Assembly (NCBI GenBank): GCA_951813575.1
Contig: OX638375.1
Span: 2,247,042-2,311,041 of the forward strand
Direction: 5' to 3'
Length of the DNA: 64,000 bases
Source: Candidatus Binatia bacterium
GTDB lineage: Bacteria > Desulfobacterota > Binatia > UBA9968 > JAJDTQ01
Position numbers and translations under genes: made by a program. Positions within the stretch are counted from its first letter, which is position 1; every line of letters begins with the position of its first letter. Shown one piece after another: positions 1-64,000 of this stretch. A model generated the notes under the pieces. It searched no databases, was not told where the DNA came from, and saw only the letters and a list, made by a program, of their open reading frames with translations.

Positions 1-2595
1 AGTGTCCGGGTTTTTTCGCGACTCGGGTCGCTGCTCGTCTGCCTGTCGCTCATCCTCACCGCCGGCGTTACACGGGCCGACGAATCGTCGCCCTCCGTCA
101 ACCCGAACCCGGCCGGGGCCGCGGCAGCCTTGGACACGCGCGAATGGCGCGTGTCCAAGCGGGTTGCGGGGAGCGAGACGCTGCCCCTGCTGCTGGAGAA
201 ATTCGGGGTTTCCCCGCAAAACCGGAGACGCTGGCTCAAGGCCGTCGCCAAACAGGTGGGCGTTGCCGCAATCCTCAACGACGGGGACGACGTCCACTTT
301 TACTTCAAGGACCCGCCGTGGGCCTCCGGCCGCCGGGGCGACCTGACCGGCCTTCGGATCGAGCGCGCCGGCTCGAAGCCCAAAGTCTGGCAAGTCCGGG
401 ACGGCCAGATCGTCTACCACAGAACGGCAACAGCCCGGCCTGCCGTGGCCGCGACGCCTGCCGTCGCTCCCCCCAAGGTCGCCGCGAAGACGCCGGCGAA
501 GAAGGTCGCCAAAGCTCCGGCGAAGAGGGTTGCCAAGACGCCGGCGAAGGCTACCTCGCCGGTCGAGCGGGTGACCCATGTCCTTCGGAAGGGGGAAACT
601 CTCGGCCGCGTGCTGCGGGCCAAGGGAATCTCCGGGAACGCGGCGCAGCCCTGGATCCGGGCCGTCGGCAAAAAGTTCTCGCTGAAGCGGCTCTACCCCG
701 GGAAGAAGATCGTCCTCCACTTCGTTTCCCGAAGCGGAAGCCGGCCGACCCTCGACGCCTTGCAGATCGAGTCAAGAAGCGGGGACCTGCTGACATGGCA
801 ACGGACCGAAGGCCGGATCGGGTACCTGGGCAGGAACCAGCGGGTGGTGGAAAGACATCTCGCGGGGCCGCCCTCGCCCGCGCCGGTCACGCGCCCGCCG
901 GCCGGCCCTCCGACGGCGGTCACCGACCGGCCGCTGCCTCCCACGCGGTCCTTCGAACCCCTGGAAAAGGTCATCCGCACCATCCGCCGCGGCCAGACCC
1001 TGGGGCGGATACTGAAACCCCTGGGAGTGGCCGGAAAGGAAAGCGAAGCCTGGTTCGACGCCATCGACGCACAGTACCCCGTCACCAGGCTCAGGCCCGG
1101 ACAGCGCCTTCACCTGTACTTCGAGAGGACTCCCGCCAGACACCGCAGGGATAACCTCAAGGCGGTCGAGCTCGAGGTCAGGAAGGGAAGCAAGCTGACC
1201 TGGGAGAAGGTCGGAAACAAAATCCGTTTCGGCAGCGGTTCGGTGCTCGGGCGCAAGCGCTCGGAGGGCTCCGTGATCCGCCTCCCTTCCAACGGGGTCC
1301 CTTCAACCGCACGGGAAGGAAGCTTCCTTTCGGAATACGCGCTGGCCCGGATCAAGCAGCGGAACGGGCTGCTGGAATACACGCCACCGCCCAATGGCGC
1401 CCGGAACGGCGTCCGCCCGGTGCCGCCTCTCGATAACGCCGAGCGGGTGAGGCACAGGCTCAAGTCCGGGGAACACCTGTGGGGTGTGCTCCGGAAGTAC
1501 GAACTGGATGCCAAGGAGAGGCGCCTTTGGCTCAAGGCCCTCCAGAAGCAGAAGCACGTGCGCAGGCTTCGAGCCGGCAGCCGCATCGACTTCTACTTCA
1601 AGGCGCACGAGAACGGCAACGGCACCGCCACCGCCGGCTCCAACGGTGCCGGGAACCTGAAGGCGCTGGAGATCGTGCTTCGTTCGGACCTGCGGCTGAC
1701 ATGGTATCGCAACCACAAGGATATCCTGTTCTACAAGGACGAAGTGCCGTACCAGCAGGAAGTGCGGACCGTGAGCGGCGTGATAACCGAGGGATCGCTC
1801 TACGGCAGCGCCAAGAGGGCCGGCGTTGACGTCGCCGTCATCTCCCGCATGGTGGATATCCTCGGCTGGGACATCAACTTTCAGAAAGACCTGCGCACCG
1901 GGGACACGTATCGCGTGCTCTACCGGAGAAAGTTTCGCCCCGGCAGCAAGAGGTCCGACCAGATCCTCATACTGGCCGCGGAGTTCTTCAACCGGGGGCG
2001 CAGGCACAAGGCCATCTACTTCCAGGGGGCGGACGGTCGCGGCAACTACTACAACCCCGACGGCCGCTCGGTATCCCGGTCGTTTCTGCGTTATCCCGTG
2101 GATTTCAGGCGCATCAGCTCGCGATTCTCGTTGCGCCGCTTCCACCCGATCCTCAAGGTGCGGCGACCGCACTACGGCGTGGATTTCGCCGCCCGGACCG
2201 GGACGCCCATCAGGACCGTGGCCGACGGGCGCGTCACCTACTCGCGGTGGAAGGGCGCCTACGGCCGTCTGGTGGAGGTCAGCCACGGCGGCGGCATGAA
2301 GACACGGTACGCGCACCTCAGACGCTACGGGCCCGGGATACGGCGCGGCGTGCATGTGAAGAAGGGCCAGACCATCGGCTACGTGGGATGTTCCGGCTTG
2401 TGCACGGGTCCCCACCTTCACTTCGAAATGTGGCAGGACAACCGGTACGTGGACCCGTTGAAGGCCAACGTGCCGGTCGAAAGGCAGCTCGACCCCTTGC
2501 TGATGGAGATCTTCGAGGACACCAAGGAACTGTTCTTCGAACGACTGGAGGCGGATCGCAAGACCGCGGGGCTGCCCTCTCCGACACCTTCGTGA
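1..2595 (+). CDS. M23-family murein endopeptidase with four LysM/OapA-like repeats (5' end outside window)
   Basis: Probable periplasmic peptidoglycan DD-endopeptidase. The frame is open to the first base of the window and begins with a hydrophobic stretch (LLVCLSLILTAGV) ending in TRA-DE, a plausible signal peptide and cleavage site, so the true start lies just upstream and the internal TTG at 130 is not the start. About 864 residues are visible. Four similar modules of roughly 55 residues (near visible residues 45, 190, 320 and 480) each carry a basic 'KGETLGRVL' type opening and a 'RLxPGxxIxLxF' close, resembling LysM/OapA-like wall-binding domains. An Ala/Lys/Pro-rich linker lies between the first two. 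The C-terminal M23 domain has HYGVD (HxxxD), YAHL and HLHFE zinc and catalytic motifs, so it looks active. The next gene, thpR, starts 42 bp downstream. Confidence 0.9.
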   Translation, partial: SVRVFSRLGSLLVCLSLILTAGVTRADESSPSVNPNPAGAAAALDTREWRVSKRVAGSETLPLLLEKFGVSPQNRRRWLKAVAKQVGVAAILNDGDDVHFYFKDPPWASGRRGDLTGLRIERAGSKPKVWQVRDGQIVYHRTATARPAVAATPAVAPPKVAAKTPAKKVAKAPAKRVAKTPAKATSPVERVTHVLRKGETLGRVLRAKGISGNAAQPWIRAVGKKFSLKRLYPGKKIVLHFVSRSGSRPTLDALQIESRSGDLLTWQRTEGRIGYLGRNQRVVERHLAGPPSPAPVTRPPAGPPTAVTDRPLPPTRSFEPLEKVIRTIRRGQTLGRILKPLGVAGKESEAWFDAIDAQYPVTRLRPGQRLHLYFERTPARHRRDNLKAVELEVRKGSKLTWEKVGNKIRFGSGSVLGRKRSEGSVIRLPSNGVPSTAREGSFLSEYALARIKQRNGLLEYTPPPNGARNGVRPVPPLDNAERVRHRLKSGEHLWGVLRKYELDAKERRLWLKALQKQKHVRRLRAGSRIDFYFKAHENGNGTATAGSNGAGNLKALEIVLRSDLRLTWYRNHKDILFYKDEVPYQQEVRTVSGVITEGSLYGSAKRAGVDVAVISRMVDILGWDINFQKDLRTGDTYRVLYRRKFRPGSKRSDQILILAAEFFNRGRRHKAIYFQGADGRGNYYNPDGRSVSRSFLRYPVDFRRISSRFSLRRFHPILKVRRPHYGVDFAARTGTPIRTVADGRVTYSRWKGAYGRLVEVSHGGGMKTRYAHLRRYGPGIRRGVHVKKGQTIGYVGCSGLCTGPHLHFEMWQDNRYVDPLKANVPVERQLDPLLMEIFEDTKELFFERLEADRKTAGLPSPTPS

Positions 2596-2637
2596 AGCCG
2601 GCCGCTAAAGAAAACCTGCCGGCTGCCGAAAGAGATA

Positions 2638-3258
2638 ATGATGCCGACCTTGCGAGCATTCGTCGGCGTTCCGGTAGGCCCGGCACTGGTCCGGCGAATG
2701 TCCGCGGTGCGTGCTGAGTTCGGCGACAGGGCGGTTCGCTGGATCCCGGCACCCAACCTCCACCTGACCCTGAAGTTCCTGGGAGACGTCGAAGAGGCCC
2801 AGGTTGTTTCCATACGCGCGGCCTTGCGGGATGCCCTGTCCGACATCACCGCTTTCCGTGTCGCCGCCAGAAGCCTGGGCGTCTTTCCGGACGCCCGGCG
2901 GCCGCGGGTCCTCTGGGTCGGGCTGTCAGCACCGGAGTTGGCGCTCGTGGCGAGGCGGGTAAACCGGGCCGTGGAGCCCTTTGGCATCGAGCGGGCCACG
3001 GCTCCGTTCCGGCCGCATGCGACCATCGGCCGCTGGCGGCGGCCCGATCCAGGCGGCGGACGTCTTCAGGACGACCTCGCGCGCTGGCGCGACCATCAGT
3101 TCGGCGAGTTTGGTATCGACGATGTGACACTCTTTCAGAGCACGCTACGGCCCGGAGGGGCCGTATACTCCGCGCTGGAGGTGTTTCCCCTGAAGCCCCG
3201 CGAGAGCGGTCCGGCCGGAACGGAGAGCCGCGTGACCGAAGTTTCGAAAACCCACTAA
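2638..3258 (+). CDS. thpR: RNA 2',3'-cyclic phosphodiesterase (2'-5' RNA ligase/LigT family)
   Basis: A 206-residue 2H-phosphoesterase. Both catalytic HxT-type motifs are present: HLTLKFLGD near residue 40 and HATIGRWRRP near residue 125. Family members hydrolyse 2',3'-cyclic phosphate RNA ends and can join tRNA halves through a 2'-5' link; the physiological role is unsettled. ATG codons at 2638 and 2641 are adjacent and cannot be told apart. The gene is followed after 9 bp by recA, whose Shine-Dalgarno overlaps the thpR stop region, so the two are probably co-transcribed. Length and motif spacing are normal for the family. Confidence 0.88.
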   Translation: MMPTLRAFVGVPVGPALVRRMSAVRAEFGDRAVRWIPAPNLHLTLKFLGDVEEAQVVSIRAALRDALSDITAFRVAARSLGVFPDARRPRVLWVGLSAPELALVARRVNRAVEPFGIERATAPFRPHATIGRWRRPDPGGGRLQDDLARWRDHQFGEFGIDDVTLFQSTLRPGGAVYSALEVFPLKPRESGPAGTESRVTEVSKTH

Positions 3259-3267
3259 GGAGAATCC

Positions 3268-4299
<1,032 letters not shown>

Positions 4300-4344
4300 A
4301 TCGACATTGCCTTCCCGCTGGCGGGAATGCTATCAATGGCCGTC

Positions 4345-6993
4345 ATGACGTCCGGAAAAGAGATACGCAACAGGTTCCTCGACTTCTTCAAGGACAAGAC
4401 CCACACGGTGGTGCAGAGCTCGTCTCTGGTGCCGCAACAGGACCCCACCCTGCTCTTCACCAACGCGGGGATGGTGCAGTTCAAGAACATCTTCCTGGGC
4501 GTGGAGCGGGCCGCGTCCAGGCGCGCCGCCAGCGCCCAGAAGTGCCTCCGCATCAGCGGCAAGCACAACGACCTGGAGTCGGTGGGGCGTGACACCTACC
4601 ACCACACCTTCTTCGAAATGCTCGGAAACTGGTCCTTCGGCGACTACTACAAGGAAGAGGCCATCGCCTGGGCCTGGGAACTCCTCACGGGGGTATGGGG
4701 ACTGCCCAAGGACAAGCTCTACGCCACGGTGTTCCGCACCGACGACGAGGCGGAGCAGTTGTGGCATCGCATCACCGGCCTGCCGGCGGAGCGGGTGCAG
4801 CGCTTCGACGAGAAGGACAACTTCTGGGAGATGGGCGAAACCGGCCCCTGCGGGCCGTGCAGCGAGATCCACCTGGACCGGGGCCCAGAGGCCTGCGACC
4901 ACAAGGGCGAGGCGGGGCACGTGTGCGCCGTCAACGGCGACTGCGCCCGCTACATCGAGCTCTGGAACCTCGTCTTCATCCAGTACAACCGCGACGCCGG
5001 CGGTGAGCTCCACGAGCTGCCCGCCAAGCACGTGGACACCGGAATGGGGCTCGAGCGCATCACCGCCGTGCTCCAGGGAGTCTTCTCCAACTACGACGTG
5101 GACCTGTTCCGCGACATCATCTCCGCCACCGAGGAGCTGGCCGGGAGAGGCTACGGCGAGAACGCCGGAGCGGACGTCTCGTTCCGCGTCATCGCCGACC
5201 ACGCCCGGGCGGTGAGCTGTCTCATCGCCGACGGCGTGCTGCCGAGCAACGACGGCCGCGGCTACGTGCTGCGCCGCCTGCTCAGGCGCGCCGCCCGTCA
5301 CGGCCGCCTGCTGGGCTTCGAGGAGCCGTTCCTGTTCCGGCTGGTGGCGCCGGTGGCCGGGGTGCTGGGAGACGCTTACCCCGAGGTGCGGGCCGAGGGG
5401 GAACGCATCGGGGAGACCATCAAGGCCGAGGAGGCGCGCTTCGCCGACACCCTGGACAAGGGACTGGTGCTGCTGGAGGACTCGCTGGCGGACCTCCGCA
5501 AGACCGGCGGCCGGTCGCTGCCCGGCGACGTCGCCTTCCGCCTCTACGACACCTACGGCTTTCCCGTCGACCTCACCGAGGACATCCTGCGGAACGAAGG
5601 CATCGCGGTCGATCACGAGGGGTTCGAGCGGCTGATGGAGGCGCAGCGGACGCGGGGCCGGGCGGCGCGCGAGACCACCGTCCACGGCGACAGTCTCAAC
5701 GCCGCCGACGCGCTGCCCCAGAGCCGGTTCCTGGGCTACGACCGCCTGAGCCACGAGTCGCGGGTGAGCGCGCTCTATCGCGGCGATGCGCCCGTGGAAG
5801 AAGCCCAAGAGGGCGACGCCGTGGAGGTCATCGTCGCGGAGACGCCGTTCTACGCCGAGGCCGGCGGCCAGGTCGGCGATCGGGGCGTCATCCGCACGGA
5901 ACGCGGCGACACCGTGGAGGTGCTGGATACGTGGCACCCGGCGCCCGAGGTGTCCGTGCACCGGGGAAAGGTGGTCAGCGGCCGTGTGGCGGCCGGGGAC
6001 ACCGTGGAGCTGGCGGTGGACGGCGAGCGGCGCCAGCGCGCCATGCTCAACCACTCCGCCACCCACATCCTGCACGCCGTGCTGCGGGAGGAGCTGGGCG
6101 CCAACGTGCGCCAGGCCGGATCGCTGGTGGCGCCGGACCGGCTGCGGTTCGACTTCACCCACGGCGGCCCGGTGGACCCGGAAATCCTGGAGCGCATCGA
6201 GCGGGAAGTGAACGAGCGGATCCGCGAGAACGGCGGGGTCTCCACCGAGGAGATGGACTATGACGACGCCATCCGCGCCGGCGCCATGGCGTTCTTCGGG
6301 GACAAGTACGGCGACCGCGTGCGGGTGGTGCGCATCGGCGACTTCTCCACCGAGCTGTGCGGCGGCACCCACATCCTTCAGGCCGGCGACATCGGGCTGT
6401 TCCGGCTGAGCGCCGAGGGCGGCGTGTCCGCGGGCGTGCGCCGCATCGAGGCAGTCACCGGCGCCACCGCCTTCGACGTGATGCGCGCCTACGACGCCGT
6501 CCTCGCCGAGATCGCCGGACTGCTCCGGAGCACCAACGAGGACGCCCCGGAAAAGGTGCGGCGTCTGCTGGAACGGCAGAAGGAGCTGGAGCGCCAAGTG
6601 ACGGAGCTCAAGGGCCAGCTTGGGCAGAACCGGGTGCCGGAGCTTCTCGGCAAAGCGCAAACGAACGCTGCGGGCGCCAGCTTCATCATCGAGAAAGTAG
6701 AGGGAATGGACGCCCGGCAGCTTCGGGAGACCGTGGACCAGCTCCGGCAGCAACTGACCGAGGGCTTCGTCTTCCTGGCCTGTCCCGGCGAGAAGAACGT
6801 GATGCTGGCGGCCGGGGCGGGCAGCGGCCTGGACGGCCGGTATCACGCGGGGAACATCATCAAGCAGGTGGCGCCCGCCGTCGGCGGTGGCGGCGGCGGC
6901 CGCGCCGACTTCGCCCAGGCCGGCGGCAAGCAACCGGACAAGACCGATGACGCGCTGCGCCTGGCCCGGGAGATCGTGTCAAGTATCTCTTGA
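4345..6993 (+). CDS. alaS: Alanine--tRNA ligase
   Basis: About 882 residues when started at 4345 (MTSGKEIRNRFLDFF), the start that matches family N-termini; ATG codons at 4327 and 4336 are in frame. The N-terminal class II catalytic core charges tRNA-Ala. The editing domain carries the zinc ligands HSATH and CGGTH near residues 565-675. A coiled-coil leads to the C-terminal DHHA1 domain, which ends in the glycine-rich GGGGGGRADFAQAGG. The recA-alaS adjacency is common in bacteria. The stop overlaps the start of the next gene (TGATG). Confidence 0.97.
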   Translation: MTSGKEIRNRFLDFFKDKTHTVVQSSSLVPQQDPTLLFTNAGMVQFKNIFLGVERAASRRAASAQKCLRISGKHNDLESVGRDTYHHTFFEMLGNWSFGDYYKEEAIAWAWELLTGVWGLPKDKLYATVFRTDDEAEQLWHRITGLPAERVQRFDEKDNFWEMGETGPCGPCSEIHLDRGPEACDHKGEAGHVCAVNGDCARYIELWNLVFIQYNRDAGGELHELPAKHVDTGMGLERITAVLQGVFSNYDVDLFRDIISATEELAGRGYGENAGADVSFRVIADHARAVSCLIADGVLPSNDGRGYVLRRLLRRAARHGRLLGFEEPFLFRLVAPVAGVLGDAYPEVRAEGERIGETIKAEEARFADTLDKGLVLLEDSLADLRKTGGRSLPGDVAFRLYDTYGFPVDLTEDILRNEGIAVDHEGFERLMEAQRTRGRAARETTVHGDSLNAADALPQSRFLGYDRLSHESRVSALYRGDAPVEEAQEGDAVEVIVAETPFYAEAGGQVGDRGVIRTERGDTVEVLDTWHPAPEVSVHRGKVVSGRVAAGDTVELAVDGERRQRAMLNHSATHILHAVLREELGANVRQAGSLVAPDRLRFDFTHGGPVDPEILERIEREVNERIRENGGVSTEEMDYDDAIRAGAMAFFGDKYGDRVRVVRIGDFSTELCGGTHILQAGDIGLFRLSAEGGVSAGVRRIEAVTGATAFDVMRAYDAVLAEIAGLLRSTNEDAPEKVRRLLERQKELERQVTELKGQLGQNRVPELLGKAQTNAAGASFIIEKVEGMDARQLRETVDQLRQQLTEGFVFLACPGEKNVMLAAGAGSGLDGRYHAGNIIKQVAPAVGGGGGGRADFAQAGGKQPDKTDDALRLAREIVSSIS

Positions 6994-7414
6994 TGGATAT
7001 CGTCACGTTCAGGCTCCACGAGCAGACCAAGGGCTTCTGCGACATCATCGACATCACGCCAAAGGTCCGAAAGGCCCTGGGCGAGGCAGGACTTCGCAAT
7101 GGCCTTGCCAGCCTCTTTGTCTCCGGCTCCACCGCCGCGCTGACCACAGTGGAATTCGAACCGGGGCTCGTCGAGGATCTCGGTGAGTTGTTCGAGCGCC
7201 TCATTCCATCCGACAGGCGCTACCATCACGACGACCGTTGGGGCGACGACAACGGGTTCTCTCACCTCAGAGCCTCGCTGGTGGGGCCTTCCCTCCAGGT
7301 CCCCGTGGCCGACGGAGAGCTGGCGCTGGGTACCTGGCAGCAGATCGTTCTGGCGGACTTCGACAACCGGGCCCGGAGCCGGGAGATCGTGGTCCAGTTC
7401 ATGGGAGGTGGCTA

Positions 7415-7415
<1 letters not shown>
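6993..7415 (+). CDS. YjbQ/UPF0047 family protein (secondary thiamine-phosphate synthase-like)
   Basis: A single-domain protein of about 140 residues. The signature includes SGSTAALTTVEFEPGLVEDL, HHDDRWGDDNGFSHLRA and LGTWQQIVLADFDNR, all typical of the YjbQ/UPF0047 family. E. coli YjbQ shows weak thiamine-phosphate synthase activity, and the true cellular role is uncertain. The ATG at 6993 overlaps the alaS stop, and a TTG at 6990 is possible. Its own TAG overlaps the GTG of the downstream phoH by one base, so alaS-yjbQ-phoH-ybeY look translationally coupled. Confidence 0.9.
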
Positions 7416-8405
<990 letters not shown>

Positions 8406-8413
<8 letters not shown>

Positions 8414-8855
8414 CGTCACCGTCGACGTGGCGCGCCAGGGTCCGGCCAGGCGTATGCCCGTGCGCGGACTCAAGGCCACGGCCCGCCGTATCCTGCGCCT
8501 GCTGGACCTGGAGGACTGCGAGCTCAGCCTGGCGCTGGTGGGGGACGAGGAAATCCGCCGCCTGAACGGGCACTTCCGGTCGCGCGACGAGCCCACCGAC
8601 GTGCTTTCGTTTCCAGTGGACGATCCACCGCCCTCCGGCCCGCGGCTTATCGGCGACGTCATCATCTCCGTGGAGAAGGCGGCCCGTCAGGCCCGGAAAC
8701 GGCGCCGGTCGTTGGACGACGAGATGGAGGTGCTGCTCATACACGGGATCCTGCACAACCTTGGCTACGACCACGAGCGCGGCCCCGAGGACGAGCGGGA
8801 GATGCGCGCCCTGGAGCGGCGCCTGCGGAAACAGCTCAAGGCCGGGCTGACCTAG
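8406..8855 (+). CDS. ybeY: Endoribonuclease YbeY (rRNA maturation/quality control)
   Basis: A 149-residue metal-dependent RNase involved in 16S rRNA 3' maturation and 70S quality control. The zinc motif reads HGILHNLGYDHE near residue 115, matching the family HGxLHLxGYDH with Leu replaced by Asn at one position. The N-terminal half has the usual DEEIRRLN and TDVLSFP motifs. It overlaps phoH by 8 bp. The TAG stop at 8853-8855 coincides exactly with the first three bases of the inverted-repeat element that follows, so the gene ends at the element boundary. The restored pre-insertion site would still give the same stop. Confidence 0.93.
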
Positions 8856-9060
8856 TGTCGTGTCCCACGTAGATGTTGACAAATCTGCTGGTCTTTTTCG
8901 TCGTCGGCTGCGTACGTCACCCCGGGCCCCGGGTCAGGCCCGGGGCAAGCTTGACCCGGGGTCTTCCTCGCGTGGTAACCGCCACTGCTCGTCATCGCGC
9001 CTTGCCGACAACGAAGAATCCTGCGCATCTTTGTCAACACTTACGTGAGACACGACACTA
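8853..9060. mobile_element. MITE-like inverted-repeat element, copy 1 (208 bp)
   Basis: Bounded by inverted ends of about 31 bp: TAGTGTCGTGTCCCACGTAG at the left, and at the right the reverse complement of TAGTGTCGTGTCTCACGTAA. Both arms continue into TGTTGACAAA and differ at 3 of 31 positions. A second inner inverted segment (TTTTTCGTCGTCGG against CCGACAACGAAGAA) lets most of the element fold on itself. The outer bases are C and G, so the element sits in CTAG with TA on both sides. This fits a TA target duplication of IS630/Tc1-mariner type, and IS630 is known to favour CTAG. There is no transposase inside. The second copy is at 26256-26418, and this copy is 45 bp longer because of an internal palindrome. 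Confidence 0.85.
8914..8962. repeat. REP-like GC-rich palindrome inside MITE copy 1
   Basis: About 49 bp replaces 4 bp of the other MITE copy. It is built of CCCGGG blocks in inverted order with CAAGCTTG near one end. It shares the GTCA-CCCGGG and CCCGGGTCAAGC core seen in the REPIN at 32808-32956. The two MITE copies align cleanly on both sides, so this looks like a later insertion into the element. Confidence 0.6.
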
Positions 9061-9070
9061 GCCGGCACTT

Positions 9071-9099
9071 TTGTTGTCCGGCGGAACATCCGCTATATT
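9071..9099 (+). promoter_or_regulatory. Putative sigma-70 promoter for prfB
   Basis: TTGTTG (9071-9076), a 17-bp spacer and TATATT (9094-9099), about 50 bp before the prfB ATG and just outside the MITE. Matches to both consensus hexamers are fair. Predicted by eye only. Confidence 0.45.
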
Positions 9100-9148
9100 G
9101 AAGACCATCGCCGGTCGGGGTTAATGGACCCGGCCGCAGGAGCCCACC

Positions 9149-10250
9149 ATGTTTGACGAAGCACGCGAACAACTGACACAGCTCGAGGACAAGCTCGGCC
9201 AGCTACGGAGGCGTCTTTGACGTCGACGGCAAGCAGAAGCGCATCGACGAGCTGGTGACCCTCACCGCCAAGCCCGACTTCTGGAACGACAACGACAAGG
9301 CCCAGGAGGTCCTCAAGGAGCAATCCGTGCTCCGGGAGGCCGTGGACGACTACGGGAAGTGCCACTCCGACATCGAGGAGGCGCGTTTCTTTCTGGAACT
9401 GGCCGAGGAAGAGGATGATCCCGAGGCGTTGGAAGAGACGGAAACCCGCCTTCGGGAAGTCTCGGACAGCTTGGCGGACATGGAACTCCGGCAGCTTCTG
9501 GGCGGCACGGACGACCGCCGGGACGCCATCGTCACGCTCCATCCCGGCGCCGGCGGCACCGAGTCCCAGGACTGGGCCGAGATGCTGCTGCGCATGTACC
9601 TTCGCTGGGGCGACCGGCGCGGCTACAAGACCGAGATCATGGAGTACCAGCCGGGCGAGGAAGCGGGCCTCAAGCGGGTCACCTTCACCATCGCCGGCGA
9701 GTATGCCTACGGCTACCTGAAATGCGAGGCTGGCATTCATCGGCTGGTGCGCATCTCCCCCTTCGACGCCAACTCCCGGCGCCACACCTCCTTCGCCTCG
9801 GTCTTCGTCTACCCCGAAGTCGACGACGCCATCGAAGTGGAGGTCAACGAGTCCGACCTACGCATCGACACCTACCGCGCCAGCGGCGCCGGCGGCCAGC
9901 ACGTCAACAAGACCGACTCCGCCGTGCGCATCACCCACCTTCCCACAAACATCGTGGTGGCCTGCCAGAACGAGCGCTCCCAGCACAAGAACAAGGCCAT
10001 GGCCATGCGCATCCTGCGCTCGCGGCTCTACGAGCTGGAAGTGGAGAAGCAGCGGGAGATGATGGACAGCTACGCCAAGGCCAAGAAGGACATCGCATGG
10101 GGCAGCCAGATCCGCTCCTACGTCCTCCACCCCTACCGCATGGTCAAGGACCACCGCACCAACGTGGAGATCGGCAACGCCGACGCCGTCCTCGACGGCG
10201 ACATCGACCGGTTCATCCAGAGCTATCTGATGGAGGGGGAGGAGGGGTAA
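9149..10250 (+). CDS. prfB: Peptide chain release factor 2, expressed by +1 programmed frameshift
   Basis: RF2 terminates translation at UAA and UGA. Translation starts at ATG 9149 and reads 23 codons to CTT at 9215-9217. It then meets an in-frame TGA (9218-9220) and must shift +1, skipping T9218, to continue GAC at 9219 to the stop at 10250. The product is about 366 residues, the normal RF2 length. The stop-codon recognition tripeptide SPF ([18 protein letters not shown]) and the hydrolysis motif [16 protein letters not shown] are both present. Annotating only the long downstream frame would lose the N-terminus and the autoregulation. Confidence 0.96.
9206..9221 (+). promoter_or_regulatory. 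RF2 programmed +1 frameshift site
   Basis: CGGAGG (9206-9211), three bases, then CTTTGAC (9215-9221). This is the same geometry as the E. coli site: an internal Shine-Dalgarno three bases before CUU UGA C. Low RF2 slows termination at UGA and favours the shift, giving negative feedback. Confidence 0.95.
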
Positions 10251-10268
10251 CTAAAGGCGGCGGAAATC

Positions 10269-11942
10269 TCAGAAAAGGCCCTCTACCTGCCCCTCGGCGT
10301 TAATGTGGATACTCTCCGCGGCCGGCGTCCTGGGCAGGCCCGGCATGGTCATCATGTCGCCGCAAATGGCCACCACGAACTCCGCGCCCGCGGACAGGCG
10401 CAGTTCGCGCACCTGCACCTCGTGGCCCTCCGGGGCGCCCTTGAGGGCGGGGTCGGTGGAGAAACTGTACTGGGTCTTGGCCATGCACACCGGATAGTGG
10501 CCGTAGCCGCCGTCCTGTAGCGCCTTGAAGCGGTTGCGCACCGCCGGCGTGGCGGTGACGCTCCCGGCGTGGTAGATGCGCTTCGCCACCGTCTCGACCT
10601 TGTCCCACAGCGGCATGTCGTCGGGATACAGGGGGCGGAAGGACGCCTCTCCCGCCTCGACAACATCCACCACCCGGCGCGCCAGGGCTTCGGTGCCGGC
10701 GCCGCCGTCGGCCCAGTGGGTGCACACCAGGGCGGGGACGTCCAGCGCGGCCGCGACCTCCGTCACCGCCTGGAGCTCGGCCTCCGTGTCGGTGGGAAAC
10801 CGGTTCACGGCCACCAGCGCCGGCACCCCGAACTGCCGCACGTTGGCGAGATGGCGCGCCAGGTTGGCGCCGCCCGCCTTGACCGCCACCACGTTCTCGT
10901 CCCCGAGAGCGGCCAGCGCCACGCCGCCGTGCATCTTCAGCGCCCGCGCCGTGGCCACTACCACGACGGCGTCGGGCGCGAGGCCGGCCTTGCGGCACTT
11001 GATGTCGAAGAACTTCTCGGCGCCCAGGTCCGCGCCGAAGCCCGCTTCGGTCACCACGTAGTCGGCGAGCTTGAGGCCGGTGCGGGTGGCGATGAGCGAA
11101 TTGCACCCGTGGGCGATGTTGGCGAACGGCCCGCCGTGGATGATGGCGGGACTGTTCTCCAGGGTCTGGACCAGGTTGGGGGCGAGAGCGTCCTTGAGCA
11201 GGACCGTCATGGCTCCATCCGCCTTCAGGTCGCGGGCCGTGACCCACTCACGGGCGCGGGTCTGTCCCACCACGATTTTGCCCAGGCGGCGCTGGAGGTC
11301 GGCCAGGTCCGCGGCCAGACAGAAGATCGCCATCACTTCCGAAGCGACGGTGATGTCGAAGCCGTCGCTGCGCGGGAACCCGTTGCCGAGCCCGCCGAGG
11401 GAACAGACGATCTCGCGCAGCGCGCGGTCGTTCATGTCCACCACACGCCGCCAGGAGATGCGGCGCGCGTCCAGCCCCAGCGCGTTGCCCTGATGGATGT
11501 GGTTGTCGATGAGCGCGGCCAGCAGGTTGTTGGCGGCGCCGATGGCGTGAAAGTCGCCAGTGAAATGCAGGTTGATGTCCTCCATGGGCACCACCTGCGC
11601 ATACCCTCCACCCGCTGCCCCGCCCTTCATCCCGAAACACGGTCCGAGGCTCGGCTCACGGAGACAGACCACCGTCTCCTTGCCGATACGGTTCAGCCCA
11701 TCGGCCAGACCCACCGACGTGGTGGTCTTGCCCTCGCCGGCAGGCGTCGGCGTGACGGCGGTGACGAGCACGAGCTTGCCGTTCTTGCGGTCGGAGAGGG
11801 AACCGACGTAGGAGAGATCGATCTTCGCCTTGGTGTGTCCGTAGGGCAGCAGCGCCTCCCGCGGAACCCCCAGGCGGTCGCCGATCTCCGCCATCGGCTT
11901 GAGCACCGACTTCCGTGCGATCTCGATATCGCTCTCTGCCAT
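10269..11942 (-). CDS. fhs: Formate--tetrahydrofolate ligase
   Basis: A 557-residue enzyme that makes 10-formyl-THF from formate, THF and ATP for one-carbon metabolism. The ATP loop [14 protein letters not shown] lies near residue 66. Conserved stretches include [22 protein letters not shown] (broken here by position only), [34 protein letters not shown] and the C-terminal [10 protein letters not shown]. Length matches the family. It is transcribed convergently with prfB, with a gap of only 18 bp between stops. It stands alone, not with other Wood-Ljungdahl genes, so a general C1 role is more likely than acetogenesis. Confidence 0.97.
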
Positions 11943-11976
11943 GCCCCCTCCCCCGGCTTCCGGTTCCCGGCTCGCT

Positions 11977-12513
11977 TCAGTGCCGGTAGCCCCGGATCCG
12001 GTCGTAACGCTCGATCTGCTCGGCGGTGAGCTCGCGGGCGCTCTCGATGTGTGCGACCAGGTGGATGGCCTGGAGTTGTCCGCGCATGTTTCCGAGGTGC
12101 TCGGTCATACGGGTCGTTTCCGCCGCGGTGGGCCGTCCCGCGGCAAACAGGTTCGCAAGGTGCAACTCCGCCTGGAGTATGGCCTCGCCCTTGGCGATGG
12201 CCCTGGTCTTCATTTTCGCGTGAATCGCCTCGATGCGCGCGATCTGTTCCCGGGTGAGATAGAGGTCTGCCTTGAGATCGAGAAGGTGCCGCGGCCCGGG
12301 AAAACTGTTCAACTCGGCCGCTCGAGCCAAGCCCATGCCTTCGCCACTCCGCAACTCGCGCACCTCGTCAGTTGTGAGGGTTGCGAACTCGGCGCTTTGG
12401 GTATGCGCGTAAGGGGACATCGTGTGATCATGCTGCGCCAACGCCCAGGTCGCTGCGAGGGCGAAGAGGCCGATACAGCCAAACAATCCAAACGTCTTTG
12501 TCGTAGTGGTCAT
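11977..12513 (-). CDS. Secreted Spy/CpxP-like (LTxxQ-type) periplasmic protein
   Basis: About 178 residues. The start is the ATG at 12513 (MTTTTKTF); the frame is open far upstream, but that part is antisense-phase shadow of the next gene. The N-terminus has a signal peptide ([20 protein letters not shown], then QHDH). The mature part is helical, with [16 protein letters not shown] and [15 protein letters not shown]. These are LTxxQ-type motifs of the Spy/CpxP/ZraP group, which act as periplasmic chaperones or metal sensors. The His-rich beginning of the mature protein could bind metal. The gene follows a NIPSNAP gene after a 212-bp gap. Confidence 0.7.
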
Positions 12514-12725
12514 CGTCAAGACTCCGTGGGTGCGCCTACACTTCCACGCCGCCAGTGAACCCATGGACACGGGGGGGCAACAACGATCGAGCATGGCGTT
12601 GGTAGTGGCAGAGCGGCGCGGTGACCCCACGCGCCGCCGGGGCCGGCAGTTTGGAATCGTGCACCAAACAACCGGCCGAGCGGCGCGTGAAGCGATCCGG
12701 ACGCCTGAGCAGCGGCGGGTTTCGG

Positions 12726-13340
12726 CTAGTGCAACGGCGAGAAGGACGCCGGCACGACGATGGAGTTCTCCTGGTGGAGCAGCATCTCGCGGGTGGCGGG
12801 CGGCCAGTTGGGGAGCTTCATGGCCTCGGCGCGGAGCCTGGACCGCTCGCCCATGTCCTTGTAGGGCCAGATGTGCACCCACTGGTTCAGCGAGCCGTAG
12901 GTGGTGAACCAGCCGGCGGCCAGGGGCGAGATCTTGACCCGGTCCTCGATGCAGTCCTGCCAACGCTCGATCAGCGTCGGGATGGAGCCAGGGTGGACCG
13001 TGTAGGTGCGGATCTCGTAGATGTTGCCCATCTCCCGGGGCTCCAGCGGCGGGGAGAAGGGCGCCGCCTGGAAGATCTTGCTTTCCTGAGTCACCATGAA
13101 CTCGCGCACCTTGGGCGGCCAGTGGCCGGTGGCCCGGGCCTCGGCGCCGATGCGGTCCTTCTCCTCGAAGCTCTCGTACGGCCAGATGTGGATCACCTGG
13201 TTCAGCGCCCCCACCTCCGAATGAAAGAACGCCCCCAGCGGGGAGATCTTGGCGCGGTGCTCCAGCCCTTCCTCGAACGCCTTCTCGAAGTCCGGCGTCT
13301 TGCCGGGCTTCAGCGTATAGGTCCTCATCTCGATGATCAT
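12726..13340 (-). CDS. NIPSNAP-family protein with two tandem domains
   Basis: A 204-residue protein of two repeated ferredoxin-like NIPSNAP modules. The first opens MIIEMRTYTLKPGKTPDFEKAF and the second, near residue 108, opens YEIRTYTVHPGSIPTLIERW. Each is followed by a WPYxSFEEKDR / WPYKDMGERSRLR motif. Bacterial members are small, often catabolism-associated proteins of unknown activity. The start is ATG 13340, with AGGAGG 6 bp upstream. There is no signal peptide, so it is probably cytoplasmic. Confidence 0.85.
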   Translation of the reverse strand: MIIEMRTYTLKPGKTPDFEKAFEEGLEHRAKISPLGAFFHSEVGALNQVIHIWPYESFEEKDRIGAEARATGHWPPKVREFMVTQESKIFQAAPFSPPLEPREMGNIYEIRTYTVHPGSIPTLIERWQDCIEDRVKISPLAAGWFTTYGSLNQWVHIWPYKDMGERSRLRAEAMKLPNWPPATREMLLHQENSIVVPASFSPLH

Positions 13341-13503
13341 GTGTTTCCTCCTGAGGTCTGCCGGTGAAGTCTGCTCCCTTTCTTTCCGTTTTGGCGGGCA
13401 AATGCAAGCCCCGACGACGCTGCGGAAAGCGGGACGTGGGGAACGGCCTGGCGGGACGGCGTAGCGGGGACGCTCCGCCGGTGAGTCAGGGGAACAGTAT
13501 GCG

Positions 13504-13764
13504 CTAAGTGCGGGATTCTCCGGTTTCGGGGCGGGGAGCGGGCTCTCCCTGACGTATCAAAATGCCCTCGATGCGCCCCACACGGCCGGTAAGGTCGGTC
13601 ACCCGGTCCACCAACCAGTTCAGACGACTTTTGACTTCGTCCAAGTCCCTGTCAATACGTGCGAAGTGCTTCTGTGCATCGGCCTTGTCCGACCGGCTCA
13701 CCCGCCAGTTGAACAATCCGAGCGCCACCCCTACGCCCAAGATCGCGATCAACTCGTTGCTCAT
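13504..13764 (-). CDS. Small membrane-anchored coiled-coil protein, unknown function
   Basis: About 86 residues from ATG 13764 (MSNELIAILGVGVALGLFNWR), with an alternative longer form from 13836. The first 20 residues form one transmembrane helix. A heptad-like charged stretch follows (ARIDRDLDEVKSRLNWLVDR, then VTDLTGRVGRIEG), suggesting an oligomeric coiled coil facing the cytoplasm or periplasm, with a Pro-rich tail. I do not recognise a family. It lies between the NIPSNAP gene and uvrA without an obvious operon link. Confidence 0.6.
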   Translation of the reverse strand: MSNELIAILGVGVALGLFNWRVSRSDKADAQKHFARIDRDLDEVKSRLNWLVDRVTDLTGRVGRIEGILIRQGEPAPRPETGESRT

Positions 13765-13916
13765 GGTTCCATCCTTCGCAACTCCGACTGTAACCCAACT
13801 CGGAACGGCCATCAACGTTGGTGACCGGTCAACCAACGCGCTATCTCACATGGGAACCAATCGGCCGTTGACAGCGGAACTTTAGACCTGCCTTCTCCCG
13901 TGCAACGTGCTGACGC

Positions 13917-16900
13917 CTACCCCGTCCCGTTCGCCTCCAGATACTCCCGCAGCGCCCGGGCCGTGTAGGACCGTTTGCCGTCCCGGGCCACTTTGGACGG
14001 GGGGCCGTGGGCGACCACGCGGCCGCCCTTGTCACCGCCTTCGGGCCCGAGGTCCACGAGGTAGTCGGCGTCCTTGATGATCTCGAGGTTGTGCTCGATG
14101 GTGATGACGGTGTTGCCGGCGTCGACGAGGCGGTGGAGGATGTCGATGAGCTTCTCGACGTCGGCGAAGTGGAGGCCGGTGGTGGGCTCGTCGAGGATGT
14201 AGAGGGTCTTGCCGCGGGACTCCTTGCCCAGCTCGTAGGCGAGCTTGATGCGCTGGGCCTCGCCGCCGGACAGGGTGTTGCTGGCCTGTCCCAGGGTGAT
14301 GTAGCCCATGCCGATGTCGTCCAGGAGCTTCAGCGGGCGGTAGGCCTTGGGGAAGGAACGGAAAAACTCCACCGCCTCCTCCACGGTCATCCGCAGCACC
14401 TCGGCGATGTTCTTGCCGTTGAACTGCACCGACAGGGTCTCCTCGTTGAAGCGCAGGCCGCCGCAGCCGTCGCAGTTCACGAACACGTCGGGCAGGAAGC
14501 TCATCTCCTTGCGGATCCGGCCCTGGCCGGCGCACTCGTCACAGCGGCCGCCGCTGACGTTAAAGGAGAACCGGCTCGGGGTGTACCCGCGCATGCGCGC
14601 CTCCGGATGGAGCGCGTAGATGCGGCGGATCTCGTCGAGGAAGCCCACGTAAGACGCGGGAACCGAGCGCGGGGTCTTGCCGATGGGGGTCTGGTCCACC
14701 TCCACCGCCCGCTCGATGGGTTGCCAGCCGGCCAGGTCCCGGTGCCGGCCGGGGCGGCCGGTGTTGTGTCCCAGCCTCGTCTTGAGGCCCTTGAACAACA
14801 CCTCCTTCACCAGCGTGCTCTTGCCGGAGCCGGACACTCCGGTGACGCAGGTCCACTTGCCCAGGGGCAGCCGCACCTTGAGGTTCTTGAGGTTGTTCTC
14901 GCTGGCGCCGGTCACCTCCAGCCATTCGCCGCCCCGAAGCGGCCGCTCGGGCCAGAGCCGCCGCCGGGCGGTGCCCAGGAAGGCGCCGGTTACCGAGGCG
15001 GGGTTGGCGCGCACCTCCTCCGGCGTGCCCATGGCCACCACCCGGCCGCCCCGCACCCCGGCGCCGGGACCGAGGTCCACCAGCACATCGGCCGCCCGGA
15101 TGGTGGTCTCGTCGTGCTCCACCACCAGCACCGAGTTGCCGACGTCCACCAGGCGCCGCAGGGTGGCCAGGAGCCGGCGGTTGTCGCGGGTGTGCAGGCC
15201 GATGGTGGGCTCGTCCAGGATGTAGCAGACGCCGCGCAGGTTGGAGCCGAGCTGCGCCGCCAGGCGCACCCGTTGGGCCTCGCCGCCGGACAGGGTGTTG
15301 GCCCGCCGGTCCAGGGTCAGGTAGCCCAGGCCCACCTCATCCAGGAAGCGCAGCTTGTGGTGGATCTCCTTCTGGGTCTTCTCCAGCACCAGCCGTTCCT
15401 TGTCGGCGATGTTCTTGACCAGCCGCTCTTCCAGAGATGCGTAACGGCCCAGCGCCTCCTTCACCGACAGGGCGGTGATCTGCCAGATGGCCTTGCCGGC
15501 GATGCGGACGTTGCGCGCCCGGGCGTTGAGGCGGGCGCCGTGGCAGGACGGGCAGGTGCGCTCGCTCACGAACGACCCGAGATAGCCGGCCAGCGGGCCG
15601 TCGCTCTTCACCTGGAGCCCGGCGAGCACCTTGAGCAGGCCCGGGACCGAGGGACGGGAGCGGCCGTTCACCAGCACCTCCCGCTGCTTGGCCGAAAGGG
15701 TCTTGATGGGGACGTCGCCGGGGATGCCGAGCTTCCGTTCCAGCTCCCCCTGGCACTGGTTCAGCCGCCGCTTGAGGCCGGCGCGCCCCTCGGGGGCGTC
15801 CGCGCACAGCCGGTTCACGACCTCCGTCAGGCTCAGCTCCGGATCCGGGATCACCAGATCGGCGTCGAGCTCCTCGGAGGAGCCTACGCCGTGACAGTCC
15901 GGACAGGCTCCCTGGCGGCTGTTGAAGGAGAACAGGCGGGGGTCCAGCGGCTCGTAGCCGACGCCGCAGGCGCGGCAGAACAGGCGCTCGTTGTAGATTT
16001 CCTCGGCGCCCTCGGCGAGCACGTGGATGACGCCGTTGCCGAGGCGAAGCCCCTGTCCCAGCACCGTCTCCATGCTCAGGCGGCCGGCCTTGGCGGTGCC
16101 CACCACGATGTCGATGTCGTGCTCGTGGAAACGCCCCAGGCCCTGTTGGAGGAGCGAGGCGTTGAGGGCCGTCATGGCGCCGTCGATGCGGGCGCGGCCG
16201 TAGCCCAGCCGGCGGGCCGCCATCATCACGTCCTTGTGGTAGCCCTTGCGGCCCCGCACCACCGGGCTCAGCACGGTGATGTCCTTGCCGCGGTACTTGC
16301 GGCCCACCCGGTCCAGGATGCGGCTGCGGGTGAGCGAGGCGATGGCGCCGCCGCACTGCGGGCAGTGCTGCTTGCCCACCTTGGAATAGAGCAGGCGCAG
16401 GTAGTGGTACAGCTCCGTGACGGTGGCCACGGTGGAGTTCCGGCCCCCCTGGCTCAGGCGCTGCTCGATGGCCACGGTGGGGGGTATGCCCGCCAGCACG
16501 TCCACGTCGGGCCGCGCCATGATCTTCATGAACTGGCGCGCGTAGGCGGAGAGGCTGTCGATGTAGCGCCGCTGGCCGTCCGCGTAGATGATGTCGAAGG
16601 CCAGGGACGACTTGCCGGAGCCGCTGAGGCCGGTCACCACCACCAGCCGGTCCCGCGGAATGTCCACGTCGATGCCCTTGAGGTTGTGCTCCCGGGCGCC
16701 GATGACCTGGATGGCTCCGGTCCCGTTGGAACGCGCCGCCGAGGTACGGCGCCGAGGCGCCTTGGCCAGGGTGGGGGTGAACCGGGACCGCGACGGCGCG
16801 AGATGGTCCTTCAGGTAGCGTCCGGTGTGGGACCGCTCCACCTCGGCCACTTGCGCCGGCGTGCCCGTGGCCACCACCTCGCCGCCGCCGTCGCCGCCCT

Positions 16901-19568
16901 CGGGCCCCAGGTCGACGATGTGGTCGGCGCACTTGATGACCTCGGGGTTGTGCTCGATGACCATCACCGAGTGTCCCTGGTCGATCAGCTCCTGGAGGGC
17001 CGACAGCAGCCGCCGGATGTCGTGAAAGTGGAGGCCGGTGGTGGGCTCGTCGAAGATGAAGAGCGTGCCGGTCTTCGTCGCCCGGACGATGTGGGCGGCC
17101 AGCTTGAGGCGCTGGGACTCGCCGCCGGAGAGGGTGGTGACGGGCTGGCCCAGGCGCAGGTACTCCAGCCCCACCCGCGCCAGCGGCCGCAGCCCCCGGA
17201 CGATCTCCGGCTGGTCCGCGAAGAACTTCATGGCCTCGGCGATGGTGAGGCCGAGCACGTCGTGGATGTTCCGGTTGCGGTAGGTGACCTCCAGCACTTC
17301 CTGACGGTAGCGGGCGCCGCCGCATTCCGAGCAGGTGGCGAAGACGTCCGAGAGGAACTGCATCTCGATCTTCTCGAACCCTTCGCCGCGGCAGGACTCG
17401 CAGCGTCCGCCCTCCACGTTGAAGGAGAAGGTGGAGGCCGTATAGCCCCGGAACCGCGACAGGTCCACGCCGGCGAACAGGCGCCGGATGGGGTCGAAGG
17501 CCTTCATGTAGGTCACCGGGTTGGACCGGGGCGTGGTGCCCAGCGGAGACTGGTCCACCAGGATCACCTCGGGCACCCGGTCGATGCCCCGGATCTCGTC
17601 GCAGTCCGTCAGCGTCGCCAGCGGCGAGGCCTTGAGCCGCCGGATGTTCCGGGAGATGACCTCGTCCACGAGGGTGGACTTGCCCGAGCCGGAAACGCCG
17701 GTGACGCACACCAGCCTGCCGAGCGGGATGCTCACGTCGATGCCCTTGAGGTTGTTGGCCCGGGCGCCGAGTACGTCCAGGGTACGGCCCCGGATCTTGG
17801 GCCGGTAACGGACCGGCAGCGGGATCACCTTGCGCTGCGTCAGGTAGTCGGCGGTGAGGGAGGTCTCGCTTGCCAGCAGCTCGTCATAGGAGCCGGCGAA
17901 CACCACCTCGCCGCCGTGCTCGCCCGCCCGCGGCCCCAGGTCGATGACGTGGTCGCTCTCCTTGATGATCTCCGGGTCGTGCTCCACCACCACCACGGTG
18001 TTGTTGTTGGAGCGGAGGCGGTGAAGGATCTCCACCAGCCGGTGGCTGTCCCGCGGGTGCAGGCCGATGGAGGGCTCGTCCAGCACGTACAGCGTGTTCA
18101 CCAGCGACGAGCCGATGGCGGTGGTCAGGTCCACCCGCTCGAGCTCTCCGCCGGAAAGGGTCCGGGACTGCCGGTCGAGGGTCAGGTACTCCAGGCCCAC
18201 GCCCATGAGGTAGTCCAGGCGGCGGCGGATCTCGTGGAGCACCAGCGCGGCCACCTGGTCGCGGCTTGAATCGAGCTCCAGCCCCTGGAAGTAGGCGTGC
18301 GCCTCGGCCACGCTCATGCGGTTCACGTCCGCGATGTTCCGTCCGGCGATGAGGAAATTCAGGCCTTCGGGCTTGAGGCGGGTGCCCTGGCAGTCGGCGC
18401 AGGTCACGTAGCAACGGTAGCGCGCCAGGAACACGCGCACGTGCATCTTGTAGCTCTTCCGCTCCAGCCACTCGAACCAGCCCCGTACGCCGTAGTACTT
18501 GCCGTCGTGCCAGCTTCCCTCGCCGTCGATGATCAGCCGCCGGTCCTCTTCGTCCAGCTCGGCGAACGGGCGGTCCAGCGGGATGCCCCGGCGCTCGCAG
18601 AACTTCTTGAGCTCCCGCACCTCCCAACGCGCCACCCGGGTGGTCCAGGGCTTGATGGCGCCCTCGGCGATGGACTTGGAAGGGTCCGGAATCACCAGGT
18701 CGAGGTCGAGGTCGATGGAGCGGCCGAAGCCGTGGCAGGTCTCGCAGGCCCCCAGCGGGCTGTTGAACGAGAAGAGATTGGGCTGGGGCTCGGCGTAGGA
18801 CAGGTCGCAGGCGGAGCAGTGCAGGCGGTTGCTGAAGCCTTCCCGGCGCCAGCCGTCCTCCATGTCGTGGAGGTCGAGCCTGCCCTTGCCGAACTGGAAG
18901 GCCTGCTCCAGCGAGTCCGTGACCCGCTTGCGCGTGGACTTGCGGTAGACGAAACGGTCGGCCACGACGTCGACGACCTCGCCGGGCGGAGCATCGAGCG
19001 GTTCCAGCTCCACCAGGTCGCGATCCCGCAGGAGCCGGTGGAACCCCGCCTGGAGCAGACCTCCCTTGACGTCTTCCCAAGGCAGCGACGGCGGCAACGG
19101 CACCGGGAAGGTCAGCACCCACCGCAGCCCCTCGCCGCGGGCCTGGAGCTGTCTCGCGACGGACGGGGCGCTGTCCTTGGAGATGACCTTGCCGCAGCCC
19201 GAGCAGTGGAGGACACCGATCTTGGCGAACAGCAGCTTCAGGTGGTCGTACAGCTCGGTCATGGTGCCGACCGTCGACCGCGAGGTCTTGACCGGCCGGG
19301 TCTGGTCGATGGCGATGGTGGGCGGGATGTTCTCGATGGCCTCGACGTCCGGCTTCTCCATGCGGTCGAGAAACTGCCGGGCGTAGGCCGAGAAGCTCTC
19401 CACGTACCGGCGCTGGCCCTCCGCGTAGAGGATGTCGAAGGCGACGGTGGACTTGCCCGACCCGCTGACGCCGGTCACCACCGTCAATGCGTTGAGGGGG
19501 ATCTGGAGATCGAGGTCCTTGAGGTTGTTCTGCTTCGCGCCGCGTACGTGTATCCAGCCCTGATCCAT
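13917..19568 (-). CDS. uvrA: Tandem (double-length) excinuclease ABC subunit A
   Basis: A 1883-residue polypeptide, twice the usual UvrA length, made of two complete UvrA units in a row. UvrA is the damage-sensing ATPase that loads UvrB in nucleotide excision repair. Each half has two ABC ATPase domains with Walker [10 protein letters not shown] or [14 protein letters not shown] signatures and [17 protein letters not shown] or LDEPTIGLH Walker B motifs. Each also has paired CxxC zinc modules ([18 protein letters not shown] and [14 protein letters not shown] in the first; CPQCG, CRACG/CPDCHG and [14 protein letters not shown] in the second). The halves join near residue 960 through a basic linker. 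UvrA normally works as a dimer, so the fusion would be an intramolecular dimer. The first signature ([16 protein letters not shown]) is the most divergent. Chlamydial UvrA is a known precedent of similar size. Confidence 0.95.
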
Positions 19569-19614
19569 GGTGGGTAGGGGTCGGGATGAGGGATGGGCTG
19601 TCGCGATCCCCGAT

Positions 19615-19914
19615 TTAGCCGATGCCGAGCTTTTCCCGAGCTTCTTCGCTGATCCGGCTCGGGTCCCAGGGTGGATCCCATACCAGGTCCACGTTGGCTT
19701 CCTTGACGCCGGGGATCTCCATGATCAGGGACTGGGCGTTGGACGCGATCATGCCGCCCATGCCGCACCCCGGCGCGGTCAGGGTCATCTTGACCGCCAC
19801 GGCGTCGTCCTCGACCTCGACGTCGTACACCAGGCCGAGGTCCACGATGTTCACCGGGATCTCGGGGTCGTAACAGTCCTGCAGGGCCTCATAGACCTGT
19901 TCCTTGGTAACCAT
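19615..19914 (-). CDS. MIP18/DUF59-family protein (SufT/PaaD-like Fe-S assembly factor)
   Basis: A 99-residue single DUF59 (MIP18) domain. It starts TKEQVYEALQDCYDPEIPVN, continues VDLGLVYDVEVED, and has the TAPGCGMGGMI motif with the conserved Cys. Family members such as SufT help mature Fe-S proteins. It heads into uvrA on the same strand (46-bp gap) and follows DUF971 and mrp genes. All three encode pieces of Fe-S or metal-cofactor handling. The upstream Mrp contains its own DUF59 domain, so two MIP18 modules occur in one operon. Confidence 0.85.
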   Translation of the reverse strand: MVTKEQVYEALQDCYDPEIPVNIVDLGLVYDVEVEDDAVAVKMTLTAPGCGMGGMIASNAQSLIMEIPGVKEANVDLVWDPPWDPSRISEEAREKLGIG

Positions 19915-19929
19915 GACTCCTCCTCGTGC

Positions 19930-20238
19930 TCAGCTCTTTTCGCACTCGCGGCACGGACAAAGCGAGCGCAGGTAGTCGTAGGTATAGATGCCCGTGACGT
20001 GCCCGTCGCTCCAGCGGAAACCGATGGCGTAGTTGCCCACCGGTTCGATGACATCCAGCCCCACGTCGGGCACCTCCACGAAACGCTTCTCGATGGCGGC
20101 TTCGTGGCCCTGGCAGAGGGCGCAGGGACAGTACCCTCTGAGGTACTCCTTGGGATAGTCGCCCGAGTGCCCGTCGTCCCACGTAATGCGGACGATGCCC
20201 TGGGCCTTGACGTGATTGATCTCTACGGGAACAGCCAC
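19930..20238 (-). CDS. DUF971-domain protein with two Cys-rich knuckles
   Basis: A 102-residue DUF971 protein, the domain that also forms the N-terminus of gamma-butyrobetaine hydroxylase. It contains ITWDDGHSGDYPKEYLRGY followed by CPCALCQGH, and ends YDYLRSL followed by CPCRECEKS. These two CPCxxC clusters could bind zinc or an Fe-S cluster. The middle (VGNYAIGFRWSDGHVTGIYTY) is the standard domain core. In many bacteria DUF971 genes lie next to mrp, as here (12-bp gap), which points to a Fe-S delivery role; the function is not established. Confidence 0.82.
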   Translation of the reverse strand: MAVPVEINHVKAQGIVRITWDDGHSGDYPKEYLRGYCPCALCQGHEAAIEKRFVEVPDVGLDVIEPVGNYAIGFRWSDGHVTGIYTYDYLRSLCPCRECEKS

Positions 20239-20250
20239 GACGTCCCGCGG

Positions 20251-21348
<1,098 letters not shown>

Positions 21349-21508
21349 GTCGCTCCCCTTCTCCCCCTCGGTGTTGCGCCGCCAGAACGGCGTGCCGAAT
21401 AGTGCCATCAGACTGTCCTCGCGGTGCTGTTCCGCGCAGGGCCGGTGCTGCAAAGGTTTGGATCGGCCTGGAGTTTCCGAAACATTTGACTATAGACTCG
21501 CAAGGCTT

Positions 21509-23065
21509 CTATTTCAACGTGCGACGGGGCTGGTGCTCCGGCCGCAACAGGTCGAGCACGGTCTTCACCGGCGCGAAGGTCTGGGCGGGCATCTCGACGA
21601 ACACCGTGTTCCAGCGCGCCATGCCGCCGTTCCAGAGGCCGGGGTGCTCCAGGGTCTTGAACCCGCTTCCGCCGGCGGATTTGATGGCGATGAACGCGGC
21701 CCGGGGGTCGCGGAAGGCCATGAGGTCGAAGCACGCTCCCGAGGGCCGGCGGACGCCGCACACCAGATCCACCGGATTGAAGTGGGTGGACGCGGCGAAG
21801 GCCTCGCGCTGGCGAGGCTCCTCCATGTCCACCTGCGAAGACTCGACGATCTGGAGCGAGCACCTTCCGCGGGCGTCTCGCACCCAGAAGGGGCCGCCGC
21901 CCGGTTCGCCGGCCGACGGCACCATGCCGCAGACCCGGAGCGGACGGTCGAGGGTTTCGCGCAGGAAGCCGGCGCGTCCGGCCGCGGGCCCGTCCGGAGG
22001 CGCCACGGACAGCTGGTCCCGGGCGAACCGCGACGCCTCGTCCAGGAGCCCCAGCGACGGGCCGGCGTCAAGCCCGTCGAGGTAATGGAACACCCGGGCC
22101 TGCAACTCCACCAGCAAGCCTGCCAGCGCCTTCCGGTAGCGGACCGCGGTGCCGGCATAGACGGCGACGTTATCGACGTTCTGGATGAACACGACGTCCG
22201 GCGCGAGATCGTTGAGGTTCGCCAGGAGGGCGCCATGGCCGCCGGGCCGGAGCGAAAGGTTTCCGTCCGGTTCGCGGAACGGTTGGTTGTCGAGGGTCGC
22301 GGCCAGGGTGTCGGTGTCGGGCCGCTGTACCGAAAGGGTCACGTCGAAGGAGGTGTCGGGCTCCTGGTAGCGCCGGCACATGGCCGCGACGTGGTCCTCC
22401 ACCTCGCCCCAGTGCTCGGGAGAGACCGTGAGATGAACCCGCACCATCCCCGTCCGGTCCCGGACGTACCGGCGGGCCTCCAGCAAGTGCTCGGCCACGG
22501 GCGTGCGGCAGTCGTCGGCGTAGCGATGAAACGGGACCAGACCCTTGGGAAGGGCGGCGTAGCCCATTCCGCCGGGATCGAGGAGGCAGTCCAGGACCTC
22601 GCGGAAGCGTCCGGCTTGGCGCAGCGGCTGAAGGCCCTCGCCACGCCGCGCCACCGCCGCCTCCAGTTCCGGGTAGAACGCGAAGCGGTCGAGGTGCGCC
22701 AGGAACTCCCGCAGCGTCGGGTACTCCGGCGCATCGCGAAGGTCCTCCACGGTCGCCGAGGCATCCCCGGTCCGGCCGCGGGCCGCCAGCAGCGCCTGGA
22801 ACATCCGGCTCGCCGCCCCCGACGCGGGAACGAACTTCATGAGCCTTCCCTCCCGCGCCGCCTCCTCGCCGCGGCGGCCCAGGCGGTCCAGCTCCGCGTC
22901 CTCCAGGACCGTAATGCCGTCGCCCCTCGTGCAGGGCCGGTCCAACACCGCGTGGGGCACGCCCGCGGCAAAGGTCGCCAAACATTCCGCGGCCCGCTCC
23001 GGGGAGATGCCGCGGTCCCGGAGTTGCCGCAGGTCGCGTTCGGTGAATGGATGGGAGACAGTCAC
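21509..23065 (-). CDS. DUF4301-family protein
   Basis: About 518 residues from GTG 23065 (VTVSHPFTERDLRQLRDRGIS). It matches the DUF4301 family, with KFVPASGAASRMFQALL near residue 75, a later KGLVPFHRY and the IQNVDNVA motif near residue 305. KFVPASGAASRMF resembles a nucleotidyltransferase-type signature, and the family is suspected to be sugar-nucleotide-transferase related, but no activity is known to me. The start lies 11 bp after the stop of the SET-domain gene, so the two are probably one transcript. The longer open frame to 23161 overlaps that gene and is unlikely. Confidence 0.75.
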   Translation of the reverse strand: MTVSHPFTERDLRQLRDRGISPERAAECLATFAAGVPHAVLDRPCTRGDGITVLEDAELDRLGRRGEEAAREGRLMKFVPASGAASRMFQALLAARGRTGDASATVEDLRDAPEYPTLREFLAHLDRFAFYPELEAAVARRGEGLQPLRQAGRFREVLDCLLDPGGMGYAALPKGLVPFHRYADDCRTPVAEHLLEARRYVRDRTGMVRVHLTVSPEHWGEVEDHVAAMCRRYQEPDTSFDVTLSVQRPDTDTLAATLDNQPFREPDGNLSLRPGGHGALLANLNDLAPDVVFIQNVDNVAVYAGTAVRYRKALAGLLVELQARVFHYLDGLDAGPSLGLLDEASRFARDQLSVAPPDGPAAGRAGFLRETLDRPLRVCGMVPSAGEPGGGPFWVRDARGRCSLQIVESSQVDMEEPRQREAFAASTHFNPVDLVCGVRRPSGACFDLMAFRDPRAAFIAIKSAGGSGFKTLEHPGLWNGGMARWNTVFVEMPAQTFAPVKTVLDLLRPEHQPRRTLK

Positions 23066-23076
23066 GCCCGCCGCTT

Positions 23077-23541
23077 CTAGTGTCCGGTCTTGACCTTCTT
23101 CATCAGCTCGTCGTCGGCGTCGTTCATGTACCCGCGGCAATTCCCGGCGCCGCACACGCACTCGTACAGCTCCTCGCCCTGGAGACGGTAGTCGAAGGTG
23201 ATCTCCTCGCCTTCGGCGATGCTCCGCTCGGCGATGAACCAGATGCGGTTGCGGATGATGTCCACCCAGGCATTGCCGTCGCAGCAGTGGTTGGCGAACC
23301 GTGCCTCGTTGCCGTTCACCGAGCCGTCGACGTCGTACTTGTCGTTGAGGGTGAAGATGTAGGTCAGCTCCTCGTCATCCCTGGACCGGGTGGTGCCTTC
23401 CCCGGAAGGAACCTTCTCGCCCTTGTACTCGATGATGCGCCGGCCCTTGCGGATGCTTTCGCCCGCGAACAGCCCCTCCCCGTGAATCGCGGACCTGTCC
23501 ACGAACACCTTGGGAAGCACGCGCTTCGATGCCTTTGCCAC
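23077..23541 (-). CDS. SET-domain protein (putative lysine methyltransferase)
   Basis: About 154 residues from GTG 23541, which has GGAGG just upstream; a TTG at 23571 gives 164. The SET core starts with SAIHGEGLFAGESIRKGRRI and includes EARFANHCCDGNAW (the NHxC pseudoknot) and GEEITFDYRL. The post-SET tail CVCGAGNCRGYM can bind zinc together with the NH-C motif. SET enzymes transfer methyl from S-adenosylmethionine to lysine. Bacterial copies are sporadic and their targets are mostly unknown. It precedes the DUF4301 gene by 11 bp. Confidence 0.85.
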   Translation of the reverse strand: MAKASKRVLPKVFVDRSAIHGEGLFAGESIRKGRRIIEYKGEKVPSGEGTTRSRDDEELTYIFTLNDKYDVDGSVNGNEARFANHCCDGNAWVDIIRNRIWFIAERSIAEGEEITFDYRLQGEELYECVCGAGNCRGYMNDADDELMKKVKTGH

Positions 23542-23749
23542 CGTTTCCTCCGGTCTCGCGACAGCCTTCAACGGTGGATGGTGTATAGCATTCCCCGGTT
23601 CGAAAGTAGACCCGGGGAAGGGACCGCCGAAGTGTTCCCAACGGCCTTGATTCGGCTACCGGATAACGTAACTTGAGAAATGTGAAGACGAAGGTGCGCC
23701 TGTCTTTGAGGGTGCGGGGGAATGCCGGATGCATACGTTCTAGAAACCG

Positions 23750-24238
23750 ATGGCCGTTCTGTCGCTGTTGTTCTCGGGGGCCATATTCGGCTTCTTCTAT
23801 GCCTGGGTCTGTTCGACCCTGTGGGGGCTGGACGCGGCGGACCCCAATGTCGCCATCGCCGCCATGCAGGCCATGAACGCGAGCGTTCGCAACTTCGTCT
23901 TCGCGCCGGCATTCTTCGGCACACCCTTCGTGCTGATCGCCACGCTGGTGGCGTGGAGGGGCGGCGAACGTCAGGCCGCGCTCCTCTTCGGAACGGGCGG
24001 CGTGGTCTACCTCGTGGGCGGGTTGACGCTGACCATGATGGTCAACGTACCGATGAACGAGGCCCTCGCCCTGGTCGAGACGCCGTTGGATGCAGCCCGG
24101 GCGCAGGAGGTCTGGCAGGGCTATTCCATTCCATGGCAGCGCTGGAATACCATCCGGGCGGTGGTGTCGGGCGTCAGTCTGCTGCTCGCAGGTCTGGGCT
24201 TTCTGAAATGCACCTGCGCCCCTCTACCGGTTCACTGA
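23750..24238 (+). CDS. DUF1772 (anthrone-oxygenase-like) membrane protein
   Basis: A 162-residue protein with four predicted transmembrane helices (residues about 2-22, 50-68, 77-98 and 138-156). Family hallmarks are MQAMNASVRNF after helix 1, NVPMNEAL, and WQRWNTIRAVVSG before the last helix. DUF1772 includes fungal anthrone oxygenases; bacterial members are uncharacterised integral membrane proteins. It is divergent from the SET gene, with about 200 bp between starts, and stands alone. Confidence 0.75.
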   Translation: MAVLSLLFSGAIFGFFYAWVCSTLWGLDAADPNVAIAAMQAMNASVRNFVFAPAFFGTPFVLIATLVAWRGGERQAALLFGTGGVVYLVGGLTLTMMVNVPMNEALALVETPLDAARAQEVWQGYSIPWQRWNTIRAVVSGVSLLLAGLGFLKCTCAPLPVH

Positions 24239-24365
24239 AGCCATCGTTTGGCACCCTAGCGCCATCGCCTTGCCGCTACCCCGTCAATCATATACGAATA
24301 GCCTCGAACCGTTCTTAGGGGTCCCGAAGCGCGAATTCTGAACCCCCGAACAAGGAAGGAACCCG

Positions 24366-26081
24366 ATGGCCAAGACAACCCTGTTGAACGTGACCGTGGC
24401 GGATGCCTATCTGGCGCTGCTGGCGGACCGCGGCGTGGACTACTTCTTCGCCAACGCCGGCACGGACTTCGCTCCCATCGTGGAGGCCATGGCCAAGGCC
24501 CAGAACCTGGAGACGCGGATTCCCGAGCCGGTCACCTGCCCCCACGAGAACACCGCCATGCACATGGCCATCGGTTACTACCTGGTGACGGGCAGGCCCC
24601 AGACGGTGATGGTGCACGTCAACGTGGGCACCGCCAACGGCATGAACGGGTTGCTGAACGCCTCCCGTGGCAACATCCCGGTGCTGTTCACCGCCGGCCG
24701 CACGCCCACCAACGAGGAAGGTCTCGCGGGACACCGGAGCCTGGACATCCACTGGACCCAGGAAATGTTCGACCAGGCCGCCATGGCGCGCGAGGCCGCC
24801 AAGTGGGACTACGAGCTGCGCAACGGCAAGCAGACCGAGACCATCGTGGACCGGGCCCTGTCCGTGGCCAAGAGCGAGCCCACCGGGCCGGTCTACCTGA
24901 GCCTCCCCAGGGAAGTGTTGTCCGAGCAACTGGACGAGTTCACCTACGAGTCGCCCGGGCGCCAGCACGCCCCGGCGCCGCCCTATCCCAACGCGGGGGC
25001 CGCTGACGAGGCGGCGGCGCTCCTGGCCGGCGCCGAGAACCCGCTGATCATCACCAACTGGGCCGGGCGGAACCCGCGGGTGTGGGGGCCCCTGGGCGAC
25101 CTGGCCGAGCGCTACGCGATACCCGTGGTGCAGTACCGCAACCGCTACATGTCGCTGCCCACCGACCACCCCATGAACCTGGGCTACGACCTCAACCCGC
25201 TGCTCGGGCAGGCGGACGTGATCCTGGTGGTGGACGTGGCGGTGCCGTGGCTGCCGGCCACAGACAAGGTGCGCGAGGACGCCAAGGTCATCCACATGGG
25301 CGCCGACCCGCTGCACAGCTACGTGCCGCTTCGCGGCCACCCCTGCGACATCGCCCTGGCCTGCGGCACCGACGTGGGCCTCACCGCCCTGGACGAGGCC
25401 ATGTCCGCCCACGAGGGCCGGGTCAAGGCGAGCATCGACAAGCGCCGGAAGACTCTGACCGAGATGTGGCGAAAGCAGCGCGACGGCTGGGCCAAGCGGC
25501 TCGACGACGTCAGAGACAACAAGCCGCTGCATCCAGTGTGGATCACCCATTGCATCAACCAGATCAAGGGCGACGACACCATCGTGGTGAAGGAGTCCGC
25601 GCTCGCGTCGACGCACATCGACATCTCCCAACCGGGCACGCTGCTCAACGCCGGCGCCGCGTCGGGCCTGGGCCACGGCCTCGGGGTGGCGCTGGGCGCC
25701 AAGCTCGCCGCCCGCGACCGGCTGGTCATCGGCACCCACGGCGACGGCTCCTACATGTTCGGCAACCCCATCGCCAGCCACTACGTGGGGGCCGAGCAGA
25801 AGCTCCCCATCCTCACGGTCATCTTCAACAACCAGCGGTGGCAGGCGGTGCGCCGGGCCACGGTGGGACTGAACCCGGAGGGCTACGCCGCCCAGAGCGC
25901 CCACCAGCCCATCACCATGCTCGACAGCGTCGACAAGTACGAGAAGGCGGTGGAGGTGGCCGACGGCTACGGCCAGCGGGTGGAGGACCCCGCCGACCTG
26001 ATGCCGGCCCTGGAGCGGGGCCTCAAGGCGGTGGAGGTGGAGAAGCGCCAGGCGGTGATCAACGTGATCTGTTCGGCGTAG
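24366..26081 (+). CDS. Thiamine-diphosphate-dependent enzyme (acetolactate synthase-like)
   Basis: A 571-residue protein with the three-domain ThDP fold. The N-terminal PYR domain has DYFFANAGTDFAPIVEAMA and HENTAMHMAIGYY with the activating Glu. The central domain is near residues 200-330. The C-terminal PP domain has GTHGDGSYMFGNP followed about 25 residues later by FNNQRW, the Mg-ThDP binding motif. It resembles 'thiamine pyrophosphate-requiring' relatives of acetolactate synthase and benzoylformate decarboxylase; the substrate cannot be read from sequence. AAGGAAGG precedes the ATG. No ilvN regulatory subunit is nearby, so branched-chain synthesis is unlikely. Confidence 0.85.
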   Translation: MAKTTLLNVTVADAYLALLADRGVDYFFANAGTDFAPIVEAMAKAQNLETRIPEPVTCPHENTAMHMAIGYYLVTGRPQTVMVHVNVGTANGMNGLLNASRGNIPVLFTAGRTPTNEEGLAGHRSLDIHWTQEMFDQAAMAREAAKWDYELRNGKQTETIVDRALSVAKSEPTGPVYLSLPREVLSEQLDEFTYESPGRQHAPAPPYPNAGAADEAAALLAGAENPLIITNWAGRNPRVWGPLGDLAERYAIPVVQYRNRYMSLPTDHPMNLGYDLNPLLGQADVILVVDVAVPWLPATDKVREDAKVIHMGADPLHSYVPLRGHPCDIALACGTDVGLTALDEAMSAHEGRVKASIDKRRKTLTEMWRKQRDGWAKRLDDVRDNKPLHPVWITHCINQIKGDDTIVVKESALASTHIDISQPGTLLNAGAASGLGHGLGVALGAKLAARDRLVIGTHGDGSYMFGNPIASHYVGAEQKLPILTVIFNNQRWQAVRRATVGLNPEGYAAQSAHQPITMLDSVDKYEKAVEVADGYGQRVEDPADLMPALERGLKAVEVEKRQAVINVICSA

Positions 26082-26088
26082 CAGAGTG

Positions 26089-26245
26089 CACCGAGCAGGG
26101 TGGGCGGCGTCCCGGAAATCTGTCGACGGCGGGCGGACGTGCTTCGTGATCGCGATCAACTACCCGTTTCTCGTGCGACGCACGACGGCTGGCTCCGCTG
26201 CAACCGTCGCCTGATTTCCGGGACGCGGCCCACCCTGCTCGGTGC
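26089..26245. repeat. 157-bp element with 33-bp near-perfect inverted ends
   Basis: The arms 26089-26121 (starting GCACCGAGCAGGGTGGGC) and 26213-26245 are reverse complements with one mismatch and enclose about 91 bp that is partly self-complementary. It begins 7 bp after the ThDP-enzyme stop and ends 10 bp before the second MITE. It differs from the MITE in sequence. It could be a different miniature element or a large terminator-like hairpin between two convergent genes. Confidence 0.75.
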
Positions 26246-26255
26246 CGCTCCGTAC

Positions 26256-26418
26256 TAGTGTCGTATCCCACGTAAATGTTGACAAATCCGCTAGTCTTTT
26301 TCGTCGTCGGCTGCGTTGCTCTTCCTCGCGTGGTACCCGCCACTGCTCGTCATCGCGCCTTGCCGACAACGAAAAATCCTGCGCATCTTTGTCAACATTT
26401 ACGTGGGACACGACACTA
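26256..26418. mobile_element. MITE-like inverted-repeat element, copy 2 (163 bp)
   Basis: Same family as 8853-9060, without the internal palindrome. The left end TAGTGTCGTATCCCACGTAA and the right end (reverse complement TAGTGTCGTGTCCCACGTAA) continue identically into ATGTTGACAAA, differing at one of 31 bases. It is again flanked by C and G, so the site is CTAG with TA repeated at both ends. The right-hand CTA is the reverse complement of the TAG stop of the minus-strand gene that ends here. Confidence 0.87.
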
Positions 26419-27408
26419 GAGGTAACCTTTCTCCCTGTAATATCGCTCGGCGCCGGGGTGTAGCGGCAGGTCCAGCGGGCCGTCCGGGGTGTCCGTGCAG
26501 AACTGGGTCATGGGCGGCACTTCCGGCGTGTCGTATTCGATGTTCTCGCGCATCTGCTCGATGACTCCGACCATCTGATAGGCCAGCTCGTCCGGCAGGT
26601 CGGCGTGGGTGACGATGGGCCAGCCGCTGAAGTCCACGGCGGTGACGGGCTCGGGCAGCCTGCCGTCGAACAGCGGACCGTTCAGGGGCGCGTGGCTGAA
26701 GCCGTAGCGGTCGAGAGAGGCCATGGCCTTGGGCGAGAAGTGCAGGAACGCCATCTCCTGTTCCACGGCCGCGGCGGCCCAGGACGACAGCCCCTCGTCG
26801 ATGACCACGTCGACGTCACCGGAGACGATGCCCTCCAGACGCCGCGGATTGCTGGGCCGCACCACCGGGTCCAACACGCCGCCCCATTCCTCGAAGCTCT
26901 TGAGGCTCATGCCGTGGGCCCTCAGCGCCGCGTTGATGGCGAAGTCGATGCAATCGTTGGTGGCCACCGAGACCCTCAGGGCGGGCTTCCGCCGCTTGAG
27001 ATCGTCCATGGAACGGATGCCGTGCTTCTTCGCCACCGCCACCACCAGGCGGTCATAGGAGGGGAACACCGCCAGCGCCCGCAACGGCAGCTCTTTCCGG
27101 AACGCGCCCCGCCCGTGATAGGCCATGGAGGCGATGCACGACGGGTTGAGCCAGGCGATGTCGATCTTTCGCCGGCCCACCAGGCGGGCTCCCTGGATGC
27201 CGCTGCACCAGGCCGGGCTGATGGCGATGTTGAAGGCGAAGGGCGGACCAGCGGAGCCGGACGCCCCGGGCAGATCGACGAAGAGCCTGATGGCGCTGGT
27301 CATCATGGTCGGCACCGTGTCGTAGAGGCCGGCCAGGAGCTTGGTGCCGATCTGGGCGCGCAACAGGCTCGAGCTCATGGGTTTGACGCTGCGGTCGTCG
27401 TAGGACAT
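26416..27408 (-). CDS. TAXI-family TRAP-type solute receptor, no signal peptide
   Basis: About 330 residues from ATG 27408 (MSYDDRSVKPMSSS), with GGGGAG upstream. It resembles TAXI/NMT1-type periplasmic binding proteins: IDIAWLNPSCIASMA, LRALAVFPSYDRLVVAV, VSVATNDCIDFAINAAL and the C-terminal LHPGAERYYREKGYL. Unusually for a solute receptor, no hydrophobic signal sequence is seen at this start or the longer one (27474). It may be cytoplasmic or exported another way. No TRAP membrane subunits are adjacent. The TAG stop lies in the end of the MITE. Confidence 0.75.
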   Translation of the reverse strand: MSYDDRSVKPMSSSLLRAQIGTKLLAGLYDTVPTMMTSAIRLFVDLPGASGSAGPPFAFNIAISPAWCSGIQGARLVGRRKIDIAWLNPSCIASMAYHGRGAFRKELPLRALAVFPSYDRLVVAVAKKHGIRSMDDLKRRKPALRVSVATNDCIDFAINAALRAHGMSLKSFEEWGGVLDPVVRPSNPRRLEGIVSGDVDVVIDEGLSSWAAAAVEQEMAFLHFSPKAMASLDRYGFSHAPLNGPLFDGRLPEPVTAVDFSGWPIVTHADLPDELAYQMVGVIEQMRENIEYDTPEVPPMTQFCTDTPDGPLDLPLHPGAERYYREKGYL

Positions 27409-27554
27409 GTCTTCGCTCCCCTTCGTTGTGACCCCGCGGCACTCGCGTGATGGGTGTCCTTCCGTATCCGGCACAGGTTAGCCTATCTCTCGCGGGTATT
27501 GTATAGTGGGCCGTCCCGCATGGTTCCCTCACGAACCGCCGGTTCCCCTTACAC

Positions 27555-28415
27555 ATGGCAACACTGACCGCCCTGGCAGCCGCGTTTTTCTTCGGCTCCG
27601 CCCACATCCTGGTACGCTACGGCCTCCGCACCGGCTCAACCACCACCGCCATCACCTTCAACATCGCCACCATGGGCGCCGTGTTGCTGGCGGTCATGGG
27701 GCCCTGGGCGGACTGGTCGCAGGCGTCGCATCCCGCGGTGGGCTGGTTCATGCTGGCCGGGGCGGTGGCGCCGCTGACCACCCAGTTCCTGTTCTACGCC
27801 GCCATCTCCCGGGTCGGCGTCGCCCGGGCCTCGCCCCTCAGGAACACCTCGCCCCTGTTCGCGGGCATGGTGGCGGTGGCATGGCTGGGCGAGCAATGGA
27901 CCCCGGCGCTCCTCAGCGGCACCGTTTTGATCATCCTGGGAGCCACGGTGCTGGGCCTGCGCGACGCCAGGGCGCTGACGGCCTTCCGCAAGCGCGATCT
28001 GCTGTTCGCCCTCGGCGCTTCGGTCCTGGGCGGCGCCGCCAGCCCCATTCGCAAGTTCGGCTACTCCATGATCACCTCGGTGCCGCTGGCCATCTGCCTG
28101 ACGTTGATGGGGAGCCTTGCCGGGCTGATCCTCTTCCTGGTGGTGTGGCGGGGCTACCGCGACGTCATGGTCAACCGCGGCACGGTGCTGTGGTTCGGGC
28201 TCTCGGGCGTCGTCACGAGCTGCGGCATCACCTCCTACATGCTGTCCCTGAGCATGGGCGACGTGGTGCTGGTGGATCCGCTGATCGCCACCACGCCGCT
28301 GTTCTCGGTGACCTTCACCCATCTCCTGCTGAAGGACCATGAACGGGTCACGTCCAAGGCGGTCCTGGGCGCGCTGCTGGTATGCGCCGGGGGAGTGGTG
28401 CTGACGGCCTTCTGA
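27555..28415 (+). CDS. EamA/DMT-superfamily transporter
   Basis: A 286-residue integral membrane protein with about ten helices arranged as two EamA repeats (residues about 1-130 and 145-286). The first repeat contains AISRVGVARASPLRNTSPLF and the second YMLSLSMGDVVLVDPLIATTPLFSV, the equivalent conserved helix. It is likely a drug/metabolite exporter of the inner membrane; the substrate is unknown. It is divergent from the TAXI gene with about 146 bp between starts. Confidence 0.85.
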   Translation: MATLTALAAAFFFGSAHILVRYGLRTGSTTTAITFNIATMGAVLLAVMGPWADWSQASHPAVGWFMLAGAVAPLTTQFLFYAAISRVGVARASPLRNTSPLFAGMVAVAWLGEQWTPALLSGTVLIILGATVLGLRDARALTAFRKRDLLFALGASVLGGAASPIRKFGYSMITSVPLAICLTLMGSLAGLILFLVVWRGYRDVMVNRGTVLWFGLSGVVTSCGITSYMLSLSMGDVVLVDPLIATTPLFSVTFTHLLLKDHERVTSKAVLGALLVCAGGVVLTAF

Positions 28416-28485
28416 CCTTGGTGCCGATGCGCCCTTGCAAGCCCCGGTTGACAAGGCACGGAGCGGCCGTTAACCCGCATATTCC

Positions 28486-29001
28486 ATGGATCCGGGCGAT
28501 GAAATCGTGGCCATTGTGGACGAGGACAACAACGTCGTCGGCGCCGCGGCGCGGCGCGAGATGCGGGCGAGAAGGCTTCCCCATCGCGCCACGTATATCC
28601 TGGTGTTCAACTCCGCGGGCGAAGTCTATGTACAGAAGCGCACCCGGACCAAGGACGTGTTCCCGGGTTACTACGACACCGCGGCCGGCGGCGTGGTGCT
28701 GGCCGGCGAGAGCTACCTCGAAGGCGCCCTGCGGGAACTCGAGGAGGAGATGGGCATCCGCAGCGTGCCGCTCCAGAGCCTGTTCGAGTTCTGCCATTCG
28801 GACGCCAACAGCCGGGTGTGGGGCGCCGCCTTCCGGTGCGTCTACGACGGCGACGTGACCCTGCAGGAAGAGGAGGTGGAGAGCGGTGCCTTCATGGCGA
28901 TCGACGGGGTGTTCGCAGCCGCGGCGACGCAGCCGTTCACCCCGGACGGCCTGTATGTGCTGCGGCGTTACGCGGAAATGGTCGACGAAGCGAAGCGGTG
29001 A
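28486..29001 (+). CDS. Nudix hydrolase (YfcD/isopentenyl-diphosphate-isomerase-like)
   Basis: A 171-residue Nudix protein. The Nudix box runs from GGVVLAGES to RELEEEMGI near residues 68-90 and has all the acidic metal ligands. The N-terminus (MDPGDEIVAIVDEDNNVVG) and HRATYILVFNSAGEVYVQKR are like YfcD and IDI-type members. Substrates of this subgroup are poorly defined. It lies 70 bp after the DMT transporter on the same strand and may be co-transcribed. Confidence 0.88.
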   Translation: MDPGDEIVAIVDEDNNVVGAAARREMRARRLPHRATYILVFNSAGEVYVQKRTRTKDVFPGYYDTAAGGVVLAGESYLEGALRELEEEMGIRSVPLQSLFEFCHSDANSRVWGAAFRCVYDGDVTLQEEEVESGAFMAIDGVFAAAATQPFTPDGLYVLRRYAEMVDEAKR

Positions 29002-29086
29002 GCCGTCGCCCCGAAGCAACGGCGGGGGATCAAGATCCGGAACTACGCTCCCGAAGGAAGATACACGCTGTACCCACGTGCGGCTA

Positions 29087-29611
29087 TCAGTTGGGTGACT
29101 TTGCCATGTCCAACAGCATGAACGGCCAAGAAGACGGCTCGCATTCCTTGTTGCACCACATGCCCCACCGACTGTTCCCAAAATCAAAGAAGTTGAATTT
29201 CAGTGTTTTGCCGGAATTGCTGGAAACGACGAGCGAATAAGCCACGGGCCTTTTTTTCGATTTGTCAAAGTACGCTTCGAACATCTTGATCGCTGCATCC
29301 GCTTTCTCTGCGTGGAGAGCCTCCATCTCGATCCGGGTAAAGTATGATCGACTACCCAAAGGCTCTGGGTTCTGCCGAACCATCTGCGATGGAATCATTA
29401 CCGGGCTATATGTCGTAGGAAACGTCCAGATCCACCCCTCTCGGCTTGTTATGATATAGCCATAAGGAGTGCATCTGAGTTGCCCCCACTCACTCAGTGG
29501 TGACGGCAACTCGACCACCGCATCCCCAGGCGCTCCATCACAGGTACCCGCCGGCGACGAATACGCGGTCAACGGAATCAGGAACAATGCCAACGTCATG
29601 AAATATCTCAT
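29087..29611 (-). CDS. Secreted hypothetical protein in a lower-GC patch
   Basis: About 174 residues from ATG 29611 (MRYFMTLALFLIPLTAYSSP), a clear signal peptide cleaved near residue 18. Two Cys pairs (CDGAPGD / RCTPYG and WCNKEC) suggest disulphides in an exported protein. The body has a YIITSREGWIWTFPTTYSP stretch and a helical EALHAEKADAAIKMFEAYFD. I do not recognise a family. The coding region is visibly less GC-rich than its neighbours, with AAA and TTT codons, which suggests transfer. A good TATAAT (29653-29658, minus strand) lies about 40 bp upstream. Confidence 0.65.
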   Translation of the reverse strand: MRYFMTLALFLIPLTAYSSPAGTCDGAPGDAVVELPSPLSEWGQLRCTPYGYIITSREGWIWTFPTTYSPVMIPSQMVRQNPEPLGSRSYFTRIEMEALHAEKADAAIKMFEAYFDKSKKRPVAYSLVVSSNSGKTLKFNFFDFGNSRWGMWCNKECEPSSWPFMLLDMAKSPN

Positions 29612-29846
29612 CGACACTCCTTGGGACCCTGTCAGCTCGTCGTCACGAGGACATTATACTCGCCGTGACGCATCCTCGGGAGCGGAACGCCGTTCTGCAC
29701 TTCTTGGTTAACAAACGGTCGACGGTTTCAACAACCATCAGGTGTGACCTCGGTATCCCGATGGGATTGACAATGCGAAAGCCGGTCCATTAGCGTCTCC
29801 GTCGTCCTGGGCGGTGCAAGTCCCCGGTGGGGAGAGATGGATAGGA

Positions 29847-29933
29847 CACGCGGGTCAGACTCAGCTTGATGTCCCGCGTGGTTCCAAACGGCAAGTTTGC
29901 AACCACTTGCGGGAATGGGCCACTGACCGGTCA
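29847..29933 (+). other. Structured leader upstream of the TrpF-like gene
   Basis: The 321-bp gap 29612-29932 holds no gene that I can support. Its end has an 8-bp perfect stem (CACGCGGG 29847-29854 with CCCGCGTG 29873-29880). A 6-bp stem follows (GCAAGT 29891-29896 with ACTTGC 29905-29910). A 10-bp palindrome TGACCGGTCA (29924-29933) runs into the start codon. No clear Shine-Dalgarno is present. It could be a structured 5' leader or an operator; no known riboswitch class fits. Confidence 0.3.
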
Positions 29934-30622
29934 TGGCGGCTCCAGTCATTCAAATCGCCGGTATTCTTGACGCAGCCGAGGCGCGGATGTTGGCGGAGAG
30001 CGGTGTCAACCGGCTCGGCTTTCCCCTTCGGCTCGATGTCCACCGGGAAGACCTCTCCGAAGACGAAGCGGCGGTGGTAATCGGAAGGCTTGGGCTTGGC
30101 CCGCGCGCATGGCTCATCACCTACCTCGACGAACCGCCCGCCATCGCCGCGTTGTGCCGCCGGCTCGGTTGCACTGGCGTCCAACTCCACGGTGACATTG
30201 GCGAGCGCCAAGTGAGTGACCTCAGGACGCTTCATCCGGAACTGCAAGTGATCAAGAGCCTGATCGTACGCGACGACAACCTAGGGGAGTTGGAAACACG
30301 GGTGTCGGCCTTGGCGCCGTACGTCGACGGCTTCATCACCGACACCTTCGATCCCGCCACCGGAGCGTCCGGGGCCACCGGCAAGACTCATGCTTGGACT
30401 GTCAGCCGCGCGCTGGTGGAACTCAGCCCCCTACCTGTCATACTGGCAGGAGGCCTGACGCCGGAGAACGTCGCCCCGGCCATACGCACGGTACGCCCTG
30501 CCGGGGTCGACGTCCACACCGGCGTGGAGGGCCCGGACGGCCGCAAGGACCCTGACCGGGTGCGGGCGTTTGTGGCGGAAGCGGGCAACGCGTTCAATGC
30601 GCTTGCAAGCGACGGGGGCTGA
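29933..30622 (+). CDS. TrpF-like (phosphoribosylanthranilate isomerase family) protein lacking the catalytic Cys
   Basis: A 229-residue (beta-alpha)8 barrel of the TrpF family. Retained motifs are VQLHGD near residue 83, the catalytic-Asp region YVDGFITDTFDPATGASGATGKTHAW, ILAGGLTPENV and the phosphate-binding DVHTGVEGPDGRKD. In true TrpF the first strand reads KICG with a catalytic Cys; here it reads IQIAG, with Ala at residue 9. No other trp genes are nearby. It is either a diverged paralogue with another reaction or an enzyme using Asp alone. It is followed by the LLM oxidoreductase after 50 bp. Confidence 0.75.
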   Translation: MAAPVIQIAGILDAAEARMLAESGVNRLGFPLRLDVHREDLSEDEAAVVIGRLGLGPRAWLITYLDEPPAIAALCRRLGCTGVQLHGDIGERQVSDLRTLHPELQVIKSLIVRDDNLGELETRVSALAPYVDGFITDTFDPATGASGATGKTHAWTVSRALVELSPLPVILAGGLTPENVAPAIRTVRPAGVDVHTGVEGPDGRKDPDRVRAFVAEAGNAFNALASDGG

Positions 30623-30672
30623 TGCGACCCAAGGGCAAGGCAAGCGCACAACACGAGGAAACGGGAGAACCG

Positions 30673-31647
30673 ATGAAACTGGGACTGAGCCCGTTGCAGG
30701 GCACCGAGAGCTTCGAGGAGACCATCCTGGAGTGCGAGCGCGCTGAAGCCGCGGGTTTCGACTCGGTCTGGCTCGGCGAGCACCACAACAACCCGGTCCT
30801 CTATCCGGCGCCGCTGCTGGGCCTGGCCGCCATCGCCGCCCGCACCCGCCGGGTGTCGCTGGGGACCGGGGTGCTGCTGCTGCCGCTGTACCATCCCATG
30901 TGCGTCGCCGAGGAGGGCGCGATGGTGGACATGATCTCGGGCGGCCGTCTCATCCTCGGAGTGGGGGCCGGATACGCGCCCGAGGAGTTCGCCGCCTTCG
31001 GCCTGTCGGTCAAGCAGCGCGGCAGCCGGCTGGATGAAGGGGCCGCGCTGCTGCGGCGGCTCTGGAACGAGACCAACGTCACCCATCACGGCCGCTACTA
31101 CCACGTGGAAGACGCCACCATAGGCCCGCGGCCGGTGCAACAACCGGCGCCGCCCATCTGGTTCGGCGCCTGGACCGCCCCCGCCATCGAGCGGGCGGCC
31201 CGCCTGGGCGATGCCTGGCTGGGGGGACCGTCTGCGGCCCTGTCGGAGCTGTCGTCGTGCGTGGAATCGTACCGCCAGGCGCGGGCGGAGTTGGGCAAGG
31301 AGCCGGGCGAGATCGCCGCGTTTCGTTACGTGTTCGTCGCCGGCACCACCGGGAAGGCTTTCGAGTCCGCCGGGGACTCCTTCATCCAGGCGTACGAGAA
31401 CATGTACTTCCGCTGGCCGCACCCGATCATCAAGCGGCCGCCCGGGGAGCTCACCATCGAGCGGCTGGCCGAGAACCGCATCATCCTCGGGGATCCCGAC
31501 ACCTGTGTCCGGGAGCTCTCGCGCTTCCGGAAAGAGCTCGGGCTCGACCACATCATCTGCCGCTTTTCCGTCCCCGGGATCTCCCGCGAGGCCTCCATGG
31601 CCTCCCTGGAGCTCTTCGCGCGGGAGGTCATGCCGGCCCTTCGGTGA
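30673..31647 (+). CDS. LLM-class flavin-dependent oxidoreductase
   Basis: A 324-residue luciferase-like monooxygenase from ATG 30673 (MKLGLSPLQGTESFEETILE), with GGGAG upstream; a GTG/ATG start at 30622 is less likely. The TIM-barrel motifs are GFDSVWLGEHH, SLGTGVLLLPLYHP, LILGVGAGYAPEEF and PPIWFGAWT. Such enzymes use FMNH2 or F420 for oxidation of diverse organics. The substrate is unknown. The last 20 bp overlap the convergent end of the RAYT gene. Confidence 0.85.
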   Translation: MKLGLSPLQGTESFEETILECERAEAAGFDSVWLGEHHNNPVLYPAPLLGLAAIAARTRRVSLGTGVLLLPLYHPMCVAEEGAMVDMISGGRLILGVGAGYAPEEFAAFGLSVKQRGSRLDEGAALLRRLWNETNVTHHGRYYHVEDATIGPRPVQQPAPPIWFGAWTAPAIERAARLGDAWLGGPSAALSELSSCVESYRQARAELGKEPGEIAAFRYVFVAGTTGKAFESAGDSFIQAYENMYFRWPHPIIKRPPGELTIERLAENRIILGDPDTCVRELSRFRKELGLDHIICRFSVPGISREASMASLELFAREVMPALR

Positions 31648-32635
31648 CCGCGGTCCGAACGGATTCGAGGGCGGAATCGAGCTCCCGCCACCAGTTGGCC
31701 ATCACCTCGCTCTGGGCCATGAGCTCCCGGACCCGACGCCGCTCGTGGCTCACGGCGGTGTAGTCCAGCCCGCCGAGATGCGTCCCGATGGCCTGCTGGG
31801 TCATGCCGCCGCAGCGGTACAGCAACTCCATCAACACGCCGCGCTGGTCGCGGCAGCGGCCCCGTTTCCGCCGGAGCCGTTCGGGCGCCAGGTTGAAGTA
31901 CCTGGCCGCCTCGGCCGTGATCCGGGCGGGGTCCATGCTCGGCATGGGTGACGCGGCCGGACCGGAACCACCCGCGAGGCTGGCCCACTGCTGCCTGGAT
32001 CTCTCCCAGAAGCGGTCGTCGCCCAGGATCACCTGTCCGCGCAACTCCTTCCAGGGACTCGACACGTCCTGCTCCAATCCGTCCTGGACGAACCGGCCGT
32101 AGCGCTGCGGGGAGTTGCCCAGCCGCGACAGGACGTCGTCATAGTGGACCCAAGGTTCCCGGCGCCGCACCGAGACGTATCCTCCCAGGCTGCTCCAACG
32201 GTACCGCCACAGTTGCCGGACCTGCTCCGGGACGATGCCCCGCCGGAGGCGGGGCGTGCGCACCGGATTGATGTGAACATGCCGGCTCAACGGCAGCAGC
32301 CACGCATCCGGCTGGATCAGGATGGCCTTGAACCGGCCGTGGTAGAGGTGGCCCGTGCGGCGGTGGCGCCGGTTGAAGAACGACGTGTAGGCCACGTTGA
32401 AGTGCCGCATGAACTCGGAAAGATTGGCTTTGGGAGTCTCCGTCACGAGGTGGAAGTGATTGTTCATCAACACGTAGCAGTGCAGCTTCACCTCGTAGAT
32501 CTCCAGGGACTTGCGCAGCCTTTCGACAAAGGCATGCCGATCATCGTCGTCCCTGAAGATTCGCCGCCGATCGTTGCCGCGACAGGTGACGTGGTAGTGT
32601 GCGTGCGGGAACTCGATCCGTAACGGCCGTGCCAT
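31628..32635 (-). CDS. REP-associated tyrosine transposase (RAYT, Y1_Tnp family)
   Basis: A 335-residue IS200/IS605-like HUH single-strand transposase of the RAYT type. It starts MARPLRIEFPHAHYHVTCRGNDRRRIF and has the metal-binding MNNHFHLV near residue 57. The FNVAYTSFFNRRHRRTGHLYHGRFKAILI region precedes the catalytic Tyr helix. The C-terminal part (about 240-320) has a DnaA-like helix-turn-helix, MTQQAIGTHLGGLDYTAVSH. RAYTs are single-copy domesticated-type enzymes thought to spread REP/REPIN palindromes. A REPIN-like pair lies about 170 bp upstream at 32808-32956, and another class occurs at 46119-46220. The gene end overlaps the LLM gene by 20 bp. Confidence 0.88.
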   Translation of the reverse strand: MARPLRIEFPHAHYHVTCRGNDRRRIFRDDDDRHAFVERLRKSLEIYEVKLHCYVLMNNHFHLVTETPKANLSEFMRHFNVAYTSFFNRRHRRTGHLYHGRFKAILIQPDAWLLPLSRHVHINPVRTPRLRRGIVPEQVRQLWRYRWSSLGGYVSVRRREPWVHYDDVLSRLGNSPQRYGRFVQDGLEQDVSSPWKELRGQVILGDDRFWERSRQQWASLAGGSGPAASPMPSMDPARITAEAARYFNLAPERLRRKRGRCRDQRGVLMELLYRCGGMTQQAIGTHLGGLDYTAVSHERRRVRELMAQSEVMANWWRELDSALESVRTAVTEGPA

Positions 32636-32807
32636 GTTACCCCCGTAACAACACAGTTCAAGGTCTGACCCTTGCTGGTATTATCGCCGGGGGGAATCCG
32701 GTGTCAAGAGGAGCCGGCCAGACCAACCCTCGCCCCACCTACCACAGAGTGTTCAGTCGTACGCGCAGATGTCATCCCGGAGGAATGAGCGCCATGACGG
32801 ATACGCA

Positions 32808-32956
32808 AACGTCATCCCGGACTTGATCCGGGATCCAGAAGGAGCGTTCCCGCAGTCGAGCCTGGGCGTGGACCTTCAAGTGAGCGCAAGATTTCGCGGA
32901 AGTCCGGGCTGACTCAGCCTTTCCTCTGGATCCCGGGTCAAGCCCGGGATGACGTT
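32808..32956. repeat. REPIN-like inverted pair beside the RAYT gene
   Basis: Left unit 32808-32840 (AACGTCATCCCGGACTTGAT, then CCGGGATCCAG) and right unit 32925-32956 in opposite orientation (CTGGATCCCGGGTCAAGCCC, then GGGATGACGTT) match at about 30 of 33 positions, with an 84-bp spacer. Each unit is itself imperfectly palindromic. They fill much of the 442-bp gap 32636-33077. A partial GTCATCCCGGAGGAATG copy lies at 32771. Confidence 0.8.
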
Positions 32957-33077
32957 TTGGGGGCTCCGGTATGACGAGGCGGGCCCCGATACAATGCGGG
33001 GGGTTTGGCGACGCGGGCGTCGGGATGATGATCGGACGGGTGGAAGCCCGGTGTGGCGGAACGCTTTGCGGACGCAG

Positions 33078-34106
33078 TCAGCCGGTGAGCCGTTCGATGA
33101 CGGCATCGGCGAAGGCGTCGGTGCCGAGGCTGCCGCCCAGATCCCGTGTCTTGCAGTCCTCGTCGAGGGCCTGGTCGTAGGCGGCCTTGATGCGTTCCGC
33201 CACCTGGCGGCAGCGCTCGTCTTCGCGGGTATCCGCCAGATGGTTCAGCATCATCACCGCGGACATCAGCATGGCCAAGGGGTTGGCCGTGCCGGTGCCG
33301 GCGATGTCCGGCGCGGAGCCGTGCACCGCTTCGAAAACGGCCCGGTCCTCGCCGAAGTTGGCCCCCGGCACCACCCCGAGACCGCCCACGAGCCCCGCGC
33401 ACAGGTCGCTGATGACGTCGCCGTAGAGGTTCTCGAGCAGGAGGACGTCGAAGCGGCCGGGGTCCTGCACCAGCTTCATGCAGCCCGCGTCGATGATGTT
33501 CTCCTCGTACTCGATGTTCGGGTACTCGTGCTGGTGGATGCGGCGGGCACACTCCAGGAACAGTCCGTCCGTCACCTTCATGATGTTGGCCTTGTGGAAG
33601 ACCGTGATCTTCCGGCGCTGGCGCCGGGTGGCGAACCGGAAGGCCCAGTGGGCGATGCGCAGGCTGGCGCTCTTGGTGGCCACCTTCATGCTCATCACCA
33701 CGTCGTCGGTGACCTGGTTCTCCACGCCGCTGTAGAGCCCCTCGGTGTTCTCCCGGACGATGATCAGGTCCACGTCCTCGAAGCGGGTGGGCGCCCCGGC
33801 CAGGGAGCGCACCGGACGCACGGCGGCGTAGAGGTTGAGTCGCTGGCGCAATTGGACGTTGACGGAGGTAAAGCCCTCGCCCACCGGAGTGGTGCACGGT
33901 CCCTTGAGGGCCACTCCGTGGTGCTCGATGGCTTCGGTGGTGGACTCGGGCAGCACGTCGGGGCCGCTTTCCAGAGCGGCGACGCCGGCCTTGCGTTCGA
34001 CCCATTCTATGGGCGCGCCGGCCGCTTCGAGGATACGGCGCACGGCCGCGGTGATCTCGGGACCGATACCGTCCCCGGGGATGAGCACTGCGGAATGTGT
34101 CTTCAT
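33078..34106 (-). CDS. NAD-dependent isocitrate/isopropylmalate dehydrogenase family protein
   Basis: A 342-residue beta-hydroxyacid oxidative decarboxylase. It opens VLIPGDGIGPEITAAVRRIL, and the substrate-binding loop reads SVNVQLRQRLNLYAAVRPVRS. ENTEGLYSGVE is characteristic of NAD-isocitrate and homoisocitrate dehydrogenases rather than LeuB. FHKANIMKVTDG has the catalytic Lys, and DVLLLENLYGDVISD has the metal-binding Asp residues. VHGSAPDIAGTGTANPLAM forms the cofactor site. Most likely substrates are isocitrate or a related 2-malate analogue. It stands alone between repeats and a divergent hydrolase gene. Confidence 0.88.
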   Translation of the reverse strand: MKTHSAVLIPGDGIGPEITAAVRRILEAAGAPIEWVERKAGVAALESGPDVLPESTTEAIEHHGVALKGPCTTPVGEGFTSVNVQLRQRLNLYAAVRPVRSLAGAPTRFEDVDLIIVRENTEGLYSGVENQVTDDVVMSMKVATKSASLRIAHWAFRFATRRQRRKITVFHKANIMKVTDGLFLECARRIHQHEYPNIEYEENIIDAGCMKLVQDPGRFDVLLLENLYGDVISDLCAGLVGGLGVVPGANFGEDRAVFEAVHGSAPDIAGTGTANPLAMLMSAVMMLNHLADTREDERCRQVAERIKAAYDQALDEDCKTRDLGGSLGTDAFADAVIERLTG

Positions 34107-34287
34107 AAGCGTTGGTTTGGTTGTCGTGTGTCAGGCACACGGACAGCCTTCAATATAGCCGAAAGAAACGGGTTCAGGGACCCCTCCGCGATGTCGCGGA
34201 CAAAGGGTTCCGCGCACCGGCCGAGGGCGTTCGCCATAGAGCGCTTTGCATTTTCAGTCCCTTTCTGGCAACGGACTATTGCGAGCG

Positions 34288-35166
34288 ATGCCAATGTTCG
34301 AGGGATTTGCGACACACGATATCCGCTGCGAGAATGCCACCATCCATTGCCGCGTCGGCGGTCGAGGCGAACCGCTCTTGCTGTTGCATGGCTTCCCGCA
34401 AACTCATGTTCAATGGCACCGGCTGGCTCCCCTGCTGATGGATGCGTTTACACTGGTCATCCCCGATCTCCGTGGTTACGGAGCCAGCCGGGGACCCGCG
34501 CCCGATCCCCAGCATGTCAACTACTCCAAGCGCGAGATGGCCAAGGACATGGTTCACGTCATGTCGGAGGTTGGGCACGACAGGTTCGGCGTGGTCTCCC
34601 ATGACCGTGGCGCCAGGGTCGGCTACCGGCTTGCGCTGGACAGTCCCGAACGGGTCAGCCACTTTGTGAGCCTGGACACCGTCCCGACGCTGGACAGTTG
34701 GGAGGCCACGGACATGGACGTATCCATCAGGCGATTCCATTGGTCTTTCCTGGCTCAACCAGCGCCCTTGCCGGAACGAATGATGGGCGCGGACCCGGAC
34801 TTCTTCCTCTTGCATTTGCTGGACCGGTGGGCCGGGCGGCCGGGTGTATTGGACCCGGTCGCGGTCGAAGCGTACAAGGCGGCGTTTCGAAAACCGAGCG
34901 TGCTGCAAGCGATGGCGGAAGACTACCGGGCCGGTGCCACGATTGACTTCGAGCTTGACCGGCAGGACCGGGAAGTGGGAAGGAAGCTCCAGTGCCCGGT
35001 CCTGGCGCTGCGAGGATCGCCTCGCAAACCCAAACCGCTTCGCCCGATCTGGGAAAGATGGGCCGACGACGTGTCCGAGGCTGCCGTGGAGTGCGGCCAC
35101 TTCATTGCCGAAGAAGCGCCGGAAGCCTGCGCGGAAGCCATTCGCCGCTTCTTGTCGGCCAGGTAA
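34288..35166 (+). CDS. Alpha/beta hydrolase with full fluoroacetate-dehalogenase active site
   Basis: A 292-residue hydrolase from ATG 34288 (MPMFEGFATHD); an ATG at 34246 is in frame. The nucleophile elbow is SHDRGARVG with Asp106. Relative to the well-studied fluoroacetate dehalogenase from Rhodopseudomonas palustris, the nucleophile Asp, both carboxylate-binding Arg (R107, R110), the acid Asp130, the halide pocket His151-Trp152 and Tyr213, and the base His271 (CGHF) are all in place. This supports haloacetate, possibly fluoroacetate, hydrolysis over epoxide hydrolysis. The next gene, another hydrolase, follows after 25 bp. Confidence 0.82.
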   Translation: MPMFEGFATHDIRCENATIHCRVGGRGEPLLLLHGFPQTHVQWHRLAPLLMDAFTLVIPDLRGYGASRGPAPDPQHVNYSKREMAKDMVHVMSEVGHDRFGVVSHDRGARVGYRLALDSPERVSHFVSLDTVPTLDSWEATDMDVSIRRFHWSFLAQPAPLPERMMGADPDFFLLHLLDRWAGRPGVLDPVAVEAYKAAFRKPSVLQAMAEDYRAGATIDFELDRQDREVGRKLQCPVLALRGSPRKPKPLRPIWERWADDVSEAAVECGHFIAEEAPEACAEAIRRFLSAR

Positions 35167-35191
35167 GCTCGATTCATCCGGGGTGAGAGCA

Positions 35192-36031
35192 ATGACCACA
35201 CAGATAGAGATCCGGCTCGACGTTCCGTACGGGGGAGGCCCCGACGGCAAGCTTTGCAACGACGTGTACCTGCCTGCCAGTCCGGGGCCGCATCCGGCAC
35301 TGATCTGTTTCCATGGCGGCGCCTGGGCCCGCGGAAGTCACCGCCAGTACCAGGAATGGGGACCGTGGCTGGCGGCCCGAGGCTACGCACTGGTGGCGGT
35401 GGACTACCGGCTGTCGAAGGACGTGTCGCCGTCCTGGCCCGGGGTGCACGAGGACATCCGGCGGGCGCTGCGCTGGCTGCTGGCGGAGGCGCCCGCGCTG
35501 CACGTTGACCCGGCGCGGCTAGGGCTCGTGGGGGACTCCGCGGGCGGACACATGGCGGCGCTGCTGGCCCTGGAGGACTGGGTCCGGCCGCACCTGCGCG
35601 CGGTGGTGGGAGTGTACGGCATCTACGATCTCCTGGACTGGTGGGAGGTGACCCAGGCGAGGAAGGACGACCCCGTGGGCGCGCTCATGGGCAGGACTCC
35701 GGCCGAGGCGCCGGAGGACTACCGCCGGTTCTCGCCGCGCCAGGGAGTCGAGGCCGAGGGCGTGCCGCCGGGGGTCCCGTACCTCATCATCCACGGCGAG
35801 CAGGACCCCATCGTCCACCACAACCAGTCCGAGCGCTTCATAGCCGCGCTCCGCGCGGCCGGCGCTCCGGTGGAGACCCTGTTCATGCCGGGCGCGGGCC
35901 ACTCGTGGTTCACCTACCTGCCCAACGAGCCCGACCGGCGCCGCGTGGATCAGGAGCCCAACCTCACGGTGGCGCCGGTGCTGCTCGATTTTCTCCAGCG
36001 CAACCTGGCATCCGGTACCGGCGACTCCTGA
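35192..36031 (+). CDS. Alpha/beta hydrolase, HSL/carboxylesterase type
   Basis: A 279-residue esterase-like protein from ATG 35192; the frame is open further upstream but there overlaps the previous gene. It has the oxyanion-hole motif FHGGAWARGS near residue 43 and the nucleophile elbow GDSAGGHMAALLAL near residue 113. A late acid/base pair appears in HGEQDPIV and GAGHSWF. These are features of the hormone-sensitive-lipase-like esterase group; no substrate can be assigned. It is in tandem with the dehalogenase-like gene, so a shared catabolic role is possible. Confidence 0.85.
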   Translation: MTTQIEIRLDVPYGGGPDGKLCNDVYLPASPGPHPALICFHGGAWARGSHRQYQEWGPWLAARGYALVAVDYRLSKDVSPSWPGVHEDIRRALRWLLAEAPALHVDPARLGLVGDSAGGHMAALLALEDWVRPHLRAVVGVYGIYDLLDWWEVTQARKDDPVGALMGRTPAEAPEDYRRFSPRQGVEAEGVPPGVPYLIIHGEQDPIVHHNQSERFIAALRAAGAPVETLFMPGAGHSWFTYLPNEPDRRRVDQEPNLTVAPVLLDFLQRNLASGTGDS

Positions 36032-36095
36032 CATTGCCGAAGTCCTTGCTTCCGATCGCGGAAGACATGCAGGAGGCGGGTTTCAAACCCTCGTG

Positions 36096-36743
36096 TCATT
36101 TCTCGGGTTTCCGTATTTCAGCCAGAACTTCTCTTTCGCGGCCATCGACGGCGAGCTTGACGTGTATGGGGATGTCGCGCGCCCGCCAAAAAGTAAGCGG
36201 CTTCCAACCGTCGACCCATAGTTCGATGCGCATCGTATCGAATGTACCGGCCGGAGTGGTAATTGTCTCCATGGCCTGAACCTCGGCTTGTCCCTGCTTT
36301 AAGAAGCTGCCGGGTCGGCCTCTGCGCCTGGGCACCACAATCACTTGCTCGAAATTGGTCCGGTAAAACTTTCCGACCCATAACGGCCAGTCGAATTCGG
36401 ATTCATGGGGTACATAATACCGCATCAGAGTGCCCGAACGGTGAACGGCAATGAGGTTGTGCGTTGCCGAATCCACTGTATTGCGTCGGCCGCGGCGAGT
36501 CACCGTGCGGTACACCGCGCGTCCTTTGTAAGGGGACGTGTCTTCAGAAACGGTCCGCGAATATCTCTTGCCGTTTGGGACGTCAAAGATGAACTGCGTG
36601 TTGGGCGCAGGGGCCGGCGGGGGCTTGAACAGTAGGGCACCCGCGGGTGGCGTTTGTTGCGCGTATCCCCACCCCGACATCAAGACCAGACACAACACAA
36701 CTCCGTAGCATCGTAGCACTGCAGCACCGCAGCTTCCCGACAT
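36096..36743 (-). CDS. Secreted protein, DUF3108-like
   Basis: A 215-residue exported protein. The signal peptide has the hydrophobic core VVLCLVLMSGWG and ends YAQQ. The mature part has a Pro-rich beginning (LLFKPPPAPAP) and then a beta-rich domain with QAMETITTPAGTFDTMRIEL, resembling DUF3108 and related periplasmic beta-sandwich proteins. No function is known. The gene is convergent with the esterase and has slightly lower GC. It lies about 170 bp from the IS21 left end. Confidence 0.6.
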   Translation of the reverse strand: MSGSCGAAVLRCYGVVLCLVLMSGWGYAQQTPPAGALLFKPPPAPAPNTQFIFDVPNGKRYSRTVSEDTSPYKGRAVYRTVTRRGRRNTVDSATHNLIAVHRSGTLMRYYVPHESEFDWPLWVGKFYRTNFEQVIVVPRRRGRPGSFLKQGQAEVQAMETITTPAGTFDTMRIELWVDGWKPLTFWRARDIPIHVKLAVDGREREVLAEIRKPEK

Positions 36744-36914
36744 TCTGTAACCCTCCTCTCTTGGTTACACGGCCCGTTGCTCGTTTCGGGGAGCAGCGTA
36801 GCAGCCCTGTGGGCCATTCGCAAACGAATGACAAAAAACCAGCCGGTTGTCGCCGTGCTGGCCTTCAATCGTCAACACGATTCCAGAAAGCACGCGGCCT
36901 CGGTCTTCAGCTTG

Positions 36915-36964
36915 TGTCAATGGCAACCGAAAACTGCACACTTTTGGCAATCGAAAACTGCACA
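36915..36964. repeat. IS21 left terminal repeat with two internal subrepeats
   Basis: Fifty bases from TGTCAA, containing GGCAACCGAAAACTGCACA and GGCAATCGAAAACTGCACA, as multiple transposase-binding subrepeats typical of IS21 ends. Confidence 0.88.
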
Positions 36965-37019
36965 GTTCCGAGAAGGGCGTCAGTGCAGATCTGACGCTCT
37001 TCGGTTGGTTCCGGTCGGG

Positions 37020-37070
37020 CGAGAGGGGTTGGACGGAGGGCGCGTAGCGACTGGAGTCCAACCCCTCTCG
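37020..37070 (-). terminator. 15-bp perfect stem-loop downstream of istB
   Basis: The arms 37020-37034 (CGAGAGGGGTTGGAC) and 37056-37070 are perfect reverse complements with a 21-nt loop, just after the istB stop. A second 7-bp stem (GCGTCAG/CTGACGC) lies at 36977-36997. Neither is followed by a T run, so termination is possible but not certain. Confidence 0.4.
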
Positions 37071-37096
37071 CGTGCCGGATCGGCAGGACCTGGTGT

Positions 37097-37894
37097 TCAT
37101 AGCGCAACCCCTTGGCGGGGCTGCTCGGATGCGGGCCGTACCAGGTTCCGGTGCTCGCGCATCCGGTAGCTGTTGCCGCGGATGTTGACGATGTGGCAGT
37201 GGTGCAGCAGCCGGTCAATGAGGGCTGCGGCCATGACCTCGTCACCGAGGACGCCGCCCCAGTCCTCAAAGCCCTTGTTGGAGGTGAGCACGGTGGAGGC
37301 ACGCTCGTGCCTGGCGTTGATGAGCTGGAAGAAGAGCACGGCGCCGTCCTGGCTGACGGGCAGGTAGCCGATCTCGTCCACCACGAGCAAAGCGGGATGG
37401 GTGAGGACCCGCAGCCGACGGGAGAGATCGCCGGCGGCCTTGGCGTCCATAAGCGATTCGATCAGTCCCGCCAGGGTACCGTAGTAGACGCGACGGCCGG
37501 ACTCGGCGGCGGCGACGGCCAGACTGATGGCCAGATGCGTTTTCCCGACTCCTGGCGGGCCGAGAAAAATGACGTTTTCGCGGCGCTCGAGGAAGCCGAG
37601 TTCATGGAGGCTCTCGATCTGCTCGCGCTTGATGCTGGGCTGGAAGGCGAAGTCGAACTGGCCCAGGGTCTTCACGGTCGGCAGCCGGGACGAGCGCATG
37701 GCGGTTTGGAGGCGACGGTTGTTGCGAAGCCTGATCTGGGCGTCCAACAACTGCTCGATGGCCTCGGCTGCGGTGGCCGCGCCGCTATCCGCTTGGGCGA
37801 GGATGCCATCCACGGCTTCCAGGGCACCGGGCATCTTGAGGTCTGCGAGCATCTCCCGCAGCCGGTCGCGCCGGTTGCCTGCCTCGGCCCTCAT
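37097..37894 (-). CDS. istB: IS21 helper ATPase IstB
   Basis: A 265-residue AAA+/DnaC-like ATPase from ATG 37894 that assists the IstA transposase in target selection and integration. Walker A is GPPGVGKTHLAISLA near residue 105. Walker B is LLVVDEIGYLPV, followed by SNKGFEDWGGVLGDEVMAAALIDRLLHH, the usual IstB C-terminal segment. The start overlaps the istA stop (ATGA), giving translational coupling. The much longer open frame upstream is a shadow of istA. Confidence 0.95.
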   Translation of the reverse strand: MRAEAGNRRDRLREMLADLKMPGALEAVDGILAQADSGAATAAEAIEQLLDAQIRLRNNRRLQTAMRSSRLPTVKTLGQFDFAFQPSIKREQIESLHELGFLERRENVIFLGPPGVGKTHLAISLAVAAAESGRRVYYGTLAGLIESLMDAKAAGDLSRRLRVLTHPALLVVDEIGYLPVSQDGAVLFFQLINARHERASTVLTSNKGFEDWGGVLGDEVMAAALIDRLLHHCHIVNIRGNSYRMREHRNLVRPASEQPRQGVAL

Positions 37895-38910
37895 GACACG
37901 GCCTCCGCATAGACGCTCAGCGGGCGGCGCTCGACGTCCACGGTAACGGGCAGGGGGCGCCGGGTCGGTTGGGGGAGCCTGGCGCCAAGGCGTCGGTACG
38001 GGCAGCTCGCCAAGGGCAGCAGCGCCTGTTGCTCGTCGCGCTCGAAGCGATCCACCGGACGCTCCCCGGTGGTGCCGTGCCGGCGCACGTTGGCGGTTCT
38101 CTCGAGCCACAAAAGCGCCTGCTCGTTGAGATCCTCGTCGTTGACGAACTCCCGGCCGTAGAAGAAGCTGTTGCGGATGTAACGGATCGGCCGCTCCACC
38201 TTGCCCTTGGTCTGTGCTCGGTAGGGCCGGCATGCCCGAGTCCGGAACCCCCAGTGCGCGGCGAACCGCAGGAAGTCCGCGTTCAGTACCAGTTGGCCCC
38301 CGCCCACGCGGCTGTCCGACAGCACCACCGAGCGCATCTGATCGAACAAGAGCTCCCGCGGTACCCCGCCGAACCACCCGAAGGCGCTCTCCAGGCCTTC
38401 GATCAGTACCGCCATCGTCTGTCGGCGGTAGAACCGCAGCCACAAGAGCCGCGAGTGGCTCAGAACCGCCACCAGCGCATGCCGCCGCCCCCAGGGAAGC
38501 GTGAACGTCGCAAAGTCCACCTGCCCCTGCCGCCCCGCTGGCGTCTCGAACCGCACCACCGCCTCCTCAGGCTCCCGCGGCCGCACCGCCCGAACGTAGC
38601 CCCTCACACGGACGTACCCGCCCGTGTAGCCTGCCGCCCGGACCTCGTCGTACAGCCGCTTCGCCGACAACCGGGGGAACTCCGCCAGTCGCGCATCGAT
38701 GATCCCCTTGTACCGGTCCAGCTTGTGCTCAACCGCAGGCCGCGGGCTGTACCGCGTCCCGCCTCCCTCAAGGTCCCGGTCCAACTGCCCCGTCTCGATC
38801 CACTCGTGGATCGTCCGGCGGCTCACCCCGAACCGCCGCGACAGCTCCGTCTTCGTTACACCTTGTTCCAGGTAGTGCCTGAGCAGCATCCTTGTCTCCC
38901 ATCCGTGCAT
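37891..38910 (-). CDS. istA: IS21 transposase IstA
   Basis: A 339-residue DDE transposase from ATG 38910 (MHGWETRMLLRHYLEQG). The N-terminal helix-turn-helix is VTKTELSRRFGVSRRTIHEWI. The catalytic core has the first Asp in GQVDFATF, the second in LLFDQMRSVV and the Glu in KGKVERPIRYIRNSF. The C-terminal domain is basic. An open frame continues upstream to 39003 through the terminal repeat, but the ATG at 38910 fits the family. Length is somewhat short compared with IS21 itself, but all motifs are intact. Confidence 0.95.
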   Translation of the reverse strand: MHGWETRMLLRHYLEQGVTKTELSRRFGVSRRTIHEWIETGQLDRDLEGGGTRYSPRPAVEHKLDRYKGIIDARLAEFPRLSAKRLYDEVRAAGYTGGYVRVRGYVRAVRPREPEEAVVRFETPAGRQGQVDFATFTLPWGRRHALVAVLSHSRLLWLRFYRRQTMAVLIEGLESAFGWFGGVPRELLFDQMRSVVLSDSRVGGGQLVLNADFLRFAAHWGFRTRACRPYRAQTKGKVERPIRYIRNSFFYGREFVNDEDLNEQALLWLERTANVRRHGTTGERPVDRFERDEQQALLPLASCPYRRLGARLPQPTRRPLPVTVDVERRPLSVYAEAVS

Positions 38911-38980
38911 CTGTGCTCCGCTCCGTTCCTGTTGGTCTTGCCAACAGCGTGGACCCGGGCACTTACACCGGCAATCAATG

Positions 38981-39030
38981 TGTGCAGTTTTCGGTTGCCA
39001 CAAATGGGAGATTTACAGTTGCCACCAACA
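38981..39030. repeat. IS21 right terminal repeat
   Basis: Fifty bases, starting TGTGCAGTTTTCGGTTGCC on the inside and ending CCACCAACA, the inverted partner of 36915-36964. One subrepeat is well conserved; the outer one is degenerate. Confidence 0.85.
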
Positions 39031-39174
39031 GCTTGAAGCGATTTCGCCCTGATCGAGTTCGTACAACCGTCCCAGCGCCATCGCGACACCAGAATCCTGT
39101 CTTCGCTCGCAAACTGTGCATCCCTTGCAAGCGCCTCCGTCCGCGCCGGTACTCGGGTTTCCATCGGAATGGTC

Positions 39175-39384
39175 TCACAATCGCCCCGACGGACCGCCAG
39201 CGGTGAAACCCGCAACCTTCTGGACCGGTATGCCGAGCTGCCGCGCCTTGTCGACGAGGTTCTCGGTGGTGCCGCTATTGGGTTGACACCACATTGGCTG
39301 AGACAGCGCGTTGCGGTCCTGTCGATTTCGACCAAATGTCGATCTTGGGGGTTGCGCGCCGGCGCGTTCGCAACGACCAACCAT
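39175..39384 (-). pseudogene. Possible SLOG/DUF2493-like gene fragment
   Basis: The 474-bp gap 39031-39504 has no intact gene that I trust. One 69-residue minus-strand frame contains NSGTTENLVDKARQLGIPVQ, which resembles the C-terminal strand-helix-strand of SLOG-type nucleotide-binding proteins (GGTENMVRxARxxGIPV). The N-terminal part of such a domain is not recognisable in this frame, so it would be a decayed or frameshifted remnant next to the IS. This is a weak assignment. Confidence 0.22.
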
Positions 39385-39445
39385 TAACTTATGGGTGAGG
39401 ACAATTTGGGGAGCAGGTCAGTAGGAGGTAAGCTACGGGAGCCAA

Positions 39446-39504
39446 GTTTCAAACCCGCACACACAGTCGCGGTCTACGTGCAAGGGCGGGTTTGAAACCC
39501 GCCC
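39446..39504. repeat. Inverted GTTTCAAACCCGC repeat with a near-perfect hairpin
   Basis: GTTTCAAACCCGC at 39446-39458 and its reverse complement at 39486-39498. The second lies in a 10-bp-arm palindrome (GGGCGGGTTT-G-AAACCCGCCC). The palindrome directly abuts the stop of the oxygenase gene and may act as a 3' hairpin, without a T run. A related half copy is at 36074-36092. Confidence 0.55.
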
Positions 39505-40419
39505 CTACGAGTACTGGGCGGCGCGGCGCTGCCTGAGGAATTCCCCGGCCGCGATGGGCGGATATTGCCGGGGATGGTCGGCGCTGTAACACGTGTCCAT
39601 GCAGCGTACCGTCGCCTCACTGTTGGGGTTGTAGAAGAACACGTTGGAGTAGCGGGACTGCTTCACGTCCGCGCCGGGCAATGCCACGCGGTGCTTCGGC
39701 GACCGGTAGATGCCGTTGGTCCAGCGCGACAGCAGGTCCGCCACGTTGACCGTGACTGTGCCCGGCACCACCGGCACGGTCAGCCAGCGGCCGTCCACAA
39801 AGGCCTCCAGTCCTTCCACCCCATCTTGAAAGACGAGGGTCACGGTGCCGTAGTCGGTATGGCTCCCGGCCCGCAACTGCCCGGCGCCGGGCCGATGCTC
39901 CACCGGCGGGTAGTGGAAGAAACGCGCCGTGCTGGCGTGGGGCGCGTGCTTGTCCACGAAGAAGTCCTCGGGTGCGTCCAGGGAGAGCGCCATGGCCTGG
40001 AGCAGCGCCGCGCACGCCCGCGCGCCGGCGTCGTGGAGGTCCAGGACCGTTTCCCGGAAACCGGCCACGGGGATGTGCCAGCGATCCAGCAGCGCCATAC
40101 TGGCCTGGTTCAGGCTGAAGGATTCCTTGAGGTCCCCCGGCTGTTGGGTGTCGAGGTGCTCGACGGCAACGCCGACGTAGCCCGAGATGACATCCAGTTC
40201 GGACCGGCCGATGGCTTCCTTGACCTCGCCGGGCAGGGCGAAGAACTCCCTGGCCTTGGCCGACACCCGTTCAAGCAGTCCTTCGGGCAACGGCAGGTTG
40301 GCGACGTTGAGAAAGCCGAACTCGCTGCAGGCCGCGCGAATCTCCGCGGCCACGCGGCGGCGCGCAGCCGCGGCGCCGTTCATGAACGGTTCGAAGTCTA
40401 TTTGGGGTATGACGCGCAC
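39505..40419 (-). CDS. 2-oxoglutarate/Fe(II)-dependent oxygenase (isopenicillin N synthase family)
   Basis: A 304-residue enzyme from GTG 40419 (VRVIPQIDFEPFMNG); the longer open frame upstream is a shadow of the next gene. The non-haem iron ligands are HTD in GSHTDYGTVTLVFQD and the distal His in YRSPKHRVALPG. The 2-oxoglutarate-binding RxS is in KQSRYSNVFFYNP. The N-terminal DIOX_N region (FLNVANLPLPEGLLERV) is typical. It oxidises an unknown small molecule. Its start overlaps by one base the stop (TAGTG) of the upstream thiol-disulphide oxidoreductase, so the two are coupled. Confidence 0.87.
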   Translation of the reverse strand: MRVIPQIDFEPFMNGAAAARRRVAAEIRAACSEFGFLNVANLPLPEGLLERVSAKAREFFALPGEVKEAIGRSELDVISGYVGVAVEHLDTQQPGDLKESFSLNQASMALLDRWHIPVAGFRETVLDLHDAGARACAALLQAMALSLDAPEDFFVDKHAPHASTARFFHYPPVEHRPGAGQLRAGSHTDYGTVTLVFQDGVEGLEAFVDGRWLTVPVVPGTVTVNVADLLSRWTNGIYRSPKHRVALPGADVKQSRYSNVFFYNPNSEATVRCMDTCYSADHPRQYPPIAAGEFLRQRRAAQYS

Positions 40420-41015
40420 TACTCGGCAGCCCCGAGCCGCGAGCTCGCCTCGGTGACGAGCCGCTCCAGTTGTTCGTAGGGCTCGGCGCCGACGATGGCC
40501 AGCCCCTCCGACAGGTAGGTGGGCACGGCGGTCACGCCGAGGGAGTAGCAGCGCTGCCAGTCGTCGTTGACGGCCTGCTGGAAGGTACGGTCCGCCAGCA
40601 CCTGGCGCGCCTCCTCCACCGGCAGCCCCGCCTCTTCCACCAGTTGGAGCAGCAGTTCCGGCTGGGCGATGTTCGCCGCGTCGACGAAGTACGCCCGGAA
40701 CACCGCGTCGTTGAAGGCATCTTCCCGGCCCTGGTCCTTGGCCCATTTCGCCAGCTCCTGGGCCGACCGGCTATTGTAGCTGAACTTCCGCTCGGTGAAC
40801 GGCAGGCCCTCCCGGGCCAGCATGGTATCCACCCGGCTCGGGCCGCTCATGTTCCGCGGCTTGCCGTCCGGCGGAGTCTCGGGATGCAACGGGAACTGGG
40901 TGTAGACAACGTTGAGATTGTAGTTATGTCGCAGTTTCTCAATACGCCCGGTACTGAGATAGCACCACGGTCAGACGAAATCCGAGAAGACCTCCAGGGT
41001 CACTTGATCGGCCAT
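40419..41015 (-). CDS. DsbA/FrnE-family thioredoxin-fold protein with predicted selenocysteine (UGA codon 15)
   Basis: Read through one in-frame TGA (40973-40971), the frame gives 198 residues starting MADQVTLEVFSDFV-U-PWCY. FrnE/DsbA relatives have DFVCPWCY here, so UGA sits exactly at the first, nucleophilic Cys of the CxxC redox site. The rest of the fold continues in frame: FPLHPETPPDG, a helical insertion, YSLGVTAVPTYL with the cis-Pro loop, and GAEPYEQLERLV. ATG 41015 has AAGGAG 6 bp upstream. A hairpin at 40958-40938 fits a bacterial SECIS. If UGA were a stop, only a 14-residue peptide and an orphan C-terminal frame would result. It is probably a Sec-dependent thiol oxidoreductase; no signal peptide, hence cytoplasmic. 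It is coupled to the downstream oxygenase. Confidence 0.85.
40938..40958 (-). promoter_or_regulatory. Predicted bacterial SECIS element
   Basis: On the minus strand an 8-bp stem, CUCAGUAC with GUAUUGAG (7 Watson-Crick pairs and one G-U), closes a 5-nt CGGGC loop. It starts 12 nt after the UGA, and the loop G is about 22 nt from it. This matches the known bSECIS layout: a short upper stem, a small loop with an early G, placed 16-37 nt after UGA. Confidence 0.78.
40971..40973 (-). other. In-frame UGA, predicted Sec codon
   Basis: Codon 15 of the DsbA/FrnE-like gene. It aligns with the first Cys of CPWC. Other genes in this window use UGA as an ordinary stop, so this is not a global code change. 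Confidence 0.82.
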
Positions 41016-41136
41016 CGGCATCTCCTTCCCTCGCGTTGGCAAGTGAGTCGCGAGGAGTCGCATGTTATCAGATTTACCTCGATAATTCCCACATAGCCCG
41101 GCGATTTTCACGTATAGTCGGCCCCAGGAAGGATCC

Positions 41137-42519
41137 ATGCCTGCCGAACCCCTGTCAGAGTCCATCGCGAGGTTCCTCCAGCGGGTGCGAAGCCGCGGGG
41201 TGCCCCGGCCGGTCCGGGAGACGGCCAAGGAGCATATACTCGATGGGTTCGCCGTCATGCTGGGCGGGGCGCCGGAGGAGGCAAGTCGAAGGATACGGGC
41301 GCACGTGGCCTCCATCGGCGGCCGGGGCGAGGCCCGCGTCATCGGGACCGCGCTGAAGGCCCCTTGCCAGATGGCGGCGCTGGCCAACGGGGTGCAGGGG
41401 CACGTGCTGGACTACGACGACGCGCAGCTCACCACCGCGGTCGGCCGGCCCTTCGGGCAGCAGGTCCATCCCACGGCGCCGGTGCTGGCGGCGGCCCTGG
41501 CGCTGGCGGAAAAGACCCGTGCGAGCGGCTCGGAACTGCTGGCGGCCTACGCGGCCGGCGTGGAGGTGGCCTGCCGGTTGGGCGACGCAGTGGAGCCGGG
41601 CCACTACATGGACGGCTTCCACCCCACCGGCACCTTGGGCGTGTTCGGCGCCGTTGCGGCCTGCGGCCATCTCTTGGGGCTCGACCGCAAGCGAACCGGG
41701 TGGGCACTGGGCATGGCCGGCGGGCTGAGCGCCGGCCTGCGCGCCAACCGGGGCACCATGGCCAAGGCGTTGAGCGCGGGCCGTGCGGCGGAGAACGGCG
41801 TGATGGCGGCCACGTTGGCGGCCAAGGGGTTCACCGCATCGGCCGGCGTCTTCGAGGATCCCATGGGGTTCTTCAGCGCCGCCTGCGGAAACCGTTACGA
41901 CCGCGAGCTAATTCGTTTCGGCAGTCCCTGGTTCCTGAGACAGCCGGGCATCGCCATCAAGCGCTACCCCTGCGCGGGCGTGATGCATCCGATGCTGGAT
42001 GCGCTGCTGGCGTTGCTGGAGCGCCGCCGGATCAGCGCGGACGCCGTGGACCGGTTGCGGGTCCGCCTGCATCCCGACGCCGCGCGGCCGCTGGTCTACG
42101 ACCGCCCCGAAAGCGGCCTGGAAGGAAAGTTCAGCCTGCCCTACACGGCCGCGGCGGCGCTGCTGGACCGCCAGGTTACCCCGGGACACTACACCGACGC
42201 CCGGGTGCGCGACCCGAAGATCCGGGCGCTGATGTCTCGGGTGGAACTGGCGCGGGACCCCGGATTGAGCCCGCCGGGCGGCCCCGGGGCGGCCGCCGGC
42301 GTGGAACTGGTTTTAACGGGCGGCCTTCGGTACTATGAAGCCGCGCCCGACCGGCCCGCCAGACGCCCGGGCCGCCCGGCGTTGGAGCAGAAGTTTCAAC
42401 AGTGCGCCAAGCATGCGCGCATCGGGAGAGGGAGCAGCCTCCGGAAGTTCGTGGACACGTTGTGGTCCCTGGAGAGCGTCGATTCCCTGGCCGCTTGGCT
42501 GCGTCTCTTGCGCCAGTGA
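41137..42519 (+). CDS. MmgE/PrpD-family protein
   Basis: A 460-residue protein of the 2-methylcitrate dehydratase-like (MmgE/PrpD) family. The helical N-terminal domain has VMLGGAPEEASRRIRAH, GHVLDYDDAQLT and GRPFGQQVHPTAPVLAAALALAE. The FHPTGTLGVFGAVAA segment and later IAIKRYPCAGVMHP are family signatures. AGGAAGGA precedes the ATG. Members dehydrate or isomerise small di- and tricarboxylates, and many are of unknown substrate. It is followed by a carboxyltransferase-like gene after 15 bp. Confidence 0.87.
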   Translation: MPAEPLSESIARFLQRVRSRGVPRPVRETAKEHILDGFAVMLGGAPEEASRRIRAHVASIGGRGEARVIGTALKAPCQMAALANGVQGHVLDYDDAQLTTAVGRPFGQQVHPTAPVLAAALALAEKTRASGSELLAAYAAGVEVACRLGDAVEPGHYMDGFHPTGTLGVFGAVAACGHLLGLDRKRTGWALGMAGGLSAGLRANRGTMAKALSAGRAAENGVMAATLAAKGFTASAGVFEDPMGFFSAACGNRYDRELIRFGSPWFLRQPGIAIKRYPCAGVMHPMLDALLALLERRRISADAVDRLRVRLHPDAARPLVYDRPESGLEGKFSLPYTAAAALLDRQVTPGHYTDARVRDPKIRALMSRVELARDPGLSPPGGPGAAAGVELVLTGGLRYYEAAPDRPARRPGRPALEQKFQQCAKHARIGRGSSLRKFVDTLWSLESVDSLAAWLRLLRQ

Positions 42520-42534
42520 TATGAACGGACGGAC

Positions 42535-43995
42535 ATGAGCGAGATACGTTTCATCGACACCACCCTGAGGGACGGACATTTGAGCCTTTGGGCCCTGCGA
42601 ATGCGCATCGGCCACATGCTCGGCGCCGCCCGGCAGATGGACCGTTGCGGCTTCGAGTCCATGGAGTTCTTCGGCTTCGCCAGCATCATCAAGCAGGTGC
42701 GGGAGTTGAAGGAGAATCCCTGGGACTGGGTGCGGCTGGGCGTGAAGCAGTTTTCCAGGACCCGGCTGCGCTATCACGGCGGCATCGGCTCCGGCTTCGA
42801 GCCCATTCCCCCGTGCATTCGCCGTCTGTTGCTGGAATGCGTCATCGCCCACGGCATTACTCTCACGCGCTCGTCCAACCCGTGGAACGACTACGGTGTG
42901 CTCGCCAAGGAGCTCGAGTTCCTGGGAAACAGGGGCATGGAGGTGGTGGGCAACATCATCTACTCGGTCTCGCCCAAGCACACCAACGAGTACTACGAGC
43001 GGAAGACCCGCGAACTGGCGGCGCTGCGTCCCTACCGGATCTGCTTCAAGGACGTGGGCGGGCTGCTGACGCCCGATCGCACCCGGGAGATGCTCCAACT
43101 CGTCATTGCCAACGTCGGCGACATCCCGCTGGAGTTCCACGCCCACTGCAACAACAGCCTCGCGCCCTTCAACTATGTTGAAGCCCTCAAACTGGGGGTC
43201 AAGACGCTCCACACCGCCATTCCGCCCCTTGCCAACGGCTCGTCGCAGCCCTCGATCTTCAACGTGGCGGCCAACGCCGAGGCCCTGGGGCTGACGCCGA
43301 TGGTGGACCTGGAGGCGGTGAGGCCGGTGGAGGAGCACTTCACCCGTGTCGCCCGGCAGGAGAACTTTCCCTTCGGCGCGCCCAGAGAATACGACTACGC
43401 CCAGTACCTGCACCAGGTGCCCGGGGGCATGATCTCCAACCTGCGCTTCCAGCTCGAGGCCGTGGGCATGGGCGACCGGCTGGAGGAAACCCTGGAGGAG
43501 GCCGGACGCGTGCGCGAGGAGTACGGCTATCCCATTATGGTGACGCCGCTGGCCCAGTTCGTGGGCACCCAGGCGGCGGTCAACGTCATGGCCGGGGAAC
43601 GCTACAAGGAGGTCACCGACCAGAGCATTCAGTATGCGTTGGGATATTGGGGCGAGGAGGGGGCGCGGCTCATGGACCCGGAGGTCAAGGACAAAGTTCT
43701 GAGCCGGCCCCGAGCCCGGGAATGGGAAAGCTGGACTTGGCCGGAGCCCTCCCTCGATGAAGTAAGGCGGAAGTTCGGCGGCCCGGGGGTCTCGGACGAG
43801 GAGCTGGTGATCCGGGTCATCGCAAGCCCCGATTCGGTGAAGGCCATGCTGGCGGCAGGCGCGCCGAGGGAATTCCTCGATGCCAACCGTCCGGTTTCGT
43901 CGCTGATGAAACAGCTCGCCGACGTCCGCAAGCTGCGGCAGGTCCATATCCAGCGGGACGGCCTCTCGTTGAAGCTGGAACATAGGGACGCCTGA
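42535..43995 (+). CDS. Carboxyltransferase-domain (pyruvate carboxylase/oxaloacetate decarboxylase alpha-like) protein
   Basis: A 486-residue TIM-barrel protein of the DRE-TIM/HMGL-like group. It opens IRFIDTTLRDGHLSLWALRM. In the barrel, ICFKDVGGLLTP holds the Lys equivalent to the carboxybiotin-reacting site, and EFHAHCNNSLAP is the metal-binding histidine motif (HxHCN instead of HxHDT). The C-terminal half resembles the conserved carboxyltransferase extension (YPIMVTPLAQFVGTQAAVNV). There is no biotinyl domain, so a biotin carrier or a non-biotin reaction would be needed. It sits between PrpD and TctB genes, suggesting organic-acid catabolism. Confidence 0.82.
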   Translation: MSEIRFIDTTLRDGHLSLWALRMRIGHMLGAARQMDRCGFESMEFFGFASIIKQVRELKENPWDWVRLGVKQFSRTRLRYHGGIGSGFEPIPPCIRRLLLECVIAHGITLTRSSNPWNDYGVLAKELEFLGNRGMEVVGNIIYSVSPKHTNEYYERKTRELAALRPYRICFKDVGGLLTPDRTREMLQLVIANVGDIPLEFHAHCNNSLAPFNYVEALKLGVKTLHTAIPPLANGSSQPSIFNVAANAEALGLTPMVDLEAVRPVEEHFTRVARQENFPFGAPREYDYAQYLHQVPGGMISNLRFQLEAVGMGDRLEETLEEAGRVREEYGYPIMVTPLAQFVGTQAAVNVMAGERYKEVTDQSIQYALGYWGEEGARLMDPEVKDKVLSRPRAREWESWTWPEPSLDEVRRKFGGPGVSDEELVIRVIASPDSVKAMLAAGAPREFLDANRPVSSLMKQLADVRKLRQVHIQRDGLSLKLEHRDA

Positions 43996-44036
43996 AGGCG
44001 GCCGCGCCGGCCGCCTGCCGGACTCGAGGTGCACGC

Positions 44037-44552
44037 GTGAAGCTGAACGACCGGACCCTTTTCACTCTCGGCGTCTTCGTTCTCGTTCTGGTCTTCCTGG
44101 TCCTGTCTCTGGGGTACCAGCCGAGGGCCCGTCTGGTACCCGTCATCATCGCCGTCCCCACGCTGTTGCTCACCCTGTTCCAGCTCCTGATCGACATGAT
44201 TCCCGTGGTCGCCCGCCGCTTCAGCTTCTTCCAGGAATACGACCTATTCGGCATCGAGACCGGCCGGGCCGACGCTCCCTCCGAGGAGACCCGCCCCTCC
44301 GGCGCGGTCTTCCGCCGCGAGCTCAACTTCACCGCCTGGCTGCTGCTGCTCGTGGCCCTGATCTACTTCATCGGCTACCTCGTGGCCATCCCCTTGTTCC
44401 TCGTCCTGTTCATGCGCCTCCGCTCCTCCGAGAGCTGGCTCATGACCCTCTCCATCACCGCCGCCACCTGGGCGTTCGTCTACATCGTCTTCATCGTGGT
44501 CATGGGCGCACCACTCCACGAGGGGGTGGTGTGGAAGGCGATGGGATTGTGA
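44037..44552 (+). CDS. TctB-like small subunit of a tripartite tricarboxylate transporter
   Basis: A 171-residue protein from GTG 44037 with four transmembrane helices: residues about 7-26, 35-58, 97-125 and 137-158. Between helices 2 and 3 lies a soluble loop (ETGRADAPSEETRPSG), the layout of TctB. TctB partners with the large TctA and a periplasmic TctC. Neither is present next to it, so it is an orphan here, or TctA lies elsewhere. It follows the carboxyltransferase gene by 41 bp. Confidence 0.7.
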   Translation: MKLNDRTLFTLGVFVLVLVFLVLSLGYQPRARLVPVIIAVPTLLLTLFQLLIDMIPVVARRFSFFQEYDLFGIETGRADAPSEETRPSGAVFRRELNFTAWLLLLVALIYFIGYLVAIPLFLVLFMRLRSSESWLMTLSITAATWAFVYIVFIVVMGAPLHEGVVWKAMGL

Positions 44553-44558
44553 ATCTAC

Positions 44559-45041
44559 CTACGTGGAAACGATCTTCCAGGTCCCATCCGGCTGGCGGCA
44601 GGCGGTGCCGTAGCCCTCTTCGGTGCGTCCGCCGACCCTGATGGTCTGGGTGAACTCGCGGCAGTAGGTTCCGTCGTCGCGCTGGTAGGTCCTCTGGGGG
44701 GTCACGGTCCCTTCGTTGCCGGAATCGGGGTTCTTCCAAACGGTGGCCTCACCCGCCGGCGCCGACTCCAGCGACTCCTGCGTGGTCCGGTCGATGGCCA
44801 CCTGGTCCGCCCGGTCGAGGGAGATGCCGATCTCCCGGCCGGCGAGGCTTCCGATCAGTGTACCGATGGTGGTGGTCACCAGCTTGCCCCGCCCCTTGCC
44901 GAACTGCGCGCCGGCAAGACCGCCGGCGGCAGCGCCCACGAGGGTTCCGATGGTTTCCTTCTGACCAGGCCGTTGGGTGCAACCCGCGACAGCGAGTGCC
45001 GCCGCCACCACGACGATCAGGACGATTCTAACTGGATACAT
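44559..45041 (-). CDS. Glycine-zipper lipoprotein (surface-antigen/17-kDa-like)
   Basis: A 160-residue lipoprotein. The signal peptide ends in a lipobox, LAVAGC, with Cys near residue 21. A glycine-zipper region follows (GTLVGAAAGGLAGAQFGKG and TTTIGTLIGSLAGREIG), which can span or insert in a membrane as two helices. The C-terminal part with WKNPDSGNEGTVTPQRTY and YCREFTQTIRVGGRTEEGYG is the 17-kDa/RT0821-type surface-antigen tail. It is probably attached to the outer membrane. The gene ends 6 bp from the convergent TctB stop. Confidence 0.87.
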   Translation of the reverse strand: MYPVRIVLIVVVAAALAVAGCTQRPGQKETIGTLVGAAAGGLAGAQFGKGRGKLVTTTIGTLIGSLAGREIGISLDRADQVAIDRTTQESLESAPAGEATVWKNPDSGNEGTVTPQRTYQRDDGTYCREFTQTIRVGGRTEEGYGTACRQPDGTWKIVST

Positions 45042-45145
45042 GGCGTCTCCTTCACCCGTGCCTATGGAAGGCCGTGGCGCGTTTTCGTCCGCCGACGGCC
45101 TTCGACTTCCATATATCCGTTAAGTTCAGGAGCGCGCCAAAAGGT

Positions 45146-45964
45146 TCACCGGTCGAGAAGAAACCCCTTGCGGTGGGCCAGCGCCGGCAGTCTGCGGCGC
45201 ACCTCCTCCAGGTAGGCGAGGTCGATCTCGGCCCACACCAGGCCAGGCTCGGTGCCGGCCTCGGCAATGATCTTGCCCCAGGGGTCGACGATCATGGAGT
45301 GGCCGTAGGCGTCCATGCTCGCGGGGTGGCGGCCGGTCTGGTCCGGGGCGATGATGTACACTTGGTTCTCGATGGCGCGGGCCCGCAGCAGCGTCTCCCA
45401 GTGGGCACGGCCCGTGGGCACGGTGAACACCGAGGGCACGAAGATCACCGTGGCGCCGGCGGCGGCGAGGCGGCGGTAGAGCTCCGGGAAGCGCAGGTCG
45501 TAGCACACCGAAAGCCCCATGGGGCACAGGGGCGTGTCCGCCACCACCACGGCGTCGCCGGGCCGGCGGTACTCGGATTCACGGATGGGGGCCTCGCCCT
45601 CGATGTCGACGTCGAACAGGTGGATCTTCCGGTACTTGGCGACGATGCCGGTTGCGGGCCCGATGAGGACGCTGGTGTTGTAGGCGCGGCCCTCCGCGTC
45701 AGCGGCCTCCAGAACCGACCCGGCCAGCAGATGCAGGCCCAGCTCGGCGGCCAGCGCGCTCATGCGCTCCGTGGAAGGCCCGGGCACCGGCTCGGCGTGG
45801 GCCGCGGTGTCCGCGCCGCGGCCACGCCAGTTGAAGACCTCCGGCAGCACCACGAGCCTCGCTCCTTCGGCATGAGCCCGGCGAATCCACCCCTCGGCTT
45901 CCCGAAGATTAGCCTCCTTGTCCGACGTGGCCAGCATCTGGACGGCTGCCGCGATAAATTGCAT
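45146..45964 (-). CDS. Carbon-nitrogen hydrolase (nitrilase superfamily, Nit-like)
   Basis: A 272-residue amidase from ATG 45964 ([15 protein letters not shown]); the longer frame to 46069 lacks family similarity. The catalytic triad is visible: Glu42 in [10 protein letters not shown], Lys in [12 protein letters not shown] near residue 113, and Cys in [16 protein letters not shown] near residue 147. It is closest in look to the Nit1/Nit2 branch that hydrolyses deaminated glutathione or omega-amides. It is a single gene with no obvious operon partner. Confidence 0.9.
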
Positions 45965-46118
45965 GGTCTTCACCAACGACGCGGGAACAGGGGATGGCGC
46001 CGTACGGAGCGCCCCCAAGGAAACGATAGCAGCGCACGGCCGTTTTTCAACCGTCCGTGCGAACAACACGGCAAATTCGAAATCATGTCCGTCTATCCGT
46101 CATTCCCGCCTTCCTCTC

Positions 46119-46220
46119 CGTCATTCCCGCGAAAGCGGGAATCCAGGGGCGGTGGTGAGGTGCTACAGCGGCGTGTCCCTGCCGCACCCCTCCAGGATTC
46201 CCGCTTTCGCGGGAATGACG
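46119..46220. repeat. REPIN-like inverted pair, second class
   Basis: CGTCATTCCCGCGAAAGCGG (46119 onwards, to 46147) and its inverted copy at 46192-46220 are near-identical, each an imperfect palindrome, with a 44-bp spacer. Partial copies flank them (CCGTCATTCCCGCC at 46098, GTTTCGCGGGAATGTCGG at 46265). They fill most of the 400-bp gap 45965-46364, which otherwise holds nothing I can identify. Confidence 0.85.
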
Positions 46221-46364
46221 ATTCCGGGGTTGTTGCCGCTCTCAGATGGTGCCTTGACATACCCGGTTTCGCGGGAATGTCGGAGGGCAGGCGGGACTCT
46301 TGAAGAGCTCTGGCGACCACCGTCGCGCATGACAACCCGGCCGGAAGGATGGTAATATCGGGGA

Positions 46365-46652
46365 ATGGCTGGAAAAACTCCGTCCAGGGACAACCCGCAG
46401 GAGAAGCTGTTCCGGGAGCTCCGGAGCTATGCGGAACAGCAGTGCGGGATCCAGGTCCGGTGCGAGCGGCTGACGCGCGAGTTCGGCTATAGCGTGCGCA
46501 GCGGCGCCTGCATGGTCAACGGGAAGAAGTGGGTGATCGTGGACCGGGCGCTCCCGGCCCGTGACCGGATGGATCTTCTGGCCGACGAGATCAAGCAGAC
46601 CGTCGACGCCAACCGCGAGATACCGCCCCGCATCCGGGCGCTCCTGCGCTAG
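46365..46652 (+). CDS. Small conserved-looking hypothetical protein
   Basis: A 95-residue soluble protein. It has a charged helix (PQEKLFRELRSYAEQQ), then CGIQVRCERLTREFGYSVRSGACMV with three Cys, and KKWVIVDRALPARDRMDLLADEI. Codon use matches the neighbours. I do not recognise the family. It is convergent with nuoN, with a gap of only 12 bp. Confidence 0.6.
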   Translation: MAGKTPSRDNPQEKLFRELRSYAEQQCGIQVRCERLTREFGYSVRSGACMVNGKKWVIVDRALPARDRMDLLADEIKQTVDANREIPPRIRALLR

Positions 46653-46664
46653 CAGCCGTCCCCG

Positions 46665-48149
46665 CTACTTCATGAAGAAACCCAGCGAGCCCGTGGTGTA
46701 GTCCAGCAACGGTCCCCAGTAGACACCCAGCACCACGGTCAGCACCATCAGGGCGCCCAGCAGCGGCACCGCGCTCGCGGTGGCGGTCACCGGACCGTCG
46801 TCGGGACCGGGGTCGTCCAGGAACATGGTCTTGGCGATCCGCGCGTAGTAGTAGAGCGAGATGACCGTGTTGATGATGGCAGCCACGGCCAGCACGTAGA
46901 ATTGACCCTCGATGATCGCGGCGAAGAGCAGCAGCTTGCCGATGAATCCCGCCAGCGGCGGCAGTCCCGTGAGCGAGAACACGAACACCGCCATGCACAC
47001 CGCCGGGAACGCCGCGCCCCGCCAGGCCAGCCCGCGGTAGGCCTCCATGTCCTCGCGCCCGGTGGCGTTGGCCACCACCATGACCACCAGGAAGGCCCCC
47101 AGGTTCATGATCAGGTAGACCACCACGTAGAACAGCATGGCGGTGAGGCCGTCGTTGTTCAGCACCACGAGCCCCATCATGATGTAGCCCGCGTGGGCGA
47201 TGCCGGAGTAGGCCAGTAGCCGCTTGACGTTGTTCTGGTTAAGGGCCGAGAGGTTGCCCCAGGTCATGGTGACGATGCTCACGGCCACCAGCAGGTCGGT
47301 CCACTGCAACGCGGGAAAGGCCTGGAACGTCCAGATCCCTTCCTGTCCCAGGGTGGACACCGCCGGGTAGAAGAAGCGGATCAGGATGGCCAGGCCGGCG
47401 GCGTTGGAGGCCACCGAAAGGAAGCCGGTGAAAGGCGTCGGCGCCCCCTGGTACACGTCGGGCGACCACATGTGGAAGGGCGCGAAGGCCATCTTGTAGC
47501 CGAAGCCCGCCAGGATGAACACGAAGGCGATGAAAAGGCCGGCCTCGTTGCCGTCGCCCTGGGACATGGCCGCGTTGATGGCGGCGTAGTCCAGACTGCC
47601 GGCCATGCCGAACACCCAGCTCATGCCGTAGATCATGGTGCCGGAGGCCACTCCGCCGTAGATCAGGTACTTGAGCGCCGCTTCCGCAGAACGCCGGTTG
47701 TGCGGCAGCATACCGGTCAGGATGTAGGACGTCAGGCTCACCAGCTCGAGGCCGAGGTAGGCCATCAGCAGGTTGTTGCCCGAGGCCATGAAGAACATGC
47801 CGAAGCCGCAGGTCAGCAGCACGATGTAGTACTCGCCCAGGTGCACCTGCCGGACCTCGCCCGATCCGATGGACATCCAGATGGCGGCCACCAGCGCCAC
47901 CAGGGTCACGACCTTGAAGAACAGGGCGAAGTTGTCCAGCGCCACCATGCGGTGGAACAGCAGCGTGGGCTCCGTGCCGTAAAGCTCCAGCGTGGCGGCC
48001 AGGGCGACGAGGCAGCCGGCCAGGCCCACGTAGGCCATGAGCCGCTTGTTGGCCACCACCAGGTCCAGGATCGTCAGCAGGATGATGGTCCCCGCGAGGA
48101 CGATCTCCGGATGGAACAGCTTGAGGCTTGCGAGGTTACCGAGGTCCAT
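46665..48149 (-). CDS. nuoN: NADH-quinone oxidoreductase subunit N
   Basis: A 494-residue antiporter-like membrane subunit with about 14 helices. The proton-channel Lys/Glu region is visible around YLGLELVSLTSYILTG and MLPHNRRSAEAALKYLIYGGVASG, then GYKMAFAPFHMWSPDVYQGAPTP. It is the last gene of the nuo operon, 6 bp after nuoM. Length is standard. Confidence 0.97.
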   Translation of the reverse strand: MDLGNLASLKLFHPEIVLAGTIILLTILDLVVANKRLMAYVGLAGCLVALAATLELYGTEPTLLFHRMVALDNFALFFKVVTLVALVAAIWMSIGSGEVRQVHLGEYYIVLLTCGFGMFFMASGNNLLMAYLGLELVSLTSYILTGMLPHNRRSAEAALKYLIYGGVASGTMIYGMSWVFGMAGSLDYAAINAAMSQGDGNEAGLFIAFVFILAGFGYKMAFAPFHMWSPDVYQGAPTPFTGFLSVASNAAGLAILIRFFYPAVSTLGQEGIWTFQAFPALQWTDLLVAVSIVTMTWGNLSALNQNNVKRLLAYSGIAHAGYIMMGLVVLNNDGLTAMLFYVVVYLIMNLGAFLVVMVVANATGREDMEAYRGLAWRGAAFPAVCMAVFVFSLTGLPPLAGFIGKLLLFAAIIEGQFYVLAVAAIINTVISLYYYARIAKTMFLDDPGPDDGPVTATASAVPLLGALMVLTVVLGVYWGPLLDYTTGSLGFFMK

Positions 48150-48155
48150 TTTGCG

Positions 48156-49676
48156 TTACGAAAGGTGCGAGATCACCATCTGGTTGATGTTGTTGAGCGA
48201 GGCCTGGAGCAGGTCGAGCACCACCCGGGGGTAGACGCCGACGACCACCACGATCACTCCCAGCGGAAACAGCGTGAAGATCTCGCGGCCGTTGATCTCG
48301 GGCAGGTCCCGGTACTTCTCGTTGGGCGGGCCGAGATAGACCCGCTGCATCATCCACAGCATGTAGCCCGCGGTGATGACGATGCCCAGGGCCGCGATGA
48401 TGGTCAGCGCATGATACTTGGGCCAGGCCCCCAGCAGCACCAGCACCTCGGAGACGAAGCCCGAGAGCCCCGGAAGCCCCATGGAGGCGAAGAACGCCAG
48501 CGCCGTGAAGCCGGCGTACACCGGCATGATGCCCGCCAGGCCGCCGAAGCCGTTGATGTCGCGGTGATGGGCGCGGTCGTAGATCACCCCCACGAGCAGG
48601 AAGAGCATGGCGGTGATGGTGCCGTGGTTGAACATCTGCAGCACCGCGCCGTTGATGCCCTGGGTGTTGAAGGCCGCCATGCCCAGCATGACGTAGCCCA
48701 TGTGGCTGACGCTGGAGTAGGCCACCAGCTTCTTCATGTCGGTCTGCGCCATGGCGCAGAGGCCGCCGTAGACGATGTTCCAGGCGCCAAGGGCGGCAAG
48801 GAACCAGAACGCCAGGTCGGCGGTGGCCGCCGGCAGCATGGGGTAGTTGATGCGCAGGATGCCGTAGGTGCCCATCTTCAGGAGGATGCCCGCCAGGATC
48901 ACGGAGATGGCGGTGGGCGCCTCGACGTGGGCGTCGGGCAGCCAGGTGTGGAACGGGAACGCCGGGATCTTGATGGCGAAGCCGATGAACAGCGCCATCC
49001 ACACCACGTGCTGGAAGCCCCAGCCCCACACGTTGAACGGCCACATGGCCAGCGGCGTGGTGCTGTAGAGGCTGCTCCGGTCCATGAGCTTGGTCATGTC
49101 GAAGGTGTTGGGCTCGGAGTAGAAGTAGAGCGCCAGGATCGCGACCAGCATGAGCACGCTGCCCAGCAGCGTGTAGAGGAAGAACTTGATGGCGGCGTAT
49201 TCCTTCCGCGGGCCGCCCCAGATGCCGATGAGGAAGTACATGGGAAGCAGCATGACTTCCCAGAAGACGTAGAAGAGCACGAAATCCAGCGCCACGAACA
49301 CACCGGTCATGCCGGTGTCGAGGAGCAGGAACAGCGCGAAGTAACCCTTGACCCCCTTGTCGATGCCCCAGGAAGCGAAGATGCAGAGAAAGGAGAGCAA
49401 CGCCGTCAGCAGCAGCATGGAAACGCTGAGCCCGTCGACCCCGATGAAGTACTCGATGTTGAACGCGGGGATCCAGGCGGCCCGCTCGACAAACTGCATG
49501 CCGGTGGTGGTGGTGTCGAAGTTGGCGTACAGCCAGACCCCCAGTATGAGCGGCGGCACCGTGGCCGCGGCCGAAACCCAGCGTATGAGATCATGGCGCC
49601 CGCTGGGCAGGATCAGCACCACCAGCATCCCGGCCAGGGGGAAGAAGACCATGTAACTCAGCACATGTTCGGTCAT
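48156..49676 (-). CDS. nuoM: NADH-quinone oxidoreductase subunit M
   Basis: A 506-residue antiporter-like membrane subunit of complex I. Signatures are VFWEVMLLPMYFLIGIWGG, KIPAFPFHTWLPDAHVEAPT, MKKLVAYSSVSHMGYVMLG and MFNHGTITAMLFLLVG. It has about 14 helices. The start ATG 49676 is 37 bp after the nuoL stop. No unusual features are visible. Confidence 0.97.
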   Translation of the reverse strand: MTEHVLSYMVFFPLAGMLVVLILPSGRHDLIRWVSAAATVPPLILGVWLYANFDTTTTGMQFVERAAWIPAFNIEYFIGVDGLSVSMLLLTALLSFLCIFASWGIDKGVKGYFALFLLLDTGMTGVFVALDFVLFYVFWEVMLLPMYFLIGIWGGPRKEYAAIKFFLYTLLGSVLMLVAILALYFYSEPNTFDMTKLMDRSSLYSTTPLAMWPFNVWGWGFQHVVWMALFIGFAIKIPAFPFHTWLPDAHVEAPTAISVILAGILLKMGTYGILRINYPMLPAATADLAFWFLAALGAWNIVYGGLCAMAQTDMKKLVAYSSVSHMGYVMLGMAAFNTQGINGAVLQMFNHGTITAMLFLLVGVIYDRAHHRDINGFGGLAGIMPVYAGFTALAFFASMGLPGLSGFVSEVLVLLGAWPKYHALTIIAALGIVITAGYMLWMMQRVYLGPPNEKYRDLPEINGREIFTLFPLGVIVVVVGVYPRVVLDLLQASLNNINQMVISHLS

Positions 49677-49713
49677 TTTCGCATCTCTCCTATCCGACTC
49701 TCTCCGATCTGAA

Positions 49714-51747
49714 TCAGCTCCAGTAGCGCAGCTTGACGATCAGGGCGACGACCACGGCTCCCACCACCACGTAGAGGTAGCTGTTGATGTTCCCGGTCTG
49801 GACCCTGCGGAAGTTGTTGCCCACCGCGAAGGTCACGTTGGCCACGGCGTTGACCAGCATGTCGATGACGTACTTGTCGAACAGGCCGTTGAACCAGGCA
49901 AGGATGGTGGTGACCTTGGCCGTCCCGTCCACGATGGTGTCGATGATGTAGCGGTCGAAAGCCGCTCCGACCCGCGCCAGCAGCAGGGTGCCGCCAACGA
50001 AGACGAACTGGTAGACCTCGTCCACGTAGTACTTGTTGAACAATACGCGGTAGGCGAATCCCCTGGCCTCCGGCGACTCGTCCCGGGACGGAGTGCGGAC
50101 GTAGTACAGGAACCACGCCAGCACCACACCCGCGGCGGCGGCGACAATGGACACGCTCATGACCCCGACCTCTTCCATCACCGCGTGGTGCTCGCCGTGG
50201 GGGACGTGTATCACCGGATCGAGCCAGTGGTCGAGCATGCTGCCGCCCAGGAACGCCGGCAGCCCGAGGTAGCCCACGACGACCGAGCCGGCCGCGAGGA
50301 TCCACAGCGGGTAGGTCATGATCTTCGGAGACTCGTGCAGGTGCTCCTGCACGTGGTGGTCGGCGCGGCATTGGCCGAAGAACACCATGAAGAACTGGCG
50401 GAACATGTAGAAGGCCGTGAGCCCCGCCACGAACACCGCCACCCCCCAAAGCAACTGGTTGTGAGTAGCCCAGGCCTGCCACAGGATCGCATCCTTGGAA
50501 AAGAAGCCCGCCAGAAACGGCGTTCCGGCAATGGCCAGGACGGCGATGGCGAAGGTCCGGAAGGTCGCCGGCATCACCTTCCTCAAGCCGCCCATCTGGC
50601 GCATGTCCTGCTCCCCCTGCATCGCGTGGATGATGCTCCCGGAGCCCAGGAAGAGGCAGGCCTTGAAGAACGCGTGGGTCAGCAGGTGGAAGACCCCGGC
50701 GGAGTAGGCGGTCACCCCCATGGCCAGGAACATGTAGCCGAGCTGGCTGATGGTGGAGTAGGCCAGCACCCGCTTGATGTCGGTCTGGGTGATGGCGACG
50801 GTGGCGGCGAAAAAGGCCGTGGCCGCTCCCACCACCGCGATGATCTGCAGGGTCGCGGGGGCCGCCGAGAACAGCCCGTTGAGCCGCGCGATCATGTAGA
50901 CCCCGGCCGTCACCATGGTGGCGGCGTGGATCAGCGCGCTTACGGGGGTCGGGCCCTGCATGGCGTCCGGCAGCCAGACGTAGAGCGGGATCTGCGCCGA
51001 CTTGCCGGTGGCGCCGATGAACAGCAGGATCGTCACCAGGGTCGCCACGCCGACGCCCCAGAGCTCCAGGTCGGCCAACAGCCCCACGTGCTCCGCGATC
51101 TCGCGGAACGCCAGGGTGCCCTGGCCTTGCCCGGACAACGTCCAGTAGAGCAGGAAGATGCCCAGCACGAAGCCGAAGTCGCCGATCCGGTTGACGATGA
51201 AGGCCTTGTTGCCGGCCCGGGTGTTGGTGTGGTCGGTGTACCAGAAGCCGATGAGCGCCCAGGAGCACAGTCCCACGCCCTCCCAGCCCACGAACATCAC
51301 GAGCAGGTTGTCGCCGGTCACCAGCAGCAGCATGGAAAAGGTGAACAGGTTCAGGTAGGCGAAGTAGCGCCACATGGACCGGTCGTCGTGCATGTAGCCG
51401 ATGGAGTAGAAGTGGATCAGTCCGCCGATGCCGCTCACCACCAGGATCATGATGGCCGACAGGGGGTCCACCCAGAACGCCACGTCCACGCTGAAGGAGC
51501 CCATGGGGATCCAGGTATAGAACCGGTCGATGAGGAAGCGTTCCTTGGCCGGCAGCCCGAGCAGCCTGCTGTAGGCCCAAAGCGAGAACAGGAAGGACAG
51601 GGTCACCGGGGCGCAGGCGATGAAGGCCACCATGCGCTTGCCCGCGCGTTCCTGTATGCGCGCCCCGAGCAGGCCGTTCACCGCCGCGCCCAGCAGCGGG
51701 AACAGCACGATCCAGCGCAGAAAGTCGGTTTGAACGGGGTGATCCAT
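49714..51747 (-). CDS. nuoL: NADH-quinone oxidoreductase subunit L
   Basis: A 677-residue distal antiporter-like subunit. Motifs are LVMFVGWEGVGLCSWALIGF, KSAQIPLYVWLPDAMQGPTP, KRVLAYSTISQLGYMFLAMG and a long C-terminal extension. The last hydrophobic helix follows the lateral-helix region, as in other NuoL proteins. Somewhat longer than the E. coli protein (613) but within the range for the family. Confidence 0.97.
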   Translation of the reverse strand: MDHPVQTDFLRWIVLFPLLGAAVNGLLGARIQERAGKRMVAFIACAPVTLSFLFSLWAYSRLLGLPAKERFLIDRFYTWIPMGSFSVDVAFWVDPLSAIMILVVSGIGGLIHFYSIGYMHDDRSMWRYFAYLNLFTFSMLLLVTGDNLLVMFVGWEGVGLCSWALIGFWYTDHTNTRAGNKAFIVNRIGDFGFVLGIFLLYWTLSGQGQGTLAFREIAEHVGLLADLELWGVGVATLVTILLFIGATGKSAQIPLYVWLPDAMQGPTPVSALIHAATMVTAGVYMIARLNGLFSAAPATLQIIAVVGAATAFFAATVAITQTDIKRVLAYSTISQLGYMFLAMGVTAYSAGVFHLLTHAFFKACLFLGSGSIIHAMQGEQDMRQMGGLRKVMPATFRTFAIAVLAIAGTPFLAGFFSKDAILWQAWATHNQLLWGVAVFVAGLTAFYMFRQFFMVFFGQCRADHHVQEHLHESPKIMTYPLWILAAGSVVVGYLGLPAFLGGSMLDHWLDPVIHVPHGEHHAVMEEVGVMSVSIVAAAAGVVLAWFLYYVRTPSRDESPEARGFAYRVLFNKYYVDEVYQFVFVGGTLLLARVGAAFDRYIIDTIVDGTAKVTTILAWFNGLFDKYVIDMLVNAVANVTFAVGNNFRRVQTGNINSYLYVVVGAVVVALIVKLRYWS

Positions 51748-51784
51748 GGCGAAGCTACTCGTGAGGGCTGACTAATCGGCCGGC

Positions 51785-52117
51785 TTAATCCTTGAGCGTC
51801 TCGGTGGCCTCGACGTCGATGGTGGCAAAGAGCTGATAGATGGCGAGGACGATGGCCAGGCCGATGGCGGCCTCCGAGGCCGCCAGCATGATGATGAAGA
51901 CGGTGTAGATCTGCCCGTCCACGTTTCCGGTGCTGAAGTGCGAGAACGCGACGTAGTTCAGGCCGGCGGAGTTCAGGATCAGCTCGACTCCCAGAAGGAT
52001 GCTGATGGCGTTGCGCCGGGTGAGGACGATGTAGATGCCCAGCGCGAACAGGATGCCGCCCACCACCAGGTAGTGCTCCAGTCCGACCTTCGTCAACATT
52101 GCAACGTATGCAGCCAT
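51785..52117 (-). CDS. nuoK: NADH-quinone oxidoreductase subunit K
   Basis: A 110-residue subunit with three helices from ATG 52117 (MAAYVAMLTKVGLEHYLVVGG). It has the conserved membrane Glu in ISILLGVELILNSAGLNYVAFS and a second in MLAASEAAIGLAIVLAIYQ. The longer open frame upstream is a shadow of nuoJ. The gap to nuoJ is 11 bp. Confidence 0.95.
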   Translation of the reverse strand: MAAYVAMLTKVGLEHYLVVGGILFALGIYIVLTRRNAISILLGVELILNSAGLNYVAFSHFSTGNVDGQIYTVFIIMLAASEAAIGLAIVLAIYQLFATIDVEATETLKD

Positions 52118-52128
52118 CTCGCGAGACT

Positions 52129-52635
52129 CTATTCCTTGATTTCCTTGCGCGACAGCGTGATGGCGCCGATGAGGGCCACCAGCAGCACCACCGCGGCGAT
52201 CTGGAACGGCAGCAGGTAGTCGCCGAGGAAGAGGTTGCCGATCGTCGCCGTGGTGGGCGCGTACGCCACTTCCTTGACCTTCACCCAGTCGGTCTCGCCG
52301 ATGGCGTAGACCAGGATGCCCAGGAACACCGCCACCGCCACCAGCCCCGGGATCCGGCCCACCGTGCGGTTGGTGATGTCGATGTCGCTGATCCGGTGGG
52401 TCAGCATCACCGCGAACAGGATCAGGACCAGAATGCCGCCGACGTAGATCAGCACCTGCACCGCCGCCACGAAGTCCGCGCCCAGGAACACATAGAGCCC
52501 GGCCACGCCGCCGAAGGTGCCCAGCAGCGAGAACGCCGAATGCACGATGTTGCGCGAGAACGCCACGATGCAGGCCGACCCGACCACAACGAGCGAAACC
52601 AGATAGAAGATGAGGACGTCTATGGAAATCTCCAT
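52129..52635 (-). CDS. nuoJ: NADH-quinone oxidoreductase subunit J
   Basis: About 168 residues from ATG 52635 (MEISIDVLIFYLVSLVVVGS), with a TTG at 52641 also in frame. Five helices are predicted. The third holds the pi-bulge region in FVAAVQVLIYVGGILVLILFAVMLT. There is a 118-bp gap to the nuoI stop, the longest in this operon; nothing coding is seen in it. Confidence 0.94.
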   Translation of the reverse strand: MEISIDVLIFYLVSLVVVGSACIVAFSRNIVHSAFSLLGTFGGVAGLYVFLGADFVAAVQVLIYVGGILVLILFAVMLTHRISDIDITNRTVGRIPGLVAVAVFLGILVYAIGETDWVKVKEVAYAPTTATIGNLFLGDYLLPFQIAAVVLLVALIGAITLSRKEIKE

Positions 52636-52753
52636 GATCAAAACACCCTTTTAGCGGGGAACGGTCGGCTCGCACAGGCCACGCGCCGTGGCGGTGGGGC
52701 CGGGAGCCTGTCCGACGAAGAGTCCCGTGAAACCTGATCCGGCCGATGGACCG

Positions 52754-53293
52754 TCAGTTTTCGGGTTCGGCGATCTCGTCCAAGTACCTCTTTCCGATAT
52801 CCACCTTCTGAATCATCCGGGGTTCCGTTTCCCCACCCTTCTTCGGCTTGTAAAGAGGCACTTTCTCGGTGATGAAATGCCGCACCAGACCGGCGGGATT
52901 GTTGCAGGCGCCCTCGAACTCCTGCGTGTGACGGATGGAACCCGTGGGGCAGGCCTCCATGCACAGCCCACAATACATGCACTTGCATATGTCGATGTCA
53001 AATTGGGTGAAGTCGCGCTGCTTCGTCTCCGGATTCATCTCGATGCCGATGGCGATGCAGTTGATCGGACAGACCCGCTCGCAGGCCAGGCAGCCCGTGC
53101 AGATGTCCATGTCGACCTCGAGGATGCCCCGGTAGCGCAGGGGCAGGGTCGCCTGCACCTGCTGTGCGATGCGGTCGGGGTACTGCACCGTCGACGGTTC
53201 GCGGACGAAGTGGGAGAAGGTGATGGTCATCCCCTCGAAGATGCTCTTCACCGTGTCTCTGACGTTCTGAAAGTATTCGATGACTCCATTCAT
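52754..53293 (-). CDS. nuoI: NADH-quinone oxidoreductase subunit I
   Basis: A 179-residue ferredoxin-like subunit from ATG 53293. Two [4Fe-4S] motifs, CTGCLACERVCP and CKCMYCGLCMEACP, correspond to clusters N6a and N6b, which pass electrons to the NuoB cluster N2. An N-terminal amphipathic helix is followed by FSHFVREPSTVQYPD. The gap to nuoH is 20 bp. Confidence 0.97.
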   Translation of the reverse strand: MNGVIEYFQNVRDTVKSIFEGMTITFSHFVREPSTVQYPDRIAQQVQATLPLRYRGILEVDMDICTGCLACERVCPINCIAIGIEMNPETKQRDFTQFDIDICKCMYCGLCMEACPTGSIRHTQEFEGACNNPAGLVRHFITEKVPLYKPKKGGETEPRMIQKVDIGKRYLDEIAEPEN

Positions 53294-53313
53294 GGACGTT
53301 TCCCCGGCCGATG

Positions 53314-54519
53314 CTATACGTACGGCTTGAAATAGAGGGTGGGGCGCGAGTGCATGATCTGGAAGACCACCCGCCAGACGAAATAGAGCATGACGAGACC
53401 CGAAAACGCCAACGTGGCGAAGGTCAGGGCCCTGTTCCCCTCGGGCCAGATCACCAGGAACAGAATGGTGCCGAAGAGACAGATGAACGCGATGGGCACC
53501 ATGTACTTCCAGCACATGGCCATGAGCTGGTCCACCCGCACGCGCGGCAGGGTGCCGCGCACCCACATGGCGACGAAGGCCCACAGGTATGCCTTGAGGA
53601 AGAAGACCGTGAACTCCAGCACGCCCTTGAGCAGCGGGTGATCGGCCATGGTCATCCCGAACACCGTCGCCGGTATCTGCCAGCCGCCGAGGAACAGGGT
53701 CGCCGAGATGGCGCCGATGACGTAAAGGTTGCCCCACTCCGCGAAGAAGAAGAACAGGAAACGCATGCCGCTGTACTCGGTGACGTAGCCGGCCACCAAC
53801 TCGGATTCGGCTTCGGGGATGTCGAACGGCGTGCGGTTGCCCTCGGCCAGCGCCGCAACGAAGAACATGAAAAAGGCGACCAGCGTAAAGGGATTGTAGA
53901 AGATGAACCAATCCCACGGCGCCCATCCCTGGGCCTGGATGATCCCCTGCATGCTGAGCGTGCCCGACAGGAAGATCACCGTCAGCACCGCAAGGCCGGC
54001 GGGGATTTCGTAGCTGACGATCTGCGCGGCCGAGCGCATGCCCCCCAGGAGCGACCACTTGTTGTTGGAGGACCAGCCCGCCATCAGGATCCCCACCACC
54101 ACCAGGGATGTGATGGCCAACAGATAGAGGATGCCGATGTTGAGGTCCGCGGGGATCAGCCAGCTTCCGAAGGGGATCACCACGAAGGCGCCGAGGAACC
54201 CCGAGAAGACGATGTACGGCGCCAGCAGGAACAGCTTCCTGTCGGCAGACGCCGGGATGATGTCCTCTTTCTGGATGTTCTTGACGCCGTCGGCGAGCCA
54301 CTGGAGCAAGCCCTGCGGCCCCACCCGGTTGGGACCGACCCGGGACTGCATGCGCGCCCAAACGCGCCGCTCCAGCCAACTGGTCACGCCGGCCAGCGGC
54401 GCCACGAAGGCGGACAGCACGACGACGGCCACGAGAATGGCCGCCAGGGTATAGCCCAGGGCCGCCGGCATGGCCTCCGGCAGCAGCCCTTGTATGAAGT
54501 CGTGAACCGTGAATTCCAT
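53314..54519 (-). CDS. nuoH: NADH-quinone oxidoreductase subunit H
   Basis: A 401-residue subunit that forms the quinone channel. Signatures are RRVWARMQSRVGPNRVGPQGLLQWLADG, EIPAGLAVLTVI and the TM5-6 loop NRTPFDIPEAESELVAGYVTEYSGMRF, rich in Glu, plus WVRGTLPRVRVDQLM. All are typical of functional NuoH. The gap to nuoD is 9 bp. Confidence 0.97.
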   Translation of the reverse strand: MEFTVHDFIQGLLPEAMPAALGYTLAAILVAVVVLSAFVAPLAGVTSWLERRVWARMQSRVGPNRVGPQGLLQWLADGVKNIQKEDIIPASADRKLFLLAPYIVFSGFLGAFVVIPFGSWLIPADLNIGILYLLAITSLVVVGILMAGWSSNNKWSLLGGMRSAAQIVSYEIPAGLAVLTVIFLSGTLSMQGIIQAQGWAPWDWFIFYNPFTLVAFFMFFVAALAEGNRTPFDIPEAESELVAGYVTEYSGMRFLFFFFAEWGNLYVIGAISATLFLGGWQIPATVFGMTMADHPLLKGVLEFTVFFLKAYLWAFVAMWVRGTLPRVRVDQLMAMCWKYMVPIAFICLFGTILFLVIWPEGNRALTFATLAFSGLVMLYFVWRVVFQIMHSRPTLYFKPYV

Positions 54520-54528
54520 TACAACGGC

Positions 54529-55665
54529 CTATCGGTCGATCTCGGGAGCGTCCACGTCGAGGCTCGCGATCAGCGCGATCAGATCGGCGACCATGATTCC
54601 CGGACTGATCTTGTCGATGATGCTCATGGCGGTGAAAGAGCCGGTGCGGATCCTCACCCGGTAGGGGTACTCGCTGCCGTCGCTGACCACGTAGTAGCCC
54701 ATGTCCCCGCGCGGCGCCTCGATGCGCACGTAGGTCTCGCCCGCCGGCGGCTTGAACTTGCGCGCCACCTTGGCGATGGCGGGGCCGTCGGGCATCTTGT
54801 CGAGACACTGGCGGAGGATCTTGCAGCTCTCCATCAATTCCTGAATCCGAACCTGGTAGCGGTCGTAGGAGTCGCCCAGGGTGCCGCGCTCGCCGCAGCC
54901 CACCGGAACCTCGAAGTCCAGTTCCGGATAGACCGAGTAGGGGATGTCCCGGCGGATGTCCCACTGGACCCCGGAGGCCCGCAGGTTGGGGCCCACGAGG
55001 TTGTACTGGAGCGCGTCCTCCCTGGAGATCACCGCGACGTTGGCCAGCCGCTCGATGAAAATCTTGTTGTAGGACAGCAGCCGGTTGTACTCGTCGACGA
55101 TGGGCTCGAAGTGGTCGAGGAAGGCCGTGATACGGCCGCAGGTCTCAGGCTTGATGTCGTAGCCGACGCCGCCGATCCGCAGGTAGTTGTAGGTGAGGCG
55201 GGCGCCGCAGATCTCCTCCATGAGATCGTTGATGGTCTCCCGCTCCCGGAGCGCGTGCAGAAAGGGGGTGATGGCGCCGATGTCCTGCCCGAAGGTGCCC
55301 ACCGCGATGAGGTGGCTGGCGACGCGGTTGAGCTCGCAGGCGATGACCCGGCAGTACTCGCCTCGGGGCGGCACCTCGACGTTGCCCAGCCGCTCCGCCG
55401 CCATGCAGAAGCCCTGGTTGGCGAACATGGCGGCCAGGTAGTCGGCCCGGTCGGTGTAGGGAACGTAGCCGTGCCAGGTGCACTTCTCACCGATCTTCTC
55501 GATGGAGCGGTGCAGGTAGCCGACGTCGGGGATGGCCTCGTTGATGACCTCGCCGTCCGTCTTGACCACGAACCGCAGCACCCCGTGGGTGCTCGGATGC
55601 TGCGGCCCCACGTTCAGGGTCATGTCTTCGGTGTGCAAGCCGGTGCGTTCGGCGACCTCAGCCAT
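54529..55665 (-). CDS. nuoD: NADH-quinone oxidoreductase subunit D
   Basis: A 378-residue 49-kDa-type subunit. It has [22 protein letters not shown] with the quinone-binding His, [12 protein letters not shown] and [36 protein letters not shown] and the C-terminal [17 protein letters not shown] match the family. It is separate from NuoC, unlike the E. coli NuoCD fusion. The gap to nuoC is 15 bp. Confidence 0.97.
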
Positions 55666-55680
55666 GATATCCTTCCTTCG

Positions 55681-56187
55681 TCAACGCATGTTCTCCGGAA
55701 CCAGCGGCTCGCGCTCGGTGCTGATGCCGTCGTACTCTTCCTGCTCCACGAAGTCCTTGCGCAGGGGATAACCCACCCAGTCTTCCGGAAGCAGGATCCG
55801 CCGGAGGTCCGAATGCCCTTCGAAGACGACGCCGAAGAGATCGAACACCTCGCGCTCGAACCAGTTGGCCACCTTCCAGACGTCTTCCACCGTCGCGATC
55901 CGTGGCGCATCCCGGTCCACGTCCGCCTTGACCACGATCTCCTGCCGGGTCTCGTAGCAGTACAGGTGGTAAACGACCTGGATCACGTTCTCCGTCGGGA
56001 GATCCACCGCGGTGAGATCGGAGAGCACGCTGAGCTTCAGCGCGGCGTCGTCCCGCAACGCCAGGCAGACCTCCTTGAGGCTGGCCGGTTTCACCTTGAA
56101 GAACGGCTCCAGGCCCTGCTCGTCAAGGTCCTCCACGCCGCCGGGGCAAAGCTCTCGGACGCGCTCGTGTATCTCTTTTGCCGTCAT
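55681..56187 (-). CDS. nuoC: NADH-quinone oxidoreductase subunit C
   Basis: A 168-residue 30-kDa-type subunit. VEDVWKVANWFEREVFDLFGVVFEGHSDLRRILLPEDW is represented by FEREVFDLFG and the RILLPEDWVGYPLRKDF segment that docks NuoD. The gap to the upstream nuoA is 42 bp, where nuoB would normally lie; no nuoB sequence is there. Confidence 0.95.
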   Translation of the reverse strand: MTAKEIHERVRELCPGGVEDLDEQGLEPFFKVKPASLKEVCLALRDDAALKLSVLSDLTAVDLPTENVIQVVYHLYCYETRQEIVVKADVDRDAPRIATVEDVWKVANWFEREVFDLFGVVFEGHSDLRRILLPEDWVGYPLRKDFVEQEEYDGISTEREPLVPENMR

Positions 56188-56229
56188 GTCGTCGTTACCT
56201 GCCTGGTGGCCTGACCGTCCGCGCCGCCG

Positions 56230-56607
56230 CTAGTTCTTCACCCACTCCAGATCGCCCTTGCACCAGTCGTAGATGAGGCCCAGGAACACGATCATGGTGA
56301 AGACGGCGATGGCGCCGAACGCGAACAGCCCGGCGTCGTTCTGAAGCCAGTCGCGGAAGACGACGGCCACCGGGAAGATGAAGGCGATCTCCACCTCGAA
56401 GATGATGAAGATCAGGGCGATGAAGTAGAACCGGACGTTGAAGTTGACCCACGCGCTCCCGGACGCAGGCTCGCCGCACTCGTAGGTGGAGAGTTTCCTG
56501 AGTTGGGGATTGTTGGGCCGCAGCAGGCGGCCGATCAACAGGTTCACCCAGACGAAGGCCGCACCCAACAAAGTGAAACACAGTACGCTGGCGAAGTCGA
56601 AAAGCAT
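56230..56607 (-). CDS. nuoA: NADH-quinone oxidoreductase subunit A
   Basis: A 125-residue, three-helix subunit. The conserved loop reads LRKLSTYECGEPASGSAW, with the reactive Cys between helices 1 and 2. FYFIALIFIIFEVEIAFIFPVAV is helix 2 with the two key Glu residues. It is the first gene of the operon, preceded by AGGAAAA and a promoter-like sequence at 56655-56684. Confidence 0.96.
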   Translation of the reverse strand: MLFDFASVLCFTLLGAAFVWVNLLIGRLLRPNNPQLRKLSTYECGEPASGSAWVNFNVRFYFIALIFIIFEVEIAFIFPVAVVFRDWLQNDAGLFAFGAIAVFTMIVFLGLIYDWCKGDLEWVKN

Positions 56608-56654
56608 TTTTCCTCGGGTAAGATAAAGAAATCAATAACCTTTTGCAGAGGGTC

Positions 56655-56684
56655 ACTATATACACAAAAGCGTTTCCCGGTCAA
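56655..56684 (-). promoter_or_regulatory. Putative promoter of the nuo operon
   Basis: On the minus strand TTGACC (56684-56679), 18 bp, then TATAGT (56660-56655); TATATA at 16 bp is an alternative. It lies about 50 bp before the nuoA ATG in a locally AT-rich stretch. Seen by eye. Confidence 0.55.
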
Positions 56685-56814
56685 CAAACCGGCCCCTGCG
56701 CTCCGCCGGCCTGCTTACACTGCCCCATCATTCCTGTTACCTTGCTCCGGAGAGTCGCGGCCCCGGGGGATCCGCGCCCGTCACCACCCCGCCAAAAGGG
56801 AGAGATGAACCGCC

Positions 56815-57807
56815 ATGGGCAAAGTAAGCATCACCGTCGCCTGTTGGGACTATGACCGGACACGCCCCTTGCAGGAGGGCCGGGTACCCGTGGAGGGGGT
56901 CGACCTGACCTACCTGCCGTTCCGCGTGGAGGAAACCTTCTGGCGCATGCTGCGCTATCAGGACTTCGACGCCGCCGAGATGTCCATGGGCTCCTACCTG
57001 ATGTCCAAGGACAAGGGAAACCCGCGGTTCGTGGCGATTCCCGTGTTCCCCTCCCGCGCTTTCCGGCACTCCGGAATCTACATCCATACGGGCTCCGGCA
57101 TCAAGGAAGCCGGCGACCTCACGGGCAAGCGGGTGGGCGTCCCCGAGTACCAGATGACCGCGGCCATCTGGCAACGCGGCATCCTCCAGCACGAGTACGG
57201 CGTGGATCTCGAGAAGGTCAATTGGTTCACGGGCGGCGAAGAAACCCCCGGCCGGGAGGAAAAGCTCCGTCCGGACCTGCCCGACACCCTCTCCATCACC
57301 CCCATCGGCCCGGAACAGACACTCTCCTCCATGCTGGAGAACGGCGACCTCGACGCCATGATCTCGGCGCACATGCCGTCGCCGTTCGTGCGCCGCTCGC
57401 CCAAGGTGGCGCGCCTGTTCCCGGACTTCCGCTCGGTGGAGGAGGACTACTTCCGCAAGACCGGCATCTTCCCCATCATGCACACCGTGGTGTTCCGGGA
57501 GGACGTCTACGAACGCCACCCCTGGGTGGCCCAGAACCTCTACAAGGCCTTCTGCGAATCCAAGCGGCTCTGCGCCGAGTCCGTGTACGAGTACTCCGCG
57601 CTGAAGTACATGCTGGCCTGGTCCATCGAGCAGATGGAAAAGGAGAAGGAGCTCATGGGACCCGACCCCTGGCCCTACGGGCTGGAGGCCAACCGCCACG
57701 TCCTGGAGACGCTGGTGGGCTACGCCCACGAGCAGGGCCTGATCAAGCAGCGGCTCGAGGTGGACAGCCTGTTCGCGCCGAGCACGCTCAACGAGTTCAA
57801 GGTGTAG
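56815..57807 (+). CDS. 4,5-dihydroxyphthalate decarboxylase (Pht5)-like protein
   Basis: A 330-residue protein with the fold of a periplasmic binding protein but no signal peptide. It opens VSITVACWDYDRTRPLQEGRV and has FRVEETFWRMLRYQDFDAAEMSMGSYL, as in Pht5 4,5-dihydroxyphthalate decarboxylases. Later blocks are VGVPEYQMTAAIWQRG and DAMISAHMPSPF. Many relatives are annotated as ABC substrate-binding proteins. The enzymatic role is an inference from the family; no other phthalate genes are nearby. The next gene follows after 27 bp. Confidence 0.78.
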   Translation: MGKVSITVACWDYDRTRPLQEGRVPVEGVDLTYLPFRVEETFWRMLRYQDFDAAEMSMGSYLMSKDKGNPRFVAIPVFPSRAFRHSGIYIHTGSGIKEAGDLTGKRVGVPEYQMTAAIWQRGILQHEYGVDLEKVNWFTGGEETPGREEKLRPDLPDTLSITPIGPEQTLSSMLENGDLDAMISAHMPSPFVRRSPKVARLFPDFRSVEEDYFRKTGIFPIMHTVVFREDVYERHPWVAQNLYKAFCESKRLCAESVYEYSALKYMLAWSIEQMEKEKELMGPDPWPYGLEANRHVLETLVGYAHEQGLIKQRLEVDSLFAPSTLNEFKV

Positions 57808-57834
57808 GGCGGCCAACGGAACCCGGGCGACGCA

Positions 57835-58416
57835 ATGTCCGATCCTGACAAACCCGACGTCGAATCCCACGCCCCCGAGGCAGCGGGCGCTGCCGGCGAC
57901 CCCGCCGTCCAGGAGGTGAAGTGGTGGATCGACACCGGTACCAAGCGGCAGCCGGATGGAAGCGAGCGAGAGCCCATCGGCGTCATCGAGCGCTGGGCCT
58001 TCGAGCTCCTGAAGGACTACCGGCAGGAACGGGCGCTGCAAAACATCGTGGACATCAACGGCCAGGTCCTGCGCGAACTCGACGCCAACGAAGACCGCTG
58101 GGTCTACCTCTCGCTGGGCGTCGGTGAATTCCCCGCCAAGCGCCTCGACCACATCAAGGACTCCCTTCGAATCCCGCGCTACGCCCGGGCGCTGGCCATC
58201 GACGCAGGCTACTCGATCCGCGTCCTCCTCACCGGCGACCCTCCGGGCGAGAAAGTGCTGGACATCAACTTCACCGACGCGCCGTCACTCGACTACTGGA
58301 TCAACCGCGAGCTGATTGAGGAGCAGATGTTCCGCTCCATCGACGACGCCCTCAAGCGCCTGCGGAACTCGGTTCACAGGTACTTGCGGAAGAGCCCGGT
58401 CGAAACGCTCACATAA
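57835..58416 (+). CDS. Hypothetical protein
   Basis: A 193-residue soluble protein with an acidic, Ala-rich N-terminus (about residues 1-25). A mixed alpha/beta domain follows with VKWWIDTGTKRQPDGSERE, ERWAFELLKDYRQERALQN and a helical C-terminus ending RLRNSVHRYLRKSPVE. It is probably in one transcript with the upstream Pht5-like gene. I do not recognise a family or catalytic motif. Confidence 0.7.
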   Translation: MSDPDKPDVESHAPEAAGAAGDPAVQEVKWWIDTGTKRQPDGSEREPIGVIERWAFELLKDYRQERALQNIVDINGQVLRELDANEDRWVYLSLGVGEFPAKRLDHIKDSLRIPRYARALAIDAGYSIRVLLTGDPPGEKVLDINFTDAPSLDYWINRELIEEQMFRSIDDALKRLRNSVHRYLRKSPVETLT

Positions 58417-58640
58417 CCCTGGCTACGCCCGTAAGGTACACGGCCGTTCCGAAGTCAGCCACATGGATGATGCGTGGGGTGTGAGAACCGACCGCCGAAG
58501 GGCGTCCCCAATCGCATCGTAGGAAATATACCCCGAAACGCGTCCGTTTTAGGTTTGTTCTTCATATCAAAATATTTTGGCTATGGATCGCTCCGGCGGC
58601 AGCATCCTTGGTTTCCGCGGCGAAGCGCGATCCCCGTGAA

Positions 58641-60926
58641 TCAGCACCTCGATACCGATACGGAAACTCCGTTCTCGTGTCGCCGGGTTATGCATCCGCC
58701 TTTCGGGTCGCGCTCGATCCCCCGGCCTTGCTTCGTGCCGTGCACAAAAGGAACTTCTTGAAATCTGCCGTCGACATAGCGTACCACCCATCGACCGTGT
58801 TCCTTACCGTGCTCATATTGACCTTCCCAAGTGCTGTCAGACATGCGCACAGCCCAGCGGCCATGCCTCTTGCCATTGACGTAGGGGCCTTCGCTCACCG
58901 TCCTGAACCCGGGTTCCACCCAGCGGCCATGTTTCTCGCCATGCACGTAGGAACCCTCGCTTGCTCTCCCGTCCTTGAACCGCTTGACCCACCGGCCATG
59001 TCTCTTGCCATCCACGTAGGAACCCTCTTGTCCTCCCCCGTCCTCGAACCGCTTGACCCACCGGCCGTGTAGTTTGCGTTTGCCGTTCTCATACAGGTAC
59101 TCGGCGATACCACGGCGTCCGCGGACCACCCACTGGCCATGTCTCTCGCCATGCCGGTAAGTACCCTCTTGCCCTCCCCCATTCTCGAATTTGGCGACCC
59201 ACCGGCCATGTCGTTCGCCTTTGCCGTTCTCGTACAAATATTCGGCGATACTTCCATTATGTCCGCGCTTGACCCACTTGCCATGCTTCTGGCCCTTCAC
59301 GTACGGGCCTTCGCGCACGTCCCCGTCCGAGTCGCGCTCGACCCACCTTCCATGCTTCTGGCCCTTCACGTACGGGCCTTCGCGCACGTCCCCGTCCGAG
59401 TTGCGCTCGACCCACCTTCCGTGCTTCTGGCCGTCCACCGCCTCCCCTTCATGGACGCCCCCTTTGGCGTAGCGGATGACCCAGCGGCCGTTGGGCTTGC
59501 CGTTCACGTAGGCGCCTTCCACGACGGTGCCGTTGGCGTAGCGGACGGTCCATTTTCCCTGCTTCTTCCCGCGGGCGAGCGCGCCGGTTTGCTCGCTGGA
59601 CTTGCCGTCCTTCGTCCACACCAGCGTTCCCCGGCCGCCAGCGACGCCGCCCGGGCACGCCCCCGACCAGGTCACTGTCTGGTCGGTCAGGAGATGGGTG
59701 CTCCAGACATGGCACCCGCGCTGGTTGGCGGTTTCCTTCCAGCATTTGGCGCCCTTTTCGAGCCCGGCGCATTTCGGGTCCAGCGCGGCCTGAGCGCCCG
59801 CCTCGACGAGGAACGAGGCGTGGACGAAAGCCTCGCCGCCTTGCGGTCCCTCGATCCTCGCCCATTCGCCGTCTTCGCCGGTCACACGGACCTCCTGGCC
59901 CGCCTCCAGAAGCCCCACCTTGTCGTGCTGCGTGCCGGGGCCGCTTCGGACGTTGACGCGGGTCCGCGCCTGCATCGTGCGCGCCGCGCCGGACGCTACC
60001 CGTTCGCCCTTCCTGTCGCAGGCCCGGTCGTAGCCGCCGGCGCGGTCGAGCGCCCGGTGGATGTCCCCGCCCTCCCGCGCCACGCTGTAGGGGATGTAGC
60101 CTTGGCCGTCCCGCGCGCAGGGATCGGCGCCGCCGGCGAGCAGCGCCTCCGCGACCCGCACCTTGCCGCGGTTTCCACCGGTGCGGATGGCGGCATGAAG
60201 CGGAGCTTCGCCGTTGGGGTATTTCCGACTGGGGTCCGCGCCAGCGTCGATCAGCATCGCCGCGGTGTCGCCCTGGTCCGGCCCCACCCGGACGAAGAGC
60301 TGGAGAACCGTCAGCCCGTCGCCGTTCGCCGCCTTGGGATTTCCCCCGCCCTGGAGCAGCGCACCGACCGTGCCTGGCCGGCCGAGACCGGGCCCGACCG
60401 CGACGTGAAGCGGCGTGTCGCCCGACCGGTCCTTGCGGTTTGCGCCCGCGCCGCCGTCGAGCAGCGCCGCCACCGCGCCTTCGCCGTAGGGGCTGCTTGC
60501 GGCCACATGGAGCGGCGTCCGACCGCGCGCATTGGCCCGGTTGGGATCGCCCCCGGCGCGCAGCAGCAGGCGGATGGTGGCCACCACTCCGCCGACCGAG
60601 CGCGCGGTGGCATCGGCCGCGAAATGGAGCGGCGTGTTGCCGTCCTCGTCCCGCACGTTGGGCTTGCCGCCGGCCTCCAGCAGCGCCTGCATGGTCTCCG
60701 CCGCGCCGATGCTCGCCGCGCGGTGAACCGCCGTCCGCCCGTCCCGATCCGGCACGTTGGGGCTCGCCCCCCTGGTGAGCAGGGTGCGCACCTCGCCCGC
60801 ATAGCTCGCCGCCTGGCCGGCGATCTGGCGAAGACGGCTTTCGTCGGCGGTCTCGGCGAAGGCGGCCGGGGCGGCGGCGAGAAGAAGAGTCAGGGCGGGG
60901 ATCACGAAACGGTGTGGGCTGTGCAT
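58641..60926 (-). CDS. Secreted ankyrin-SH3-MORN repeat protein
   Basis: About 761 residues from ATG 60926 (MHSPHRFVIPALTLLLAAA), with a signal peptide ending AFAE. Residues about 30-310 form ankyrin repeats (DGRTAVHRAASIGAAETMQA, NTPLHFAADATARS and GDTPLHVAVGPGLG). Residues about 320-375 are an SH3b domain (RVNVRSGPGTQHDKVGLLEA). Residues about 440-750 are MORN-type repeats of about 23 residues (YVKGQKHGRWVERDSDGDVR). The DNA of two adjacent units (about 59284-59421) is nearly identical over 69 bp, a recent duplication. It is probably a periplasmic or surface binding scaffold; the function is unknown. Confidence 0.85.
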   Translation of the reverse strand: MHSPHRFVIPALTLLLAAAPAAFAETADESRLRQIAGQAASYAGEVRTLLTRGASPNVPDRDGRTAVHRAASIGAAETMQALLEAGGKPNVRDEDGNTPLHFAADATARSVGGVVATIRLLLRAGGDPNRANARGRTPLHVAASSPYGEGAVAALLDGGAGANRKDRSGDTPLHVAVGPGLGRPGTVGALLQGGGNPKAANGDGLTVLQLFVRVGPDQGDTAAMLIDAGADPSRKYPNGEAPLHAAIRTGGNRGKVRVAEALLAGGADPCARDGQGYIPYSVAREGGDIHRALDRAGGYDRACDRKGERVASGAARTMQARTRVNVRSGPGTQHDKVGLLEAGQEVRVTGEDGEWARIEGPQGGEAFVHASFLVEAGAQAALDPKCAGLEKGAKCWKETANQRGCHVWSTHLLTDQTVTWSGACPGGVAGGRGTLVWTKDGKSSEQTGALARGKKQGKWTVRYANGTVVEGAYVNGKPNGRWVIRYAKGGVHEGEAVDGQKHGRWVERNSDGDVREGPYVKGQKHGRWVERDSDGDVREGPYVKGQKHGKWVKRGHNGSIAEYLYENGKGERHGRWVAKFENGGGQEGTYRHGERHGQWVVRGRRGIAEYLYENGKRKLHGRWVKRFEDGGGQEGSYVDGKRHGRWVKRFKDGRASEGSYVHGEKHGRWVEPGFRTVSEGPYVNGKRHGRWAVRMSDSTWEGQYEHGKEHGRWVVRYVDGRFQEVPFVHGTKQGRGIERDPKGGCITRRHENGVSVSVSRC

Positions 60927-61177
60927 GACGGTTCCTTTGCGCAAACAGTATACCCGAATTACTGCATAGCGGGCGGCGTCGCGTCAAGCCGGGCCGGCCG
61001 GACAGCGCCACCCGTCGGGCGGAGCCCGTCGCGTCGGCCGCCCCCTTCGTCATGTCGACCAGAGCCGTGCGGAGCGGAGATATCCTTCGCCCCGATGCCG
61101 CGAGGCCACCGCTCCGCACTTACTCGGGATGAGGCCCAAATAAAGGGCCCTATGTACAAAAGAAAGTAACCAAATGA

Positions 61178-61405
61178 CCTCTTGAACCGAATGGAGAGGC
61201 GACCAAGGCTGTAGAGATGATCGGTGACGATTGGCTGGACGGTATCGGTGCGTGCCTTTTGCGCGTTCCCTCGGTGATCGTGCCGATCGCCGAATCCGAC
61301 GACAGAAACATCCTGATCAACCACCGACACAAGTCGGTCGCCAGTATTACGATCACTTACGCTGAGACCTTCGAATACGATCCGCGGCTACTTACCTTCC
61401 GGTAG
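61178..61405 (+). pseudogene. C-terminal remnant of a RES-domain (NAD+ phosphorylase toxin) gene
   Basis: The open frame after a TGA at 61175 contains MIGDDWLDGIGACLLRVPSV, then ESDDRNILINHRHKS and ETFEYDPRLLTFR. These match the end of RES-domain toxins (GDxWLxxGxSxLLRVPSxxV ... NxLxNPxHP ... FxFDPRL). The N-terminal two thirds with the catalytic Arg and Tyr are not found, nor a Xre-type antitoxin. The rest of the 496-bp gap 60927-61422 holds nothing I recognise. Confidence 0.65.
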
Positions 61406-61422
61406 GTAGCCAAGCCTCGGCC

Positions 61423-62532
61423 TCAGCCCCCGGTGGCGCCGCGCCGGATGGTGCCGGGGCGCATGGGGAAGGGGACGGAGCTGGTGACCTCCAGGCCGTA
61501 GCCGGACAGGCCCACGAGGTTTCTTGGGTTGTTGGTGACGAGCTTGAGCTTGCGGATGCCCAGGTCCCGCAGGATCTGGGCGCCGATGCCGAAGTCGCGG
61601 AAGTTCCTTGCCTCTCTGGCTTCCTCGGTGCGCAACCCCTTGCCTTCGGGCTGGAGGTAGAGCAGGACCCCCTCGCCTTCCTTGGCGATCAGCTCCATGG
61701 ACTGCTTGATGACGGACCCGGTGTCGAAGAACTCGAAGCCGAACACGTCGCCGGGGAGGAACTTGGTGCACACCCGAACCAGGGTTTCGTGGTCCTCGGA
61801 GATCTCGCCCTTGATCAGCGCCAAGTGCTCGGTGGAATCCACGTGGGTGTTGTAGACCACCGCCCGGAAGTCGCCGCCGTAGCGGGTGGGCAAGCGGGTG
61901 TCGGCGACCCGGTGGATCAGCGAGTCGTGCTTGAGGCGGTACTGGATGAGGTCGGCGATGGTGCAGATTTTGAGGTCGTACTTCTCGCCGAACTCCTCGA
62001 GGTCCGCCAGCCGGGCCATGGTGCCGTCGTCCTTCATGATCTCGCAGATCACCCCGGCGGGCCTGAGTCCCGCCAGCCGGCACAGGTCCACGGAACCTTC
62101 GGTCTGACCCGTGCGCACCAGCACGCCGCCGGTCCTGGCCCGCAGCGGGAAGATGTGCCCGGGCGTGCACAGGTCCTTGGGCCCGGCGTCGTCGGCGATG
62201 GCCGCGAGGATGGTCTCGGACCGGTCGGATGCGGAGATGCCCGTGGTGACGTTCTTGACCCCGTCGATGGAGACGGTGAACGCGGTGCCGAAGGGCGCCG
62301 TGTTGTCCCGGACCATCATGGTGAGGCCGAGCTGATCGACCTTCTCCTCGGTCAGCGTCAGGCAGATCAGGCCCCGCCCCCAGGTGGCCATGAAGTTGAT
62401 GGCCTCGGGCGTGACCAGCTCCGCGGCCATGGTGAGGTCGCCCTCGTTCTCGCGGTTCTGGTCATCCATCAGGATGACCATCTTGCCTTGCCTGATGTCT
62501 TCCAGGGATTCTTCGATAGTCGCTACGGGCAT
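61423..62532 (-). CDS. ribBA: RibBA: DHBP synthase with degenerate GTP cyclohydrolase II half
   Basis: A 369-residue riboflavin-pathway fusion. The N-terminal DHBP synthase (about 1-200) has [30 protein letters not shown] and [15 protein letters not shown], all needed for activity. The C-terminal RibA-like half (about 205-369) keeps GYGLEV and [20 protein letters not shown]. It lacks the three zinc Cys of GTP cyclohydrolase II: where CLTGDVFGSxxCDCG is expected it reads [15 protein letters not shown]. The RQEGRGIGL region is also altered to QPEGKGLRT. RibB activity is likely; RibA activity is doubtful. It is transcribed toward the RES remnant. Confidence 0.88.
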
Positions 62533-62564
62533 GGGTTCCTAACTTAACATTTCAATTGACAAGG

Positions 62565-63290
62565 TCAAAAGACCGCGGCCATCTCGGCGACCACCGAACG
62601 GGCCGCCGCCGCCGGGTCGTCCGCGCCGGTGATGGGCCTGCCCACCACGATGCAGTCGATGCCGGCGCGCACCGCGTCGCCGGGGGTCATGACGCGCTTC
62701 TGATCGCCGGCCTGCTGGCCCGCGGGCCGGATGCCGGGAGTCACCAGGAGAAAGGAATCGCCGCAGGCGCGCCGGATGTCCGGGACCTCCCGGGCCGAGC
62801 AGACGACGCCGGCGAGCCCCGCCTCCTGTGCCATCCCGGCCAGCCTCACGACGTGGGCGGGAACGGCCCCCTGAACCCCCATGGACTCGAGGTCCGATGC
62901 GTCCAGGCTGGTAAGGACCGTGACGCCCAGCACCGACGGCCTCCGCAGGCCTTCCTTCTCGCACACCTCCTCCACCGCCGCGGCGGTCTGCCGCATCATC
63001 TCCAGGCCGCCGGAGACGTGAACGTTGAACAGCTTGACTCCGAGCCGGGCGGCCTCCACGGCCGCCGCGGCCACGGTATTGGGGATATCGTGGAACTTGA
63101 GGTCGAGGAAGACCTCTCCGCCCAGATCTTGGATCATGCGGACGACGTCCGGCCCGGCGTTCACGAAGAGCTGCTTGCCGACCTTGAACATCCCCACTTC
63201 CGGCGCCAGCCGGGTCGCGAGGGTCCGCGCTCTCGCCGGGTCGGCCAGATCGAGGGCCACGATCAGGCGCTGCCTGATTTCCGACGTCAT
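62565..63290 (-). CDS. pyrF: Orotidine 5'-phosphate decarboxylase
   Basis: A 241-residue (beta-alpha)8 enzyme from ATG 63290 that makes UMP from OMP. It has LIVALDLADPARA, then VFLDLKFHDIPNTV with the catalytic Lys-Asp network, VTVLTSLD, and the phosphate-binding end FLLVTPGIRPAGQQ with IVVGRPIT. The start overlaps the proS stop (ATGA), so proS and pyrF are coupled. ribBA follows 32 bp downstream on the same strand. Confidence 0.95.
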   Translation of the reverse strand: MTSEIRQRLIVALDLADPARARTLATRLAPEVGMFKVGKQLFVNAGPDVVRMIQDLGGEVFLDLKFHDIPNTVAAAAVEAARLGVKLFNVHVSGGLEMMRQTAAAVEEVCEKEGLRRPSVLGVTVLTSLDASDLESMGVQGAVPAHVVRLAGMAQEAGLAGVVCSAREVPDIRRACGDSFLLVTPGIRPAGQQAGDQKRVMTPGDAVRAGIDCIVVGRPITGADDPAAAARSVVAEMAAVF

Positions 63291-64000
63291 GCCCGTCCGT
63301 TGTCCAGGGCCGCGCCGATGCGTTCCACGGCCTCGTCCACGGGAACCTCGGAGGTGGCCCCCTCCCCGCGCCATCTGAGCTCCACGATGCCCTTGGCCAG
63401 ACCCTTGGCGCCGATGGTGACCCGCAACGGGACGCCCACCAGGTCGGCGTCCTTGAACTTGACGCCGGGCCGTTCGTCGCGGTCGTCCAGCAGCACCTCG
63501 CGCCCGGCTTCGCTCAGCCCCTGGTAGATGCCCTCGGTGACCTCCCGGACGGATTCCTCCTTGTAGTTGAGGGGCACCAGCTCGACGGAGAAGGGCGCGA
63601 TGGACAGCGGCCAGATGATGCCGTCGGCGTCGTTGTTCTGCTCGATGGCGGCCGCCATGAGCCGGGTGACGCCGATGCCGTAGCAACCCATCTCCATAAC
63701 ACGCTCCTGCCCCTCGGCGTCGAGGATGGTGGCGCCCATGGCTTCGCTGTACTTCCGCCCGAGGTAGAAGACGTGGCCCACCTCGATGCCGCGGTACTCC
63801 TCGATGACCCCCGTCTCGCAGCGCGGACACGGGTCCCCGGCCTCGACCAAGCGCAGGTCGGTGAAGCGGGCGGGGGTGAAGTCCCGCGGCTGGTTCACGT
63901 GGATCGTATGCGCATCCGCCCGGTTGGCGCCGGTGACGGCGTCGGTCATGCCTTCGACCGCATGGTCCGCCCACACCTCCAGGGGCAGGCCGACCGGGCC
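63287..64000 (-). CDS. proS: Prolyl-tRNA synthetase, C-terminal part (5' end outside window)
   Basis: The frame is open to the last base of the window; about 237 residues are visible. It begins in the end of the editing (INS/YbaK-like) insertion, GLPLEVWADHAVEGMTDAV. CPRCETGVIEEYRGIEVGHVFYLGRKYSEAM, motif 3 (MGCYGIGVTRLMAAAIEQ) and the anticodon-binding domain (IIWPLSIAPFSVELVPLN to DLVGVPLRVTIGAKGL) follow. The N-terminal catalytic motifs 1 and 2 lie beyond the edge. It is coupled to pyrF by a 4-bp overlap. Confidence 0.95.
   Translation of the reverse strand, partial: GPVGLPLEVWADHAVEGMTDAVTGANRADAHTIHVNQPRDFTPARFTDLRLVEAGDPCPRCETGVIEEYRGIEVGHVFYLGRKYSEAMGATILDAEGQERVMEMGCYGIGVTRLMAAAIEQNNDADGIIWPLSIAPFSVELVPLNYKEESVREVTEGIYQGLSEAGREVLLDDRDERPGVKFKDADLVGVPLRVTIGAKGLAKGIVELRWRGEGATSEVPVDEAVERIGAALDNGRA

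Follow-up and report, generated by a model that had tools for sequence, protein, structure and literature searches.

A conserved in-frame UGA and a covarying bSECIS hairpin predict an FrnE/DsbA-family selenoprotein in a Candidatus Binatia bacterium

DsbA-like proteins carrying selenocysteine (Sec) in a UxxC motif (PF01323/COG2761) have been known since 2005 (PMC1088965, PMC2398784, PMC13188914). Published sets comprise nine COG2761 sequences from the Sargasso Sea in 2005, four sequences in 2006, and GOS DsbA 1-3, and the type is included in a 2026 review. By description, DsbA-like selenoprotein form 1 shares with the gene reported here the PF01323 domain, a UxxC motif with Sec as the nucleophile, and a downstream bSECIS element (PMC1088965, PMC2398784, PMC13188914); the present lineage is distinguished by a fixed CGGGC-loop element. 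FrnE of Deinococcus radiodurans (drFrnE) has been described as a cytoplasmic disulfide reductase, the loss of which sensitizes cells to cadmium and diamide, and its C-terminal CXXXXC motif has been proposed to regenerate it (PMC8945050). The gene that we describe is a new example of the already known DsbA-like UxxC type of selenoprotein. It lies in the window, by which we mean the whole stretch of 64,000 nucleotides that was analyzed, with the following features.

41021-41030, minus strand: Shine-Dalgarno region GGGAAGGAGA preceding the ATG at 41015, purine-rich and conserved in orthologues
40419-41015, minus strand: predicted selenoprotein coding sequence, from ATG 41015 to TAG 40421-40419, 198 residues, with predicted Sec at residue 15 (UPWC)
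40971-40973, minus strand: in-frame TGA, the predicted Sec codon, at residue 15, the nucleophile position of CxxC
40937-40959, minus strand: putative bSECIS hairpin with a 9-bp stem and a CGGGC loop (40946-40950), 20 nt past the UGA
39505-40419, minus strand: downstream 2OG-Fe(II) oxygenase gene, the GTG start of which overlaps the selenoprotein stop (TAGTG)

In the frame 40419-41015, TGA is codon 15 and stands in place of the first Cys codon of a CPWC motif; with TGA read as Sec, the translation is MADQVTLEVFSDFV-U-PWCYLSTGRIEK..., 198 residues. An earlier, sequence-only reading had proposed a start at ATG 41015 behind a Shine-Dalgarno sequence and a TGA at the CxxC nucleophile, and this layout was recovered in full at 41015, 40973-40971, and 40421-40419. 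The motif AAGGAG lies six bases 5' of ATG 41015 and is conserved in close relatives; a second in-frame ATG (41021-41019), two codons 5' of ATG 41015, was not conserved in the orthologue comparison. The expectation that standard gene calling would truncate the gene was borne out by the standard ORF list, which holds only a 156-aa C-terminal ORF (40419-40889) starting past the active site. The similarity to FrnE/DsbA claimed for both sides of the TGA also holds, as the Pfam DSBA (PF01323) match covers residues 6-185 across the UGA (E 2.1e-33; 116 bits against a gathering score of 25.6).

A search of 193 genomes, the own genome and related ones, yielded 29 orthologues that were read at the TGA site, with identities of ~45-99%. 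Codon 15 was TGA in 29/29 and Cys in 0/29. Since 28 further genomes, each assembled separately, show the same TGA in orthologues with as little as 45-47% identity, a sequencing error hiding TGC or TGT at 40973-40971 can be dismissed. In the wider superfamily, another ~30 homologues with TGA, including 28 distant ones, line up with 87 Cys homologues at one codon, which is TGC or TGT in all 87; this set was partly chosen for TGA, so that the alignment to a single codon is meaningful and the proportions of TGA and Cys are not. A contig scan with peptide patterns containing Cys had yielded mostly Cys homologues, and the TGA-bearing sequences were drawn from the genome search. The Cys/Sec exchange anticipated at residue 15 is seen in this alignment, and the unrelated stop codons that would have spoken against the selenoprotein reading did not appear: throughout the homologue set retrieved, the site was TGA, TGC, or TGT. 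A search of the own genome found no Cys copy of the gene.

Downstream of the UGA, the sequence UCUCAGUAC-CGGGC-GUAUUGAGA is predicted to fold into a hairpin with nine base pairs, a 5-nt loop, and a minimum free energy (MFE) of -11.7 to -13.9 kcal/mol in silico. The sequence-only reading had described a bSECIS-like hairpin with this loop and an 8-bp stem; the hairpin and its loop stand, and the stem length is corrected to 9 bp. According to the published bSECIS model, the loop has 3-9 nt with a G within its first two positions, the stem 4-16 bp, the spacing is 16-37 nt, and the MFE is at most -7.5 (PMC13188914). The hairpin falls within all of these limits, the G being at loop position 2 and the spacing 20 nt. 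Taken by itself it is unremarkable: it is not beyond chance, and its folding energy is not exceptional. Bacterial SECIS-like stems of at least nine contiguous pairs follow 45 of the 1489 TGAs in the window (~3%), and stems of at least eight pairs follow 102 of 1489. We therefore rejected thermodynamic stability and stem length as stand-alone evidence, given that 3-7% of the TGAs in the window do equally well. An Rfam scan of the window gave no match at gathering scores.

The support for the putative element is comparative and evolutionary, not thermodynamic. Within the hairpin, codons 20-25 show 100% synonymous identity in all same-amino-acid orthologue pairs, against 26-46% expected from codon usage; because this coincides with a TGA in every orthologue, the hairpin is more than a chance fold. 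Synonymous identity over codons 19-27 is 90% (41% expected), as opposed to 48%, near expectation, in the remainder of the gene. Across orthologues, 90.8% of the cells of the named stem are paired, and 19 cells are changed on both sides compared to 5.4 in shuffles; shifting one side of the stem against the other by 1-3 columns lowers the paired cells from 91% to 26-49%. Covariation includes A-U to G-C in nine sequences and U-A to C-G in eight. One clade has a U-U mismatch for the central G-U pair, leaving a stem of ~7 pairs with an internal mismatch that fails the strict contiguous-stem scan, and in this clade Ser21/Ile25 have switched jointly to Val21/Val25, tracking the stem pairing. Neither the CGGGC-loop hairpin nor its ACC-GGG-CGT core is present in the Cys homologues retrieved.

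The own genome, a single contig of 4.21 Mb, encodes selA, selB, selD, and tRNA-Sec, the machinery by which the sequence-only reading had proposed to judge the prediction.

2675632-2679699: selA-selB-selD cluster, with matches of 517 bits (selA), 76 bits (selB wing), and 374 bits (selD)
2675632-2676558: selD with an in-frame Sec UGA, reading KAAG-U-AAKLG (KAAGUAAKLG), adjoining selB and selA
4075269-4075359: tRNA-Sec with anticodon TCA, i.e. UCA (73 bits)

The own SelD is thus a Sec-SelD, which provides an independent Sec UGA in the same genome. A SelB-wing match is missing in 5 of the 29 genomes with a UGA orthologue; SelB fragments are visible in some of them, and 4 of the 5 hold SelA and/or tRNA-Sec. 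One genome, G010 (240 contigs, 100% estimated completeness), had no match over the cut-off for selA, selB, or tRNA-Sec, despite an orthologue (locus L019) that has kept both the UGA codon and a perfect hairpin. This gap is best, if not conclusively, explained by missing contigs; a recent loss of the Sec trait is a possible alternative.

Based on these comparisons, the UGA at 40971-40973 almost certainly encodes Sec at the active site. We put the probability at roughly 95% that the gene encodes a Sec-containing thiol/disulfide oxidoreductase of the FrnE/DsbA family, probably cytosolic, with Sec15 inserted by means of SelB and the hairpin. A stop codon in frame would ordinarily be taken at face value, and the truncated ORF in the list is what a true stop in a pseudogene, or a sequencing error, would give. 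Against this, 29 genomes have the TGA in common, the sequence on either side of it is under coding constraint, and synonymous drift is absent around the hairpin; decay would have produced mixed stops and frameshifts, and we consider this explanation very improbable. It is just as improbable that a standard amino acid is inserted at the UGA, be it Trp by near-cognate read-through or Cys loaded on tRNA-Sec. Both have precedents in other organisms, but the homologues carry Cys and not Trp at the site, the hairpin is conserved, and SelA and SelD are intact, SelD with its own Sec UGA. Moreover, several close orthologues (L011-L017) use TGA as the true stop of the same gene, indicating that the genetic code has undergone no global change.

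The UGAs of bacterial selenoprotein genes are partly terminating, and some short product is therefore expected here as well. It could accordingly be proposed that the UGA ends a regulatory short ORF, with the 14-residue peptide or the hairpin controlling a separate downstream ORF. Yet the DsbA homology runs continuously through the TGA and includes the N-terminal strand and the UPWC motif, and a protein begun after the UGA would be without its first strand and active site, so that we give this possibility hardly any credence. Under the selenoprotein reading, SelB with Sec-tRNA-Sec (UCA) would bind the hairpin just 3' of the UGA and make the ribosome insert Sec at residue 15, placing a Sec-Pro-Trp-Cys active site where helix 1 begins. 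Sec15 would then attack the substrate disulfide, and Cys18 would resolve the mixed selenylsulfide. An invariant Val-Pro at residues 164-165, before the third strand, sits where FrnE/DsbA proteins carry the cis-proline loop.

An AlphaFold model of the protein (pLDDT 93) has its best PDB matches in D. radiodurans FrnE and Streptomyces coelicolor SCO1869 (E ~1e-14 to 1e-13), and phmmer agrees with FrnE at the sequence level (E ~1e-18 to 1e-20 for drFrnE DR_0659 and SCO1869). Read by eye, the N-terminus MADQVTLEVFSD has no apparent signal peptide or lipoprotein signal. The protein shares with DR_0659 and SCO1869 the fold, a CPWC-type site, and this lack of an apparent signal peptide; nearest solved relatives that are FrnE proteins, a CP(W/F)C-type site, and no signal peptide by eye place it in the FrnE subfamily. 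We take COG2761 to be the FrnE group. The model thus suggests an FrnE/DsbA-type thioredoxin fold in a probably cytosolic protein, the function of which we infer to be that of a Sec-dependent thiol/disulfide oxidoreductase. By analogy with D. radiodurans FrnE, it may work in the direction of a reductase or isomerase. It differs from drFrnE in having Sec for Cys, in its length of 198 aa, and in lacking the C-terminal CXXXXC, which is absent from the translation. Many FrnE proteins have this motif, but it is not an FrnE requirement, and it is missing also from D. maricopensis and S. roseofulvus FrnE (PMC8945050). The Rcas_1661 family, or DsbG-like selenolipoprotein (NF041057), likewise has a thioredoxin-like fold and Sec members; membership was rejected, the score of 26.9 bits falling short of the 190-bit cut-off and no lipoprotein signal being apparent.

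On a tree of 146 rows, the distribution of Sec and Cys requires 10 changes, compared to ~46 for shuffled labels, and 7 of the 10 are forced by well-supported branches, the individual events being uncertain on a tree with long branches. From this tree, the superfamily has switched between predicted Sec and Cys at least seven times, the state being stable within clades and repeatedly exchanged among them. Several distant DsbA-type subfamilies of the same phylum (L129, L133-L159) likewise carry TGA where the nucleophile is encoded (UPWC, UPFC, UPYC), with hairpins unlike the CGGGC type. We moderately favor a broader proposal: that this phylum and its relatives have in the DsbA/FrnE superfamily a hotspot of repeated Sec/Cys exchange, and that the bSECIS constrains the protein, the Thr-Gly-Arg turn and the Ser21/Ile25 or Val21/Val25 pairs existing for the hairpin. 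If true, this would offer a model for an RNA element within a coding region that shapes an enzyme sequence.

The corrected gene reading replaces what standard ORF calling leaves as a headless fragment across an order of mostly uncultured bacteria. FrnE-type selenoenzymes would gain a large clade that is well conserved, and the comparison demonstrates a bSECIS cleanly. The protein reaches the cut-off of no NCBIfam model, and automatic annotation may well go on missing the gene.

The overlap of the oxygenase GTG with the selenoprotein stop suggests that the two genes are likely co-transcribed. This neighborhood was detected only within the genus, and an operon-based assignment of function was dropped for that reason. 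Downstream of the oxygenase gene (37097-39003, minus strand), adjacent ORFs resemble, from their translations read by eye, the IstB and IstA proteins of an IS21-family element. In the divergent direction (41137-43995, plus strand) lie an MmgE/PrpD family gene and then a gene whose product combines HMGL-like and PYC_OADA carboxylase domains.
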